Shown here: in pieces, positions 1-64,000 of the stretch | Layout of the letters: each line of letters starts with the position of its first letter | Numbering within the stretch: the first letter of the stretch is position 1 | DNA from: Medicago truncatula | Taxonomy: Eukaryota; Streptophyta; Magnoliopsida; Fabales; Fabaceae | Direction: 5' to 3' | Assembly: GCF_003473485.1 (NCBI RefSeq) | Contig: NC_053047.1 | Span: 37,682,972 to 37,746,971 of the forward strand | Length of the DNA stretch: 64,000 bases | Translations under genes and position numbers: made by a program | The notes under the pieces: model-generated | Seen by the model: only the letters and a program-made list of their open reading frames with translations | Databases searched by the model: none | What the model was told of the DNA's origin: nothing

Positions 1-1301
1 GAATCAAGCTCATTTAATCTTGTTAAGTGCAATTGATCATGGACTATTTCCTTGACAATTTCACTTGATGCTGATTTCACTTCTATAGATTTCTCTGATC
101 CTTCTCCTTCATCTTCTTTCTTCTCTTCAACTTCAATTCCTCTATCAACAACCTCGAACTCCGGAAGATCAAGATCCTCCACCTTTTCTTTGTCATCAAC
201 ACGTTTCTTAGTAGATGGATATGAATGATGAACTGGATTTGGATTTGGATCATCATCAAGATTCAAATCATCGATTTCTTGAATATCTTCTGCTAATCTT
301 CGCTGTGAAGGAGTCCAAGCATCATTTCTGTTTGTGATTCTTGGACTAGGCATGCTAAACGATGTCTTGGATCGTCGTCGAGCGAACGTAGATGTGAGGT
401 TTTTGAACCTACTACTAGGCTTCAAATTCTCTTCATTGTTATATATTTCAACTCCTCCATCTTTCCCCATGACTTGAAATCCTAGTTTCACAACCAACTC
501 TCCTCCTTTAGCTTTTCCTTGCAAACTAAAGCTTGTTTCCCACTGCCTAACTCGATTTCCTTGCCGGTTTTTCTCGATTGATTCTTGAACCAACTGGCTT
601 AGATCCACTGAGTTTCTTCCAAAATCAAGCTCTTTAGCATCAACTGCAAAAAGGTATATCCAAAATGGTCTTGGCTCAAACTTAAGATTTTTACCATTAC
701 CTTGTTGATTGCAATAAACATGACACCTTAGAAAAAGTGTTTCTTCAAAATCTGCAGCACCTTGAGAAACCCTTGATGGCATTGTTTGAACAGCACCATC
801 TTTATTCTCTTTCTTTCTAACACAAACAGAAAGTCTTAATCCATTCATTGATGAAGGAAGGGATTGAGCAGTGAGAATTTCAACAGAAAATAAACAACTT
901 ATTTTCTGCTTTCCAATATGAGAAATAGCCCTAATAGGTTTCCAATTCCAAATCCCTTTCTTGTTGTCACCTGAATTTGTTGTTTCATATTCAAACTTAT
1001 TGTTTTCTGATTGAGTTGAGGGTGACTTGCCATTGGCATCTTCTTGATTTGTTTTTGATTTCCATGGAGATAAGGACATGCGGCGCGACCGAGGTTTGTT
1101 GCTGTTTTTGTTGTTATCAAGTTTAGCAGTGTCATTATCATCTTTAGCAGATGGAACAAAAGGAACTGAGGTTCTTGGAAGAGCTAAAGAAGCTGCTCTT
1201 CTAGCTGTTGTGTGTGATTGGTAAAGGGAATCACTTAGAGCCTCTAGTTCTTCAAGGAGCTGAACATTGGAATTTCTCTTGGTAGAGTTATCAGCTGCCA
1301 T
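1..1301 (-). CDS. PMI1: PLASTID MOVEMENT IMPAIRED 1-like protein, N-terminal part (partial)
   Basis: An open frame runs from the ATG at 1301 to the left window edge (about 433 codons) with no stop. The protein starts MAADNSTKRNSNVQLLEELE, matching the conserved PMI1 opening, then a basic Ser-rich stretch (PRSRRMSLSPWK, near residue 75). An NT-C2-type domain follows at about residues 115-275 (KISCLFSVEILTAQSLP ... PFWIYLFAVDAKELDFGR). A polar, acidic tail ends TRLNELD at the edge. In Arabidopsis PMI1 is a plasma-membrane-associated protein needed for chloroplast and nuclear photorelocation through cp-actin filaments; that role is inferred by family here. The ATG is the first one and sits 150 bp from a SINE-like insertion that lies upstream of the start. 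The remaining C-terminal part lies outside the window. An EEIG1/EHBP1-type or PMI1-related paralog is the alternative reading. Confidence 0.85.
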   Translation of the reverse strand, partial: MAADNSTKRNSNVQLLEELEALSDSLYQSHTTARRAASLALPRTSVPFVPSAKDDNDTAKLDNNKNSNKPRSRRMSLSPWKSKTNQEDANGKSPSTQSENNKFEYETTNSGDNKKGIWNWKPIRAISHIGKQKISCLFSVEILTAQSLPSSMNGLRLSVCVRKKENKDGAVQTMPSRVSQGAADFEETLFLRCHVYCNQQGNGKNLKFEPRPFWIYLFAVDAKELDFGRNSVDLSQLVQESIEKNRQGNRVRQWETSFSLQGKAKGGELVVKLGFQVMGKDGGVEIYNNEENLKPSSRFKNLTSTFARRRSKTSFSMPSPRITNRNDAWTPSQRRLAEDIQEIDDLNLDDDPNPNPVHHSYPSTKKRVDDKEKVEDLDLPEFEVVDRGIEVEEKKEDEGEGSEKSIEVKSASSEIVKEIVHDQLHLTRLNELD

Positions 1302-1450
1302 TACTAGGGAATGAAGAAGTTGTTGTAGCAAAAGAAATTGGAGATATTATTAATGATTATGTCACAAAAAGAGAAGAGAGGAAGAGTTTTTGGAACTTTG
1401 ATGATGAAGGTTAGTTTAAAAGTAGGCTTGAGGTTGGAAGACGATAATAT

Positions 1451-1623
1451 ACTTTCTTTCTTTATTTTTTTTTTAAAACTCGGTATTCAATTCAAAAACC
1501 GACTAATCCGAGGGGACCAATGACATTAGGGGGAATCAAACCTGATACCTTAAGAGGATCACACTCAAAAATCCTAAGCCAACCATTAGGCCAACCTTAA
1601 ATGGGTCACTTCCTTTCTTTATT
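1451..1623 (-). repeat. tRNA-like SINE in the PMI1 upstream region
   Basis: The element body is 1467-1607, flanked by near-perfect 16-bp direct repeats at 1451-1466 and 1608-1623 (15 of 16 matching, reading ACTTYCTTTCTTTATT). Read on the minus strand it has an A-box-like GGCCTAATGGTTGGCTTAGG and a B-box-like GGTTTGATTCCCCC, and it ends in an A-rich tail (the T tract at 1467 on the plus strand). This is the layout of a tRNA-derived SINE mobilised by LINE machinery. It starts only about 165 bp upstream of the PMI1 ATG, so it lies in the promoter or 5' UTR. Confidence 0.6.
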
Positions 1624-1690
1624 GATTATTGTTTTTGTAGAAAATTTTACCGTCTTTGGTATGTGTAAATAACCTTTAAACCACAATTAA

Positions 1691-1829
1691 AAAATGAATG
1701 GAAGGGTCCTTGTAAACTTAACTTAGTTGGTAGAAACAATGCATAATATATGTAGAGTCAGGGTTCAAAACCTGACACTCTACTTCTCGACATTTAAAAA
1801 ATATACTTGAAAATAAAATGAATGGAAGG
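1691..1829 (+). repeat. tRNA-like SINE with perfect 15-bp target duplication
   Basis: A perfect direct repeat AAAATGAATGGAAGG flanks the element (1691-1705 and 1815-1829). The body starts with an A-box-like AACTTAGTTGGTAG, continues through AATGCATAATATATG, and has a B-box-like GGGTTCAAAACCTG. An A-rich tail follows. It belongs to the same family as the minus-strand copies near 14.6, 26.5, 30.9 and 52.9 kb. Confidence 0.7.
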
Positions 1830-4749
1830 AGAATGAAGCATGAGGAAATTGTGAAGTTGTTGGTCATTTCTCAACCAAGAAAATCTTATGAATAGTATTT
1901 GTGGTGGATAAAACATGAACGGTAGCATTGTATTGATGCCTTGGTGATCAAGACAAATATGAATATTGATAGGTAGAGTGGTCCAAATGAATTTAATGTG
2001 CTTTTTCTTATTTAGGTACAAGTGGCCAGAGTTACGTGGGAATAGGGATTTTCAAATCAACAATTTAAGCAACCTTATCACAATTTTTTTTGTCCATCAC
2101 TTTATACATGTCATAAATTTTGATGAGGTTTCATTTCATCTATTTAATGTCTATGAAAAGACATAGATACAAAAATTTCACACAACATATACTCCCTCCA
2201 TACCACAATAATTGTTACGGTTGCTTATTTTACATAGATTAATTTTTTTTTTTTTTTTTATAAATCTGGTCAAAAGAAAAAGAAAAGATTATTAATACAA
2301 GAAAAATAATAGTAATTTTTATCAAATTAAACAAATGTATTGATGTATTTTCCATCAAAAAATGTATTGGTGTACTCTTTTTTGTTGATAGATAGACAAA
2401 ATGCATTAGTTATTAGAAATTCATACACATATGAATGTGTTGGGGTTTGAATCTCAATCACAACATTTAATTTAACAATATAAATATTTTTATCAGTCGA
2501 GTTTTGTGAATGTAATTCAATATAAGTCTCAACCATCTATTTTTTTAATCTAAAGGTCCATAATTAATTTACGTTTTTATTTCTTGAGGATCCTCTCCAT
2601 GAGTCACACGCTATTATTGTTCTGAAACGTTGAAAAACTCAAATTAAAAGCCATGGCCGCGTCTTGATACTCCTCTTTTTCTTCTCGAAAATTTGTAGAT
2701 TAATTATCCCACACACCCTTTGATATTATTCTTGTATCTATCTCCTATCTTTCTTGGTTAATTCCTCATATACATTAAATTTTGTGATAAAGGTCGCAAC
2801 GGTAGTTAACATAGGCTTATTTTGGATTGGATGAATTTGCTTCTATCGGTGGAGATGTAGCCATGCATGCTTGAAGTTTTATTTTTGTTGCCAAATATAT
2901 AGCATATGGTTTAAGATTTTGGCTACATGGAGAAAAGATAAAATGATTGGTTTGAAACAAAAGTTACATTTCATATAGTCAAACAGAATGGTCTGGTTGG
3001 TTAAGTAGCTGTCAGCATTTGTTTGGCCATGATTCAACCATGTAAGTTACTTATACATTAACCATTTAAGTCTTAGGTGTTGAAAGAGAAACTCTTTAAT
3101 ATTTCCAAGATGATACGTGTACAAGAGCATACTCACAAAAGTATGGTTTTTTCTTGTCTTTTATGGCAATAGAAAATATGGTTCAAAAAGTTTGAAATGA
3201 CAAGAGAAAGGAAGATAGGTCCACCAATCAAATGAAGAAGGTTTGAACTCATAAGGGTCAGAATTTTAGATTAAAAAAAGTGAAGTCTGTCTTTCATACT
3301 TGCAAGTCTATTTTTTGTTTCTAAAATTTTAATTAAGAAATTACCTTTTGTTGTTTTTATTGAAGTGCCAATTACTATATACAACTTAAATTTTATGTAC
3401 GGATACACTAATGGTCCAAAATTGAAAGTTATGGTGACAAGAAATAAATGGACAAAACACTCCAAGGAACCCGCCTCAAGGTGGCGTACTTGATTGTGTT
3501 GCCTATTTGGTTGTCAGTTGGCTTAAACATGACGATCAGGGTAAATTTTTTAAATGGGGGAGAGATTATCCAAAAATAAGAATAGAATGTTGGAGTATGA
3601 TATTACCATGGTTCAAGACACAAAGTGGTGGACGTGCAAGAGTGGTGGCTACGGGGGCAGTGTTGAAACAACACAGTCGCAGTGATAATCAACCATTTGT
3701 TGTGTATTGGTACACAACCTAAGTGTGTTATCAAATATAAATTGGACAAGATATAAGAAGCAAATAACCAGTATTGTCTTAAGTAAAAAAGATTTCTAAT
3801 ATTACTTGGCCATATTGATTTAAGAGGTAAACAACCATTATTAGATGATTTAATTTAATGTAAATTTTCTCAATATAACTTGGTCATAGTAATATTTTTG
3901 ACAATTTAGTGCATAGATATAGCTATGTATCCAACTGTTTGGTGATTTACTCCTCCTATATTTTCAAGTAAATGGGACTAATAAATAAATATATGTGAAT
4001 TGTATTTAACCACAAAATCACAATATAGCATTAGTATTTGAAAATGCCTGTGAAGCTTTATAGTGCCTTCATTTCATAGAAAACTTATTATACATAAAAT
4101 CTGGTAGGATGATCAACACCACATAAAAGCAAACTCCAAAGACAACATGAGCTTATTATAACTTATACATACTTGTTTACACAAATCTACTTTCATAATT
4201 TAGTATGAATTGAAATCATCTGTCTCATTTAATTTACCTATCTTATTTTCTATCTTCCCATAAAAACATATTTCAATAAAAAAATTCACTCTGACCGTCT
4301 TGAAACCATGCATTTAATGCAGTTAAACGATCTGGACCCTCGGATCAAACTCAAATAGTCCATATTTCAACTTTGATAAGTAATGACAAAAATATAAGGT
4401 GAAAATATGAAACATCTCATCTTGATGAGATGGCCTAGATCGACGAATGCATAATATCGTGAATGCAGAGTATCCAAATCCCTATCTATAAGTAACATTC
4501 TATCTCATACCCTATTTTTATTTATTTTTTTTGCTCAAGTTTTGTGTTCTCATTAGAAACACAAGGAAGAGGATAGATAAAAAGGACAACTGATTTTAGT
4601 GCATGATAGATATCAAGGTGGATTTGTCAGAAACACGATAAGTTATAAAGATTTTTTTAAAAAATACACTTTATAGCTCTTACAAAATTTCAGCGACTCG
4701 CCGTGATTCTAACTTATCCACCGTGATTACAAACACACACTCAGTCCTC
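1830..4749. other. Intergenic stretch without a supported gene
   Basis: AT-rich sequence between the PMI1 promoter and the GST 3' end. I see only short chance open frames. Position 2192 has a lone CTCCCTCC-type Stowaway end with no partner. No promoter, RNA gene or coding relic could be supported. Confidence 0.5.
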
Positions 4750-7016
4750 CTATTCACTCGATGCCAAGGAACGAACATAGTTGATGCCAAAGCTAAAATA
4801 TTCAACCACCATTTCCTTTGGTGGAATGCAATCTTTGATAGGTGAAGTCTGGATGAAGTTATGACCCCATTCATGAAGAGAAGGGAACTTTTCAGCATTA
4901 ATTAGTTCCATTTCTCCAAGTTCTTCAAGAACATTAAGCCAATATGATATCCAACCAGCTACAATATCAAGATACCCTATCTTCTCTCCACCAAAAAACT
5001 TTTTCCCTTGAATCTGCTTCTCAAGAAATGCAAGTGACTCTATTGCAGCATCTACAGCTTTTGCCTTTTCTTCTCCTTGAGCCACACATGCTCCCCATAC
5101 ACCAAAAATACACTGTTTCCATGAAAACAAGCTTAAGTTATATCAAACAGCTAGAGCTTGAAACTAAAAGTTGTGATGAGTTGTGTTGTGTTATGTGTGG
5201 CCTTTAAATAATGAATAGTTCTTGCAAAATAGCATGTGCCTATTAAGCATAATAATCAAATGATAAGGAATCAACCATTTTAGTCCTTAAAGCTGCAAGG
5301 ATAGAACAATTTGGTTTCTGAAATTATAGAAAATTTTAAAATGATCTATCGTTTAGTCTATTTGTGAAAATTTCAAGACTAATCAATTGATCAGCGACTT
5401 AAAATGACTTAGGTCATCAAGAATTTTTAACTTCAGAAACAATTCTAGAATTCCGTTAAGAAAAATGCTACAAGTGCCCTTATAGCACCTAGTTTGGGTG
5501 GTAATATACAACATTCAATATATTATATTACTTCATACTTCTCAAATATTTAAACAATTCAATTATAATTTTGAAATACCCGTTCCACTCATCCAAAACT
5601 CCACAATGGGTCCCACTAGATCCACAGTAATCATCACAATCCAACAAGTATGTGTTATTTATAAGGCTTAATAGCAGTTTTAGCCCTCTAACTTTCCCAA
5701 AGTTGCGATTTTGAGCCCCTAAGAAAAAAACTACAAAACCGCCCCTTAAGTTTTGCATCTGTGGTAGTTTTGACCCCCAAGGCCAATTATGACTCGGTCT
5801 ACGTTGACGTGGCACCCTAAGTGAGGTGCCACATGTTATTTTTTATATTTTTTTACCAAAAATTGGCCTTGGGGACCGAAACTGCTACAGTTGCAAAACT
5901 TATGAGACGATTTTGTAGTTTTTTTTTCTTAGGGGGCCAAAATCGCAACTTTGAAAAAGTTAGGGGACAAAAACTGCTATTAAGCCTATTTATAATTTAT
6001 ATATATATTTTTTTTCTAACACAAATATTAACCATTGTGGTTCGATTGGGGAACCGTGGCAAATTTGTGGTTGCTTTTCAAAGACAAATATCCATATTTT
6101 TTTTTATCAATGACGGATCTTCATGGGAGCCCATGGTAGCCATGGCTCCCCCCATATATCTAATAAATACTAGATTAGCCGAGATTCGAACCAGTGATTC
6201 TCAGGCAGAAATCAAGTTAAACAACCATCTACCCCATATTACAATTTGTATTTACACATGAAAACACTTACATATATATACGTTATGAATATTTGGCACC
6301 CCTAAAAAATTAGTCAAGATCCACCACTGTTTTTGATACAATGTCTTTGGCTTCAGTTAAGCCACGTCAATTGTCAACCGATAATTATCCTCTTAGGGCA
6401 TTGTTGAAGCAACTAAAAAGAGTAATCTTTGCTTAGAAAATGATGTAATTACTACTTTAAAATTAGTTTGATTTGTATGTGCAAGACAAGACAAATTAGT
6501 CATCTGTTTATAAAAGATCCATAACATAATCTCAAAAAGTACTAATAAACTATAAATAAGTTCAAATAAGCAAATTTCCATAGGCATATCTTCATACTAG
6601 AACTTCTATCAAACAATTGCTAGCAAAATAGACAGAAATTTATGATCTACAAAGAAAACAAGTAAATAAAAAATTGAAAAGAATGGATAGTATAGTATTA
6701 TATTCACCTTCTCATCAATAAACTTTGCCCAAAAACGAGCTAATGCTTTCTCATATGGATCTAGTGGCAACAAAGGGTTGTCCTTCCATGTCTCATCTAT
6801 GTACTCAAGGATAACAAGTGATTCAGCAATTGATTTTCCATCATGAAGTAGCACTGGAACTTTCTTGTAAACTGGATTAGACTCAAGAAGTAAAGGACTT
6901 TTATTTAATAAATCTTCTTGTATGTATTCATATTCAACACCTTTTATTCTTAGAGCCCATTCAATTCTTGCACAAGGAAAGCTTTGAGGTGTGGCAATTA
7001 ACTTCACTTCACCCAT
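4750..7016 (-). CDS. Tau-class glutathione S-transferase (two exons)
   Basis: Exon 1 is 7016-6708 (103 codons, donor AAG|GTGAAT). Exon 2 is 5112-4750 (120 codons plus stop, acceptor CAG|TGT). Both are phase 0, giving 223 aa, the usual tau-class length. Exon 1 is the thioredoxin-like GSH-binding domain: [17 protein letters not shown] with the expected catalytic Ser near residue 13, then [15 protein letters not shown] and the GSH-contacting ES of [14 protein letters not shown]. Exon 2 is the helical C-terminal domain ([16 protein letters not shown]). The enzyme would conjugate glutathione to electrophilic xenobiotics or stress metabolites in the cytosol. The single intron is at the position typical of plant tau GSTs but is enlarged to about 1.6 kb by a foldback MITE. 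I cannot tell which GSTU ortholog it is. Confidence 0.92.
5656..5995. mobile_element. Mutator-type foldback MITE in the GST intron
   Basis: The element is 5665-5986 (322 bp). It is almost wholly one long inverted repeat, from GGCTTAATAGCAGTTTT to its complement at the right end. A perfect 9-bp direct repeat TATTTATAA flanks it (5656-5664 and 5987-5995), the duplication length of Mutator-like elements. A second copy lies at 26099-26419. It carries no coding sequence. Confidence 0.8.
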
Positions 7017-7351
7017 TATTATTGTAACTATATTTTGTAAATAAGGAAGTGAAATATATGATATTGAGTGTCACATAAGCAAATTTATATTGGAGTAAAT
7101 ATATGTAATTTGTATTTCTTTGACTTGGTAGGATGTAATTTTGTAATAAAAAAAGTTAGCATGGTTACGTTCAGTATTTAAACATCATAATATATGTAAA
7201 TTTACATTCAAATATGGTGTGCGCTTAGTTTAAGAAACTGAAAGTGACCCAAATGAACAAAGAGAAGCGTATTTTGAACTTGGTCATATTTTGATCTGGT
7301 CTAGTACTTTTTTCTTGGGATAAAATAAACCAAGACACTAAAAAATAAATG

Positions 7352-7669
7352 TTCTTTATCAGGGCCGTCTTCGACAATTCGGCGGCCTTGTTGTAATCTT
7401 GACAATTTTAATTTAAAAAATATTGAAAAAAAAAAATTAACACTACTTAGAGTGACAAACATTTAGGCTCTGACTTTTAGTCACAGACAAATAGACATAA
7501 TTTACCTACGGACAATGTATATATAATTGACAGTAAAATAGTTGAATTATGGACTTTTACCTAAGAAAAAATGACATTTAGTGATGGATTTTGACCGTAG
7601 GTGCAAGTGTTTTTTCCTTTTTTTTCAAGGGCCTTGATGCACTTGCACCGGGCTGGCCTTGTTCCTCAT
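7352..7669. mobile_element. Probable hAT-type nonautonomous element
   Basis: The body is 7360-7661, with ends CAGGGCCGTCTTCGAC and (reverse complement of the right end) CAAGGCCAGCCCGG, in hAT style. The 8-bp flanks TTCTTTAT and TTCCTCAT match at 6 of 8. The interior is AT-rich and noncoding. It lies just upstream of the GST gene. Confidence 0.4.
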
Positions 7670-7704
7670 ATATATCTCATTCTCACATTCTCATGTGATA
7701 TGTC

Positions 7705-7728
7705 ATATATATATATATATATATATAT
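7705..7728. repeat. (AT)n microsatellite
   Basis: Uninterrupted AT dinucleotides over about 24 bp. Confidence 0.9.
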
Positions 7729-7737
7729 GACTCTTTT

Positions 7738-7940
7738 ATTTCTCGAGAATTGTTTTACTCACATCTATTGTTTCCTAGAAACATATGAAAATGACCAAAA
7801 ACACCCCAACGGTAGTTAACTACTTCTAACTTATAACTAGAAAACCGACACTAGCTAACTACCGCTGAATTTTTGGTCATTTTCATATATTCCTAGAAAA
7901 CACTGGATGTGAAAACAGCAAGCTTCTTATTTCTCGCATA
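7738..7940. repeat. Imperfect inverted repeat, MITE-like hairpin
   Basis: The left arm contains ATATGAAAATGACCAAAAA and AACGGTAGTTAACTA. The right arm contains the complements TAGCTAACTACCG and TTTTTGGTCATTTTCATAT. Weaker pairing continues outward through the TCCTAG and TTTCTCG blocks. I could not define a target duplication. Confidence 0.5.
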
Positions 7941-8369
7941 CTTTTGTTTTAGTGTTGAGAGGGGGATTGATTCTTACTAAATTTCTATGAACATTTGCCA
8001 TTGAAAAAAAAAACAAAAAATTTCTATGCTAATACTACTACAGATTTTTTTTTACTATGAAAATAAAATAAAATATTATTATAGATTTTTTCTGTCGCAT
8101 TAAATTGACTGGGCACTAACCTACACTTACCACAAGTTCACGTTTATTTATTTATTTTTGGATTAAGTTCACCATTTTACTTTCTAACCTTTCATTACTT
8201 CAATTTCAACTTGGGAACCTTCATTGGAATCTCTTTGCATGGGACTAAGAAGTTGGAGAAATAAGTATATTAGCCTGGGTGGATGGATTATCCTGATTAC
8301 CTCTTGTTAAATTCCATTCCAATTTTTTATCTATCTTATATGAAAATGCCAACACTAGTTTACTCATAA

Positions 8370-9300
8370 TATTTTCACAATGTATGAATGTTTTAATGTG
8401 GTTAAGAGAACTAAGAAACACAAAAATATTTTGATTTGTCTGGCTCATTATAGTATAGCTTATTTGTAAAGGAAGGAATGATAAAAAAAATTTAAATGGG
8501 AGAAAAGAACATTTGAAAGTAGTGGATGAGATCAAAAAGGCGTCGTGAAGGTGGGGTTTGAGTCGGTTGAATATGCCCCATTTTTTGTTTTATGAATGGT
8601 CTTGGAGTCCTTGTCGATGTATTGGGGAGATGAATCATTGTTTTCTAGAGGTGGAATAAGAAGTTTTATCTCAGGCGGCCTCCTGGTGGAGGTCTTGTTG
8701 TGTTTTTTTTTGTGGAAGTGTGACAAGCTTTTGATGTTGAGTTTGTAGACTTGTAAGTCTGGGTTAGCTTTTGGGCGAGGATGTTTTTCGTGTTCTGCTT
8801 GGTTTCCTCGTGTTTTTTTTTTTTTTGTTGTTTTGGGAGTTGTTGTGTGGTGCAGGAGGTTTTGCCCATTATTGTATTCTTAGGCGTTTTGTTTTTGTTA
8901 GGAAGGATATTGCATTGGTTTGTTTAGCCCTGATGTAGTATTTTTTTTCCTTTGATGGTTTTGGAAAATATTTGTGACACCCAAAATGTGTATACATCTT
9001 GTCTTGAGAAGGATAGAGATAAAAAGAGGTGTACATTGAATGTGGAAAACAATTATGATGTCTAAATATCAATTTTGGATGGTTCCTGGTTTTAATTTTG
9101 TGCTAGAGGTTGGTTTTGTATAATTGTTTTGCATTCTTGGTTTTATTCGATTGTTTATATTTTTTTTATAACTAATTTGAATTTTAAAACCCAAACTAAT
9201 TTGGAAAATATTTTCAAAACTACATGTAAGATACCCATGAACTTGTTCACACTCTCACAATTACGCTCATTGAGCATTGTTTGTGTTTCGAATTTGGTTG
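8370..9300 (+). mobile_element. Degraded LINE 3'-end fragment, copy i
   Basis: First of several related copies (also 11030, 12672, 13480, 27110 and 31490). The left part aligns to the C-terminal tail of a plant LINE ORF2 (zf-RVT type); in this copy the piece GFESVEYAPFFVL is recognisable near 8557. The right part is the shared 3' region, with CTTCTGATGTTGAG-like and CTCCCTTTGATGGTTTTGG-like blocks. The frame is broken in many places. The fragment precedes an SPH gene remnant at 9834. Confidence 0.45.
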
Positions 9301-9833
9301 ATTTAAACTAAAAATGGTTAAATATGTTTCTGATCCTTATAAAATTGGAAACTTTTAAATCTGGTTATTGCTTAATTTTAATAGGTTTTTTTTAGTCCTT
9401 ACAAAAAAAATTTACTTATAATTTTAGTCCCTATTACATCAAAGTTTATTTAATTATCTTTAAACACTTAAATTTTTGAACGATTTTTTTAGACAAGTTT
9501 AGAACATTATGAAAGGTTCACTTACTAAAATTTAGAGTTTTTTTTAACATGAAACGAATTAAATATGATTAGACTTACATGTACTATTTTATCGTTGACA
9601 TTTTTAACATGCAAACAGAGTTGCTGATATCATGTGATAGTCTTAAGTGTTACACTTTGTGGGATGTTACACTTAAAACAAGGCATGATAAAATTAGATT
9701 AAGTGTATTCTTGTTTATATGATGAATTGATGATACTATGGAGACTGAACTATCGATGCCACTGTACAAACAGTGAGATATTACTCGCAACACTTTTGAT
9801 GTTATAATGTTAACTTCACCAGAAAAGTCATTC

Positions 9834-10070
9834 TCATGACTTCACCATAGAATTTTTCCAATCACCTAAACCATGACATCTCAAATCAGCTTCAATATTA
9901 TCAGCTTCAAAGGTTATTGAAATATTTCGTGCTCCTAAACAACGCCAATTCCATGCATATGTGACTTGAGAAAATAATACGAATGTTAAAACAAATTGCA
10001 TTACAATGATTGTGAAAATATTAGCATTAATTAATTTGTTAATAGATTTTTCTCTCATTAGTGCCATCAT
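9834..10070 (-). pseudogene. S-protein homolog (SPH) family, C-terminally truncated copy A
   Basis: A 78-aa frame starts MMALMREKSINK, followed by a hydrophobic segment (TIIVMQFVLTFVLFSQVTYA) that is a good secretion signal. It then gives WNWRCLGARNISITFEADNI and a short unrelated end. The start of the mature SPH domain is present. The second half, including the C-terminal Cys-x-Cys-x-Trp region seen in copy D, is missing, so it is probably nonfunctional. SPH proteins are small secreted proteins related to the Papaver self-incompatibility S1 determinant; the functions of most plant members are unknown. This copy keeps the full signal peptide that copy D has lost. Confidence 0.6.
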
Positions 10071-11029
10071 GGAGATTCCAATTTTAATTATGTATATACA
10101 GTCTACACAATTTTATCTTAAATAGCTATAATGAAGTGTGGTTGTAGTTGTTAATGTAAAAAAAAAGGTTATAATTGTTGGAGAAAGGGAACAGTTATGA
10201 TGGACATTTATATGATTTGTGTTACAAATTACTGTACATCAATTAATTCTTTATATAACTGATCTATGTGACTAATTAAGGGTGTTGTGGCTAGGAGGCA
10301 AAATAAGTTGATGGAGCTAGGCTTTACAAAAATTAACTATGGTTTGTCAAAATATTAATTAAGATCTAATTAGTTTGGCACGTAGTATGTCATACATTTA
10401 TTTTTTCGATATGAGTATGTCTTTTTTTTGAAAGAATGATATGATGTTCTTTAAAAAAAGCTTGATATGATGCGTTGAACTATTTAAAAAAGTATTTTTC
10501 ACATCAACGTATTTAAATAGGTAATCATACATGCATTTAAAAAGACCAATTATCTAATAGGCCAATGAAATGTAAAAAAAAAAAAAAAGATTAAACTTCT
10601 TTTTTATATTTAACATGACATTTTAGAAAATTTACCCACATATGATACCGTATATTAAATTTATAACAATACATTTAAATATGAAAAAAAAGAAAGATAT
10701 CATATTATTATTTGAATCCCCTCAATTTTTTTTGTAGGATCAATGCATGCATGTTCTAACCAAATATTATATAAGGTTTATATAAACGATGTTTACCCTT
10801 GTGGGCCTAAGTTTCGTGGCCTGCCAGATGTCGTATTGCTCCATATCGATATGTCATGGATTTATACTCTCACATGTAATTAACTTCAGAATGTGGTGTT
10901 GCTCCAAAACTATTTAAGGGACTTATGCTCACAAAGATGTAGGAGACGTCACATGTCGTATTGTTGCAAGGGTCAAGACTTACACTCACGCATATTTCTT
11001 TGGACTTAACCAACATACTAAGAACTAAG
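10071..11029. other. SPH upstream region, duplicated at 30.4-31.5 kb
   Basis: Noncoding. Blocks such as the TTATAATTGTTGG region, TTCTTTATATAACT and GTCAAAATATTAATTAAG occur in the same order upstream of SPH copy D (30414-30700), and partly next to copy E. It marks the promoter side of the duplicated SPH unit. Confidence 0.55.
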
Positions 11030-11640
11030 AAACATGCATGTTCTGATAAATCCTCATAACATGTTCACAATGTTTGAATGGGGTTATGAGAACTAAGAAA
11101 CAAAGGAAGGGATTTTCGTTTGTCTGGTTCATTGGGGTATGTCTTATTTCGGAAGAAATGAGGGATAATTTATTTTCAAATAGGATCAAAGAACCTTTGG
11201 ATATAGTGGATGCGATTAAAAAAAATGTCATGGAGGTGGGGTTTGAATCGGTTGGATAGGCTCCATTGTTTGTTTTATGAACGGTCATGGGATCCTTGCG
11301 GATGTATGTAGAGATGAAGCTTGGAGGTCATTGTTTTCAAGAGGAGGAACTAGAAGTTTTGTCACAAGCTTGCTGGTAAAGTTCATGTTGTGGTTTTTTA
11401 ATGTTGTGTGATTAGCTTATGATGTTGAGTTTTAGATCTACAAGTTTGGGTTAACTATTGGTCATGGGATGTTTTCTGTGGTCTGCTTTGTTTCCTCCTT
11501 GTTTTTTTTGTTCTCGGGAGTTGTTGTGGTGTGCAGAAGGTTATGCCTATTATGGTTTTCATATGCATTTTTTTATGACGGAGCATCATATGATATTTTT
11601 GGCTATGTTTTTAGTACTTTTACTTGCATTTGAAGGTAAA
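11030..11640 (+). mobile_element. Degraded LINE 3'-end fragment, copy ii
   Basis: The frame at 11074-11259 reads KKQRKGFSFVWFIGVCLISE, like the C-terminal tail of plant LINE ORF2 proteins (typically FVWxxxxWxxWKxRND). A region shared with the other copies follows. No reverse transcriptase core is present. Confidence 0.5.
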
Positions 11641-11649
11641 TAAGATGAG

Positions 11650-12671
11650 AGTTAGAGAAGTTGTCAATGGTTTGATAAACATATTGTATTTTTTCACTCA
11701 AGTCGTTTTAATTCACTTTTATCATAAATCATGCAACTTTATAGGTGTTTTGTAGTAAGGATTCACGTAAATCGACAAACCAAGACCTCACATGAAGGAT
11801 CGAGGATATGAAGATTGAAGATCAATCGTTCTTAGAAGGTTTTTGAAGACAATAAAAAGTGAATAAAATTCATTTCAAGTTCACAGGAGTTTCCAGACGG
11901 AAGAACAATAAAAAAGGGACGAAAACGCAAGAATTCGTGCATGAGGGAATGGCTTATGCGCGATTGGGCATGATCCATGTACCACTAATGAGCAGAGAGA
12001 AACTCCTATATGGAAGCTCCTAGTGCTTGCCTTCCTCTTGAACCGCTTCGTTCTGAATGATAAATTATGAAGAAGGCTTAGTATTTATAGGAAAAGTTTC
12101 CACCTGAAACTGGGCTAAAAAACCAGGCTTTTTCCACTTAAAAGTAGCAAAAAATAAGTTATGGCTCATTTTTAGTCGTGCTCGGGGCGCAAAGCCTCTC
12201 CTCAGGGCATATAAAAATGCAGAAAATGCACCTTTAGGAAGCCTAGCCCATGCTTGGGGCGCATGGACCATGCTCGGGACACATGAGAGTGTGTTCCGGC
12301 GCATAACTCTTTGTTTCTTCGTCTTTTTGGGTGTTTGCTTCCATATAAGATGCCTTGGGACATGAGAATATAAGTTCTCCCTCTGTAATATCTTCTGAGG
12401 CTTCTTGAATCTTCATTCTTGATCTTCCCAAAGTCTTCATAAGTATTCATATGTCTTGCTTTGCCGATTTGCATGATTTCTCCGTGAATTACATCAAAAC
12501 ATCCTAGAATTGATATGTTTCGGGAATAATAGAATTACATGACTCATATATATAAAACATTATAAATGTCCCGAAATCATAAGCAATTGCTCTATCACTC
12601 CTCTATTCTTGATGTAAAACCTAATGAAAATGACTAAAAAACATGTTAAGAATAACGCAAAATGACCTGTC
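11650..12671 (-). mobile_element. Gypsy-like LTR remnant inserted in a LINE fragment
   Basis: About 1 kb of sequence unlike its surroundings (less AT-rich, with several GCTCGGGGCGCATGG-like blocks at 12180-12300) separates LINE copies ii and iii. The right end GACCTGTCATCA|GAGACC looks like an LTR terminus ending in CA. I could not fix the left end or a target duplication. No internal coding domain remains, so a solo or truncated LTR is the likeliest reading. Confidence 0.4.
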
Positions 12672-13330
12672 ATCAGAGACCATTGTTTTCAAGAGGTGAA
12701 ACAAGGAGTTTTGTCTCCGGCCTGCTGGTAAAGGTCTTAATGTAGTTGTTTGGTGTTTTGTTCCAAGCTTCTGATGTTGAGTTTTTAGAGCTGCAAGTCT
12801 ATGTTAGTTTTTGGTCATGGGGTGTTTTCCTCCTTGTTTTTTCTCATTATCAGAAGTTGTTGTGTGGTGTATGAGGTTCTGCCTATTATGGGTTTCATAT
12901 GTTATTTTTTTTTTTGTTTAGCGAGGTATGGCTTTGGCTTGTTTAGCCTTGATTTAGCAATTTCTATTTTTCTCCCTTTGATGGTTTTGAAAAATGTTAG
13001 TTAGACAATCAAATTAGCAATTTTTATTTTTCTCCCTTTGATGGTTTTAAAAAATGTTTGTTAAGTGTATATACCTTGAGAGAGATTAATGTGATAGGAA
13101 GAGAGACCTAGAGAGAAAATAAAATGTTCAATGAATATTGGGGTGTTTAAATATCATTGGTGGATGACTTTTAGTTTTCTTTTTGGGCTTGATGATTTTT
13201 TGTATTCTCACTTGTATTGTACTCTCTTTGCCATCCTCTTTACCCCTAAGTTTCTAGACTTTTCTAACGTCGTATTTCTCCATACCAATTTGCCGTGGAC
13301 TTTTACTTCCACAAGTAACTAATTTCAGAA
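12672..13330 (+). mobile_element. LINE 3'-region fragment, copy iii
   Basis: Begins abruptly at CCATTGTTTTCAAGAGG, exactly the block that follows the coding tail in the other copies, right after the LTR-like element. It therefore looks like the far side of an interrupted copy. The CTCCCTTTGATGGTTTT block is duplicated in tandem (12971 and 13031). Confidence 0.45.
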
Positions 13331-13479
13331 TGTCATATTGCTCCGTAACTATTTAAGGGAGTTATACTTGCATATTTGTAGGAGATATCAAATGTCATAT
13401 TCCACCCAGGGTCAAGACTTACACTCACAAATTTCTTAGAACCTAGCCATCATACTAAGAAATAAGCAATGTGTGTTGA

Positions 13480-14490
13480 TAATTCCTCATAACATGTTTA
13501 CAATGTTTGAATGGGGTTGCGGGAACTAAGAAACGAATAAAGGGATTTTGATTTGTTTGGTTTATTATGATATGGCTTATTTCTAAAGCAAGGAATGATA
13601 TTATTTTTTCTTCAAACAGGAGCAAAGAACCTTTGTTGTCAAGGTGGAGTTTGAATTGGTTAAATATGACTCATTGTTTGTTTTATGATCGAACATGGGA
13701 GCCTTGATGATGATGTATGGAGAGATGAAGTTTGGAGTTCATTGTTTTCAAGAGTTGGAACAAAGAGTTTTATTGCAAGCATTTTGATAAAGGTCTTGTT
13801 GTGGTTTTTTATGCATTATGACAAGCTTTTGATATTGAGTTTTTAGAGCTTCAAGACTAGGTTAGATTTTGGTCATGGAGTATTTTCCATGGTCTTGTTG
13901 GTTTTCTCCTATCTTTTTAATTATTTGTTGTCTAGTGTAGGAGGTTCTACCTGTTATGGTTTTTATAGGCATTTTTTTTTTTTTAATGTTTGGCAAGGTA
14001 TTTCCTTAGTTCGTTTAGCCATGATGTAGAAGTTTATATTTTACTCCCTTAGATGCTTTTGGAAATGTTTTGTTAGACATCCAAAAAGTATACACCTTAG
14101 ATAGAGATAGAAATAAGAGAGATTGATACGATAGAAATAGAGAGTTAGAGAAAAAAAATATTGAATGAAAGTAGAAAAAATTAGGGTGTTTGATGATTTT
14201 TACTTTTTTTTTTATTGGGCTACAAGTGTTTTGGATCCTTACCCGTTTCATATTTTTTGTGACCTTCCTCGTTACTCCGTTAAGGGGAAAATCTCTTTTA
14301 ATAAAATTTGAATGATTAAAAAAATTTACTCCAAATTGATTGTCTATTTTTTTCCAACTAATTTAACTTCTATTTTAAAATCCAAATTATTTCGAAGATA
14401 TTTTCAAAACTATTATTCACTCATGTACCAATGAACTTGTTAAAAATTCCACTAAACAATGTGTTTCGAATTTGGCTGGTCATCCTTGAC
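13480..14490 (+). mobile_element. LINE 3'-end fragment, copy iv
   Basis: The best-preserved coding tail. Near 13550-13605 one frame reads FVWFIMIWLISKARNDIIF, a close match to the tail found after the reverse transcriptase of plant LINEs. The shared 3' region follows, up to a GTGTTTCGAATTTGG block near 14460. An SPH relic follows directly, as for the other units. Confidence 0.55.
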
Positions 14491-14578
14491 CAAACATTAT
14501 GTTATTGGTATATATTTCTTGGGAGAAGTTAGGAATAATATTAATAACATAATAATGATAAAGATATCTACAAAAATT

Positions 14579-14691
14579 GACAATCATGAAGTTTTTTAGT
14601 GGTGGTTGGGATTCGAACTCCGGACTTTGCATACATTATACATTTTCCTTACCAACTGAGTTAAACTCACGAGGATGACAATCATAAAGTT
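14579..14691 (-). repeat. tRNA-like SINE
   Basis: Body 14594-14676 (83 bp). On the minus strand it has A box GTTTAACTCAGTTGGTAAGG and B box AGTTCGAATCCC. Flanking direct repeats GACAATCATGAAGTT and GACAATCATAAAGTT match at 14 of 15. Confidence 0.75.
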
Positions 14692-14708
14692 AATAACAAG
14701 TCTGGGCT

Positions 14709-14862
14709 TCATAAGTATTTACCGTCTTCATATTTATTTTCCTTCGGATTATAAATTTTGATATGATCCTTAAATATTTGACAATGACAATGTTTTTTTA
14801 TGTTTGCCACACTAATAAACCAAGCAAAAGACAACAAACTTTTTTTAAAAATTTCCATCACG
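14709..14862 (-). pseudogene. SPH family C-terminal relic, copy B
   Basis: The frame ending at the stop 14709 reads KKHCHCQIFKDHIKIYNP and KYEDGKYL, aligning with the last 40 residues of copy D. Compared with D it has a 1-nt deletion and an in-frame stop just upstream. It is then cut off near 14862, where a CAGGGCCGGCCC hAT-like end begins. The Trp of the C-terminal motif is replaced by Cys. Confidence 0.65.
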
Positions 14863-16440
14863 CCAGGGCCGGCCCTAGGTATAGGACGGGGGTGCGACAA
14901 TCTAGGATCCATGTCAGTAAAAAAATTATGATGGAAGATGTACGTAGAAATATTTGGTTTATATGAGGTGTATGTAACAATGATCACATAAAAGGCCCTG
15001 AATATTGACAATGATGAAGGGTTGGGCTGAAGCCTCATTTGAGCAATATGTTATATATACCCCTTTTTAACACAAATATTTCTATATACATCCTCCCTAT
15101 AATTTTTTTTTTTGTTGTTCTTAATAATGTGCCAAAAAATTTATCAACGAAGAAATTCGTGATATTTTTTTGGGCCTTTTGTTCCTAATAATATGTCTCA
15201 CTAACATTAAAAATATCATTCTCAATTAAAAAATTTAGGTGTTAAAATTTCAGTCTACTTCACCGGTCCTATTATTCTGTACGTCTCCGATATTATATTT
15301 TGTTTTAGTGTCTATGGAGTATTTGATTTATTTTCAGATGTTGCCTAAAAAATATTTATTTTGTAGTGAAAAGCAGAAGGAAAAAAAAACGAAATGAAGA
15401 GCTGATAAATTCATGATAGTCTTGTGCAAAATTCATTTGATGTTTTGAATCTGGAGACTCCTCTTACAAATCTTTAAAATATCCTATTTGGTGATATTTT
15501 AGAAACTTGCATGCCTAAAAATGTGTGTGGTTTGTTTCTTTCTTTTGAGCTCTACCCGACAATACATAAAAAAATAAAAAAAACCTAAGAAACAATACAA
15601 TATTTGACAATGTTTTTTATGTTTGCCACACTTATAAACCAAGCGAAAGACAACAAACTTTTTTTAATAATTTCCATCACGCCAGGGCCGGCCCTAGGTA
15701 TAGGACGGGGGTGCGACAATCTAGGACCCATGTCAGTAAAAAAATTATGATGGAAGATGTATGTAGAAATTTTTGGTTTATATGAGGTGTATGTAACAAA
15801 GATCACATAAAGGCCCTGAATATTGACAATGATGAAGGGTTGGGCTGAAGCCTCATTTGAGCAATATGTTATATATACTCCCTTTTAACACAAATATTTC
15901 TATATACATCCTCCCTATAATATTTTTTTTGTTGTTCTTAATAATGTGCCAAAAAATTTATCAACGAAGAAATTCGTGATATTTTTTTAGGCCTTTTGTT
16001 CCTAATAATATGTCTCACTAACATTAAAAATATCAATCTCAATTAAAAAATTTAGGTGTTAAAATTTCAGTATACTTCACCGGTCCTATTGTTCTATACG
16101 TCTCCGATATCATATTTTGTTTTAGTGTCTATGGAGTATTTTATTTATTTTCAGATGTTGCCTAAAAAATATTTATTTTGTAATGAAAAGCAGAAGGAAA
16201 AAAAAAACGAAATGAAGAGCTGATAAATTCATGATAGTCTTGTGCAAAATTCATTTGATGTTTTGAATCTGGAGACTCCTCTTACAAATCTTTAAAATAT
16301 CCTATTTAGTGATATTTTAGAAACTTGCATGCCTAAAAATGTGTGTGGTTTGTTTCTTTCTTTTGGGCTCTACCCGACAATACATAAAAATAAAAAAAAA
16401 ATAAAAAAAACCTAAGAAACAATACAATATTGTTAACAAG
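14781..16440. repeat. Tandem direct duplication, unit about 819 bp
   Basis: The block from about 14781 to 15599 repeats at 15600-16440. Anchors are offset by 818-819 bp (GTTTGCCAC at 14802 and 15621; GGGCTGAAG at 15024 and 15842). The copies differ by scattered substitutions and small indels. Each unit contains the end of SPH copy B, a hAT-like CAGGGCCGGCCC ... GGCCCTG segment of about 135 bp, and AT-rich noncoding sequence. Confidence 0.85.
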
Positions 16441-18053
16441 AATATATTTTAAAAATTCTAAATAAGATAGTTATTGAATAAAAATACAAAGAGTATTTTT
16501 TCCAAATACATGAAATACATAATTTCTTGTAGCAATTTGTTTTTAAACATATTAAACAATTTTCCCATGGAGGAAATAAATCATTTGCTTGTAGTGAGAT
16601 CTCATCTGCTTATCAAGTTTTTCATATACAATTAAAATTAATAAAAAAGAATATGAATGATGTAGATTTTCACGGGACTCTCTCCAACAAAAAGTCTAGA
16701 GAGAGAGAGTTACCATCCGTCCAACAACACTCATGTTTTTAGATACGCTGACAAAATGATAAATACTACATGAAACTCACACACACACATAGAGGAAAGG
16801 TCTCGAGTTCAAACTTGAAACACATGATATCTACAGAACAATTTTGATGTTTGTCCGTTAAACTAAGACTTATGAATTCCAATAACATTAAACATATGTT
16901 TGCTATCACGGCGTGTCTTCCAGAATTACGTTTACCCATGGTGATTTCCCATAAACTATACTTCAGTATCTTCTACGAATTATGACAGGTCATTGTGATT
17001 TTGATATTTCAACTGTGATACGAAACAGACACACTATGACATTTGCAAAACAGAAAATGATAAAAACTTCAAATGAAAAGTTAAAACACCTTTAGTTTAG
17101 ATTAGTATTGTATAAGAATCATATACCAATTCTTTATCAACAAGTGTATTTTTGCATATCTCTCTCTGACAAGTGTATTTTTGCATATCTCTCTCTCATT
17201 TCTAAACCCTAATCAACTCCACTACAATCCACTTTAAAATCCTCAATTTTTCATCTAAATTGCAATCAAATCAAAATTTTCAATTCAAACTCTCGAAACC
17301 TTAATTTCTTCCAGATGATCAATTTATCGTAAATTGTCGATTTTGGTAGCTGAATTTAAAAATTGAGAAGATTTCACTAAATGAACATTTGTGACAAAAA
17401 ATGGAAAAAATTAAATATGTGTAAGAAGTAGCTAATAGATTTTCAAACATGTTAAACAATGTTCCAATAGCGGAATCAAATCATTTGCTTGACATTTATT
17501 TGTAGTGAAATCTTATATGCTCATCATTTTTTCGCATGCAGTCAAAATTAATAAAAAAAATGAATGATGTAGATTTTCACGGGACTCTCTCCAACAAAAA
17601 AATATCACGACAGAGAGAATCACCATACTTCCAACGACACCCATGTTTTTAGATATGCTAACAAAATAATAAATGCTAAATGAAACTCACACACAAAGGA
17701 AAGATCCTGAGTTCAAACTTGAAACACATGATATCTGCACAACTATTTTGACATTTGTTAGTTAAACTAAGACTTATGAATTCCAATAACATTTAACATA
17801 TACTTGGTATCACGGCACATCTTCCAGAATTACGTTTACCCATGCTGATGTCCCATAAACTATACTTCAGTATCTTCTACAAATCATGGTGGGTCATTGT
17901 GATTTTGATATTTCCACTGCGATACCAAACATACACTCTATGACATTTGCAAGATAGAAAATGACAAACTTCAAATTAAAGTTAAAATACCTTTAGGTTA
18001 GATTAGTATAGTATTAGAATCATATACCAATTCTTTATCAACAAGTGTATATG

Positions 18054-18100
<47 letters not shown>

Positions 18101-19448
18101 AAAAACCCTAATCAACTCCACCACAATCCACTTCCAAATCCTCAATTTTCCATCTGAATTGTAACAAATTCAAAATTCCCAATTCACACTCTCGAAACCC
18201 TAATTTCTTTCAGATGACCAATTTATTGTAAATTGTCGATTTTCGCAACTGAAATTGAAAATTCAATAGATTTCACTAAACAAATCTTTGTGACAAAAAA
18301 TGGCATAATTAAATCTATGTAACAAAGCAACTGATAAATTTTCAAACATGTTAAACAATATTCCAATAGTATAAACAAATAATTTGCTTGACATTTGTCT
18401 ATAGTGAGATCTCATATGCTCATCATGTTTTTCACATGCAGTCAATTAATCAAAAAGAATTTGAATGATGTAGATTTTCACGGAACTCTCTCTAATGAAA
18501 AATATCACGAGAGAGAATCATCTTCCTTTCAACAACACTCATGTTTTATATTATGCTAATGCTAACAAAATGACAAATTCTACATGAAACTCTCTCACAC
18601 ACACACACACATACACAAAGGAGAGGTCCCGAGTTCAAACCTGAAATACATCATATCATCATAATTTTGTTTGCATTTGTCAGTTAAACTAAGAATTATG
18701 AATTCCAATGGCACTCAACATATGTTTATATCTTAGTGAGTGTTCCAAAATCACGTTGACCAGTTATGATTTTCCAAAAGCTATACTATATATGATCTGT
18801 TCGAATATGCGTCGTCTTAACAAAACATGTATTTGAGGGGTACCCAAGGCAAAACGTCCATGGTTCCAAGAAGCTACTAAAGGAAACTCCTGCATTTATG
18901 TGTATTGCCGCCATAATTTTAAGGAAACATGGGTTGCTTGAAGTGTATTCAAACAACACATATGTCATACAAAATCGAAGTGGATCATCGTGATTCTAAT
19001 ACATTCACCGTAATATTAAACATACATTCAATTACGTTTGCAAATCAGAAAAAAATAAATCTAAAACTTCAAATTAAAGTTAAAAATTCTTTAGATTAGA
19101 TTATTAATATAGTATTAGTATCATAGACCAATTCTTTATCAACAAGTGTAGCCGTTGCATCTCTCTCTCTCTCCTCTTACGCTCCATTTCTCTTTTTCTC
19201 TGCATTTTGTGCTTCCAGCGCATTCTCTCTCTCTCTCTCTCTCTCAATTCAAAACCCTAATCAACTCCACTACACCCCCACTCTCAAATCCTCAATTTTT
19301 CATCTGAATTTCAATCAAATCAAAATTCCGAATTCACACTCCCGAAACCCTAATTTCTTCAAAATGACCAATTTCTGGTAAATTGTCGATTTTCGTTGCT
19401 CAAATTGAAAATTCAATTGATTTCACAAAACCATTCATTGCGACAAAA
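16441..19448 (+). promoter_or_regulatory. CDKD upstream region present as three tandem copies
   Basis: Three direct repeats share the order: a CAAACATGTTAAACAAT block, GATGTAGATTTTCACGGGACTC, CTCGAGTTCAAACTTG, CAATTCTTTATCAACAAGTG, a CT-rich tract, AAACCCTAATCAACTCC, TAAATTGTCGATTTT and then an ATG. Unit starts are near 16543, 17437 and 18337. The third unit leads into the real CDKD start at 19449. Units 1 and 2 end with decayed first codons of the kinase (ATG at 17401 and 18300, each followed by an early stop). CT microsatellites lie at 18060-18096, 19159-19176 and 19225-19245, in the probable 5' UTR. Confidence 0.8.
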
Positions 19449-22400
19449 ATGGCAGAATTAGATCCGGCTAAGAAAGTAGCTGATAGGTATCTCAAACGTG
19501 AGGTTCTTGGTGAAGGTACCTATGGTGTTGTTTACAAAGCCATTGATACCCAGGTAGATTTTTTTTTTTTGCTTCGGATGTTGAATTTTTTCTTTAAGTA
19601 ATAGTGAAATTATGGGGAATTTCGGTGTAAAAAGTGATTTTTTTGAATAATTTTTATCTGGTTTGTGAGAATTGGACTTTTAAATGAAATTTGGAAGTTG
19701 TTAGTGTAGTTTGAATGTGTTATAGATAGATCATGAAGGAAAATTTGAGGAATTTCAATGAAAAAGTATGATTTTTTGAATAATTTTTCTGGTTTTGAGA
19801 ATTGGACATTTGAATGAAGTTTGGAAGTTGTAAGGTAAATTTAAGCGTGTTATAGATAGAGTATGAGTAAAATTCCGAGGAATTTCAGTGAAAAAAGTGT
19901 TTTTTTAAATAATTTTTTTGTGGGTTGTGAGTTTGGACCTTTGATTTAAATTTGGTAGTTGTTAGGGAAGTTGGAATATGTTATAGATAGATTGTGAGGA
20001 ATTTCAGTGAAAAAAAAGTTGATTTTTTGAATAATTTTCTTCTGGCTTGTGAGAATTGGACTTTAAATAAAAGTTGGAAATTGTTAGAGAAGTTTGAATA
20101 TGGTATAGATAATGGGGAATTTCAGTGAAAAATTTATGATTTTTTGATTTTTTTTTCTGTGTTGTGAAAATCGAACTTTTAAAATAAAAATTTGGATGTT
20201 GTTAGAGAAGTTTGAGTGTGTTATAGATTGATGGGGTTAAAGGAATCTTGAAATAATAGGAAAATAGATCTTTTTATTGAACTTTGGAGTAATATAACGT
20301 GTGTGTGTGTGATATTGCGTTTAGTGTGTCGTAGGAGACTATTCACGAGTATGTCTTTTAAGTTGTTTAAGTTTGATGAAGGGGTTAAAATGGCTCTTAA
20401 GATTAAATATTCATGCGTGCATTGCTCTACAATAACCTTGCAATGGTGAATTTTAATTGAAAATTTTGTTTGGAGCGATGAGGGTTACTAGTTGATGTTA
20501 TGTTGATGTGTGTAAATGGCTTGATGAGCTGGCTTTTTATTCAATAGTGAAAACAGGGAATAGATTCTCTCAAGTGTAATTCTCTCAATTTTTTCTCAAT
20601 TGTTACATCTCAACCACACATTTAATATCTCTTTTTCTCTCTCATGTTTAATGGTGTAGATGTAACAATTGAGAAAAATGGAGAAAATTTCACTTGAGAG
20701 AATCCATTCCCAGTGAAAATGATAGGACATCAATAGTACTATTATTATCATGTGGTCCTTACAAAGATATATTTATTTCATGGACAGACGGGACAGACGG
20801 TTGCTATTAAGAAGATTCGAATCGGAAAACAGAAAGAAGGGGTGAATTTTACTGCTCTTAGAGAAATTAAACTGCTTAAAGAGCTCAAAGATCCCAATAT
20901 AATTGAGTTGATTGATTGCTTCCCACATAAAGGGAATTTGCATCTTGTGTTTGAATTCATGGAGACAGATCTTGAAGCTGTCATAAGAGACCGAAATATT
21001 TTCCTTGCACCGGGTGATATAAAATCTTACCTTCAAATGACACTAAAAGGTCTTGCTCATTGTCACAAAAAATGGATATTGCATAGGTGGGTAATGTAAG
21101 ATTTGGTCATTACAAATTGAAATGTTCTATTAGTTCATAACTGAAAAGTTTTCTTGTGTATTTTCAGGGATATGAAACCAAATAATTTGTTGATCGGACC
21201 TAATGGACAACTGAAACTTGCAGATTTTGGTTTAGCGCGTATTTTTGGAAGCCCAGATCGCAGGTTCACTCATCAGGTTTGTTTTTCATATTTAGTATCA
21301 TGAGAATCCCTTTCAGAATGTGGGAGTAAGCACGTAGACAACTTTGGAATTTGTTAGAAAATCTGTGTTAATTGTGGTAGGCCACCGCTATGTTATATTA
21401 TTCGACACTTTTTTTGTTTGCATTCATTGCAACGATACAACACCTTTAGTGTGTAGGATTGAAAGGTTGGGTTTAGTCCCACACGGCCTAGAGATATAGC
21501 CTTTGTGTAGTGCTTATAAAGGCTTGGACAATCATTACCTTACGAGCTGATTTTGTGGGCTGAGTTAGGGCCAAAACCTAAGATGACATCAGAATTATCC
21601 TAGATCTATTAATGGGTCACTCATTTATTCATACACCAGACCCAATAGCCCTTGGCAATTTGGAAAAACCCAAGTCTCACATTAGCTAGAGATAAGACCT
21701 AAATTAAACTTGTTAAGTATGGGTAATTCTCACGTTTTGCGCAGATTTTGTAGGGTGGAGTTGATCTCTAAGCCCAAACCTGAAAATGATAATAGAGCTT
21801 ATCTTAGATCTTATATTGGGTTGCTCGAATTGCTCAGACTCACGGTCCATTAGGTCTGGCCGTGAACAGCAGTATTGGAAACTCTTCCTCATTTGCAGCC
21901 ACCCCTACTGTGGTCTTTTATTCGGCCACTTTGTCAGCATTTACTGTCTTGGTGCAACAACTTTAGCGTGTTTTGGTTGAAGAGGTGGGTTTAGTCCCAC
22001 ATCTCCTAGAGATATAATCACTGTAGTTTGTAAAACTTATAATTTCACTTAATGAAGCCGGTTTTGTCGGCTGGAAACCTAAAATGCTGTCAGAGCTAGC
22101 CTAGATATATTAATGGGCCACTTTTATTATCCACTTACTAGAATCAATAGCTTTGGGTGTAGAGGGGTTGTATTGGTAAAATCCCTCAATGGTGAGAGAA
22201 TTACTAAGTCTAAACAATCCTCACTTTACAAACCAGTTTTGTGGGGTTGAGTTAGGTCTAACCTGAATTCTAAGATGAACTATTTTCCTTTGATAAAACT
22301 CAGCTTTCTTAGTAAACTGTGAATTTTAAAATTAAATTATACCGTTTATCATCCCATTTTCCTCATATTCTTTTACTATCAAATTGGCAAGCCCACGAGA

Positions 22401-24879
22401 TGTCAGCTCGGTGATAAAAACGTGACCCTGTAACCTCAAGTGACGGAGTTCAAATCACATATAGCACAGTTGTAAAAGACTATCACTGCCACCATTACTA
22501 ATAATAGTTTCCCTTTCCCCATTGTTTTTAAATTAGCAAACTTTTCTAAAAGTTGGAGGATGATTTAAGTGTTTACTCAATGGATTTTATCTTGAATTGT
22601 CCACTATTACTTGTTTATGTCCCAAAATCTAATGAGAAGAGGAGATGGAAAAAAAAGGTTGTGGAAATAACCATAGTTTGATGTATTTGAGAAATGTATT
22701 AGATTTTGGGGCATGTTTTCTAGAATTGTGATTATCCAGGATAACCATATGAATGTTGTATAAACTGTTGAATAAGTAGCAGCTTACATACAAACTTCTA
22801 TGGGATAAAAATACTTCTTTTGGAACTCTTGTCTGTCTTTAAATTTTATTGTCTTCTCTACACGTAAGCTTTTGCCTAATATTGAACATTACCCGTTTCT
22901 GTTTTATGTTTGTATTATGCATTTTCTCTTGGATGTATTTTCAAATTTGACTCTTATATGTGAATAGGTATTTGCGCGGTGGTATAGAGCACCTGAGCTG
23001 TTATTTGGTACCAAGCAGTATGGCCCAGGAGTAGATGTTTGGGCTGCAGCCTGCATATTTGCCGAGCTTCTTCTTCGTCGACCTTTTTTGCAGGTAAACC
23101 AAGATCATCATGGTGGTTGGGTTATATATATGGATTATTTATCTGGTAAATCACAAATGGTTGATATTCTAAAAAAGATAGAATTGATGTTTTTTCTTTC
23201 GAAAATTCACCATTCACTAGACTTTCAACTATTTAATCAATGTTAGGATGAAAATAACTATTAAATTTTATCATGTTGTTCAAATTGCAGTCTCAAAAAA
23301 CCATTGTAGTTGTTTTACTGAATTAGGAATTAGGATCAGATCAGGAGCTGATGCTGTGGTGTATATATATTATATAGAAATTATTGACTACTTGCTTCAA
23401 AAAAAAAAGAGAAATTATTGACTATTTATTACTTTTGGCTTCCATCTTATTCCTGATCTGATATTTTTCTTTTGCAGTTTTCTTTATAATCTAAGTGTGC
23501 AGCGTCATCTATTGCATTGATTGATTTTATTCATTTGTTTGTGTGCTTACGCATCTATCTTTCCTTTGGTTAGTAATTTCATGCATTCGGTTTTATTACT
23601 TGGTAGGGATCAAGTGATATCGACCAATTAGGAAAGATTTTTGCTGCATTTGGAACTCCATCTCCTACTCAGTGGCCTGATATGGTATACCTTCCAGATT
23701 ATGTTGAATATCAATTTGTGCCGGCCCCTCCTCTGCGGTCTTTATTTCCAATGGCAACTGATGATGCTTTAGACTTGTTGTCTAAAATGTTCACATATGA
23801 CCCAAAAGATAGAATTTCAGTGCAACAAGCATTAGAACACAGGTATTGCCCTTAATAAAGATTCTGTTAAGAAAATAAATTAATTTATTTCCTTTCTGTT
23901 TCCCTAATTTAATCTCTCCTCTTCCACTTCAGATACTTCACTTGTCCTCCTCAACCAACAGACCCAGTTAAACTTCCAAGACCTGCCCCTAAGAAGGAAA
24001 TTAAGCCATCAGATTTGAATCCTCCAGAGGGTCCCACTGTCTTGTCACCTCCAAGAAAGACTAGGAGAGTAATGCCAGGACGTGATGGACTTGAAGGTAA
24101 TTCTTTGCAAGGAGATAGGGGGGACGATAATCATGGTAACCTCAAACAGACAGCTGGTGATAATACAGGGAAGAATGAGCCTGCACCAATGTCACTAGAT
24201 TTTTCTGTCTTTGGATTAAAACCTCCAAACAGACCAACAATTAACAGGTAATACAACTTTGATCATCCTGTCATTTCGAAGTGGCATTATAGGTTGTACT
24301 CTGTGATTTCATCTGTGTCAAACATGAAAAAAGATAATAATATTCTCTATTGAACTTACATATTGAACCATAGTAAAATGTTATTGACAGAGAAAGATAT
24401 GGAAGACTTAATACTGTCTGGTTTGTGCATAATAAAATTTCAAGGTTTAGTGTAATTTTTCTTAAATTTAAATGGTGGAGCTGTTTTAAAGCCAACTATA
24501 CTAGTACTAGGTGTGGTATACCAAAGTGCTTCATTGTACTGCTGGTTGTGGTCTACATCAAACTTCTGAAACCATGTTGGGTATTTTATTCGTAAATAAG
24601 ATCATTGAGAGCAAAATTATTTTTAGGTGTTGAAATGAATATGCAATTGCTATGTTGAAAGACTTGTGAGAAATCTTACTGAAGATGGATCTATAGAATA
24701 CAGTTTCATCTTTTATACATTTAATAATGCTGCCCAAGTGTTTGTTATCTATTAATTTCTACATGTAAAGGATCTTTTTTTTTTTTTTTTAATTTTTTTT
24801 TTTTTAACTTGTGTTTATTTTGTTTTGCAGCGCTGACAGATCACATTTAAAAAGGAAATTAGATCTAGAATTCCAGTAA
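19449..24879 (+). CDS. CDKD: CDKD-type CDK-activating kinase (CDK7 homolog), seven exons
   Basis: CDS exons: 19449-19553, 20788-21086, 21168-21276, 22968-23093, 23607-23842, 23933-24247 and 24831-24879, all with GT-AG junctions and matching phases. Total 412 aa. Kinase landmarks: Gly loop GEGTYG (21-26), Lys43 in TVAIKK, the cyclin-contacting helix NFTALRE (55-61), HRDMKPNN with catalytic Asp136, and ADFG at 153-156. The T-loop [19 protein letters not shown] has the two expected sites, Ser163 and Thr169. The C-terminal tail is Pro/Lys-rich (PPRKTRR) and ends [11 protein letters not shown]. With cyclin H and MAT1 this kinase would phosphorylate the T-loops of other CDKs and the RNA polymerase II CTD in the nucleus. 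The domain is complete. The choice between the CDKD;1 and CDKD;3 types is not settled. Confidence 0.95.
19610..20230 (+). repeat. Degenerate tandem repeat in CDKD intron 1
   Basis: About five units of about 120-130 bp. Each has a GAATTTCAGTGAAAAA block, TTTTTTGAATAATTTTT, GAGAATTGGACTTT and GTGTTATAGATAGA (block starts near 19617, 19750, 19880, 19999 and 20116). A fragment of this array also survives in the exonless copy at 34580-34670. Confidence 0.75.
20546..20720. mobile_element. Foldback MITE in CDKD intron 1
   Basis: Body 20555-20711. The arms GGGAATAGATTCTCTCAAGTG and its near-complement CACTTGAGAGAATCCATTCCC continue inward through TCAATTGTTACATC. The flanks AGTGAAAAC and AGTGAAAAT match at 8 of 9, suggesting a 9-bp Mutator-type target duplication. 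Confidence 0.65.
21440..22290 (+). repeat. TRIM/LTR-like fragments in CDKD intron 3
   Basis: At least three degenerate copies of one motif set: GGTTTAGTCCCACA, CTAGAGATATA, a block like TTACGAGCTGATTTTGTGGG, CTGAGTTAGG, and CCTAAGATGACATCAGA (near 21465, 21690, 21985 and 22230). The same set recurs at 48955-49160. Short noncoding units of this kind are typical of terminal-repeat retrotransposons in miniature. Boundaries are not defined. The insertions explain why intron 3 is 1.7 kb. Confidence 0.5.
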
Positions 24880-26090
24880 CCAGAACAAGTATTCTATGAC
24901 CGCCGCTTAGAACATGGCGTTTGATGTAGCTGATAAAATGCTGTGAATCAGCTTTCATTGTATGTCGCTTTTTTATCTTTGTCGATCTGCTTGAAGCTGC
25001 TATGGATGTCTAGATGTTTAAAGGAAGTTGCAGTGCAAACCGATAAACATCTCATCTCAATAGTAGTTCAGAGACCAAAAATAACTATAATAGAAAAAAA
25101 GGTTAACGTTAACCAATACTCTCTGGACCCTTTGTTGTCATTTATGTTCTTGTGTACAAAAAAACACAAAAAAAAACTTGTACAAGTCCGCGGAAGAAGG
25201 CCTTTGAGTGAGGGCATTTTCTGTAGCCCTTGCTGTATCTGACTCTTGAGAAAGCAATGTTTGTGGAAACCGATTTTTGACATTAATTTTTTATTGATCA
25301 TAAGATAAATTATTGTTAAACTTTTAGGGATAAAGTATGTATTTTCTTGGGTGCTTCAGACAGGTTGTTTCCTGAACAAAATATCAAGAGGTGTTGGTTG
25401 ATTGCATGCATTTATGAGTGTGGTTTGCTCCATTTGCTATCTAGATGAATGCTTTGTTGGTTATTGCCAAAAAGTTTTATGAAATAAAAATGTATACTTC
25501 ATATAAGAATCAGTTGTATCTATCTATGATTGTGCGACTTAAATCATGATCTAGGGTACCTTAATCACTCTAGATTTTGGTTTTAGAAGTAAATGTTTTT
25601 CTTAGCTTGCACACTCTTTGACAGGTTTTACAAGACCAATAGAGGTAAATATTTGGCCTAGTTCAAAGTTTACTTGTTATCGTAAATTGCTTTTGTAATT
25701 TTGGCCATCTTCATCCTCAAAGTCATAACATATGGTTAGTGAGGGGTTGATATTCTCCTCTTGGATTGCTTTTGTCAACTTATAGTCTTCATAATCATTC
25801 ACTGACTGCCATCTATAGAGTTGCGATCTTTGACATTCGCCTTCATGAAAACTAGGGGTGGGCATGGTTCAGTTCGGGATGAAAACTGAACTGTTTGTAT
25901 TTTAGAACTGAACCAAACTGTTCTAGACCGGACCAAATTGTTATTATTGGTACCGTTGAAAAAAATATAAAGTCTTCATTAAGCAATTTTTTTTTTATAC
26001 TGATTATTCTCGAATTCTTCAATCCTTGGTCAAATGTGATCCTAAGATTCTTCTTTTATACACATAGCTTGTTCAAACACATGCCTCTTT
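24880..26090. other. CDKD 3' UTR and intergenic sequence
   Basis: No further gene. Near 25853-25945 a CTAGGGGTGGGCATGGTTCAGTTCGG sequence resembles the end of a common plant hAT-like MITE; no second end was found. A poly-T tract (24776-24805) lies in the last CDKD intron. Confidence 0.4.
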
Positions 26091-26428
26091 TACATGTTGG
26101 CTTAATAGCAGTTTTGGCCCCTTATGTTTTAAGAAGTTGCGATTTTGTCCCCTAACAAAATAAAATACTATACCGCCCCCTAAGTTTGCCCCTTATGCAG
26201 TTTTGGCCCCACAAGCCAATTTTGACTAAGTGAATGCATACGTGGACGCCACGTGTGTATTTTTTTTATAATAATTAAAAAAAAAAATTACTCACGTGGT
26301 GTCCACGTCAGCCTTGACTCGGTCAAAATTGGTCTGGGAGGCCAAAACTGCAAAATGGGCAATACTTAGGGGCAGTTTTGTATTTTATTTTGTTAGGGGG
26401 CCAAAACTGCTATTAAGTTTGAAATGTT
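26090..26428. mobile_element. Second copy of the GGCTTAATAGCAG foldback MITE
   Basis: Body 26099-26419, long inverted arms as in the GST-intron copy. The flanks TTACATGTT and TGAAATGTT match at 7 of 9, so the insertion is older or the flanks have decayed. Confidence 0.7.
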
Positions 26429-26442
26429 TAAATGTCTTTTTC

Positions 26443-26549
26443 ATATGAAGGTATCTTATTTTTGGTGGTGGCCGGGGTTACCTTACATATATTATGCATT
26501 ATCTTTACCAACTGAACTAAGCTCACGAGGACTCATACAAAGGTATCTA
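26443..26549 (-). repeat. tRNA-like SINE (shared with 30813-30930)
   Basis: B box GGGGTTA-like decayed (the plus strand reads GGCCGGGGTTACC), A box TTAGTTCAGTTGGTAAAG on the minus strand. Flanks CATATGAAGGTATCT and CATACAAAGGTATCT match at 13 of 15. It occupies the same site as the SINE in the paralogous block at 30.8 kb, so it inserted before that duplication. Confidence 0.65.
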
Positions 26550-27109
26550 AGTAATCATATCTATTTTTAAATAGACCAATAATTTAATAAACCAGAGAAA
26601 CGTTAAAAATGACCAATGAAACTAAACATTTTTCTAATATTTAACATGATATTTTAGAGAAGTTAAGTGTATATGATGCCATTTTATTTACGAAGTATAT
26701 GATATCATATCTCAATTATAGTTTTAATACTACATTTAAATATGTAAAAATAAAAAATGATCTCATATTATTATTATTATTATTCTTTGAATCACCTCTA
26801 CTTTGTTGGATTAATGCATATCTTAACCAAATACTATATAAGATTTATATAAACAATGGTTAACTTTGTGGACCTAAGTTTATAGGACATCTAGATGTCC
26901 TATTGCTCCATACCGATTTGCCATAGACTTATACTCCCACAAGTAATTGACTTCTTAATATTGTGTTTCTTTATAACTATTTAAGAGAGTTATACTCGCA
27001 CAAAAGTAGGAGACGTCAGATATCATATTGCTCTCAAGGTTAGGATTTACACTCGCACAGATCTCTTAGAACCTAACCATCTTACCAAGAACTAAGAAAC
27101 TTGTTATGC

Positions 27110-28060
27110 TAATTGCATATAACATGTTCACAATGTTTTAATGGGGTTTCGAGAACTAAGAAACAGAGAAAGTGATTTTGGTTTTCCCAACTCATTAAGA
27201 CATGTCTTACTTCATAAGAAAGGAATGATATTTTTTTTCAATTGGAAGCAAAAAACCTTTGGCAGTGTGGGTGAGATAAAAAAAAAGGTGCCGTGGAGGT
27301 TGGGATTGAATCAATTGAACATGTTCCATTGTTGTTTCTATGAACGGTCATGTGATCTTTGCGAATGTATGGATAGATGAAGCTTGGAGGTCAATGTTTT
27401 CAAGAGGTGGAATAAGAAGTTTTGTATCAGGCCTGCTTGTAGAGGTCTTATTATGTGACAAACTTCTAATTTCTAGGTTTTAGAGGTGTAAGTTTGACTA
27501 TTTTTTTTTTTTTTTTCGGGGATGTTTTTCATGGTCTGCTCTTGTTTTTTTTGTTGTCTTTGGGAGTTGTCATGTGGTGCGGGAGGTTCTGGCCGTTATG
27601 GTTTTTAGTATTTTTGTTTTGTTTGATTAGCAGGATCTTGCTTTGGTTTGTTTAGTCATGATGTAGCAATTTATGTTATTATGCCTTTTAATGGTTTTGG
27701 AAAATGTTTGTTAGACAATCAAAAGGTAAATACACCTAGAGAGAGATAGAAATACGAAAGAGTGATGTTATAGGTGGAGAAAGTTAGACTTAAAATAAGG
27801 TGTTGAATGAGTGTGGAAAAACTGAGGTGTATACATATCATTGTTGGATGACTTCTAGCTTTATTTTGTGGCTATTGGTTGGTTTTAAAGCCTCACTTGT
27901 TTTGTATTCTTTTTGACTTTCATCTTCACTCCTTGTTAAACGGAAACATAAGAACTCTTCTAATAAAATTTACTTCAAATCGACCGATTTTTACTTTTTT
28001 TCAACTAATTTTGATTTCAATTTTAAATTCCAAATTAATTTTAATGTATTTTCAACACGT
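27110..28060 (+). mobile_element. LINE 3'-end fragment, copy v
   Basis: The frame ending near 27377 reads WRLGLNQLNMFHCCFYERSC, like the terminal residues of plant LINE ORF2 proteins (SWxWxLxRLKxxxCLFYEW). The shared 3' region follows. It is paralogous over its whole length to copy vi (31490-32450). Confidence 0.5.
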
Positions 28061-28167
28061 ATCATTGACTTTTCTTCATAGAAAATTCTCTCAACAAAGG
28101 AAACATCAACATCAGTATCAATCAGATCATTGGAAATACAGTTTTTAAAGATTATCGTATATCTCGA

Positions 28168-28419
28168 TGTTAAAATAGTTGGAAGTTATGTGAAATTAGT
28201 TAAGATAGCTGATAGTTAGATTGTTATAGTTAATTAACCATCATAGTTAGTTGTTATGGTTAGTTAACCACTCTAGTCAGGGTTATAGAGAACTATAAAT
28301 AAGCCACTCCACTGTATCTCAATTTATCTTTTATCAAATGTTTCTATGTGAATCCTTTTCTCAATCAAAGCCTTATGGCTCTTTTGTTTCCAATTCTCTA
28401 AATTCTCACTTTCTCAACA
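28168..28419 (+). mobile_element. Solo LTR, Copia-like, inside SPH copy C
   Basis: Begins TGTTAAAATAG and ends TTTCTCAACA (252 bp). It contains GAACTATAAATAAGCC, a TATA-type LTR promoter. SPH coding sequence starts right after its right end. No internal region is present. The paralogous copy is at 32539-32784. Confidence 0.65.
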
Positions 28420-28562
28420 CTAGGTGCTCCCAAACAACACCAATCCCATGCATACGTGACTTGAGAAAACAATATTAATATTAAAACAATTTGCATTGCA
28501 ATGTTTGTGGAAATATTAGCATTAACTAATTTATTCATAGTTATTTCTCTCATTGGTGCCAT
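28420..28562 (-). pseudogene. SPH family 5' relic, copy C
   Basis: The minus frame from the ATG at 28562 reads MAPMREITMNKLVNAN, then a hydrophobic signal segment (IVLILILFSQVTYA) and WDWCCLGAP. It is cut off by the solo LTR. Signal peptide and first mature residues only. Confidence 0.65.
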
Positions 28563-28632
28563 TATGGAGATTCCAATCTTGCTTATGATATATATATATA
28601 TATATATATATTAAAGTGGTTATAATTGTTTG

Positions 28633-28880
28633 GGTCAGGTATATAACAAATCAATAAATTTATGTATATGAATAGAAAATATAAAAAAAAGTATCCAAAA
28701 CACTGATGTTTGCAATATTGGATTGGGAAGAGCACCAGATAGGAGGAGCATTAATTGAAATTTCCATGATTCTAAACTATGACATGGTAGTGATACAATA
28801 GAACAACCATTAGAAATTCTAAAGGATAAAGTTGTCTGAAGTTTAGGTACAATATTAAGATCCTCTTCAATGATTAAAAA
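28633..28880 (-). pseudogene. MATE exon-3 relic with intron flanks
   Basis: Aligns with 36790-37080 of the MATE gene, including both intron edges. The exon part (about 28777-28696) reads LESWKFQLMLLLSGALPNP, matching LESWTFELMVLLSGALPNP. No other MATE exon is next to it. It sits between two SPH copies. Confidence 0.7.
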
Positions 28881-28887
28881 ATAAAAT

Positions 28888-29165
28888 AAAGGTGAGAAAA
28901 ACACAAGAAAGGGGGTTGAATTGTGTTAACTTTTTCTTTTCTTTTTAACTAAGTTCAAAGTCTGATAAAGTTCAGAGTTTAAAACAATGTTCAGAGTCTT
29001 ATACAGTGGATATAAAAGAGATAGAGAGGGAGACACAAGCAATAATCTTGGTTCCTTATACAATCCGGAAGTAGTCCAATCCCACTTGCATTTCCAAGGA
29101 GATTTTCACTATAATTACACAAAATTACAATTGCTCAACCACACAAGCAAGAGACTTCAAATTAA
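28888..29165 (-). mobile_element. Copia LTR fragment related to the 57.5-kb element
   Basis: GAAAAACACAAG ... GGGGTTGAATTGTGTT and GGTTCCTTATACAATCCGG-AAGTAGTCCAATCCC are reverse complements of the 3' part of the LTR ending at 58752 (CAATTCAACCCC; GGACTACTTCCGG; GGAAGGAACCAGG). An LTR piece in opposite orientation, truncated. Confidence 0.6.
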
Positions 29166-29459
29166 TAGAAACGAGAAGATGGAAGATAGATGAATGACAT
29201 GAACGGTAAATTGGAGGATCTATGGTAGTTAAATTCCTGACCCTTTTTCTATGGTGTTGTTGTGAGTAACCCTTTTTCTCGTGACAAAGAAGAGAAGTAG
29301 AAAGGGGAGATCTAGAATATGAGAAGGAAAGAAGCGATAATCCAGAGGTGAGAGACCACATAAGTAAAGTTTCATTTTGAACCGTTAAGATTGATCCAAG
29401 GGTTGTAATTTAACACTCTCATCTCTCATAATAAAAACCCTCTCACTTGAAATGCCCTC

Positions 29460-29464
<5 letters not shown>

Positions 29465-29542
<78 letters not shown>
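29465..29542. repeat. Compound (CT)n(AT)n microsatellite
   Basis: CT repeats to about 29498, then AT repeats to about 29542. Confidence 0.95.
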
Positions 29543-29549
<7 letters not shown>

Positions 29550-29954
29550 TAACAGTAGTTAAATAAATTAAGCGTACATAAAGTATCAAATTGCTTGCAA
29601 TGGCCGCGAGTGGTAGAATTGTCGTTTTTTTAGTATCAAATTGCTTGCAATGTTCAATGAATGTAGAAAAAAAAGGGTGTTTAAATAACATCGTTCTTGA
29701 TTGTTTATTATTTTTTCAACTAATTTTTATTTATATTTTAAAACCCAAACTAATTTTAAAGGTATCTTCAAAACTGCTTTTCACATATCTAAGATTACCA
29801 ATGAACTTTTTCAAAATCTCATTAAACATTGTGTTTCGAATTTGGTTGGCTATCCTTGCCCTAATAATATAATAACGTTGAAGAGATCGACAAAAGTTTA
29901 CAATTATTATTTTTCTTTACATTAACAATCATGAAGTTAATAACAAGTCCGACT

Positions 29955-30353
29955 TCATAAATATTCATGGTCTTCATATTTTTTTTTCTTTGGATTATAA
30001 AGTTTGACATGATCTTTAAATATTTGCCAGTGACAATGTTTTTCTTTATATTTACCACACTCATAAGACGAACGAAAAGCAACAAACATTTCTCTCAAGT
30101 TTCCATCTTCCATATAGACTTCGCAAACCAATTCTAATGAACCACATAACCTCAAAGGTTCTCCCAATTCATTTTTATACTGTGTTGCTTTCAAACAAAA
30201 GAAACAATAACATGTAATACTCTCAAACGTCCCATCAGATATACGATTTTCAAAGGTCATTGTATGATATGTTGCTCCCAAACAATGCCAATCCCCCCAT
30301 GCGTATGCGACTTGAGAAGATAATATTAATGTTAAAACAATATTCATTGCCAT
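29955..30353 (-). CDS. S-protein homolog (SPH), copy D, possibly functional
   Basis: A 132-aa frame with a short signal peptide (MAMNIVLTLILSSQVAYAWG), then an SPH domain. It has paired Cys residues and the family C-terminal region CHWQIFKDHVKLYN, ending KKKKYEDHEYL. Comparison with copies A and C shows that the original start pair lies at 30413 and 30410. A TAA at 30395-30393 (six codons in) separates it from this frame, so translation would need the internal Met at 30353. The shortened N terminus still looks like a secretion signal. SPH proteins are secreted, and a few act in self-incompatibility or as stress-linked secreted factors; no specific role can be inferred. It could also be an early pseudogene. 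Confidence 0.65.
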   Translation of the reverse strand: MAMNIVLTLILSSQVAYAWGDWHCLGATYHTMTFENRISDGTFESITCYCFFCLKATQYKNELGEPLRLCGSLELVCEVYMEDGNLREMFVAFRSSYECGKYKEKHCHWQIFKDHVKLYNPKKKKYEDHEYL

Positions 30354-30812
30354 GTATGTGGAAATATTAGTATTAACTTTGTTAATGATTATTTATCTCA
30401 TTGGTGCCATCATGGAGATTCCAGTCTTACTAATGCATATACAAAATTTGATCTTAAATAGCTAAAATTTATGTGGTTATAATTGTTAACGTAAAAAAAA
30501 AAGTGGTTATAATTGTTGCAAAATAATTTTTTTAAGATGGACATTTATATGCTTTATGTTAAACAAATTACGTTAACTAATTCTTTATATAACTTATCTA
30601 TGTGACTACGGTTGTTATGGATAGGAGGGAGAATAGGTTGGAAGAGTTAGGTTTTTCAAAACTTAAAGTCTGGTCTGTCAAAATATTAATTAAGGTCTAA
30701 ATTTGGCATCTAGTATGTCGTATGTTTATTTTTCAAAGAAATGTTTATTTGCAGATCTAACTATGTCCTAAAAAATCTTATACGCCCTATTAAAATGTTT
30801 AAATGTCTTTTT

Positions 30813-30930
30813 CATATGAAGGTATCTTTTTTTCTTGTGGTGGCTGAGGTTTGAATCCCAAACCTTGCATATATTATACATTGTCCTTACCAATTGAGGT
30901 AAACTCACGATGACTCATATGAAGGTATCT
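30813..30930 (-). repeat. tRNA-like SINE with perfect 15-bp target duplication
   Basis: CATATGAAGGTATCT at 30813-30827 and 30916-30930. The minus strand has A box GTTTACCTCAATTGGTAAGG, B box GGTTTGGGATTCAAACCTC and an A-rich tail (the T tract at 30828). Confidence 0.85.
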
Positions 30931-31106
30931 AAGTAATCATATCTATTTAAATAGAACAATAATTTAATAAACCAGAGAAACGTAAAAAATGACTAATGCA
31001 ACTAAACCTTTTTATAATATTTAACATGATATTTTATAGAAGTTAACTGTACCATATTTCAATTATAGTTTATAATACTACATTTAAATATGTAAAAAAA
31101 ATATGA

Positions 31107-31130
31107 TCACATATATTATTATTATTATTA

Positions 31131-31174
<44 letters not shown>

Positions 31175-31175
31175 T
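31107..31175. repeat. (ATT)n microsatellite
   Basis: About 20 ATT units with one ATC interruption. The paralogous position at 26768 has only five. Confidence 0.9.
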
Positions 31176-31489
31176 GAATCACCTCTACTTTGTTGGTATG
31201 CATATCTTAACCAAATACTATCTAAGATTTATATAAACAATGGTTAACCTTGTGGGCCTAAGTTTCTAGGACATCCAGATGTCGTATTGCTCCATATCGA
31301 TTTGCCATAGACTTATACTCCCACAAGTAATTGACTTCGTAATATTGTGTTTCTCTATAACTATTTAATAGAGCTATACTCGCACAAAAGTAGGAGACAT
31401 CAAATATCATATTGCTCTCAAGGTTAGGACTTACGCTCGCACAAATCTCTTAGAATCACACCCTCATACCTAAGAACTAAGAAACTTGT

Positions 31490-32450
31490 TATGATAATTG
31501 CATATAACATGTTCACAATGTTTTAAGGGAGTTTCGAGAACTAAGAATTAGAGAAAGAGATTTTGGGTTTTCCAACTCATTAAGACACGTCTTACTTCAT
31601 AAGCAAGGAATGATAATTTTTTCAATTGGAAGGAAAAAAAAAACCTTTGGAAGTGTGGGTGAGATAAAAAAAGGTGTCGTGGAAGTTGGGAATGAATCAA
31701 TTGAACATGTCCTATTGTTTGTTTCTATGAACGGTCATGTGATCTTTGCGAATGTATGGAGAGATGAGGCTTGGAGGTCATTGTTTTCAAGAGGTTGAAT
31801 AAGTTTTGTATTATGCCTGCTTGTAGAGGTCTTGTTGTGTGACAAGCTTCTATTGTATAATTTTTAGAGGTGTAAGTTTGGCAAGTTTTTTTTCTTTATT
31901 TTTTTGCCGGGGGTGTTTTTTCATGGTATGCTTGGTTTACTCTTGTTTTTTTTTTTTTTTTTTTTTTTGTATTTGGGAGTTGTTGTGTGGTGCGGGAGGT
32001 TATGGCCGTTATGGTTTTCTTATTATTTTTGTTTTGTATGATTAGCAGGATTTTGCTTTGGTTTGTTTAGTCCTGAAGTAGCAGTTTATGTTTTTCTCCC
32101 TTTTAATGGTTTTGGAAAATGTCTGTTAGACAATCAAAAAGGTGCATACACCTAGAGAGAGATAGAAATACGAAAGAGTGATGTTATAGGAGGAGAAAGT
32201 TAGACTTAAAATAAGGTGTTGAATGAGTGTGGAAAAAACCGAGGTGTATACATATCATTGTTGGATGATTTCTAGCTTTATTTTGTGGCTAGAGGTTGGT
32301 TTTGTATCCTCACTTGTCTTGTATTCTTTTTGACCTTCATCTTCACTCCTTGTTAAACGGAAACAGAAGAAATCTTCTAATAAAATTTACTTCAAATTGA
32401 CCGACTTTTATTTTTTTCAACTAATTTTGATTTCAATTTTAAAGTCCAAA
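31490..32450 (+). mobile_element. LINE 3'-end fragment, copy vi
   Basis: Paralog of copy v. The frame at 31610-31798 reads GNESIEHVLLFVSMNGHVIF. The same 3' blocks follow. Confidence 0.5.
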
Positions 32451-32538
32451 TTAATTTTAAGGTATTTTCAACATGTAGCATTGACTTTTCTACATAGAAA
32501 ATTCTCTCAACAAGGAAACACCAACATCAGTATCTCGG

Positions 32539-32784
32539 TGTTAAAATAGTTGGAAGTTATGTGGAGTTAGTTAACGTAGCTGTTAGTTAGATTGTTATAG
32601 TTAGTATCACAGTTAGGTGGTGATGGTTAGTTAACCACTCTAGTTAGGGTTATAGAGAACTATAAAGAAGCCACTCCACAATATCTCAATTTATCTTTAT
32701 CAAATGTTTCTATGTGAATTCTTTCTCGATCAAAGCCTTATGGTTCTTTTGTTTCCAATTCTCTAAATTCTCAATTTCTCAACA
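32539..32784 (+). mobile_element. Solo LTR, paralog of 28168-28419
   Basis: TGTTAAAATAG ... TTTCTCAACA, 246 bp, inserted at the same SPH position as in copy C. The insertion therefore predates duplication of the block. Confidence 0.65.
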
Positions 32785-33046
32785 CTTGGTGCTCCTAAAC
32801 AACACCGATCCCATGCATATGTGATTTGAGAAAATAATATTAATATTAAAACAAGGGTCTAATAATAGCAAGTATTTATTGAGAAAAATTAATTCACATA
32901 AAATATTTAACTTTTGAAAAATAAATTAACACAATATGTTTAGTACATTAACCCCTAAGGGCACAAGTTAGCATTCCCTTTAAAACAATTTGCGGAAATA
33001 TTATCATTAACTAATTTATTCATAGTTATTTCTCTCATTGGTGCCA
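32785..33046 (-). pseudogene. SPH 5' relic, copy E, split by a MITE
   Basis: The ATG at 33046 opens MAPMREITMNKL, and the signal-peptide coding sequence resumes beyond a 125-bp insertion (32855-32979). The relic ends at the solo LTR. Otherwise it is near-identical to copy C. Confidence 0.65.
32846..32988. mobile_element. Mutator-type MITE inside SPH copy E
   Basis: Body 32855-32979, GGGTCTAATAATAGC ... GTTAGCATTCCCT. A perfect 9-bp duplication TTAAAACAA flanks it (32846-32854 and 32980-32988). SPH copy C is the empty site, with a single TTAAAACAA. Confidence 0.85.
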
Positions 33047-33654
33047 TTATGGAGATTCCAATCTTGCTTATGAATATATATATATTTATATATATATTTT
33101 AAAGTGGTTATAATTGTTAACGTAAAAAAGTGCTTATAATTGTTGGAAAAAACTTTTAAGATGGACTTATACGCTCTCTGTTAAACAAAATACATTTGTT
33201 GTACCAGAAGTGAGAATACGTTGGTTAGGTTTTTCAAGACCAAGTTTGGTCTGTCAAAATATTAATTAAGGTCTAAGTTTGGCTCGTTCATAAGAAATTC
33301 AAATATATCAATCGTCTGGCCTAAGCTAATCTTCTGGATAATTTGCTCGGATGCCAGTCTAAGCCAATTCCGCGGATACAACAATCCTCTGAATGGATCG
33401 AATTGAAGATCAAGTCGTAAAGCTTTGATGACATGATTCTCTGAAAATCTCTTCATCAAAAAGAGATCATGTTTAAAGAAACGAAGACAACCAGAAAATA
33501 GTGCAACCTATCCAACTTCTCTCTGCTGAACAATAGTATTCTCTCAAGTAAAAAAGAGAAACTATTCAAACCGTTCAAGTGTCTTGTATTGTCATTCACT
33601 CATTCTTCCGAACCAACGTGACTAGACTTCTTTTTGAATATTTATGAATGATTC

Positions 33655-34900
33655 ATCTTGAAATGATTCCTGATAGCCTTAGGCAAAATTCTTTTGATGT
33701 TTTGACTTCGGAGACTTCTCTTATAAATCTTCAGAATATTCTATTTGATATCAAGTATTTCAAGGTATTGTTTAAAAATTCCAAAAATGATAATTGTTGA
33801 ATAAAAATACAAGAGTATTACCAAATACATGAAACACACAATCTCTCGCAGCAAATTATTTTTAAACTTGTGAATCAATGTTTCTAATAGCGGAAACAAA
33901 TACTTTTCTTTAGTAAGATCTCATCAGCTTATTATTATGTTTTCTGCAGGCAGACAAAATTAATCAAAAAGGATTTGAAAGATGTAGATTTTTATGAGAC
34001 TCTTTCCAGCGAAAATCTCACGAGATAGAATCACCATTCTTCCAACAAAACTCATTTTTCAGGTATGCTGACAAAATGATAAATACTTCATGAAACTCAC
34101 ACACACAAAGGAAAAGTTCCGAGTTCATTCTTGAAGAACCATGAATATTGACTAAACAAATATTTGTCGGTTAAATTAAGACTTCTATGAATTTCAATAG
34201 CAGTCAACAAATATTTGTATCATGGTGAGTGTTCCAAAATCACGTTGATCAATCGTGATTTTCCAAAAGTTATACTATGTATGGTCTTTTGGATATGTGT
34301 TGTGTACACAAAAGGTAAGTTTGGGTGGTATCCGAGGCAAAACTTATGTGGTTTCAAGAAGCTACTAAAGGATGCTTCTACGTTAATATGTGTTGCTGCC
34401 GTGATTTCAGAGAAACGTGAGTTGCTAGAAGCTTATCCAAACAACACGTAGCTTATCAAAAATCATAGTGGATCATCCTGATTCTCGGATAACATCCGTG
34501 ATACCAACCATACAGTCAATAACGTTTGCAAATTAGAAAAAGAAAAATCTAAAAGTTCAAATTAAAGTTAAATACCTTTAATGTGGAAATTTTGAGGAAT
34601 TTTAGTGAAAAAAAAGAATTACTTTTTTGAATAATTTTTTATGGGTTGTGAGAATTTTAGTGAAAAAGTAGATATTAATACTCTCTCTTGAGCTTACATA
34701 TTGAACCATAGTAAAATGTTGGTAAGTATGGAACACTTAATTAATACTGTATGGTTTGGTGCATTTTTAATTCATAACCAAATGGAATTTCAAGGTTGAA
34801 TGTAATATTTTTGAAATTTAAATGGTGGCGCTGTGTTAAAAGTTATAAGATCAATAAAGGCAAAAATTTGTCCTAATTCAAAAGATAACATAGTTTCTTC
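33655..34900 (+). pseudogene. Exonless remnant of a second CDKD gene
   Basis: 33655-33870 matches 16225-16545. 33870-34570 matches the CDKD promoter unit 3 (18340-19085), including a 170-bp part (34285-34450 versus 18790-18965) that promoter units 1 and 2 lack. 34580-34670 matches the intron-1 repeat. 34680-34860 matches the last intron (24341-24490). No kinase exon is left between these pieces. It can encode nothing, but promoter sequence is retained and points towards the 3' end of the MATE gene. Confidence 0.8.
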
Positions 34901-35023
34901 ACCAAGTTTTGTATTGGTAGATTATATTCTAAGGAATAGTTATGGTTTTGCAGCAAGTACATGATGCTCAAATTTTGTTCCCTCATAAAAATTTCTAAAA
35001 ATAAAATTTCTAAAAGAAGTTCT

Positions 35024-38000
35024 TCAACTATTGAGCAGTGGAAGTACATTAGCTTGGACTCCGTTTCCTTGCACTCTTATTGCTGCCTTGTTTGCCTAAG
35101 CAATGAAGAAATATTGTTAAGAGCCATATAGTTGATAATATTTTTTTTTGTCAAATGCATCTAAAGGTCCTTTAAGTTTTTCGTTTTTCCCAAAGTGGTC
35201 TTTTAAGTTTCAAAAGTCCCAAACAAGTTCTTTAAGTTTCAACAGTCCCAAACAAGTCCTTTTAAATTTTGAATCGTTTCAAACAAGTCCTTTTAGAGGA
35301 TGATGATGATGATTCAGATGATAGCAACAAAGAACATTATCCACCATTTACCATGCCTAAAAAGATGACTAATTTTAAGTGGGTGTTAGAAGCCAGATTT
35401 GGTACCAAAGATGAGTTCAAGGAAGCAATTACCAACTATGCTATCTACAATAGGACTTGTTTGAAACGATTCAAAAACTAAAAGGACTTGTTTGGGACTT
35501 TTGAAACTTAAATGACCACTTTGGGAAAAACGAAAAACTTAAAGGACCTTTAGATACATTTGACCTATTTTTTTTTATTTTTTAATATAGGTGAGTAAAT
35601 ATTCATTTTAATCTTTAAATGTGTGAGTTGTTATTACCATAGTGTCCGAATCTATGAAAATTACAAAAATATACTTGAAGGTGTTTTTTAAGTCAGATTG
35701 TCTATCATATGTATCTTTCGTTAATTAGTTTGGTCTTCAAATATGTCTTCCTTTAGTCAGTTTGGTATACGAACTTTTTAACAAAAGACACATTTTGATA
35801 CATTCAAAATACTATGACACAACCTAACATATTTAATAATCAAAATAGTAGCTTTAGCAAAATAGAGTAACTTACTTCTTTCTCCCAATTGGTACGCCAA
35901 ATGACAATAAGAAAACACACCACTTGCACAATAAGTGCTGTCACAAGACCTAAAAAGAGCCCCTATATTTTTGAAGAACCAAGTTAATCTAAAATTTATT
36001 AGAGCTTCAAATTAAGAACTTAGTTTACTACTCAACAACATAGGAACTTGATTAAAAGATGGTTAAATCTTACTTGTCCCTTCATGTGGAAGATAAAAGC
36101 CAAGACAGCAGAAAAAGGAATTCCCACAAGATAAAATGATCCTAGATTAACAAATGCACCAAGTTTCTGCCAACCACATCCTCTTGCAATACCTATACAC
36201 AATCAAATAATCAAACTATATATCTAAACATAAATAATTTCATGCCAAATTGCAACACTAGGGTTGAGCTATTTTTACCTTGAAGTGTTGTTTGAAATGA
36301 ATCTACAAAGATGGCAATTGCAAGAACTGGTGTCATGGAAGTCACATATGAAACTACTTCATATACATTGCTAAAAGCCTTGGCCCAAACTTTCCATAGT
36401 GACATAATGAAAGCAAACTCTAAAATTCCACAGGCAAAGGCCATGAATAAGGCGACTAACATAGCTAAACTTGCAGCATTTGGACTTCCTGCTCCTAATT
36501 CATTTGAAATTCTTGTACTATTTTGTGGAAACATGAAACAAAGCTTATTATACTCAATAATAACAACATATAGTAAACCAAATATATGTTACATCAATAT
36601 CATAAGTAAACAAAATAAATGTTACATCAATATCATTTTTAGTGATAGCACATTTCTTGGGTATCTTTTAGGATCATAATATAGTATTATTAATCATGTT
36701 TAGCATGAAAGACTAACCTTCCTGCAACACTAACTCCGAATGGCACCATCCAGAATGTACCCAATATATTAATACTATGGAAGAAAAAGTACTTGGGTCA
36801 GGTATATAACAAAGCAATAAATTGATGTATCTGAATAGAAAAGAAAAGAAAATGTATCCAAAACATGCATTAGCATAATCATGAGACCATGACTTGATAG
36901 AAACTAACCATATAGAAAGCACTGATGTTTGCAATTTTGGATTGGGAAGAGCACCAGAAAGAAGCACCATTAGTTCAAATGTCCATGATTCTAAACTGTA
37001 ACATTAAAAAACAATTAGAAATTGTAAAGGATATTGTCTGAAGTTTAAGTACATTAGAATTCTCTTCAATGAAAAAAATTTAATAATCTTATTTATAGTT
37101 ACTAAACCAAAAAAAAATAATAATGTGCATCTTTAAAGGACTAAGATAAGATTACTCTACTACTAAGATTTAAGTACTTATTTATTCTTCTATATCCTAT
37201 CAAATTCAATTTTGGTTTTGAATAAATTACATACCAAACCATGACTGCTGAAGGAAAAGCAAGTTTGAGAAATTGAGGGATGTTGTGCAAGGATTCCATT
37301 GATAAACCAACCCAAGTCCTTTTACATGAAGAGGAGAACTTGATGTAAAGTAGCAATAGTATCACATTAAACCAATTTGATATGCAAAGTGCAATAGCAG
37401 CTCCTTTGATACCAAACCCTAAATTTATAACCAATGTCCAACATAGAAGGACATGTACTAAGGTAGTGATTCCATTAGCCAACACCATGGGAAAAACTAT
37501 GTTTTGAGTTTGCAAGAATTTAACAATGCACCTAAGAAGGCCATTGGCAGCAAGGCTAGGAATTGAGTAACGAGCAAATAATTGAGCTTGTGCTGCAATA
37601 GTTTGGTCTTGATGTAAAATCACCAAAATAGGTTCTAAGTATGCCCATATAATTGACAAGGGTATACTAACAAGGGTGGTAACCAACATGGCTCTTTGTG
37701 TGTATATGCCAACCATATGATATTGCTTTGCTCCATATGCTTGACCACAAAATGTGTCTAGTGCACTTGACACACCCATCTAAATAAATATAAAATAAGT
37801 TAATAACTATAGTATGATTATTAGTAAAAGAAAAATAATAGCATGATACAAATTAGTGGCAGAGCTAGTATAAATTCTAAGGTTAATAGGTCTTTATCCC
37901 CTGTAATATAGGTTATTTTCGGTTTTCCTCACTGTAATTTTTTATTTATTTACCCCCTTTAAAAAAAATCTGTTTTGATTTACTCCCCTAATAGGCCAAA

Positions 38001-39425
38001 CAAAAACCAATTTTATTTTTTTTCAAGAAAATTTTCGTTTTTGTTTGGCCTATTAGAGGGGTAAATCAAAACAATTTTTTTAAAAGAGTCGAATTCAACA
38101 TTAATTGAGTTTGCATAAAACTTATTAGGATGTACGTAAGATGTCAGGTCAGGCCTAAGAGTTTGATCTTATAACTTCAACATATCATTAGTACCATATT
38201 ATTAATTTTTAATAAATAAAAACTTCAACAGATTTGTAACTTGTAAAATGCTGATTAGTACCATATTATTAATTTTTAACAAATAATAACTTCCCCATTC
38301 CACTATTTTTTAAACGATTAAATAATTAAATTATTTGCAAGAAACTCATCATCTAATCATTAGTTTTGATCGAGTCTTGTCTTGACAACTTTATTTGCTA
38401 TCAAAGATCTATCAATAGGTGTTTAAAGAGACTAAAAGTTTCAAGAAAAGATGAAAAAGATATGTAAATCGAAAGATAATTTTGACTTTCCCATTTCTGC
38501 TAATTTTTGGCACATAGTTCTTACAAAAATATAAAATTTTTGATTCAAGGTACCGTCCCAAATAAAGAGTAAGCACCTTTTTATTAACAAAAAAAAATAA
38601 AAAATAGAGCAACCACATTTTCATGTGATTATTCTCTTTGAATTGGATCTATAATAAATAAATAAAATAGCATATATATTTACTATTTGACTCTTAAAAA
38701 AAAATAAAAAAATTCGTTCAAGTATTTTTTTGGAAGTATAATAAAAATGTTTTTTAGTTATATGTGTTTTTTGTTAAAAAATAAAAGATTTAAAAGAAGT
38801 TTTTCAGTAAAAAATAAAAAGGCCCAAACCCAAATTGAAACCTTAATCAATCACTAAATTCTTGTTTTGTGTGTGCTGCTACCTGTCAGCTCCAATCAGC
38901 TGCTGCGGCTACTGTTTTCAATAAAGCAGCTGCTGCAACTGTTTTCATTGCTTCATCTTCTTATTCTTCTCTCTTCATTATTCTATCTCTCCATTTATTC
39001 ACTCGTTCTTCTTCTCAACAATAAAGTAGTTATGTTTTCTCCGTTCAAATGTTTATTTTTTTTGAAACCCTAGATGCTAGTTTTTAAACAAAGATTAATA
39101 TCGATATGAATCGTAGAACTGTTAGGCACATAATTGTTGTATGCAATGAACATATCCATGATATTTTCATATATTCCCTCAAAAACATCACTAAAAAGAA
39201 TTGGAAAGTAAAATTAAGAATACTTACCATTACATTGAAACCAATGACGTTGAGAATTGAAATAGCCAAAGAAGCACCAGCAAGAAGCAAATCTTGATTC
39301 AAATGTCCTACAAACATGAGAGTTATAATTTGTAGATTTTGAAAGATACAAACAATTACCATTGGCACTGCCAACCATAGCTGCTTCTTTGCTTCTTCAA
39401 TAATCTCCTTTCTCTCTATTTTCAT
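35024..39425 (-). CDS. MATE efflux transporter, DETOXIFICATION family, eight exons
   Basis: Exons on the minus strand: 39425-39228, 37779-37235, 36995-36909, 36774-36718, 36517-36279, 36192-36074, 35962-35876 and 35095-35024, with GT-AG junctions and consistent phases. Total 467 aa, in the normal range for the family. Recognisable MATE blocks: QLWLAVPMV and MFVGHL (exon 1), MGVSSALDTFCGQAYGAKQY and PIL...YSIPSL (exon 2), LESWTFELMVLLSGALPNP (exon 3), RISNELGAGSP (exon 5), GIARGCGWQKLGAFVNLGSF (exon 6), and the basic tail ANKAAIRVQGNG (exon 8). It is a polytopic membrane protein of about 12 helices that exports flavonoids, alkaloids, organic acids or xenobiotics by proton or sodium antiport; the substrate cannot be read from sequence. 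Intron 1 (1.45 kb) and intron 7 (780 bp) are enlarged by foldback elements. Confidence 0.93.
35139..35576. mobile_element. Foldback MULE-type element carrying a MuDR transposase fragment
   Basis: The body is about 35150-35564, within intron 7 of the MATE gene. The arms start GTCAAATGCATCTAAAGG and pair over roughly 110-130 bp with the right end (CCTTTAGATACATTTGAC). TA plus nine T lies on both sides (35139-35149 and 35566-35576), compatible with a Mutator duplication but low in complexity. Between the arms, about 160 bp encodes (plus strand) an acidic stretch, then FKWVLEARFGTKDEFKEAI and TNYAIYN. That resembles the start of the MuDR DNA-binding domain, which typically reads GxxFxsxxeFkeAvxxYAi. 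Confidence 0.7.
37880..38090. repeat. Imperfect inverted repeat in MATE intron 1
   Basis: TTTTGATTTACTCCCCTAATA with GGCCAAACAAAAAC on the left (about 37972-38010) pairs with GTTTTTGTTTGGCC and TATTAGAGGGGTAAATCAAAA on the right (about 38036-38072). Probably a truncated foldback MITE, since no matching outer right arm is seen for the 37880-37970 part. Confidence 0.5.
38100..39080. other. MATE intron 1 remainder
   Basis: AT-rich intron sequence. No exon or recognisable element was seen apart from repeated AGCTGCTGC-type blocks near 38900-38940. Confidence 0.4.
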
Positions 39426-40482
39426 TGTGCTTTCTCTCCCTTTGCAAGTTTTGAAAGCTTACCCACACAAATATGAGTGTGTTTTTGAGAGAGAAGAAAA
39501 ATCAGGTTATAACTAGTGCACAAGTTATGTAGTGAAAGATGATTGCATACAAGCAAAGGCCTAAAGAATTTTTTTTGTTGAAGATATATAGAAAATATTG
39601 ACTCTAGAAAAAATTAAAACAAATCATGGTAATTAATTATTGATATTTTCTAAATGTGATGCTATTTACCACGACATGCAATTTCACCTGAATCACGACA
39701 AACCTTTGCAACTATAATAAATATCACGTTTTTGACCAAAAAATTGTGACGTAGCGTTATTCTCATTTTTTTTAAAGTGTTCGTGTAAAAGGTAATTCTC
39801 ATTTTATAATTAAATTCAAATATAAAAAATGTCATTAAAAAAGAAGGTGTGATTAGGAAAACCATCAATGTTTTGAATATATACCATCAGCGAAGCTAGC
39901 AATAATTCTATGAGGTGGCCACATATAAAGAATTTTTTTTTTTGAACTAAACTAACCCAGTAGGCAACAAAAATTCACAATAACTATTACTTATATAAAA
40001 TGTTCTTCATAAAATATACACTTGATTCAACAAGAACGGAGTATACAAAAAAATGCGGCAATGAACTATTTTGTACCAAAAAAGCCACAATAGAATAGCG
40101 GATTGTACCAAAAAAGCTACAACAAAAGAAATTAATAGTAGCTATTTATGAAAATTGAACTCGTCGGCCCTTCAAAGACTCAAATTCATCCATAATTGCA
40201 TCTGAGCTAAATTGACTTGCAATGTTCTTTTCAACGTAGATAACCAAGCTGTTTGAAAGAAAATCATCACTCATTTTGTTTCTTTGTTTTGTCTTGAGCT
40301 TTTTCATTGCTGAGAAAAGCTCTCTTTGTCGTTGCTGTCGAGACTAGGAGTGTCAAAACAAGACGAATCAATCTATCAATAAAATGATAGCGCTTTGATT
40401 TCTCAGATTCTACTAATTTTTTGCACAACTGAGAGTTTTGTTATATTTTGAAAAGTCTGAGGTATATCAACAATGTAATGAC

Positions 40483-41246
40483 GGGGGGGTGTATTGGATT
40501 AGGATTTTAAAAGACTATTTTAATAAAAAAAGCCTTTAAGATTTTAAAAGACTGTGTGAGATTGTATTGATTCTGTGAGATTTTAAAAGACTTTTTATGT
40601 AAAAGACTTTATACACTCAAGATTTTAAAGGATTTATCACACTGACTTTTAAGGATTTCAAAGGATTTTATGTGATTTTAAAATTTCAAAGGATTCAATG
40701 AATTTTAGAGGAAAAAGAACAAACTTACAAGCGTGGATGATAAAAATAATGAACAAATAAATTCTAGTGTTTGAATAAAGAAAAATAAAACCAATAAAAA
40801 ATTCTTTTACTATTGATTTTCAAATTTTAAGAATTTTATGGATTTTATAAGATTTTAAGGGACTAAAAAACACTCTAACACATTATTCTCGGTACACATT
40901 TTTTATTTGTTAAAAATGTTATTCCCACAAAATTCAATTGTACATATTTAAAATTATGCTAGCACTTACAAATCTTTAAAAAAAAAAAATTATGTCAGCC
41001 ATTACAAATCGGTCGAGTTACACGAGTTTACCGAGTGTTAACTCAGTCAAACTCGTTAAACCTTCCAATTTTATCAGAAACTGATTTTACCTTAGAGTTA
41101 ACACGATTTTTGTACCTAAAAACATAAACTCGGTAATCTCGGAGAGTTAACACTCGATTTGCGGATCATTGATTACGACATACTCTCTATTATAATATTC
41201 TCAATACAATTTTTTATTTTTTTTATGAGATAGAGAGAGGGGGGAT

Positions 41247-41278
<32 letters not shown>

Positions 41279-41652
41279 ATGGAGAGATTGAGAAACGAAG
41301 AGAGAAATGATAGAATAGGGAGGGGGAGGGAGGGAGGGAGGGAGAAAGGAGAAGAAAGAGATAGTAATTTTTAAAAGAAAAACAATCTCAAGAAATCTCA
41401 TCTTTTCATGAAAGACTTTGTTGTTAAAATTACACTACAAAATCCCACAAAATCCAATTTATTAAACAATCCTTCGAAATTTGAATGATTTTGAATACCA
41501 CAAGACTTTTTTTAAGTGATGAAAAGTCTTGATTGAATACCTCAAGACTTTTTTAAAATGACAAAGAGTCTTGATTGAATACCACAAGACTTTTTTTAAG
41601 TTGCAAAAAATCTTTTAAAATCTCATAGAATCCTAATCCAATACATCCCCCT
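40483..41652. mobile_element. 1.17-kb TIR element nested in the hAT transposase
   Basis: Ends GGGGGTGTATTGGATTAGG and (right end, reversed) GGGGGATGTATTGGATTAGG. The interior is AT-rich with many TTTTAAAAGACTTT-like words and no coding domain. hAT coding sequence on either side matches adjacent parts of the same domain, confirming insertion. No target duplication could be fixed. Confidence 0.75.
41226..41346. repeat. (GA)n and (GGGA)n purine tract
   Basis: GAGA repeats to about 41276, then a purine-rich stretch with (GGGA)n at 41317-41342. Confidence 0.9.
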
Positions 41653-43266
41653 AAGATGAAGTCTTTCTTGCTCAGTGAAATCATTAATAGTAAGTCTTTG
41701 CTAACCTATAAATATAATTAATGCAACATATTAGTAAATACAATGAACTCTCTGTAGACAATGAAGTTAAGACAATAAAAACTACATGCTAACCTGCAAA
41801 TATTATCAATATATGTTGAATTCTTGTAATTGTTGCTAGGATCCAAAGCTGTACTTAAACGTAGAAGTTCCACAGTTTGTTCATTAAATCTCAAATTTAA
41901 TTCCTTCATCTGAGAATCTATCACAACCAAGAAAATATCAATCCTATAGTGATGCACCATAGTTACATTTGTTTGACGGGATCGACCTCTTCCCAAGACA
42001 TATTGTGCACTCATGTCAGGAATCTCTATCTCATGTTTTAGACAAAACAATTTCACATTTTCTAACAAATCAGACCATCCATCATTTCTTAGTTGTTGAA
42101 GAAGTACTTTTGAAGTAGAAACAAGATGCATTGCATTTAAAATGTCTTGAGAGCGTGATTGCAATGCTTGACAAAGAATATTAGTGATTCCCATGATCTT
42201 AAACATCAAGTGTAGTATGAAAATAAATTCAAATGATGATAGCATTTTACTAGCAGCAGAAGCATCACCTCTTTATTTGAGAATAAGTAGCCCGTTCATC
42301 AATAACATTATCAATAACAGTGCAGACTGCATCATACATTTTCATTAAGCTACAAATGGATTGAAAATGAGAGCTCCATCGAGTATCTCCACCTCTCCGG
42401 ATTGCACCCACTTGATTTGCACCTTTACCCGTTTGAAGTTCATCATTAGCAATCATATTTGTGATGTTAATTTCTTGAGCGGCTTGCAATTGATCATGCC
42501 TTTTAGAAGAAGCAGTAACAATATTTACAACAAGTGTGAGTTGCGTAAACAATTCATGAATATGAACTACTTCTCTTGATGCTGCAACCAATGCCAATTG
42601 CAATCTGTGAGCATAACAATGCACATAATAAGCATAAGGACAATCTCTAAGAATCAAAGCTTGCTAGCCATTCCATTCACCGCGCATATTACTAGCACCA
42701 TCATATCCTTGACCTCGGATATTTTCAACTTCAAGGTTGAAACGAGAAAGAACAGATACCAATTCATTTTTCAAGGTCATTGCACTAGTATCATTAACAT
42801 GGACAACATCAAAGAATCGTTCTTGAACTAAACCATCACCATCTACAAACCTCAAGATGACCGCCATTTGCTCCTTTTTTGACTCATCTTGAGCTTCATC
42901 AATAAGGATACAAAATTTTGCATTTCCTATCTCCTTCCTAATTGAGTTTCTCACCATGTTGGCCAATATTTTCAGAATCTTTGAATATCACTTGAAGTAT
43001 ATCTAGTCTAGCATAAGATGGAGCATTTTGTAAGATAACTCTATCCACTTTAGGATTGCATTTCCTAGAAATCTCAACAGCTCAAGCTTGAAAAGTTAAA
43101 TAAAGATAGAAAAAAATATTTCACTTAAAATTAAACTTGAGATAGCTAAATATATATTATTAGGGGTAGCTAAATATAAAAATATACCTACTCGCTCAGA
43201 AAAATATTTTTTTTTGGGTAGCAAGGGCTACCCCTCCCTTGTACTACCATCTGCCCCTAATACCAT

Positions 43267-44035
43267 TGGTTACATCAAAATGGTCAATACTACTATTTGT
43301 CTCAAATATAAATAAAAAAAAGACTAATGTTGTTTGTTAGGAAAACAAATTCAACGAAAAGCAAGAATTACACTAGTTTGGATTCCAAAACTATTAGATG
43401 TATTTTATGGTTTCCAGGACCCTGCATATATCATAATATGTTTTGTATAAAATTATGCCAAAATCATTTTGCTGTAGAAATGGTTTCTGTGAGTTGTACT
43501 CCAAAACCATTTCTGGATTTATGCTCCCGAGGCGGCTAGGCCCTCAATTTCTTCACCATATTTCAAAGCATGCTTGCTACGTCCCACATCATGGCATCTA
43601 GCAACCCCACGTATATCATATTCACATGGGGAGGAGTATCTAAAATCAACGCTCAAAATGACCCCTTACCGGTGTTAAAACCAAGCCTACAAGCAGTTAA
43701 GAAGAAAGATGAGCCATTGATATTCATAGGAGCATTAAACCATTCGGTCAATAGAATATTAAAGTGAGCATATATTACTTACAACGTTGCTCTTAGGGAT
43801 GAAAAAAACACTTATTTTTTTATTAGAAAAATGATTAACTGCGGGGATGGAGAGTGAATACTCAAATCTGTCAAGGATGGAGATGTAAATGTAATTCAAT
43901 TTCTCATCTCCGTTAAATATGAGTAGAATAACATATAAGCATATAAAGTCGGAGATGGAGACATAGAAGCTAAAACTCATCCACACTCCATCAAACTGCA
44001 TCAGATCTTCAATTGAAGCTGCGCGCATCAAACTG
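43267..44035. other. No supported gene
   Basis: A 65-codon plus-strand frame (43570-43767, starting MLATSHIMASSNPTYI) and a 90-codon minus frame (44031-43759) have no recognisable domain. Either could be part of an unannotated exon, but nothing supports it. Confidence 0.3.
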
Positions 44036-44367
44036 TAATGAAGAAGAAATGAAATATTTTTACAACTAAAAACATTTTTCCTTGAAATTTTTTCTCAACT
44101 AAAAACATTTGGAATCAAATACATGGGAAGATAAATACTTACTGTGTACACAAATTTTCCTTTCACTTTGAGGTCTCTTGAATTTCTTGCCATGCTTCTT
44201 ATCTTCTTCAACATTATAATTGTTTTCCACACCGTTATGTTGTTCATGGAGCAGCATGTGTGTATATAAAGAGAGAAAAACAACACTAATTGATTAATGG
44301 CCACGATGCATTTCAATGTTATGTCAGCTTCTTATTCCTTTTTAGTGTATCAATATATGCTCTCCAA

Positions 44368-44740
44368 TAAATATTTGGCTTAATTGCACTTTCCCCCCTA
44401 TCTTTTGCTAATTGTGCGATTTTGCAGCCTCTCTTTTTTTTGAGCGATTTTGCACCCCATCTTTTGTCAATTATGTTTTGTTCAAAATCATCAATAAAAG
44501 AGAGAAAAAGGGACTAAAGATAGAGTGCAAAATCGCTCAAAAAAAAAAGAAGAGAAGGTGCAAAATCGCACAATTAGCAAAAAGATAAGGGGCAAAAGTG
44601 CAATTGAACACAAAGATGAGGTGCAAAATCAGAAAGGGGGTAAAAAGATGGGGTGCAAAATCGCTCAAAAAAAAAGGGGGTGCAAAATCGCACAATTAGC
44701 AAAAGATAGGGGGAAAAAGTACAATTAAACCTAAATATTT
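44368..44740. mobile_element. Mutator-type foldback MITE
   Basis: Body 44377-44731 (355 bp). Ends GGCTTAATTGCACTTT and (reversed) GGTTTAATTGTACTTT. Perfect 9-bp duplication TAAATATTT at 44368-44376 and 44732-44740. Inside, GCGATTTTGCA-type blocks are repeated several times. Absent from the paralogous block near 48585. Confidence 0.85.
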
Positions 44741-45015
44741 TTCTACCCAAATTTACGCTAAGACTACTTTAAACTTGTGTGATGAGTTGGATTCTTGGTA
44801 GGTTGTAAATGTGAGAGGTATTATTTATTGTTTGGAAGAGTAAATATGGCGAGACAAGGATAAAGAGAAAATTGAGTACTTTTCATAAAAATGGAGGAGT
44901 TTGATTCTTGGTAGTAATTGTAAGGTGGGTGTTGATTTATTTTGTAAGTTAGGTATTGATTTTCTTAGGAGGTACGTCCATTATTTTGAGTTGGTTATTG
45001 TGAATGATTCATTAC

Positions 45016-45338
45016 TACTCCCTCCGTTCCTTTTTAAGTGTCACTTTTGAAGAAAATTTTTGTTCCTAATTAACTGTCACTTTCAAAGTTCAATGAAACA
45101 TTAAATGTTGTTTTACCAATATTATGCTTAGTTATTTATTGCGGAGAGAGAAATATATGAAATAAGATATTAAATGAATAAGATCATTATAGTAAAAGTA
45201 TAGCTTATTGCATCAACATTATATTTTTTTTCCTTCAAAAAAAAAAAGCTTATTGCATCAAAAATAGTATTAATTGTTGATTGTCTTGGTTTGTGTAAAA
45301 TGTCAAAATGTGATAATTAAAAAGGAACGGAGGTAGTA
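45016..45338. mobile_element. Stowaway MITE
   Basis: Body 45018-45336 with TIRs CTCCCTCCGTTCCTTTTTAA and its complement ending GGAACGGAGGTAG. TA duplication on both sides. The paralogous site near 48815 reads ATTACTAGATATT, an exact empty site with one TA. Confidence 0.92.
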
Positions 45339-45430
45339 GATATTATTAGCTCCATTTCTCTTGCAAGTTTTTCCATGTAGAATTATTTTTAGGTCCTTGT
45401 TTAATTTCGAGTAAAGATAAAAAAAAATCT

Positions 45431-46185
45431 CATAATTATCTTGCAACTCAATTTAATTCTTTAATTTATATGCAATAATACTCAAATTAATCTTTAACAA
45501 TTTTATACAAATGAAAAATTAGTCCACAATTCATTATCTCATTACAACAAGGAGACTTGTCCATAATTTGAAAATCTCAATGACTAGCTTTTGGTATTAT
45601 TTCTTTTATTGAGGACCAAATTGAACCACAAAAAAATTGTTAGGACCAAATTAGAATATGTGATACCAATCATTATAGTTGCAAAATGTAATATCTAAAA
45701 GCAATATCCTTTGCAAAATGTGCAATACCAAATTAGAATGTGTAATATCCAATCATTATAGTTGCAAAATCTGGTATTATTTTTCTCTGATGTTAAAAAA
45801 GTACACCATGTATTGGTGGTGAAAGACAATTCAAAATTATTGGATTCCTTCGGCCAAAAAATTATTGGAGTTTGACATGTTCACCGTACACCATCTATCT
45901 CCTACATATGGAAGATAGAAATAAGATCTTCCTATCTAGGAAGTTCGAATTCCAACACATATATATATATTATACAATGTGCATATCAATTAAGTTAAGC
46001 TCATAAAGACTTGATCGTTCAAAATTTATTAAGCGCTACACAATCTTTCATGAAATTGAATAAACATGATTCGCGGGTAACTGGAGTTATAGCATATTTG
46101 CTTTTACATTTAAGAATCTTCGAAGACACAAAAGTTACAGTATTGTAGCTTCTATCAAAACAAAACAAAATATGGACACTTAGAT
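45431..46185. other. No supported gene
   Basis: AT-rich sequence. 45915-46010 holds a decayed SINE-like trace (AGTTCGAATTCC and AAGTTAAGCTC on the minus side) without clear flanks. Confidence 0.35.
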
Positions 46186-46189
46186 ACAT

Positions 46190-46385
46190 TGCTAAAATTA
46201 AGCCTTGGCACAGACTTTCCATACCAACATAGTGAAAGCAAACTTTGGAGCTAAACATAGAAGGCAGTGAGTGTATTTGCTAGCACCATGGGAAACACTA
46301 AAGAGGTTATTGGCAGAAGGACTTGGAATTGAATAATAAACAAATATTTGAGCTTGAGCTGCAGTAGTTGTCCTGATTAAGGGTC
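46190..46385 (-). pseudogene. MATE transporter relic
   Basis: On the minus strand, 46375-46290 gives TTAAAQAQIFVYYSIPSPSA then FPMVLANTL-like sequence, matching exon 2 of the intact MATE gene (AAQAQLFARYSIPS; FPMVLANGI). 46245-46195 gives KFAFTMLVWKVCAKA, matching exon 5 (EFAFIMSLWKVWAKA). Frames are broken and the exons between are missing. Confidence 0.65.
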
Positions 46386-47063
46386 TACTTCACTTGTGAA
46401 CTTTACTTCACTTTTGCTGAAATGTTACGCCACATCTCGAGATGACCTAAATGCAAATACACTTCATCTCTCATTTTAAAATTGCAGATTCATATTTTCA
46501 ATAGCTTAATTTAAGTAAAATATACAAGTGCATTTTTCTTATTTGTGATAAGTATACTTTATTCCAAATGTAGACTTACATTGTCTATACTGTCAACAAT
46601 ATGAATGACAAAATTTCTCCATTGCTCCTTCAACAAAATATGCAAGAAAAAGTTGCAAGCAGGTTACATTTTTTTTTTTCGGAAAAAATCCTAATTACTA
46701 CTTCCGTTTCTAAATATAAATTGCTTCTTTTTAGGGAAACTATAAAGCCTTTTTAAAAAATATTTTGTAATTTTTTACAAGATCTCTTTTAAATTTTTTA
46801 CTACGTTACGTTTTCTTTGCTGAGGGAAAATAATTGTGTTTTTATATTGCAGATTATTTTTTTCTAGCAATTTTAACAAAGCGGAATGTTTTAAATGCAT
46901 GCTTTATTAAATAAATATTTTAGCATTTATATAATTAAAATATTTGTCGTTTAGTAATTTTAGAAACTTAATCAAAAATGTGTTCATAATTTTTTTTTTT
47001 TTTTTTTATCAAGCAGTGAAATAAAATTGAACACCCAGGATAAGGCCTGAACCTTTACAAAAA

Positions 47064-47549
47064 TCAAGTCATTTGAATTCTAGAGAAAGATAAACCTAGC
47101 TTATCTCTATCTAGCATAGGTAAAGCAAACGCGGGTGGAGAGTCCCACCGTTGAGAAGAGTACATAGAAAGACCTTGCCCATTCTTAGCAAGGACATCAG
47201 CCACCATATTTCCCTCTCGAGGAGTATGAGAACAGATGCATTCCATCTGTCTAGCAAGGATCTTATAGTTGAACCATCTGTTGTGCATCCGCCAAGGCAC
47301 TACCACATCCTGATGAAAAGCTTTAACCACAATCAGAGAGTCACATTCTACCCAAATATTATTCATATGCATTTCAAGAGCCTTCTCAATCGCAATCATG
47401 AAAGCATTGAACTCTGCTTCCAAGGGCATGGCATAACCAATATTCTGCACAAGAGCTCCTCTAAAAACAGCAAGGTGAGATCGAAACACAATCCCAATGA
47501 CACCATGAGAAGGATGATCCAAAGCAGAGCCATCAATGTCACTTAGCAT
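47064..47549 (-). pseudogene. LINE-derived RNase H (RVT_3) fragment
   Basis: A 161-codon frame with the plant LINE RNase H pattern: DIDGSALDH (first Asp), PLEAEFNAFMIAIEKA (Glu), IWVECDSLIVV (Asp) and EGNMVADVLAKNG (last Asp). All four acidic positions are present. No reverse transcriptase precedes it and the N-terminal edge is abrupt, so it is a stranded fragment, although the frame itself is open. A truncated SINE A-box (CTGAGCTAAGCTCACGGGG on the plus strand) abuts at 47590. Confidence 0.7.
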
Positions 47550-47763
47550 GCACCAAAATCAATGTCGCTTAGCAATATCCCTAACAACTGAGCTAAGCTC
47601 ACGGGGATTATTATTCTTATAATAATTAAAATTATTCGGAATTATGCTGAACTTTGGGTATAAATTATAGAGATGGATAACCTTACTCTTCTACTCATCC
47701 CACGCAAACATAATCAAGTATACAAAGTTTCTTTTCCTCACAACACATAGATATTATTTAGAC

Positions 47764-48054
47764 ATGATGGGTGAGTTAACATTTTGTGAGAAAGTTAATG
47801 CATGGTTCAAAATTTATAAATCATACTTGCCTATGTTAGGTATCGAACTTGGTTCGGCTAGCATGTTTGTTATTACAATGGCTGCCTTTAACAAGGGCAT
47901 GAGTCATTATGTTTTTGTGGTATATCGTAATGCCATTGCACCCTTCGCCTTTTTCCTTGAAAGGTATTATAGAGAGAGTGGATTAAATTTGGGAGAGAAG
48001 AATATAGTAGAAGGCCTTGGAGCTAGTTGCAGCCCCACGATAAAATCATTGTGA
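47764..48054 (+). pseudogene. WAT1/MtN21-type EamA transporter, N-terminal fragment
   Basis: A 96-aa frame. Residues about 20-65 read YLPMLGIELGSASMFVITMA and NKGMSHYVFVVYRNAIAPFA with FFLER, the conserved first two helices of WAT1-related proteins. The usual residues between RNAIA and PFAFFLER are shortened, and after FFLER the sequence is unrelated and soon stops. Probably a dead fragment of a plant drug/metabolite transporter. Confidence 0.7.
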
Positions 48055-48264
48055 CCTTACCTTATTAATCAAGGAAATTACGGTGGTTAAAATGAGAACA
48101 AAGCACGTCATAGATGAGGAAGAAATATAAATAATCTTCAACAAAAGCATCATATCATCAACAGGATCTGCATCAAACTGTCCTCCAAAAATGGAGAAAA
48201 TTGTAGAATAAGATATAGCAAAGATTAGAAAATCCAGGAAAAAAATCAGGTGTGAAATCACATC

Positions 48265-48910
48265 TAATGAAGAAGAAATGAAATATTTTTACAACTAAAA
48301 ATATTTTTCCTTAAAAAAATTTCTCAACTAAAAACATGTGGAATCAAATACAAGGGAAGATGAATACTTACCGTGTACAGAAATTTCCTTTTCACTTTGA
48401 GACCTCTTGAACTTCTTGCCATGCTTCAAATTTATAATTGTTTTCCTCCCCGTTATGTTGTTCATGGAGCAGCATGTATATAAGTATATAAAGAGAGAAA
48501 AACAACACTATTCGATTAATGGCCACGATGCATTTCAATGTTGTGTCAGCATCTTATTCCTTTTTAGTGTATCAATAATTGCTCTCCTATATAAAAAAAA
48601 ACTTAGCCAAATTTACGCTAAAACTAATTTATACATGTGTGATGAGTTGGATTCGTGGTAGGTTGTAAATGTGAGAGGTATGATTATTATTGTTTGGAAG
48701 AGTGAATATGGAGAGACAAGAATAAAGAGAAAATTGAGTACTTTTCATAAAATGGAAAATTGTGAGGTGGGAGGTACGTCCATTATCGTGAGTTGGTTAT
48801 TGTGAATGATTCATTACTAGATATTATGAGCTCCATTTCTTTTGCAAGATTTTCCATGTAGAATCGATTTTTTGGTTCTTGTTTAATTTTTAGTAAAGAT
48901 AAAAAAAAAT
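48265..48910. repeat. Duplicated block, copy 2 (paralog at 44036-45430)
   Basis: Colinear with copy 1 but without its two MITEs. It carries the possible minus-strand mini-exon 48422-48372 (MARSSRGLKVKRKFLYT, then GTAAGT). The adjacent minus frame 48261-48046 (hydrophobic, SIFGGQFDADPVDDMMLL, then a GTAAGG donor) may be a following exon, but the phases do not join cleanly. A degraded relative of this second piece lies at 51650-51850. Confidence 0.6.
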
Positions 48911-48954
48911 CTCTCATAATTATCTTGTCACTCATCATTTATGTCCACGAATCA

Positions 48955-49160
48955 AGTCCAATAATACTAGTCGTGAGAACTGTGTTAAAAAGTCTCACAA
49001 CACACAAAAGATAACATGAACATGTGTTTATAAGTGGGGGAAATCTCCACCTTATAAACCGATTTTCTGGGATTTTGTTAGGACCAACCCCAAATTTCAA
49101 TATGGTATATTAGAGCTTATCGATCGGACCACCCACCTATGTCCCACATTAGATATCCAT
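48955..49160. repeat. TRIM/LTR-like fragment
   Basis: TTATAAGTGGGGGAAATC, TATAAACCGATTTTCTGGG, AGGACCAACCCC and CAATATGGTATATTAGAGC resemble the fragment family in CDKD intron 3. Noncoding. Confidence 0.45.
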
Positions 49161-51854
49161 GGATAGAAAATAATAATTACTATTTTTTTTATTCACACCA
49201 CACTAGCTTATCAAAGTCTTATTACTTAGTGTTTGTGTTGGAATATTTTGTTATTTAATTATATTTCAATGTCATTATGTGAGAAAATATATTTCTCATA
49301 ATTATATTAACTATTTATCAATTTGGAGCCTGATCAAATTAATTTATAAGATTAATTAGATTTGTTATTTATCATTTTTTTTTTGTTCTTGGGAGGAAGC
49401 CTTATATATATAGTGGCTGCGCTTAGTTTTTTTTTAAGGAAAGTAGCTGCGCTTAGTTAATTACTAGGACTAAAATTTTCATATAATACAATGTTCAAAT
49501 ATTACATAAAAAACATTAGTGTGACTAATGTATGAAGTAAAAAAAAATGATGTTCCTTGTTGTAGTAAATATATGTGTGAATGAAGAAAGTTAAAAACAT
49601 TAAATTAAATGATAGGTAACATGCAGCTCAATGCTATGTCAATTTTGCCTTTCCATTTTGTGTTTAACAATTTTCCTACTCCAAATTTCTTTAACTTTCC
49701 CTTTGTGTGATGAGAATTGAATTCATGGGGTAGAGTCTTGAAAAGTTGTCCTTTGGATCTATAGGCTCTATTATTGTTGTCATGGATGAGTTTTATGATT
49801 CCATGCATCAAAAGGATTCATGGAGGGTTGTGGGGTGTTAGTTCTCATCACCATTCTATCAAATGTTAGTTCACGATATTTGAAATATGAGTATCCATTT
49901 TTTTATTTTTTATCAAACATTTTGAACTTATATTATCATAATGTTTATGTTTATCTATGCTTCATTTCACACGTCATTGTACCATGTTGGATTTTGTTTT
50001 ATAAGAAGACAATATTTATATTTATGTTTATACAAATATTTATTCATTCAAATCTTGCATCAACAAGTTATTGATGATGAAAGAATTCGTTTTTGCTTCC
50101 TAACACATTTCGTTGATGTTGGTTGTAAGAAAAAAGTGATACTTAATGAGGATCATTAAAATAAACGATTCTTTTAGGTATGTTCAAAATCGAACTAATT
50201 CAATAGAAAAAAAAAAAAAAAAACAGGTTTAGTATGGATGTATTCAAGCCATTTTTCACTCAATCGGGTTTGCGATTTTTGTTTTGCTACCCGAACCAAA
50301 CAAAATTGCGGATTCAATTAAGGTTATTATTTATTAAAGTAGTAACACAAAACTCTCCACATTTTGAAATTGTCCCTTCCTCTCAAAACTTATCCTGGGA
50401 TTATGATTATAGCTCTACACTTTCTAAATTTGATATTATTATTTTTTGCCTCGTGAAGAAAATGTGAAATCGGAAGAAAGAGATGGATTGTTGAGTGGAA
50501 TGAACATGCAAGCAACATCAATATCTTAGAGAACGTAGATCTTGAAAAGCAAATAAAAAATGTTATATAGAATGTCAAGATTAATATCGTTTCTTCAAGC
50601 AATGTCCTTGTTCATAGCAAACAAAAGGATCCACTATGAATGGAACAACACAAATCGAAAATAATAGTCACAAGAGAGATAAAAGGACTTGTTGGTTTTA
50701 ATTTCTTAATTCGTTATTTGTCTTATAAAAAAAAACGAAAAACATCCATTTTTCATTTTTTTAATTAATTGAAGGATAATACTTCTTCGAAAATTGCGAA
50801 AGTACACGACATGAATTTGTCGTGCAACCCGCACCAATTTCTGATTTTTTCCATTTATTTTAATTAAAATTTATTTAAACAATAAAAGAGTGCCACGTAT
50901 ACTGTCGCGTGGTTCGTGCTGCAAAAACTGTCGTGTACTTCTTATTACAAACTCACGAAATGACGTGCTGCAAAACCTCTTAAAGTGTATATAATTATGA
51001 TGGTTAGGAACTTAGGATGCGTGGTCCATTGCGTACATTGTCGTCTATCATGGTTCCATAAGGCATGATTATAGAACCAAATTAAGTATGGACTAAACTT
51101 AGAAGTTCTCAATTTTATTGGGACCAAAAACATATTTAACTCTTGAAATAATGTCTATATATAGTTTCCAAAATTTGGATAGTTAGATGTTCGAAAGGCC
51201 AGCAACTTTTTCAATGTCTTTTGTCCACTCTATTATCCAAGTCTTTTAAGCTTTCTGAACAGTTTGAACCTCAAATTGCAGTTGGGAAATAAAACTCTTC
51301 CTCCAGCACTTCTCAAAGATAATACAATGTTTGTACATTATTCAATTTTAGCGAATAAGCTATACCTTTTACCATTGTCCACCGGTGTATGTTATATTCA
51401 AGTTTTTATATGCCGGACTTGATGATAAAATGCTTACTGTTATGTCAGTGCATAAATCTTGATCAGAGTAATGAAATATAAGCAAAATGAGTGAATGAAA
51501 GTTGATGTATTTTGTTTTAATTTTAAACCAAATTCATCAATTTTGTTTCATGTAATTTTGGTTATAGTGCATTGTCAAATTTAACTATATACATCAACTT
51601 TGACACTATTAAATTAAACTAATACTGACCTAAAAAATTAAGATTAAAGCATTATGATCTTACCTTATTAATTATATTAATCATGGAAATCACGGTCATT
51701 CAAATGAGTAAATTATTACGGATGATCGAGCAAACAAAGCACGTTGTATATGGCGAAGAAATGTAGAAATTATTTTCAACAAAATATCTGATCTTGAATG
51801 GGCGCTGCGACAAACTGTCCTCCGACAATATAGCTAAGATATCAGTCAAGAACC
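49161..51854. other. Intergenic, no supported gene
   Basis: AT-rich. An inverted repeat at about 50795-50942 (AAGTACACGAC at left, GTCGTGTACTT at right, with internal TTGTCGTGCA and TCGTGCTGCA) looks like a small MITE. 51650-51850 is a decayed relative of 48046-48261. Nothing else was recognised. Confidence 0.4.
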
Positions 51855-52136
51855 ATGCATAGCTTCGCTACCACTTCTAGACCGAGTTGCAATCGTCATC
51901 AGTTCCTCCCGCGGAATCAGAAAAAAGATCGCACTTCACTTTGCTTCACTCAGCCAAGACTCATCATCAACTACACTTCCAATTCCATTCAAGCAGACTC
52001 ATTCACCGCCGAGATCAACACTAAGCAAACCACTCTACGAGCCATCACCGTCCGTGCTGATGTGTTTGATCCAGAAGGTCTGAAATCTCTCTTAAACTCC
52101 ACCGAAGAAGCCTTCAAATCTCCGGTTCATATGTAG
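51855..52136 (+). CDS. Hypothetical protein, possibly plastid-targeted, possibly a fragment
   Basis: A 93-aa frame that I do not recognise. The first half is rich in Ser, Thr, Arg and Gln and poor in acidic residues (MHSFATTSRPSCNRHQ), as in chloroplast transit peptides. It then gives TLRAITVRADVFDPEGLKSL and LNSTEEAFKSPVHM. The V-R-A junction resembles a transit-peptide cleavage site. Base composition is clearly less AT-rich than the surroundings, which favours real coding origin. It may be exon 1 of a larger gene whose other exons are lost, since the sequence after the stop is noncoding. Confidence 0.4.
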   Translation: MHSFATTSRPSCNRHQFLPRNQKKDRTSLCFTQPRLIINYTSNSIQADSFTAEINTKQTTLRAITVRADVFDPEGLKSLLNSTEEAFKSPVHM

Positions 52137-54034
52137 TGTTAATTTTTTAATAGATTTGTGTTATATTTTGCATCAAACCTATTCCTTTATTGTGTATGTA
52201 TAATATTAATATTAATAAAAAAAAATTACATATTGCACTTTGGATATCCAAAAAGCGATCCAAATTAAATCGCATATATTTGGATCGGATCGGATCAGAT
52301 TTTTTTAGAATAATCATCCAAACCGAACCAAGCCGCGTGTGATTTTTATTTTGGATCGGTTGACTTTTTACCTCAAAACCGATCCAAACCGGACCGCGAA
52401 CACCCCTAGTAGGTGCTTATCATCTTTATTCTCTCATCCTTTCTAATTAAGATCAAATTAAAAAAAAGAGCATTGCTAACTAGCATGGTCTCTGGTGCAT
52501 TGGTTAAAGAATCCATGAATACAAATTAAGTCTTGTTAACGAATGCCTAAGAGCATTCTTTAAGCATTCGAAAAAAAAAAAAAAATTATTTTATAAAAAA
52601 TCAAATATTACAATTTTCAATGCATTGATTACATAAATTTTCAAAAAAAAGTTTCTTTTTAAAGATTTTAAAGAGTACCTTGTAGACACTCGTTAACATT
52701 TTCTATCAAAATTTTGTTTATAAAATGTAATTTGTTACTTTTGATCAAATAAAAACTGCATCACTTTTCCTTTTTACAAAAACTTATTTGTTTTAGTTGT
52801 TTAACCAATGCCTTTAAATTACTGATTAACATTCTCCATAAAAAAAGAAATAATTAACAATGGTGCAATACTCTTTTTTTTAGGAAAACTTATTTGTTTT
52901 GGTTGTTTCCGGTGGTAGTCGGGGTGTGAATCCATGACCTTCCATATGTTATGCATTATCTCTACCAACTGATATAAGCTCACGAGACATTTGTTTTGGT
53001 TGTTTAACGAATGTCTCTAAAGCATTTTCCAATCTCCTTTAAAAAAATCACGAACAATGGTGTAACAAAAATTGAGAATCAGTCACGATTGAATTAAGAC
53101 TACAACAATTCCCGAAACCTTTTGTTAATGGTAACGTTTTTTTGAGTTGACGTAGAACAAATTGGTGTCAATTTTAAAAGAGTTTAGTTCATTGCTTTAT
53201 AAGGAGGTTCTCCATTTTTGTACTTGATACCAACATATACGTGAAAATGGAGCACATTGTCATCAATTCATAAATTGTATTTGTACATTGCAATTGAATT
53301 TCAACCATCACTAATCAATTTTCTAAAGTTGTTTTAAAAATGTACACTATATATGAAATTATTTCTCTAAACTCCAAACTTATTGGCTATAACCCAAGGT
53401 GCACAAATAGGATTCATGGAAAATTGAAAGTTGCAATGATCAAACGAGTCATCAGTGTATGTTCGGTATCATACTTGGATGAGACTGAAGTATTGTATTG
53501 TATTCCTATGTGAGAATACGAGTATGGTTCCCTATGCACTGTTCACATCGTTCTTCAACCTTGTGACAAATGTGTTTCAGATCTTGGAGGTCATTACTTC
53601 GTCAACTTTGTACATTGTTCTCCTACCTATTCACACATGGTTGCATATCTTGGAGCTCGTTCGTCGTTTTCAAGGTCCTATATCGTCTTTCTTTCTTACT
53701 TAATGGAATCATTTTCTACCATTTTAAAGACATATATAAAATTTGTTGGAATCATAGAAAGTTAGAGTTGTTCACAGTCTGTTTACATATGTATATCTCT
53801 TTCATCTGTTTGCATTAATGTTATTGTTATAGCAACTCATCTCAACAACTTCCCTTGCTTACACTATCAATATGATTGGTAAAAAATACGGCTCCTTATT
53901 TATTAAGAGACTGAAGTGTGCTTAAAATGGATAGATTTGCTTAAAAACTAAATTTAGTCATTTATTATAAGCTTATGTGTTGACTGTTGAGTACTTTATG
54001 CTGTCATGTTTTTATTTTTCCCAATATTGTGTAA
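52137..54034. other. Intergenic with repeat traces
   Basis: 52260-52420 (GGATCGGATCGGATC ... GCGAACACCCCTAG) resembles one end of a hAT-like MITE. A SINE lies at 52892-53005. No gene was seen. Confidence 0.4.
52892..53005 (-). repeat. tRNA-like SINE with perfect 17-bp target duplication
   Basis: ATTTGTTTTGGTTGTTT at 52892-52908 and 52989-53005 flanks an 80-bp body. The minus strand has A box AGCTTATATCAGTTGGTAGA and B-box-like GGATTCACACCCC. Confidence 0.85.
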
Positions 54035-54184
54035 TACACCCTCCGGTCACTAATATAAACAAAAATCCACATTTTAGATACATTCAATTAATGATGTATG
54101 TGGCTTTATTATATGTCACATACATCATTAATTGAATGTATCTAAAAAAGGGATTTTTGCTTATATTAGTGACCGGAGGGTGTA
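54035..54184. mobile_element. Stowaway-type MITE
   Basis: Body 54037-54182, almost a perfect hairpin. Ends CACCCTCCGGTCACTAATAT and its complement, flanked by TA on both sides. Confidence 0.9.
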
Positions 54185-54539
54185 CATGTTAAAAACTCAA
54201 TTTTTCTTCCTTTTTTCTTTTTTTTACAATGAAGATTATCGTTTTCATTTTTTCACTTTTTTTTTTTTATCTCAATCTTGGTGTTATCTACTTTCCATGA
54301 TTGAATGTATTGGTATAAATGTTCCTCTATGATAATTTTTCTTTGTTTCTTTTATTAATATTAGACCCAAAGATGATCTATAATTGAAATTAGTTGAGAG
54401 CACTTATTATGCCTTTCATCCACAAGTCTTGAATAGACTACACCGCCGCTGGCTGCTTTCATCCACCAGCATCGCTTCGCGACTCCGTCAAGTTTGAGTA
54501 ATCCTCCAGCTAATTCAAGTGCTCAACCCAACGCAGAGT

Positions 54540-55736
54540 TTCCGGTAAGCCTTACGACCTTATCGCCGAAATCCTTTCCTTTTCCAATGTGAAATCTCTT
54601 ATGCTAATGCGATGAGTATGCCAATCTTGGAAATCTATTATTTCTGAACCTGAATTCGTCAAACTTCACCTTAAGCGATCGGCGTGAAACCCGTACATGA
54701 CACTATTCGGAGGCAACATATCCGACAAAATTATTCCCTTCCCGGTGCATCTTTTAATTCTCGAGAACCCGTTGATCCTCCTTCCGTATAACCCTAGTTA
54801 TCGATGTCAAGATATGGAATGTCAACCCTAATTACCCGACAACTTTTGTTTGATTGGTTATTCTGACAATCCTTACGTGTCTGAACCTACAAAGTTGTGG
54901 TTCTGTTTATGGAACCCTATCATACATACAATGTCAAAAAAGTTCGGGATTTTTACAACGTTAAAAAAAATGACGCATATTTTGGTTCATGATAACACCA
55001 CCATCGATAAACATTACAAGTTTTCTTTTGTTTATGACAATTCATCGAAGACGTATAAGGTTGTAATGTTAATGTTGGATGCAGTTGAAAATAGAACTCA
55101 TGTGCGAGTTTTAAGTGTGGCTAATAATGTTTGGAAAACTATTCCAAATTTTCATGCGGTTCCTCTTCCTACTCGATATACTGGTCAAGGTGAGTGTGAT
55201 GGTGTGTATTTGATTGGTCGTCTTAATTGGTTGGCCATTCAGGATCGTCCTGTTAGTGTTTATGGTTGGGAGAATATTAAGGCTAAGGAATTTGTCATTG
55301 TTTCACTTGATATGGGAACAGAGTTGTACATGCAAATGATGCCTCCCTCTGGTTTTGATGAAATGTCATCTATTAAGCTGCCATCTTTATGTATATTGAA
55401 AGACTCCTTGTGTTTTCTAATGATTACAAAAGAACTAAATTCATTATATGGAAGATGAAAACATTTAGAGTTGAAGAGCCGTGGACTCAACTCCTTAAAA
55501 TTAGCTGCCAAAATCTTCGGACTAGATATCATGATTTTGCTGACTTGGAAAATTGTCAATTGTTGCCATTGCACCTTTCGGATCACAACAATACACTAAT
55601 ATTGGCTAATAATCAAGAACAACGAGCAATTCTATATAATTTGAGGAATAATACAGTAAAGTTGGCTAGAATTATCGATGAAATACAATGGTTCTCTACC
55701 AAGGTTTATGTTGAAAGTTTGGTTTCTGACATTTAG
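54540..55736 (+). pseudogene. F-box protein with F-box-associated domain, broken
   Basis: 54551-54700 reads PYDLIAEILSFSNVKSLMLM, then a stop, then VCQSWKSIISEPEFVKLHL, a clear F-box. A second stop follows near 54685 and a third near 54830. The longest open part (54850-55458) carries LWFCLWNPIIHTMS and the beta-rich associated domain. A 1-nt frameshift near 55420 shifts the end to the frame closing at 55736 (YKRTKFIIWKMK; QWFSTKVYVESLVSDI). F-box proteins are SCF ubiquitin ligase substrate receptors. With three stops and a frameshift this copy should be inactive. Confidence 0.8.
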
Positions 55737-56421
55737 AAAGCACGTCAAGACATTTGTGCGCTGGTTAGATGAAAGGAAGAATGGAGGAAAGGAAGAGTTT
55801 AAAAGTTATTGATTTTAGTTTAAAAGGTGACAGTGCTTTTAATTCTATTTGACTGTGCATTGGTCACAATTTTTTTACTGCTAATGATATAATCTAGGTT
55901 ATTTTTGTTGAAAAGCTTCTCTTGTGTTTATTGAAAGTTGAAACGCGAGTTTTTGTTAAATGTCATGTTCTAATGATATGAATTATTATCCATGCATGAA
56001 TGCAGAGTATATATCAAAATGGTCTTGATGGATCATATCTTGATTATTACATGAATGAACACCAAGATAGTACAACTGAATAGGCACAAAGGGATGTTTC
56101 TAACATGATTTAAATTGAATGGAAACATCACAATCAATAAATCATAACTCCAAATGCAATATTCTCATAATCTTTTACCAAAATTTTCTTAATGCTGCAA
56201 AATAAATTACAAGAAAGGGACTCTCAAAACAACTTTTCATATGTAGCCGTTTTTATATTTTTTATCTTCAGATTCTAATAACAAACATATAAACTTTTTT
56301 TGGACTAAAAGTAAACGATATTCTGTCTTTTTAGCAATCTTTTTAGCAAATTTGTTCCATCATAATAACAAACCCAGAGATGAACCAAGGAGTATTGATA
56401 AACACTTACTTTATGGAGTAA
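55737..56421. other. Intergenic, no supported gene
   Basis: AT-rich sequence. Nothing recognised. Confidence 0.4.
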
Positions 56422-57207
56422 TTGTCTAGTGCATTTGGCTTGGTAGGAGCATGATTTTGTTTATAATTAGTTGTTGAACTTGATTAGATATCGGGGTACT
56501 CTTAGTCCTTAATCCTAACTATCTGTAATGATACAGAAAATGAACACGTGTAAATAAGGCTCACATAAGTTTTGATTTGGAGGTAGAAATGATCTTTGAT
56601 TGTAATACTCTCGGCTGGTAATTTAGAAGCTAAATAATTAATATTCAGAATACTTGCATCCCAATCCTATAAAGATGTTATATGTCACGGAAGATTGTCA
56701 ATGAATTTTCACGGAACACGTACAAAACTTACTTCCCACGTGCGACGGTAGTTTCTTTTTTAAAATGAAATACATGAAAAGATTAAATTAAATGAAATAC
56801 ATGAAACGATATTCTTGCTTAACCGATTTCAATTATAATTAAAATGATCCATCAAAACCAAATTCTATTGAAATAAAACAATGAAAGTCATTTCCCACTC
56901 AACGAAGTTGGTTACATGGATTGAACAACACCGTTACCACCGTCATCAATAAGACTCATTTCTCCGGGATGCAAGTATTCTGAATATTAGTTATTTAGCT
57001 TCTAAATTACCAGCCGAGAGTATTACAATCAAAGATCATTTCTACCTGCAAATCAAAACTTATGTGGGCCTTATTTACACGTGTTCATTTTCTGTATCAT
57101 TACAAATAGTTAGGATTAAGGACTAAGATTACCCCGATATCTAATCAAGTTCAATAACTAATTATAAACAAAATTCATGCTCCTACCAAGCCAAATGCAC
57201 TAGACAA
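56422..57207. repeat. Large inverted repeat, 241-bp arms and 303-bp spacer
   Basis: 56422-56662 is the near-exact reverse complement of 56966-57207, from TTGTCTAGTGCATTTGGC to CTTGCATCCC, with about a dozen differences. The spacer is noncoding. No target duplication is visible. MULE transposase sequence touches the right end, so the arms could be long MULE TIRs; this is an inference. Confidence 0.8.
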
Positions 57208-57209
57208 AC

Positions 57210-57466
57210 GTGCTCAGCAAAGGACACACTTGCTGAAAATGACAAGGAAAAGGAGTGGTAATCAACCAGCAAAGGACACACCTGCTGAAAATGACAAGCG
57301 TGCTCAGCAAGAAACGCACGCAGAACAACATATTGCCCCTGTTGAAGAAGGTCGTCCTTCCGAGCCAGAACTGATCCAACGATAAGCAAACCTGGCCAAT
57401 TTGAAGAAGGGAATGACATTCACCAACATGAAAGACTTCAAAGATGCGGTAAAGGACTACACAATT
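57210..57466 (+). pseudogene. MULE (MuDR) transposase N-terminal fragment
   Basis: The frame gives polar sequence with an internal repeat (two CAAAGGACACACYTGCTGAAAA blocks), a stop, then LKKGMTFTNMKDFKDAVKDY and TI. The last part fits the MuDR N-terminal domain. It is cut exactly where the copia LTR starts (57467), so the copia element inserted into this MULE. Confidence 0.6.
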
Positions 57467-58143
57467 TGTTGGAACAAAAATGTATTTCACAATAAACCTT
57501 AATGAGTTTTGATGATAACAAGGTATTAAAAATTGTCAATTGGTTATTGCTAATATTTGTTCAAGTGTACATGACCATAGGCAAAGTTAATCAATTTCAA
57601 TAGGTCTTGGAAGAACAATAGAGAGCAACGGAATCTAAAGCATCTGAAGAAAACTGCGTCTGAAGCTATGAGTGCTTCTGAAGTTTCAAGTGCCTCTGAA
57701 GTGATGACGTCATCAGAAGCAGAAGTCCATCAGAAGCGAAATTTCATCAGAAGCTATATCATCACCAAAAGCTATAGTTGATCAGTATATTCAAACTGAA
57801 GTTTCAAAGGAGCTGTTTTTCGTTATATCCTCGTCTAAGAGAACGAAGGATTAAAAGGGAGGTACCAACGTTCATTTGAAAAGCATTGGGTGCTTGTCCT
57901 TCATTGAAGAGTTGAAAAAGTACAAGTGTACAACCACTACCTCCACTACTCTGTTTTTGTCTACGCTACAAGACAAGACAACAGCTCTGCCTGCAAAAAT
58001 GTTCCTTCAAGATAGGAATGAATTTGAAGTTAATCCTTCACAAGACTACACCCAAATCAGGCAAAAGATTAATGGTGGATGATCAGAGGAACTCAACGAC
58101 TCTTTAGACGTGCTAAAAATCTCAACGTCTCTTTACTCACCTC

Positions 58144-58150
58144 TATATAA
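58144..58150 (+). promoter_or_regulatory. Probable TATA box of the copia LTR
   Basis: TATATAAAGG in the sequence CACCTCTATATAAAGGAGTG, about 600 bp before the LTR end. Confidence 0.6.
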
Positions 58151-58367
58151 AGGAGTGAAGACTTGAAGATTGAGAGTGACATCAACACAAGTTAAAAGCG
58201 CTAAAACTCTGCCAAATTTGATTCTAAAAAGCACTTTGAATTTCTGCACTGATTTGATATATCTTAGAAATTCTTAAGTCTAGAGTCTTTATTGCATTGT
58301 ATTGTGAACACCACTGATTGTATATCAAGTGTTCAAGTCAAACAATTTTCTGTGTAATTCTGTTTGA

Positions 58368-58500
58368 TTAGAAGTCTCTCGCCTGAGTGCTTGATCATTA
58401 GAAGACTCTTGCTTTAGTGCTTAAGCATTGGAAGTCTCTCGCCTGCGTGCTTGAGAATTTGAGAAGTCTCATACTAGTGAGTATTGAGCATTTGTAATCT
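58368..58500 (+). repeat. Tandem repeats inside the copia LTR
   Basis: Three to four imperfect units of about 35 bp, with GAAGTCTCTCGCCTG and GTGCTTGA blocks (near 58371, 58399, 58430 and 58461). Confidence 0.75.
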
Positions 58501-58754
58501 GTGTGATTATTAGTGGAAATCTCCTTGGAAGTGCAAGGGGGACTGGACTACTTCCGGTTTGTGGAAGGAACCAGGATAATTGGTTGTGTCCTTCTTTCTT
58601 TTCTCTACTCTGTTTTATTCCGCTGCATATCTGATTCTGAACATTACATCAGAAGCCCTCCCAACTAGCTTCTGAAGTAATACCAGAAGAAGATTTCTTT
58701 AAGAGAAAAAGAAAACACAATTCAACCCCTCCTTGTGTTTTTGTCACCTTCAAT

Positions 58755-58766
58755 TGGTATCAGAGC
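58755..58766 (+). other. Retrotransposon primer-binding site
   Basis: TGGTATCAGAGC, complementary to the 3' end of plant initiator Met-tRNA. Two bases separate it from the LTR end. Confidence 0.92.
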
Positions 58767-58820
58767 TTGCTCTGTTATCAAAGCACTTAACCGTGTGACA
58801 GATCAAGATCCGAGAAAAAC

Positions 58821-60673
58821 ATGTCTACTGAGGAACCTAAATCTTCTACATCTACAAGGTACAATAATGTTAGTCATGACTATGGTACATCTGACAAGAA
58901 ATCAGATTCTGGAAAAGCTCCAAAGTTCAATGGAGATCCAGAAGAGTTTTCTTGGTCGAAAACCAACATGTACACCTACATCATGGGATTAGATGAAGAG
59001 CTGTGGGATATTCTTGAAGATGGAGTTGATGATTTGGTTTTGGATGAAGAAGGAGCTGCTATTGACAGAAAGATTCACACTCCTGCTCAGAAGAAGCTAT
59101 ACAAAAAGCATCACAAGATTAGAGGGATCATTGTTGCTTCTATACCACGCACTGAATATATGAAGATGAGTGATAAATCCACTGCTAAGGCAATGTTTGC
59201 ATCACTCTGTGCTAACTACGAAGGTAGCAAGAAGGTTAAAGAAGCAAAGGCACTAATGCTAGTTCATCAGTATGAGCTGTTCAAGATGAAGGATGATGAG
59301 AGTATAGAGGAGATGTACTCAAGATTTCAAACCTTAGTATCTGGACTGCAAATACTGAAGAAGAGTTATGTTGCTTCTGATCACGTAAGCAAGATTCTGA
59401 GAAGTTTGCCTTCTAGATGGAGACCCAAAGTAACTTCCATTGAGGAAGCTAAGGATCTAAACACTTTGAGTGTTGAAGATCTTGTCAGTTCCCTCAAGGT
59501 ACATGAAATGAGTCTGAATGAGCATGAATCCTCTAAGAAGAATAGATCTATTGCTCTACCATCTAAAGGAAAGTCTTCCAAAGCTTACAAGGCCAGTGAA
59601 TCTGAAGAAGAGTCACTAGATGGAGATTATGATGAAGATCAATCTGTGAAGATGGCTATGCTGTCTAACAAGCTTGAATATCTGGCAAGGAAGCAGAAGA
59701 AGTTTTTGAGCAAGAGGGGTGGTTATAAGAACTCCAAGAGAGAAGATCAAAAGGGATGCTTCAACTGTAAGAAGCCTGGACATTTTATTGCTGATTTCCC
59801 TGATCTTCAGAAGGAGAAGTCAAAGAGCAGACCTAAGAAACCAAGTTTCAGCTCTAGCAAATTCAGAAAGCAAATCAAGAAGAGTTTGATGGCAACCTGG
59901 GAAGATCTGGATAGTGAATCTGGTTCTGATAAAGAAGAAGCATATGATGATGCAAAAGCAGCCATGTGGTTGTGGCAACAGTGTCATCAGAAGCTATATC
60001 AGAAGCTGAATCAGATTCAGAAGATGAAAATGAGGTATATTCCAAAATTCCCAGACAAGAACTTGTTGATTCTCTTAAAGAACTTTTATCACTATTCGAA
60101 CACAGAACCAATGAGTTGTCTGATTTAAAAGAAAAATATGTTGATTTAATGAAACAACAAGAAACAACTCTATTGGAACTGAAAGCTTCTGAAGAAGAGC
60201 TCAGAGGGTTTAACTTCATATCAACCACATATGAAGACAGACTCAAGATTCTTTGTCAGAAGCTACAAGAAAAGTGTGATAAAGGTTCTGGCAAGAAACA
60301 TGAAATTGCCTTAGATGATTTTATTATGGCGGGCATTGACAGAAGCAAGGTAGCTTCTATGATCTACAACATATACAAAAACAATGGCAAAGGGATCGGA
60401 TACTCTGAGGAGAAATCCAAAGAGTACAGTTTCAAAAGCTATTGCGATTGTATTAAGGATGGATTGAAATCCACCTTTGTGCCTGAGGGTACTGATGCTG
60501 TAACTACTGTTCAGCCAGAACCTGAAGCCTCTGGTTCTAAGGGTAAGATTACATCAAAGTTAGAAAACCTTAAGACTAAGGTTATGACAAAATATGATCC
60601 TAAGACTACAAGGATCAAAATTCTGAAAAGATCAGAACCTGTTCCTCAGAGTCTGATCAAACCAGAACCTTGA
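58821..60673 (+). pseudogene. Copia gag polyprotein, frameshifted
   Basis: The frame from 58821 (MSTEEPKSSTSTRYNN) carries the UBN2/gag domain and a zinc knuckle near residue 315. The knuckle reads CFNCKKPGHFIADF, so the fourth ligand of the Cys-Cys-His-Cys set is Phe. Reading continues by a frameshift near 59965 into the frame 59966-60673 (VYSKIPRQELVDSLKELL; KGIGYSEEKSKEYS), which ends at a stop. A further gag-pol linker is open at 60755-61015. Gag would package element RNA, but this copy cannot make the full protein. Confidence 0.88.
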
Positions 60674-60944
60674 ATCCTAAAGTCAAAGGGTCAGAAGAAC
60701 AAAATAGTTATTGCTTCTGAGAAAACAATATCCAAAGGTGTTAAACCTAAAGTATTGAATGATCAGAAGCTACTTAGCACTCAGCCCAAGGTACAAGGGA
60801 GGAAAAGTAAAACCTCCAGAACTAACCCAAAAGGACCCATGAAGATATGGGTACCTAAGTCTGAATTGATCAAAACTGCAGGTATGCCTAAGGGCAAGAG
60901 AGAAACAAAGGTCCTGGTACCTAGACAGCGGGTGTTCAAGGCAT

Positions 60945-62858
60945 ATGACAGGAGAGAAAGCTTTGTTCCTCACCCTTACCATGAAAGATGGAGGAGAAGT
61001 GAAGTTTGGTGGTAACCAAACTGGAAAAATCATTGGTACAGGTATTATTGGTAATTCCTCCATTTCAATAAATAATGTTTGGCTAGTAGATGGTCTGAAG
61101 CATAACCTATTGAGCATCAGTCAATTTTGTGACAATGGGTATGATGTTATGTTCAGTAAGACCAACTACACTCTAGTCAACAAGGATGACAAATCCATTA
61201 CGTTTAAGGGAAAGAGATTTGAGAATGTCTATAAGATTAATTTCTCTGATCTGGCTGATCAGAAGGTAGTTTGCCTTCTGTCAATGAATGATAAAAAGTG
61301 GGTATGGCATAGAAGGTTGGGACATGCTAATTGGAGATTAATTTCTAAAATCAGCAAGTTACAACTTGTCAAAGGTTTGCCTAACATTGATTATCATTCA
61401 GATGCACTCTGTGGTGCATGTCAGAAAGGAAAAATTGTTAAAACTTCGTTCAAATCCAAAGACATTGTATCAACCTCCAGACCCTTAGAATTACTCCATA
61501 TTGATCTGTTTGGACCAGTTAATACTGCATCCTTATATGGAAGTAAATATGGATTGGTCATTGTTGATGATTACAGCAGGTGGACTTGGGTAAAATTCTT
61601 AAGAAGTAAAAATTATGCTTGTGAGGTGTTTAGCAGCTTCTGCACTCAAATACAATCTGAAAAGGAAATGAAAATTTTGAAAGTCAGAAGTGATCATGGT
61701 GGAGAATTTGAAAACGAGCCATTTGAATCTTTTTGTGAAAAACATGGAATTATCCATGAATTCTCTTCTCCTAGAACTCCACAACAAAATGGGGTTGTAG
61801 AGAGAAAGAACATAACTTTACAAGAAATGGCCAGAACCATGATCCATGAAAATAATTTAGCTAAACATTTCTGGGCAGAAGTAGTTAATACTTCATGTTA
61901 TGTCCAAAATAGGATCTACATCAGACCTATGTTGGAGAAAACTGCATATGAACTCTTCAAAGGAAGAAGACCCAATATCTCTTACTTTCATCAATTTGGA
62001 TGTACTTGTTACATTCTAAATACTAAAGACTATCTAAAGAAATTTGATGCCAAGGCTCAAAGAGGAATCTTTTTAGGTTACTCTGAAAGGTCAAAGGCAT
62101 ACAGAGTGTATAATTCAGATACACATTGTGTTGAAGAATCTATGCATGTTAAATTTGATGATAGAGAGCCTGGAAGTGAAACTCCAGAGCAAGTTGAAAG
62201 TAATGCAAGTGCAAATGATTCTGAAGATGCATCAGAATCTGATCAACCTTCTGATACTGAAAAGAATTTGGAAGATGAATCAAGTCCAAATGCTGAATCA
62301 AATCCAGAAGCTGAGTCAAGTTCAGAAGCTGAACCTAATTCAGAAGCACATAATGAAAATGCTTCTGAGGATATTCAAGATAACACTCAGTATGTGGTTC
62401 AACCAAAATTCAAGCACAAATTTTCACATCATGAGGAGCTAATAATTGGAAGCAAAGACAGTCCTAGAAGAACAAGATCTCATTTCAGACAAGAAGAATC
62501 TATGATAGGATTGCTATCAATAATTGAGCCAAAGACTATTGATGAAGCTCTCTCAGATGATGGATGGATATTAGCTATGCAAAAAGAGCTAAATCAGTTT
62601 CAAAGGAATGATGTGTGGGATCTAATACCCAAACCTAATCAGAAGAACATTATTGGAACAAAATGGGTATTCAGAAACAAGCTGAATGAACAAGGAGAGG
62701 TAACCAGAAACAAAGCTAGACTTGTTGCACAAGGTTATAGTCAACAAGAAGGCATTGATTACACTGAAACATTTGCTCCAGTTGCAAGATTGGAAGCAAT
62801 CAGGTTACTTCTATCCTATGCATTTAATCATGGCATAATATTATGCCATCTGATATAA
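60945..62858 (+). pseudogene. Copia pol, protease-deleted and truncated in reverse transcriptase
   Basis: A 637-codon frame. It starts in the middle of the protease region ([11 protein letters not shown]); the D-S-G active site that normally precedes it is absent, apparently through a deletion that joins the linker directly to this point. Then: GAG pre-integrase ([16 protein letters not shown]), integrase core with Asp in [10 protein letters not shown], Asp in [10 protein letters not shown] and Glu in QNGVVERKN, an acidic spacer rich in Ser-Glu-Ala, and the start of RVT_2 ([34 protein letters not shown]). It stops after NHGIIL at 62844, before the YxDD catalytic motif. Confidence 0.9.
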
Positions 62859-64000
62859 TATTATGCCATGATTAACTGCATAGGATAGAAGTAACCTGAT
62901 TGCTTCCAATCTTGCAACTGGAGCAAATGTTTCAGTGTAATCAATGCCTTCTTGTTGACTATAACCTTGTGCAACAAGTCTAGCTTTGTTTCTGGTTACC
63001 TCTCCTTGTTCATTCAGCTTGTTTCTGAATACCCATTTTGTTCCAATAATGTTCTTCTGATTAGGTTTGGGTATTAGATCCCACACATCATTCCTTTGAA
63101 ACTGATTTAGCTCTTTTTGCATAGCTAATATCCATCCATCATCTGAGAGAGCTTCATCAATAGTCTTTGGCTCAATTATTGATAGCAATCCTATCATAGA
63201 TTCTTCTTGTCTGAAATGAGATCTTGTTCTTTTAGGACTGTCTTTGCTTCCAATTATTAGCTCCTCGTGATGTGAAAATTTGTGCTTGAATTTTGGTTGA
63301 ACCACATACCGAGTGTTATCTTGAATATCCTCAGAAGCATTTTCATTCTGTGCTTCTGAATTAGGTTCAGCTTCTGAACTTGACTCAGCTTCTGGATTTG
63401 ATTCAGCATCTGGACTTGATTCATCTTCCGAATTCTTTTCAGTATCAGAAGGTTGATCAGATTCTGATGCATCTTCAGAATCATTTGCACTTGCATTACT
63501 TTCAACTTGCTCTGGAGTTTCACTTCCAGGCTCTATATCATCAAATTTAACATGCATAGATTCTTCAACACAATGTGTATCTGAATTATACACTCTGTAT
63601 GCCTTTGACCTTTCAGAGTAACCTAAAAAGATTCCTCTTTGAGCCTTGGCATCAAATTTCTTTAGATAGTCTTTAGTATTTAGAATGTAACAAGTACATC
63701 CAAATTGATGAAAGTAAGAGATATTGGGTCTTCTTCCTTTGAAGAGTTCATATGCAGTTTTCTCCAACATAGGTCTGATATAGATCCTATTTTGGACATA
63801 ACATGAAGTATTAACTGCTTCTGCCCAGAAATGTTTAGCTAAATTATTTTCATGGATCATGGTTCTAGCCATTTCTTGTAAAGTTATGTTCTTTCTCTCT
63901 ACAACCCCATTTTGTTGTGGATTTCTAGGAGAAGAGAATTCATGGATAATTCCATGTTTTTCACAAAAAGATTCAAATGGCTCGTTTTCAAATTCTTGAT
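62855..64000 (-). pseudogene. Inverted copy of copia pol, truncated at the same point
   Basis: Reverse complement of 61699-62844 with no net length difference (for example the internal ATG at 61827 pairs with 63872). It covers integrase from the QEFENEPF region to RVT_2 and ends NHGIILYQM, about nine bases further into reverse transcriptase than the plus-strand copy. Protein differences number about eight in 343 residues (for example AEA for AEV, SYAV for SYAF). It continues past the right window edge. Confidence 0.92.

Follow-up and report, generated by a model that had tools for sequence, protein, structure and literature searches.

How does a plant retrotransposon come to lie in a chromosome as two facing halves, each the mirror image of the other about a centre of ten nucleotides? 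We addressed this question for a locus in the Medicago truncatula genome (429.9 Mb in 42 contigs). The locus was found at the right-hand end of C6:37682972-37746971, a stretch of 64,000 nucleotides that we refer to as the window. Further to the left, the host context in the window includes a gene with an NT-C2 domain (3-1331), a MatE fragment (37141-37779) and an RNase H-like (RVT_3) fragment (47064-47549).

Extent and structure of the palindrome

An inverted-repeat search of the window returned two arms of 1142 nt each (61703-62844 and 62855-63996), which are 99% complementary, have 10 nt between them and pair at positions that add up to 125699. This reproduces the palindrome that a first-pass annotation had described from the letters alone, including its sum of paired positions, its 10-nt centre and its arm divergence of about 1% (12 of 1142 positions in the window part). 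The start given there, 61699, has to be moved: the palindrome is real, but its ungapped stretch begins at 61703, where the right arm lacks 6 bp. Folded as DNA, the 101 central nucleotides reach -44.3 kcal/mol, compared to a mean of -8.1 for shuffled sequences (0 of 200 shuffles equalled the native value).

The whole palindrome is larger than the window. In window numbering it spans 57467-68243 (10,777 bp, about 10.8 kb), with the left arm at 57467-62844 and the right arm at 62846-68243, the latter including DNA past the window end and reaching its outer end at C6:37751214. At each outer end the palindrome stops exactly at an LTR terminus. For the right arm, the same annotation had predicted integrase, gag and then an LTR on the minus strand, with an end near 68.2 kb; all of these are present beyond the window, and the LTR stops at 68243.

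Both arms are 5' halves of a Sirevirus-like Ty1/copia element, each with an LTR, a primer binding site, gag, integrase and the start of reverse transcriptase (RT). On the plus strand, the left arm opens with a complete 5' LTR of 1286 bp (57467-58752) that begins exactly with TGTTGG. Two nucleotides past the LTR lies TGGTATCAGAGC (58755-58766, plus strand), which we take to be the primer binding site. The gag ORF (58821-60128, plus strand) matches Retrotran_gag_2, with a weak zinc knuckle, and the pol ORF (60945-62858, plus strand) contains gag-pre-integrase, rve, SH3 and RVT_2 domains. In this single ORF rve occupies residues 178-279 and RVT_2 residues 555-635, which places integrase before RT and bears out the copia pol identity proposed for the arms. 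RVT_2 of the left arm is cut by the junction at profile position 80 of 244. The right arm repeats this arrangement on the minus strand, with the RT start and integrase inverted at 62846-64000 in the window, and gag, primer binding site and LTR beyond it, up to 68243 (locus L009). The palindrome locus contains only these two 5' halves, without a polypurine tract (PPT), RNase H or 3' LTR. An LTR pair among the relatives (C5:21817483-21829353) suggests a length of about 11.9 kb for the complete element.

In all three relatives read at this point (L053, L054 and L058), the PPT AGGGGGAG is followed by AT and then by the TG of the 3' LTR. The octamer AGGGGGAG together with the AT/TG attachment site is given as a Sirevirus signature in a passage of PMC2829016. 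Two further features were observed in LTRs of the family. At C7:17499803-17508986, eight copies of an LTR segment lie next to each other with a step of about 985 bp, beside an almost full LTR; the units correspond to query positions 279 to 1261, and once to 1286, forming an LTR-derived tandem array. Three copies (L049, L051 and L055) have C runs of at least 12 just before the LTR 3' end, where other copies read CCCCTTC or similar, reflecting either expansion or assembly error.

Relationship between the arms

Alignment of the arms over 5378 bp shows 63 substitutions (41 of them transitions) and two indels, of 17 bp and 6 bp, a divergence of 1.2%. When polarised by the commoner allele, derived changes number 31 in the left arm and 32 in the right. 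The differences are unclustered (gap standard deviation, p = 0.27; densest 250 bp, p = 0.90), and on this ground gene conversion was rejected as an explanation for the similarity of the arms. The LTR has diverged more (24 of 1286 positions) than the interior (39 of 4092; Fisher p = 0.011), in agreement with the two arms having differed to some degree beforehand. One difference falls inside the primer binding site, where position 58757 is G in the left arm and A in the right; this A is found in none of the 8 covering copies of a 20-copy comparison set and probably arose after insertion.

The closest match of the left LTR is the right LTR (97%, with the next at 95-96% among the best 40 of 2688 candidates), and that of the left gag region is the right arm (99%, with the next at 97% among the best 40 of 1044). 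Both arms also share 26 alleles that are absent from the 22 other copies compared, counting sites at which at least 8 of these have sequence. Because of these mutual closest matches and exclusive alleles, we regard the arms, as judged from their sequences, as sisters, each the nearest to the other among the relatives scored. At a substitution rate of 1.3e-8 per site and year, a divergence of 1.2% would place their common ancestor about half a million years ago or less.

To what extent the arms stem from one template or two can be read from alleles that segregate in the family. The 20 comparison copies came from the places found in the junction search (best 40 of 781 candidates, with the palindrome itself among the 40), and a set of 22 adds the two best gag-search matches after the right arm. 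At 24 of the 63 differences, both alleles are present in other copies. Random placement predicts 7.2 of 63, a control that is too lenient because C>T changes recur. We therefore relied on a control matched for change type and C context, which predicts 12.4 with 20 copies and 13.2 with 22. Outside the C>T class, 10 of 32 differences have both alleles elsewhere against 2.4 expected (p = 6.5e-5), whereas C>T changes exceed expectation only slightly (14 of 31 against 10.8, p = 0.15; restricted to alleles in at least two copies, 7 against 3.4, p = 0.047). In 15 of the 24 cases the minor allele occurs in one copy only of the 20, these being spread across 10 copies, and such alleles could also be produced by recurrent mutation. 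The excess of segregating alleles makes two templates likely: two slightly different parent sequences were likely joined and most differences came later, a statistical result from few sites. Fold-back of one cDNA would predict arms that differ by later private changes only, from which the data depart, again statistically and weakly for C>T changes alone.

The junction

Identity of the left arm with the element ends at the last base of ATAATATTAT (62835-62844), a 10-nt self-complementary stretch that is native to the element. The centre (62845-62854) consists of G plus CCATCTGAT, the last nine bases being right-arm sequence past the point where the left arm stops. The closest copy at the junction point (L003) reads ATGGCATAATATTATATCAGATGGATGTC. 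The left arm stops after ATAATATTAT and the right arm, in the sense of the element, after ATCAGATGG, with one G between them. The break points are 9 nt apart, in line with the earlier description of two arms broken at the same site in RT. An exact-pattern search with the 40-bp centre found the junction sequence once in the genome.

Self-palindromes of at least 10 nt are not in excess in the element (seven in 5.4 kb, compared to 6.8 in shuffles), with 0.6% of positions falling at most 2 nt from the 3' end of such a palindrome. At the junction, ATAATATTAT could pair with its own copy in another element, and extension would then give GCCAT. CCAT could in turn pair with ATGG at the other end, so that every junction base can be templated. 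Alternatively, the ends may have been joined plainly with one filler base.

Flanking DNA and target sites

The left flank ends in ACAATT and the right flank begins with GTTAC; comparison of CAATT with GTTAC gives no target-site duplication (TSD). The flanks that adjoin the arms are unrelated, without mirroring beyond the element. The sole match between the flanks lies kilobases off (151 bp, 83%, 48281-48427 with 70235-70383). Genome searches with the immediate flanks (57207-57466 and 68244-68528) gave no second copy of either among the matches listed. Nine relatives were checked for both ends, which were found in seven; in the other two (L033 and L064) the far end was absent where expected. 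In a further three (L026, L032 and L035) the LTR start alone was read. An exact 5-bp TSD is present in four of the seven (L030/L067, AGAAG; L036/L068, AAACT; L025/L070, TGTTC; L031/L057, AAAGA), a near-match in one (L074/L072, GTATG and ATATG) and none in two (L063/L066 and L024/L065). The ends of L031/L057 are 17.7 kb apart, and something has probably inserted within that element. The two relatives without a TSD make its absence at the palindrome weaker evidence than it appears.

At either outer end the palindrome begins directly with TG, whereas an AT stands ahead of the LTR in 3/3 PPT junctions. As this AT of unprocessed cDNA is missing, the outer ends look integrase-processed, and each resembles a true integrase joint in its sequence. 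The AT/TG attachment site on which this reading is based is described in a passage of PMC2829016.

The left flank contains a plus-strand reading frame, KKGMTFTNMKDFKDAVKDYTI (57404-57466), which resembles the N-terminus of a MuDR-type transposase (PF03108 positions 6-25) and stops at the LTR. Its match to PF03108 (E 0.006) is below the cut-off, as is a slightly better one to TPR_1 (E 0.005), so that the transposase assignment by sequence is weak. The last 24-25 residues of the frame are 60-63% identical to three genomic transposase genes (E about 0.6, weak by itself). One of these genes continues DYTIHKGKDIKW, and for 242 residues from there the remaining two match it at 100% identity. Neither the window nor the adjoining 12.7 kb on its right yielded a continuation of the frame (best E 0.12), and none turned up in the few genomic candidates examined, including those beside a 3' LTR. 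C1:14147300, which starts at profile position 23, was rejected as a frameshifted copy without an LTR. Among 150 of the 378 candidate continuations, two that were seemingly cut near the right place, C7:142993 and C8:4988100, were examined and rejected as well.

The surroundings hold other repeats. Just upstream of the palindrome and directly before the transposase-like frame, 56422-57207 forms a separate fold-back structure with 209-nt arms (97% complementary), 303 nt between them and an extra 37-nt pair outside; partial copies occur on C3 and C4. To the right of the palindrome, about 85 bp (L009 7511-7600, approximately 69.04-69.13 kb) match many genomic places at 97-99% and, by sequence, resemble the terminus of a transposon that is short and abundant.

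Origin of the palindrome

The first-pass annotation had favoured a fold-back or template switch. Chromosomal fold-back of one element was rejected, since it predicts mirrored flanks and those observed are unrelated. A simple fold-back of one molecule is not supported either, in view of the unrelated flanks, the absent TSD and the two likely templates; a template switch between two cDNAs is possible. The annotation had also named as evidence against itself a right arm from a clearly different family member with independent flanks. The flanks are indeed independent, while the second part holds by half, the arms being sisters.

We tentatively rank first, while holding it just short of probable, an origin in two opposite sister insertions that fused in RT at the 10-nt self-complementary site, with everything between them lost. 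A single Sirevirus-like Ty1/copia family would have contributed two sister insertions, close together and oppositely oriented. A later deletion would have run from a point in one RT gene to the corresponding point in the other, and joining of the ends would have left two facing 5' halves. We infer that there were two insertions, that the inverted copies paired and thereby became aligned at one RT site, and that ATAATATTAT served for the join along with the CCAT/ATGG match, much like in end joining of the polymerase-theta type. The unrelated flanks, the missing TSD and the missing mates follow directly from such a deletion; all were observed, as was the lack of a reciprocal product, with mates and product absent as far as the searches below reach. 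The two likely templates, the integrase-processed look of the outer ends and the end of the left arm at the last base of a self-palindrome also speak for this origin. No 3' LTR mate of at least 97% was present among the best 40 of 2688 candidates. An exact pattern for the reciprocal tail-to-tail junction, with at most 30 nt between mirrored RT sequences, had 0 matches, though it would miss a larger junction deletion or sequence variants. Both results fit a deletion, which leaves neither behind. A degenerate pattern for a 3' LTR end plus TSD (at most one mismatch, both strands) had 229 matches, of which 100 were considered, made up of the full set of 32 perfect matches and 68 with a single mismatch; more diverged ends escape such a pattern. 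None of the five places examined (three exact and one one-mismatch CAATT, the latter with an altered LTR end at C2:48273765, and one exact GTAAC) continues the transposase frame. Against the deletion, two such close sisters are unlikely to be neighbours by chance, and breaks 9 nt apart need a pairing mechanism. The transposase continuation was also not seen beside a 3' LTR in the places examined, though a deletion would remove it.

A single retrotransposition event could account for several of these points at once, and we consider it a serious possibility, somewhat less likely than two insertions and a deletion. A palindromic cDNA would have been made from two co-packaged sister RNAs and joined by integrase at two places instead of across one 5-bp stagger, target DNA being lost or rearranged. 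The growing plus strand of one cDNA would anneal via ATAATATTAT to the plus strand of the other and copy back to its U3 end, giving a cDNA with U3 on both sides. This would explain in one step the mutual closeness of the arms among the relatives scored, the near-symmetric join, the equal and evenly spread derived changes (31 and 32) and the lack of a close 3' LTR mate in the best 40 of 2688. It also agrees with the integrase-processed look of both outer ends and with the two of seven relatives that likewise have no TSD. However, a palindromic cDNA inserted normally by integrase would need a 5-bp TSD, which CAATT and GTTAC do not provide. The left-flank frame is not resumed on the right, and no element close enough to be a parent was found for either arm among the best 40 matches of each in LTR and gag searches. 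The template copied backwards must moreover be plus-strand DNA with a complete LTR, because genomic RNA has no 5' U3. As an improbable variant, two sister cDNAs in one particle may each have stopped or broken at the self-complementary RT site and been inserted by the one finished U3 end, at separate target sites, after which the inner ends were joined.

Slightly less probable still is an assembly artefact, in which two family members were merged through a chimeric read or a graph error. The palindrome comes from a single assembly, and assembly is difficult for repeats that are 95-99% identical. Yet a fold-back read with a missed adapter would mirror the flanks, which are unrelated, a graph error needs an overlap whereas an exact-pattern search finds the 40-bp centre only once, and 24 of the 63 differences have both alleles in other copies, unlike plain read noise. 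The first-pass view that this is no trivial read artefact is supported. A chromosomal inversion or translocation between two copies, with one break in each RT gene, would also yield unrelated flanks without a TSD, but we think it very unlikely. Its reciprocal tail-to-tail product should exist elsewhere, whereas the exact pattern for that junction had no match, four CAATT and one GTAAC LTR-end places among those considered have no matching continuation, and the best 40 of 2688 candidates contain no close LTR mate. In sum, two insertions and a deletion are favoured by the structure of the ends and by the interrupted frame, and one aberrant cDNA event by the sister arms and the near-symmetric join. 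We lean narrowly towards the deletion.

Implications and comparison with known systems

As the locus illustrates, two elements can become a mirror pair while their flanks are unmirrored, and automated annotation might take such a pair for one element or for two truncated ones. On the most likely reading, loss of DNA between opposite copies is one way in which retrotransposons can leave a very long DNA palindrome. If a single event was responsible instead, the locus would be evidence of strand joining between co-packaged cDNAs of a plant retrotransposon. If two cDNAs were inserted and their inner ends joined, one event would have produced a palindromic provirus without a TSD and a host deletion, a way for an LTR retrotransposon to make long chromosomal palindromes. 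Replication of a 10.8-kb palindrome whose spacer is 10 nt long should be difficult, and its transcription, if it occurs, could yield hairpin RNA and silencing of the family.

A literature search of titles and abstract openings, with most subscription journals outside its coverage, found no such palindrome in plants. Plant LTR retrotransposons that are cut short by illegitimate recombination become partial elements without a TSD, with loss of host DNA; such truncations in plant genomes are reportedly the subject of work by Devos, Ma and Bennetzen. They resemble the present locus in being partial and in having no TSD, whereas here two opposite copies were cut at one site and fused into 10.8 kb. 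Palindromic or rearranged unintegrated retroviral DNA is said to have been described by Olsen and Swanstrom in 1985. There, too, cDNA sequences are joined in inverted orientation, but the present case is a chromosomal copy of a plant element that has no TSD. The order of integrase before RT in the palindrome arms is that of copia elements. The relatives have the same AGGGGGAG-AT-TG arrangement as the Sirevirus lineage (SIRE1 type), as described in PMC2829016, whereas the palindrome locus consists of two 5' halves without PPT, RNase H or 3' LTR. Finally, PMC10164571 describes how widely spaced inverted Alu pairs in yeast can pair and cause rearrangement, with fold-back and dicentric chromosomes as the outcome. 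A simple fold-back would mirror the flanks, whereas those of the Medicago palindrome are unmirrored.
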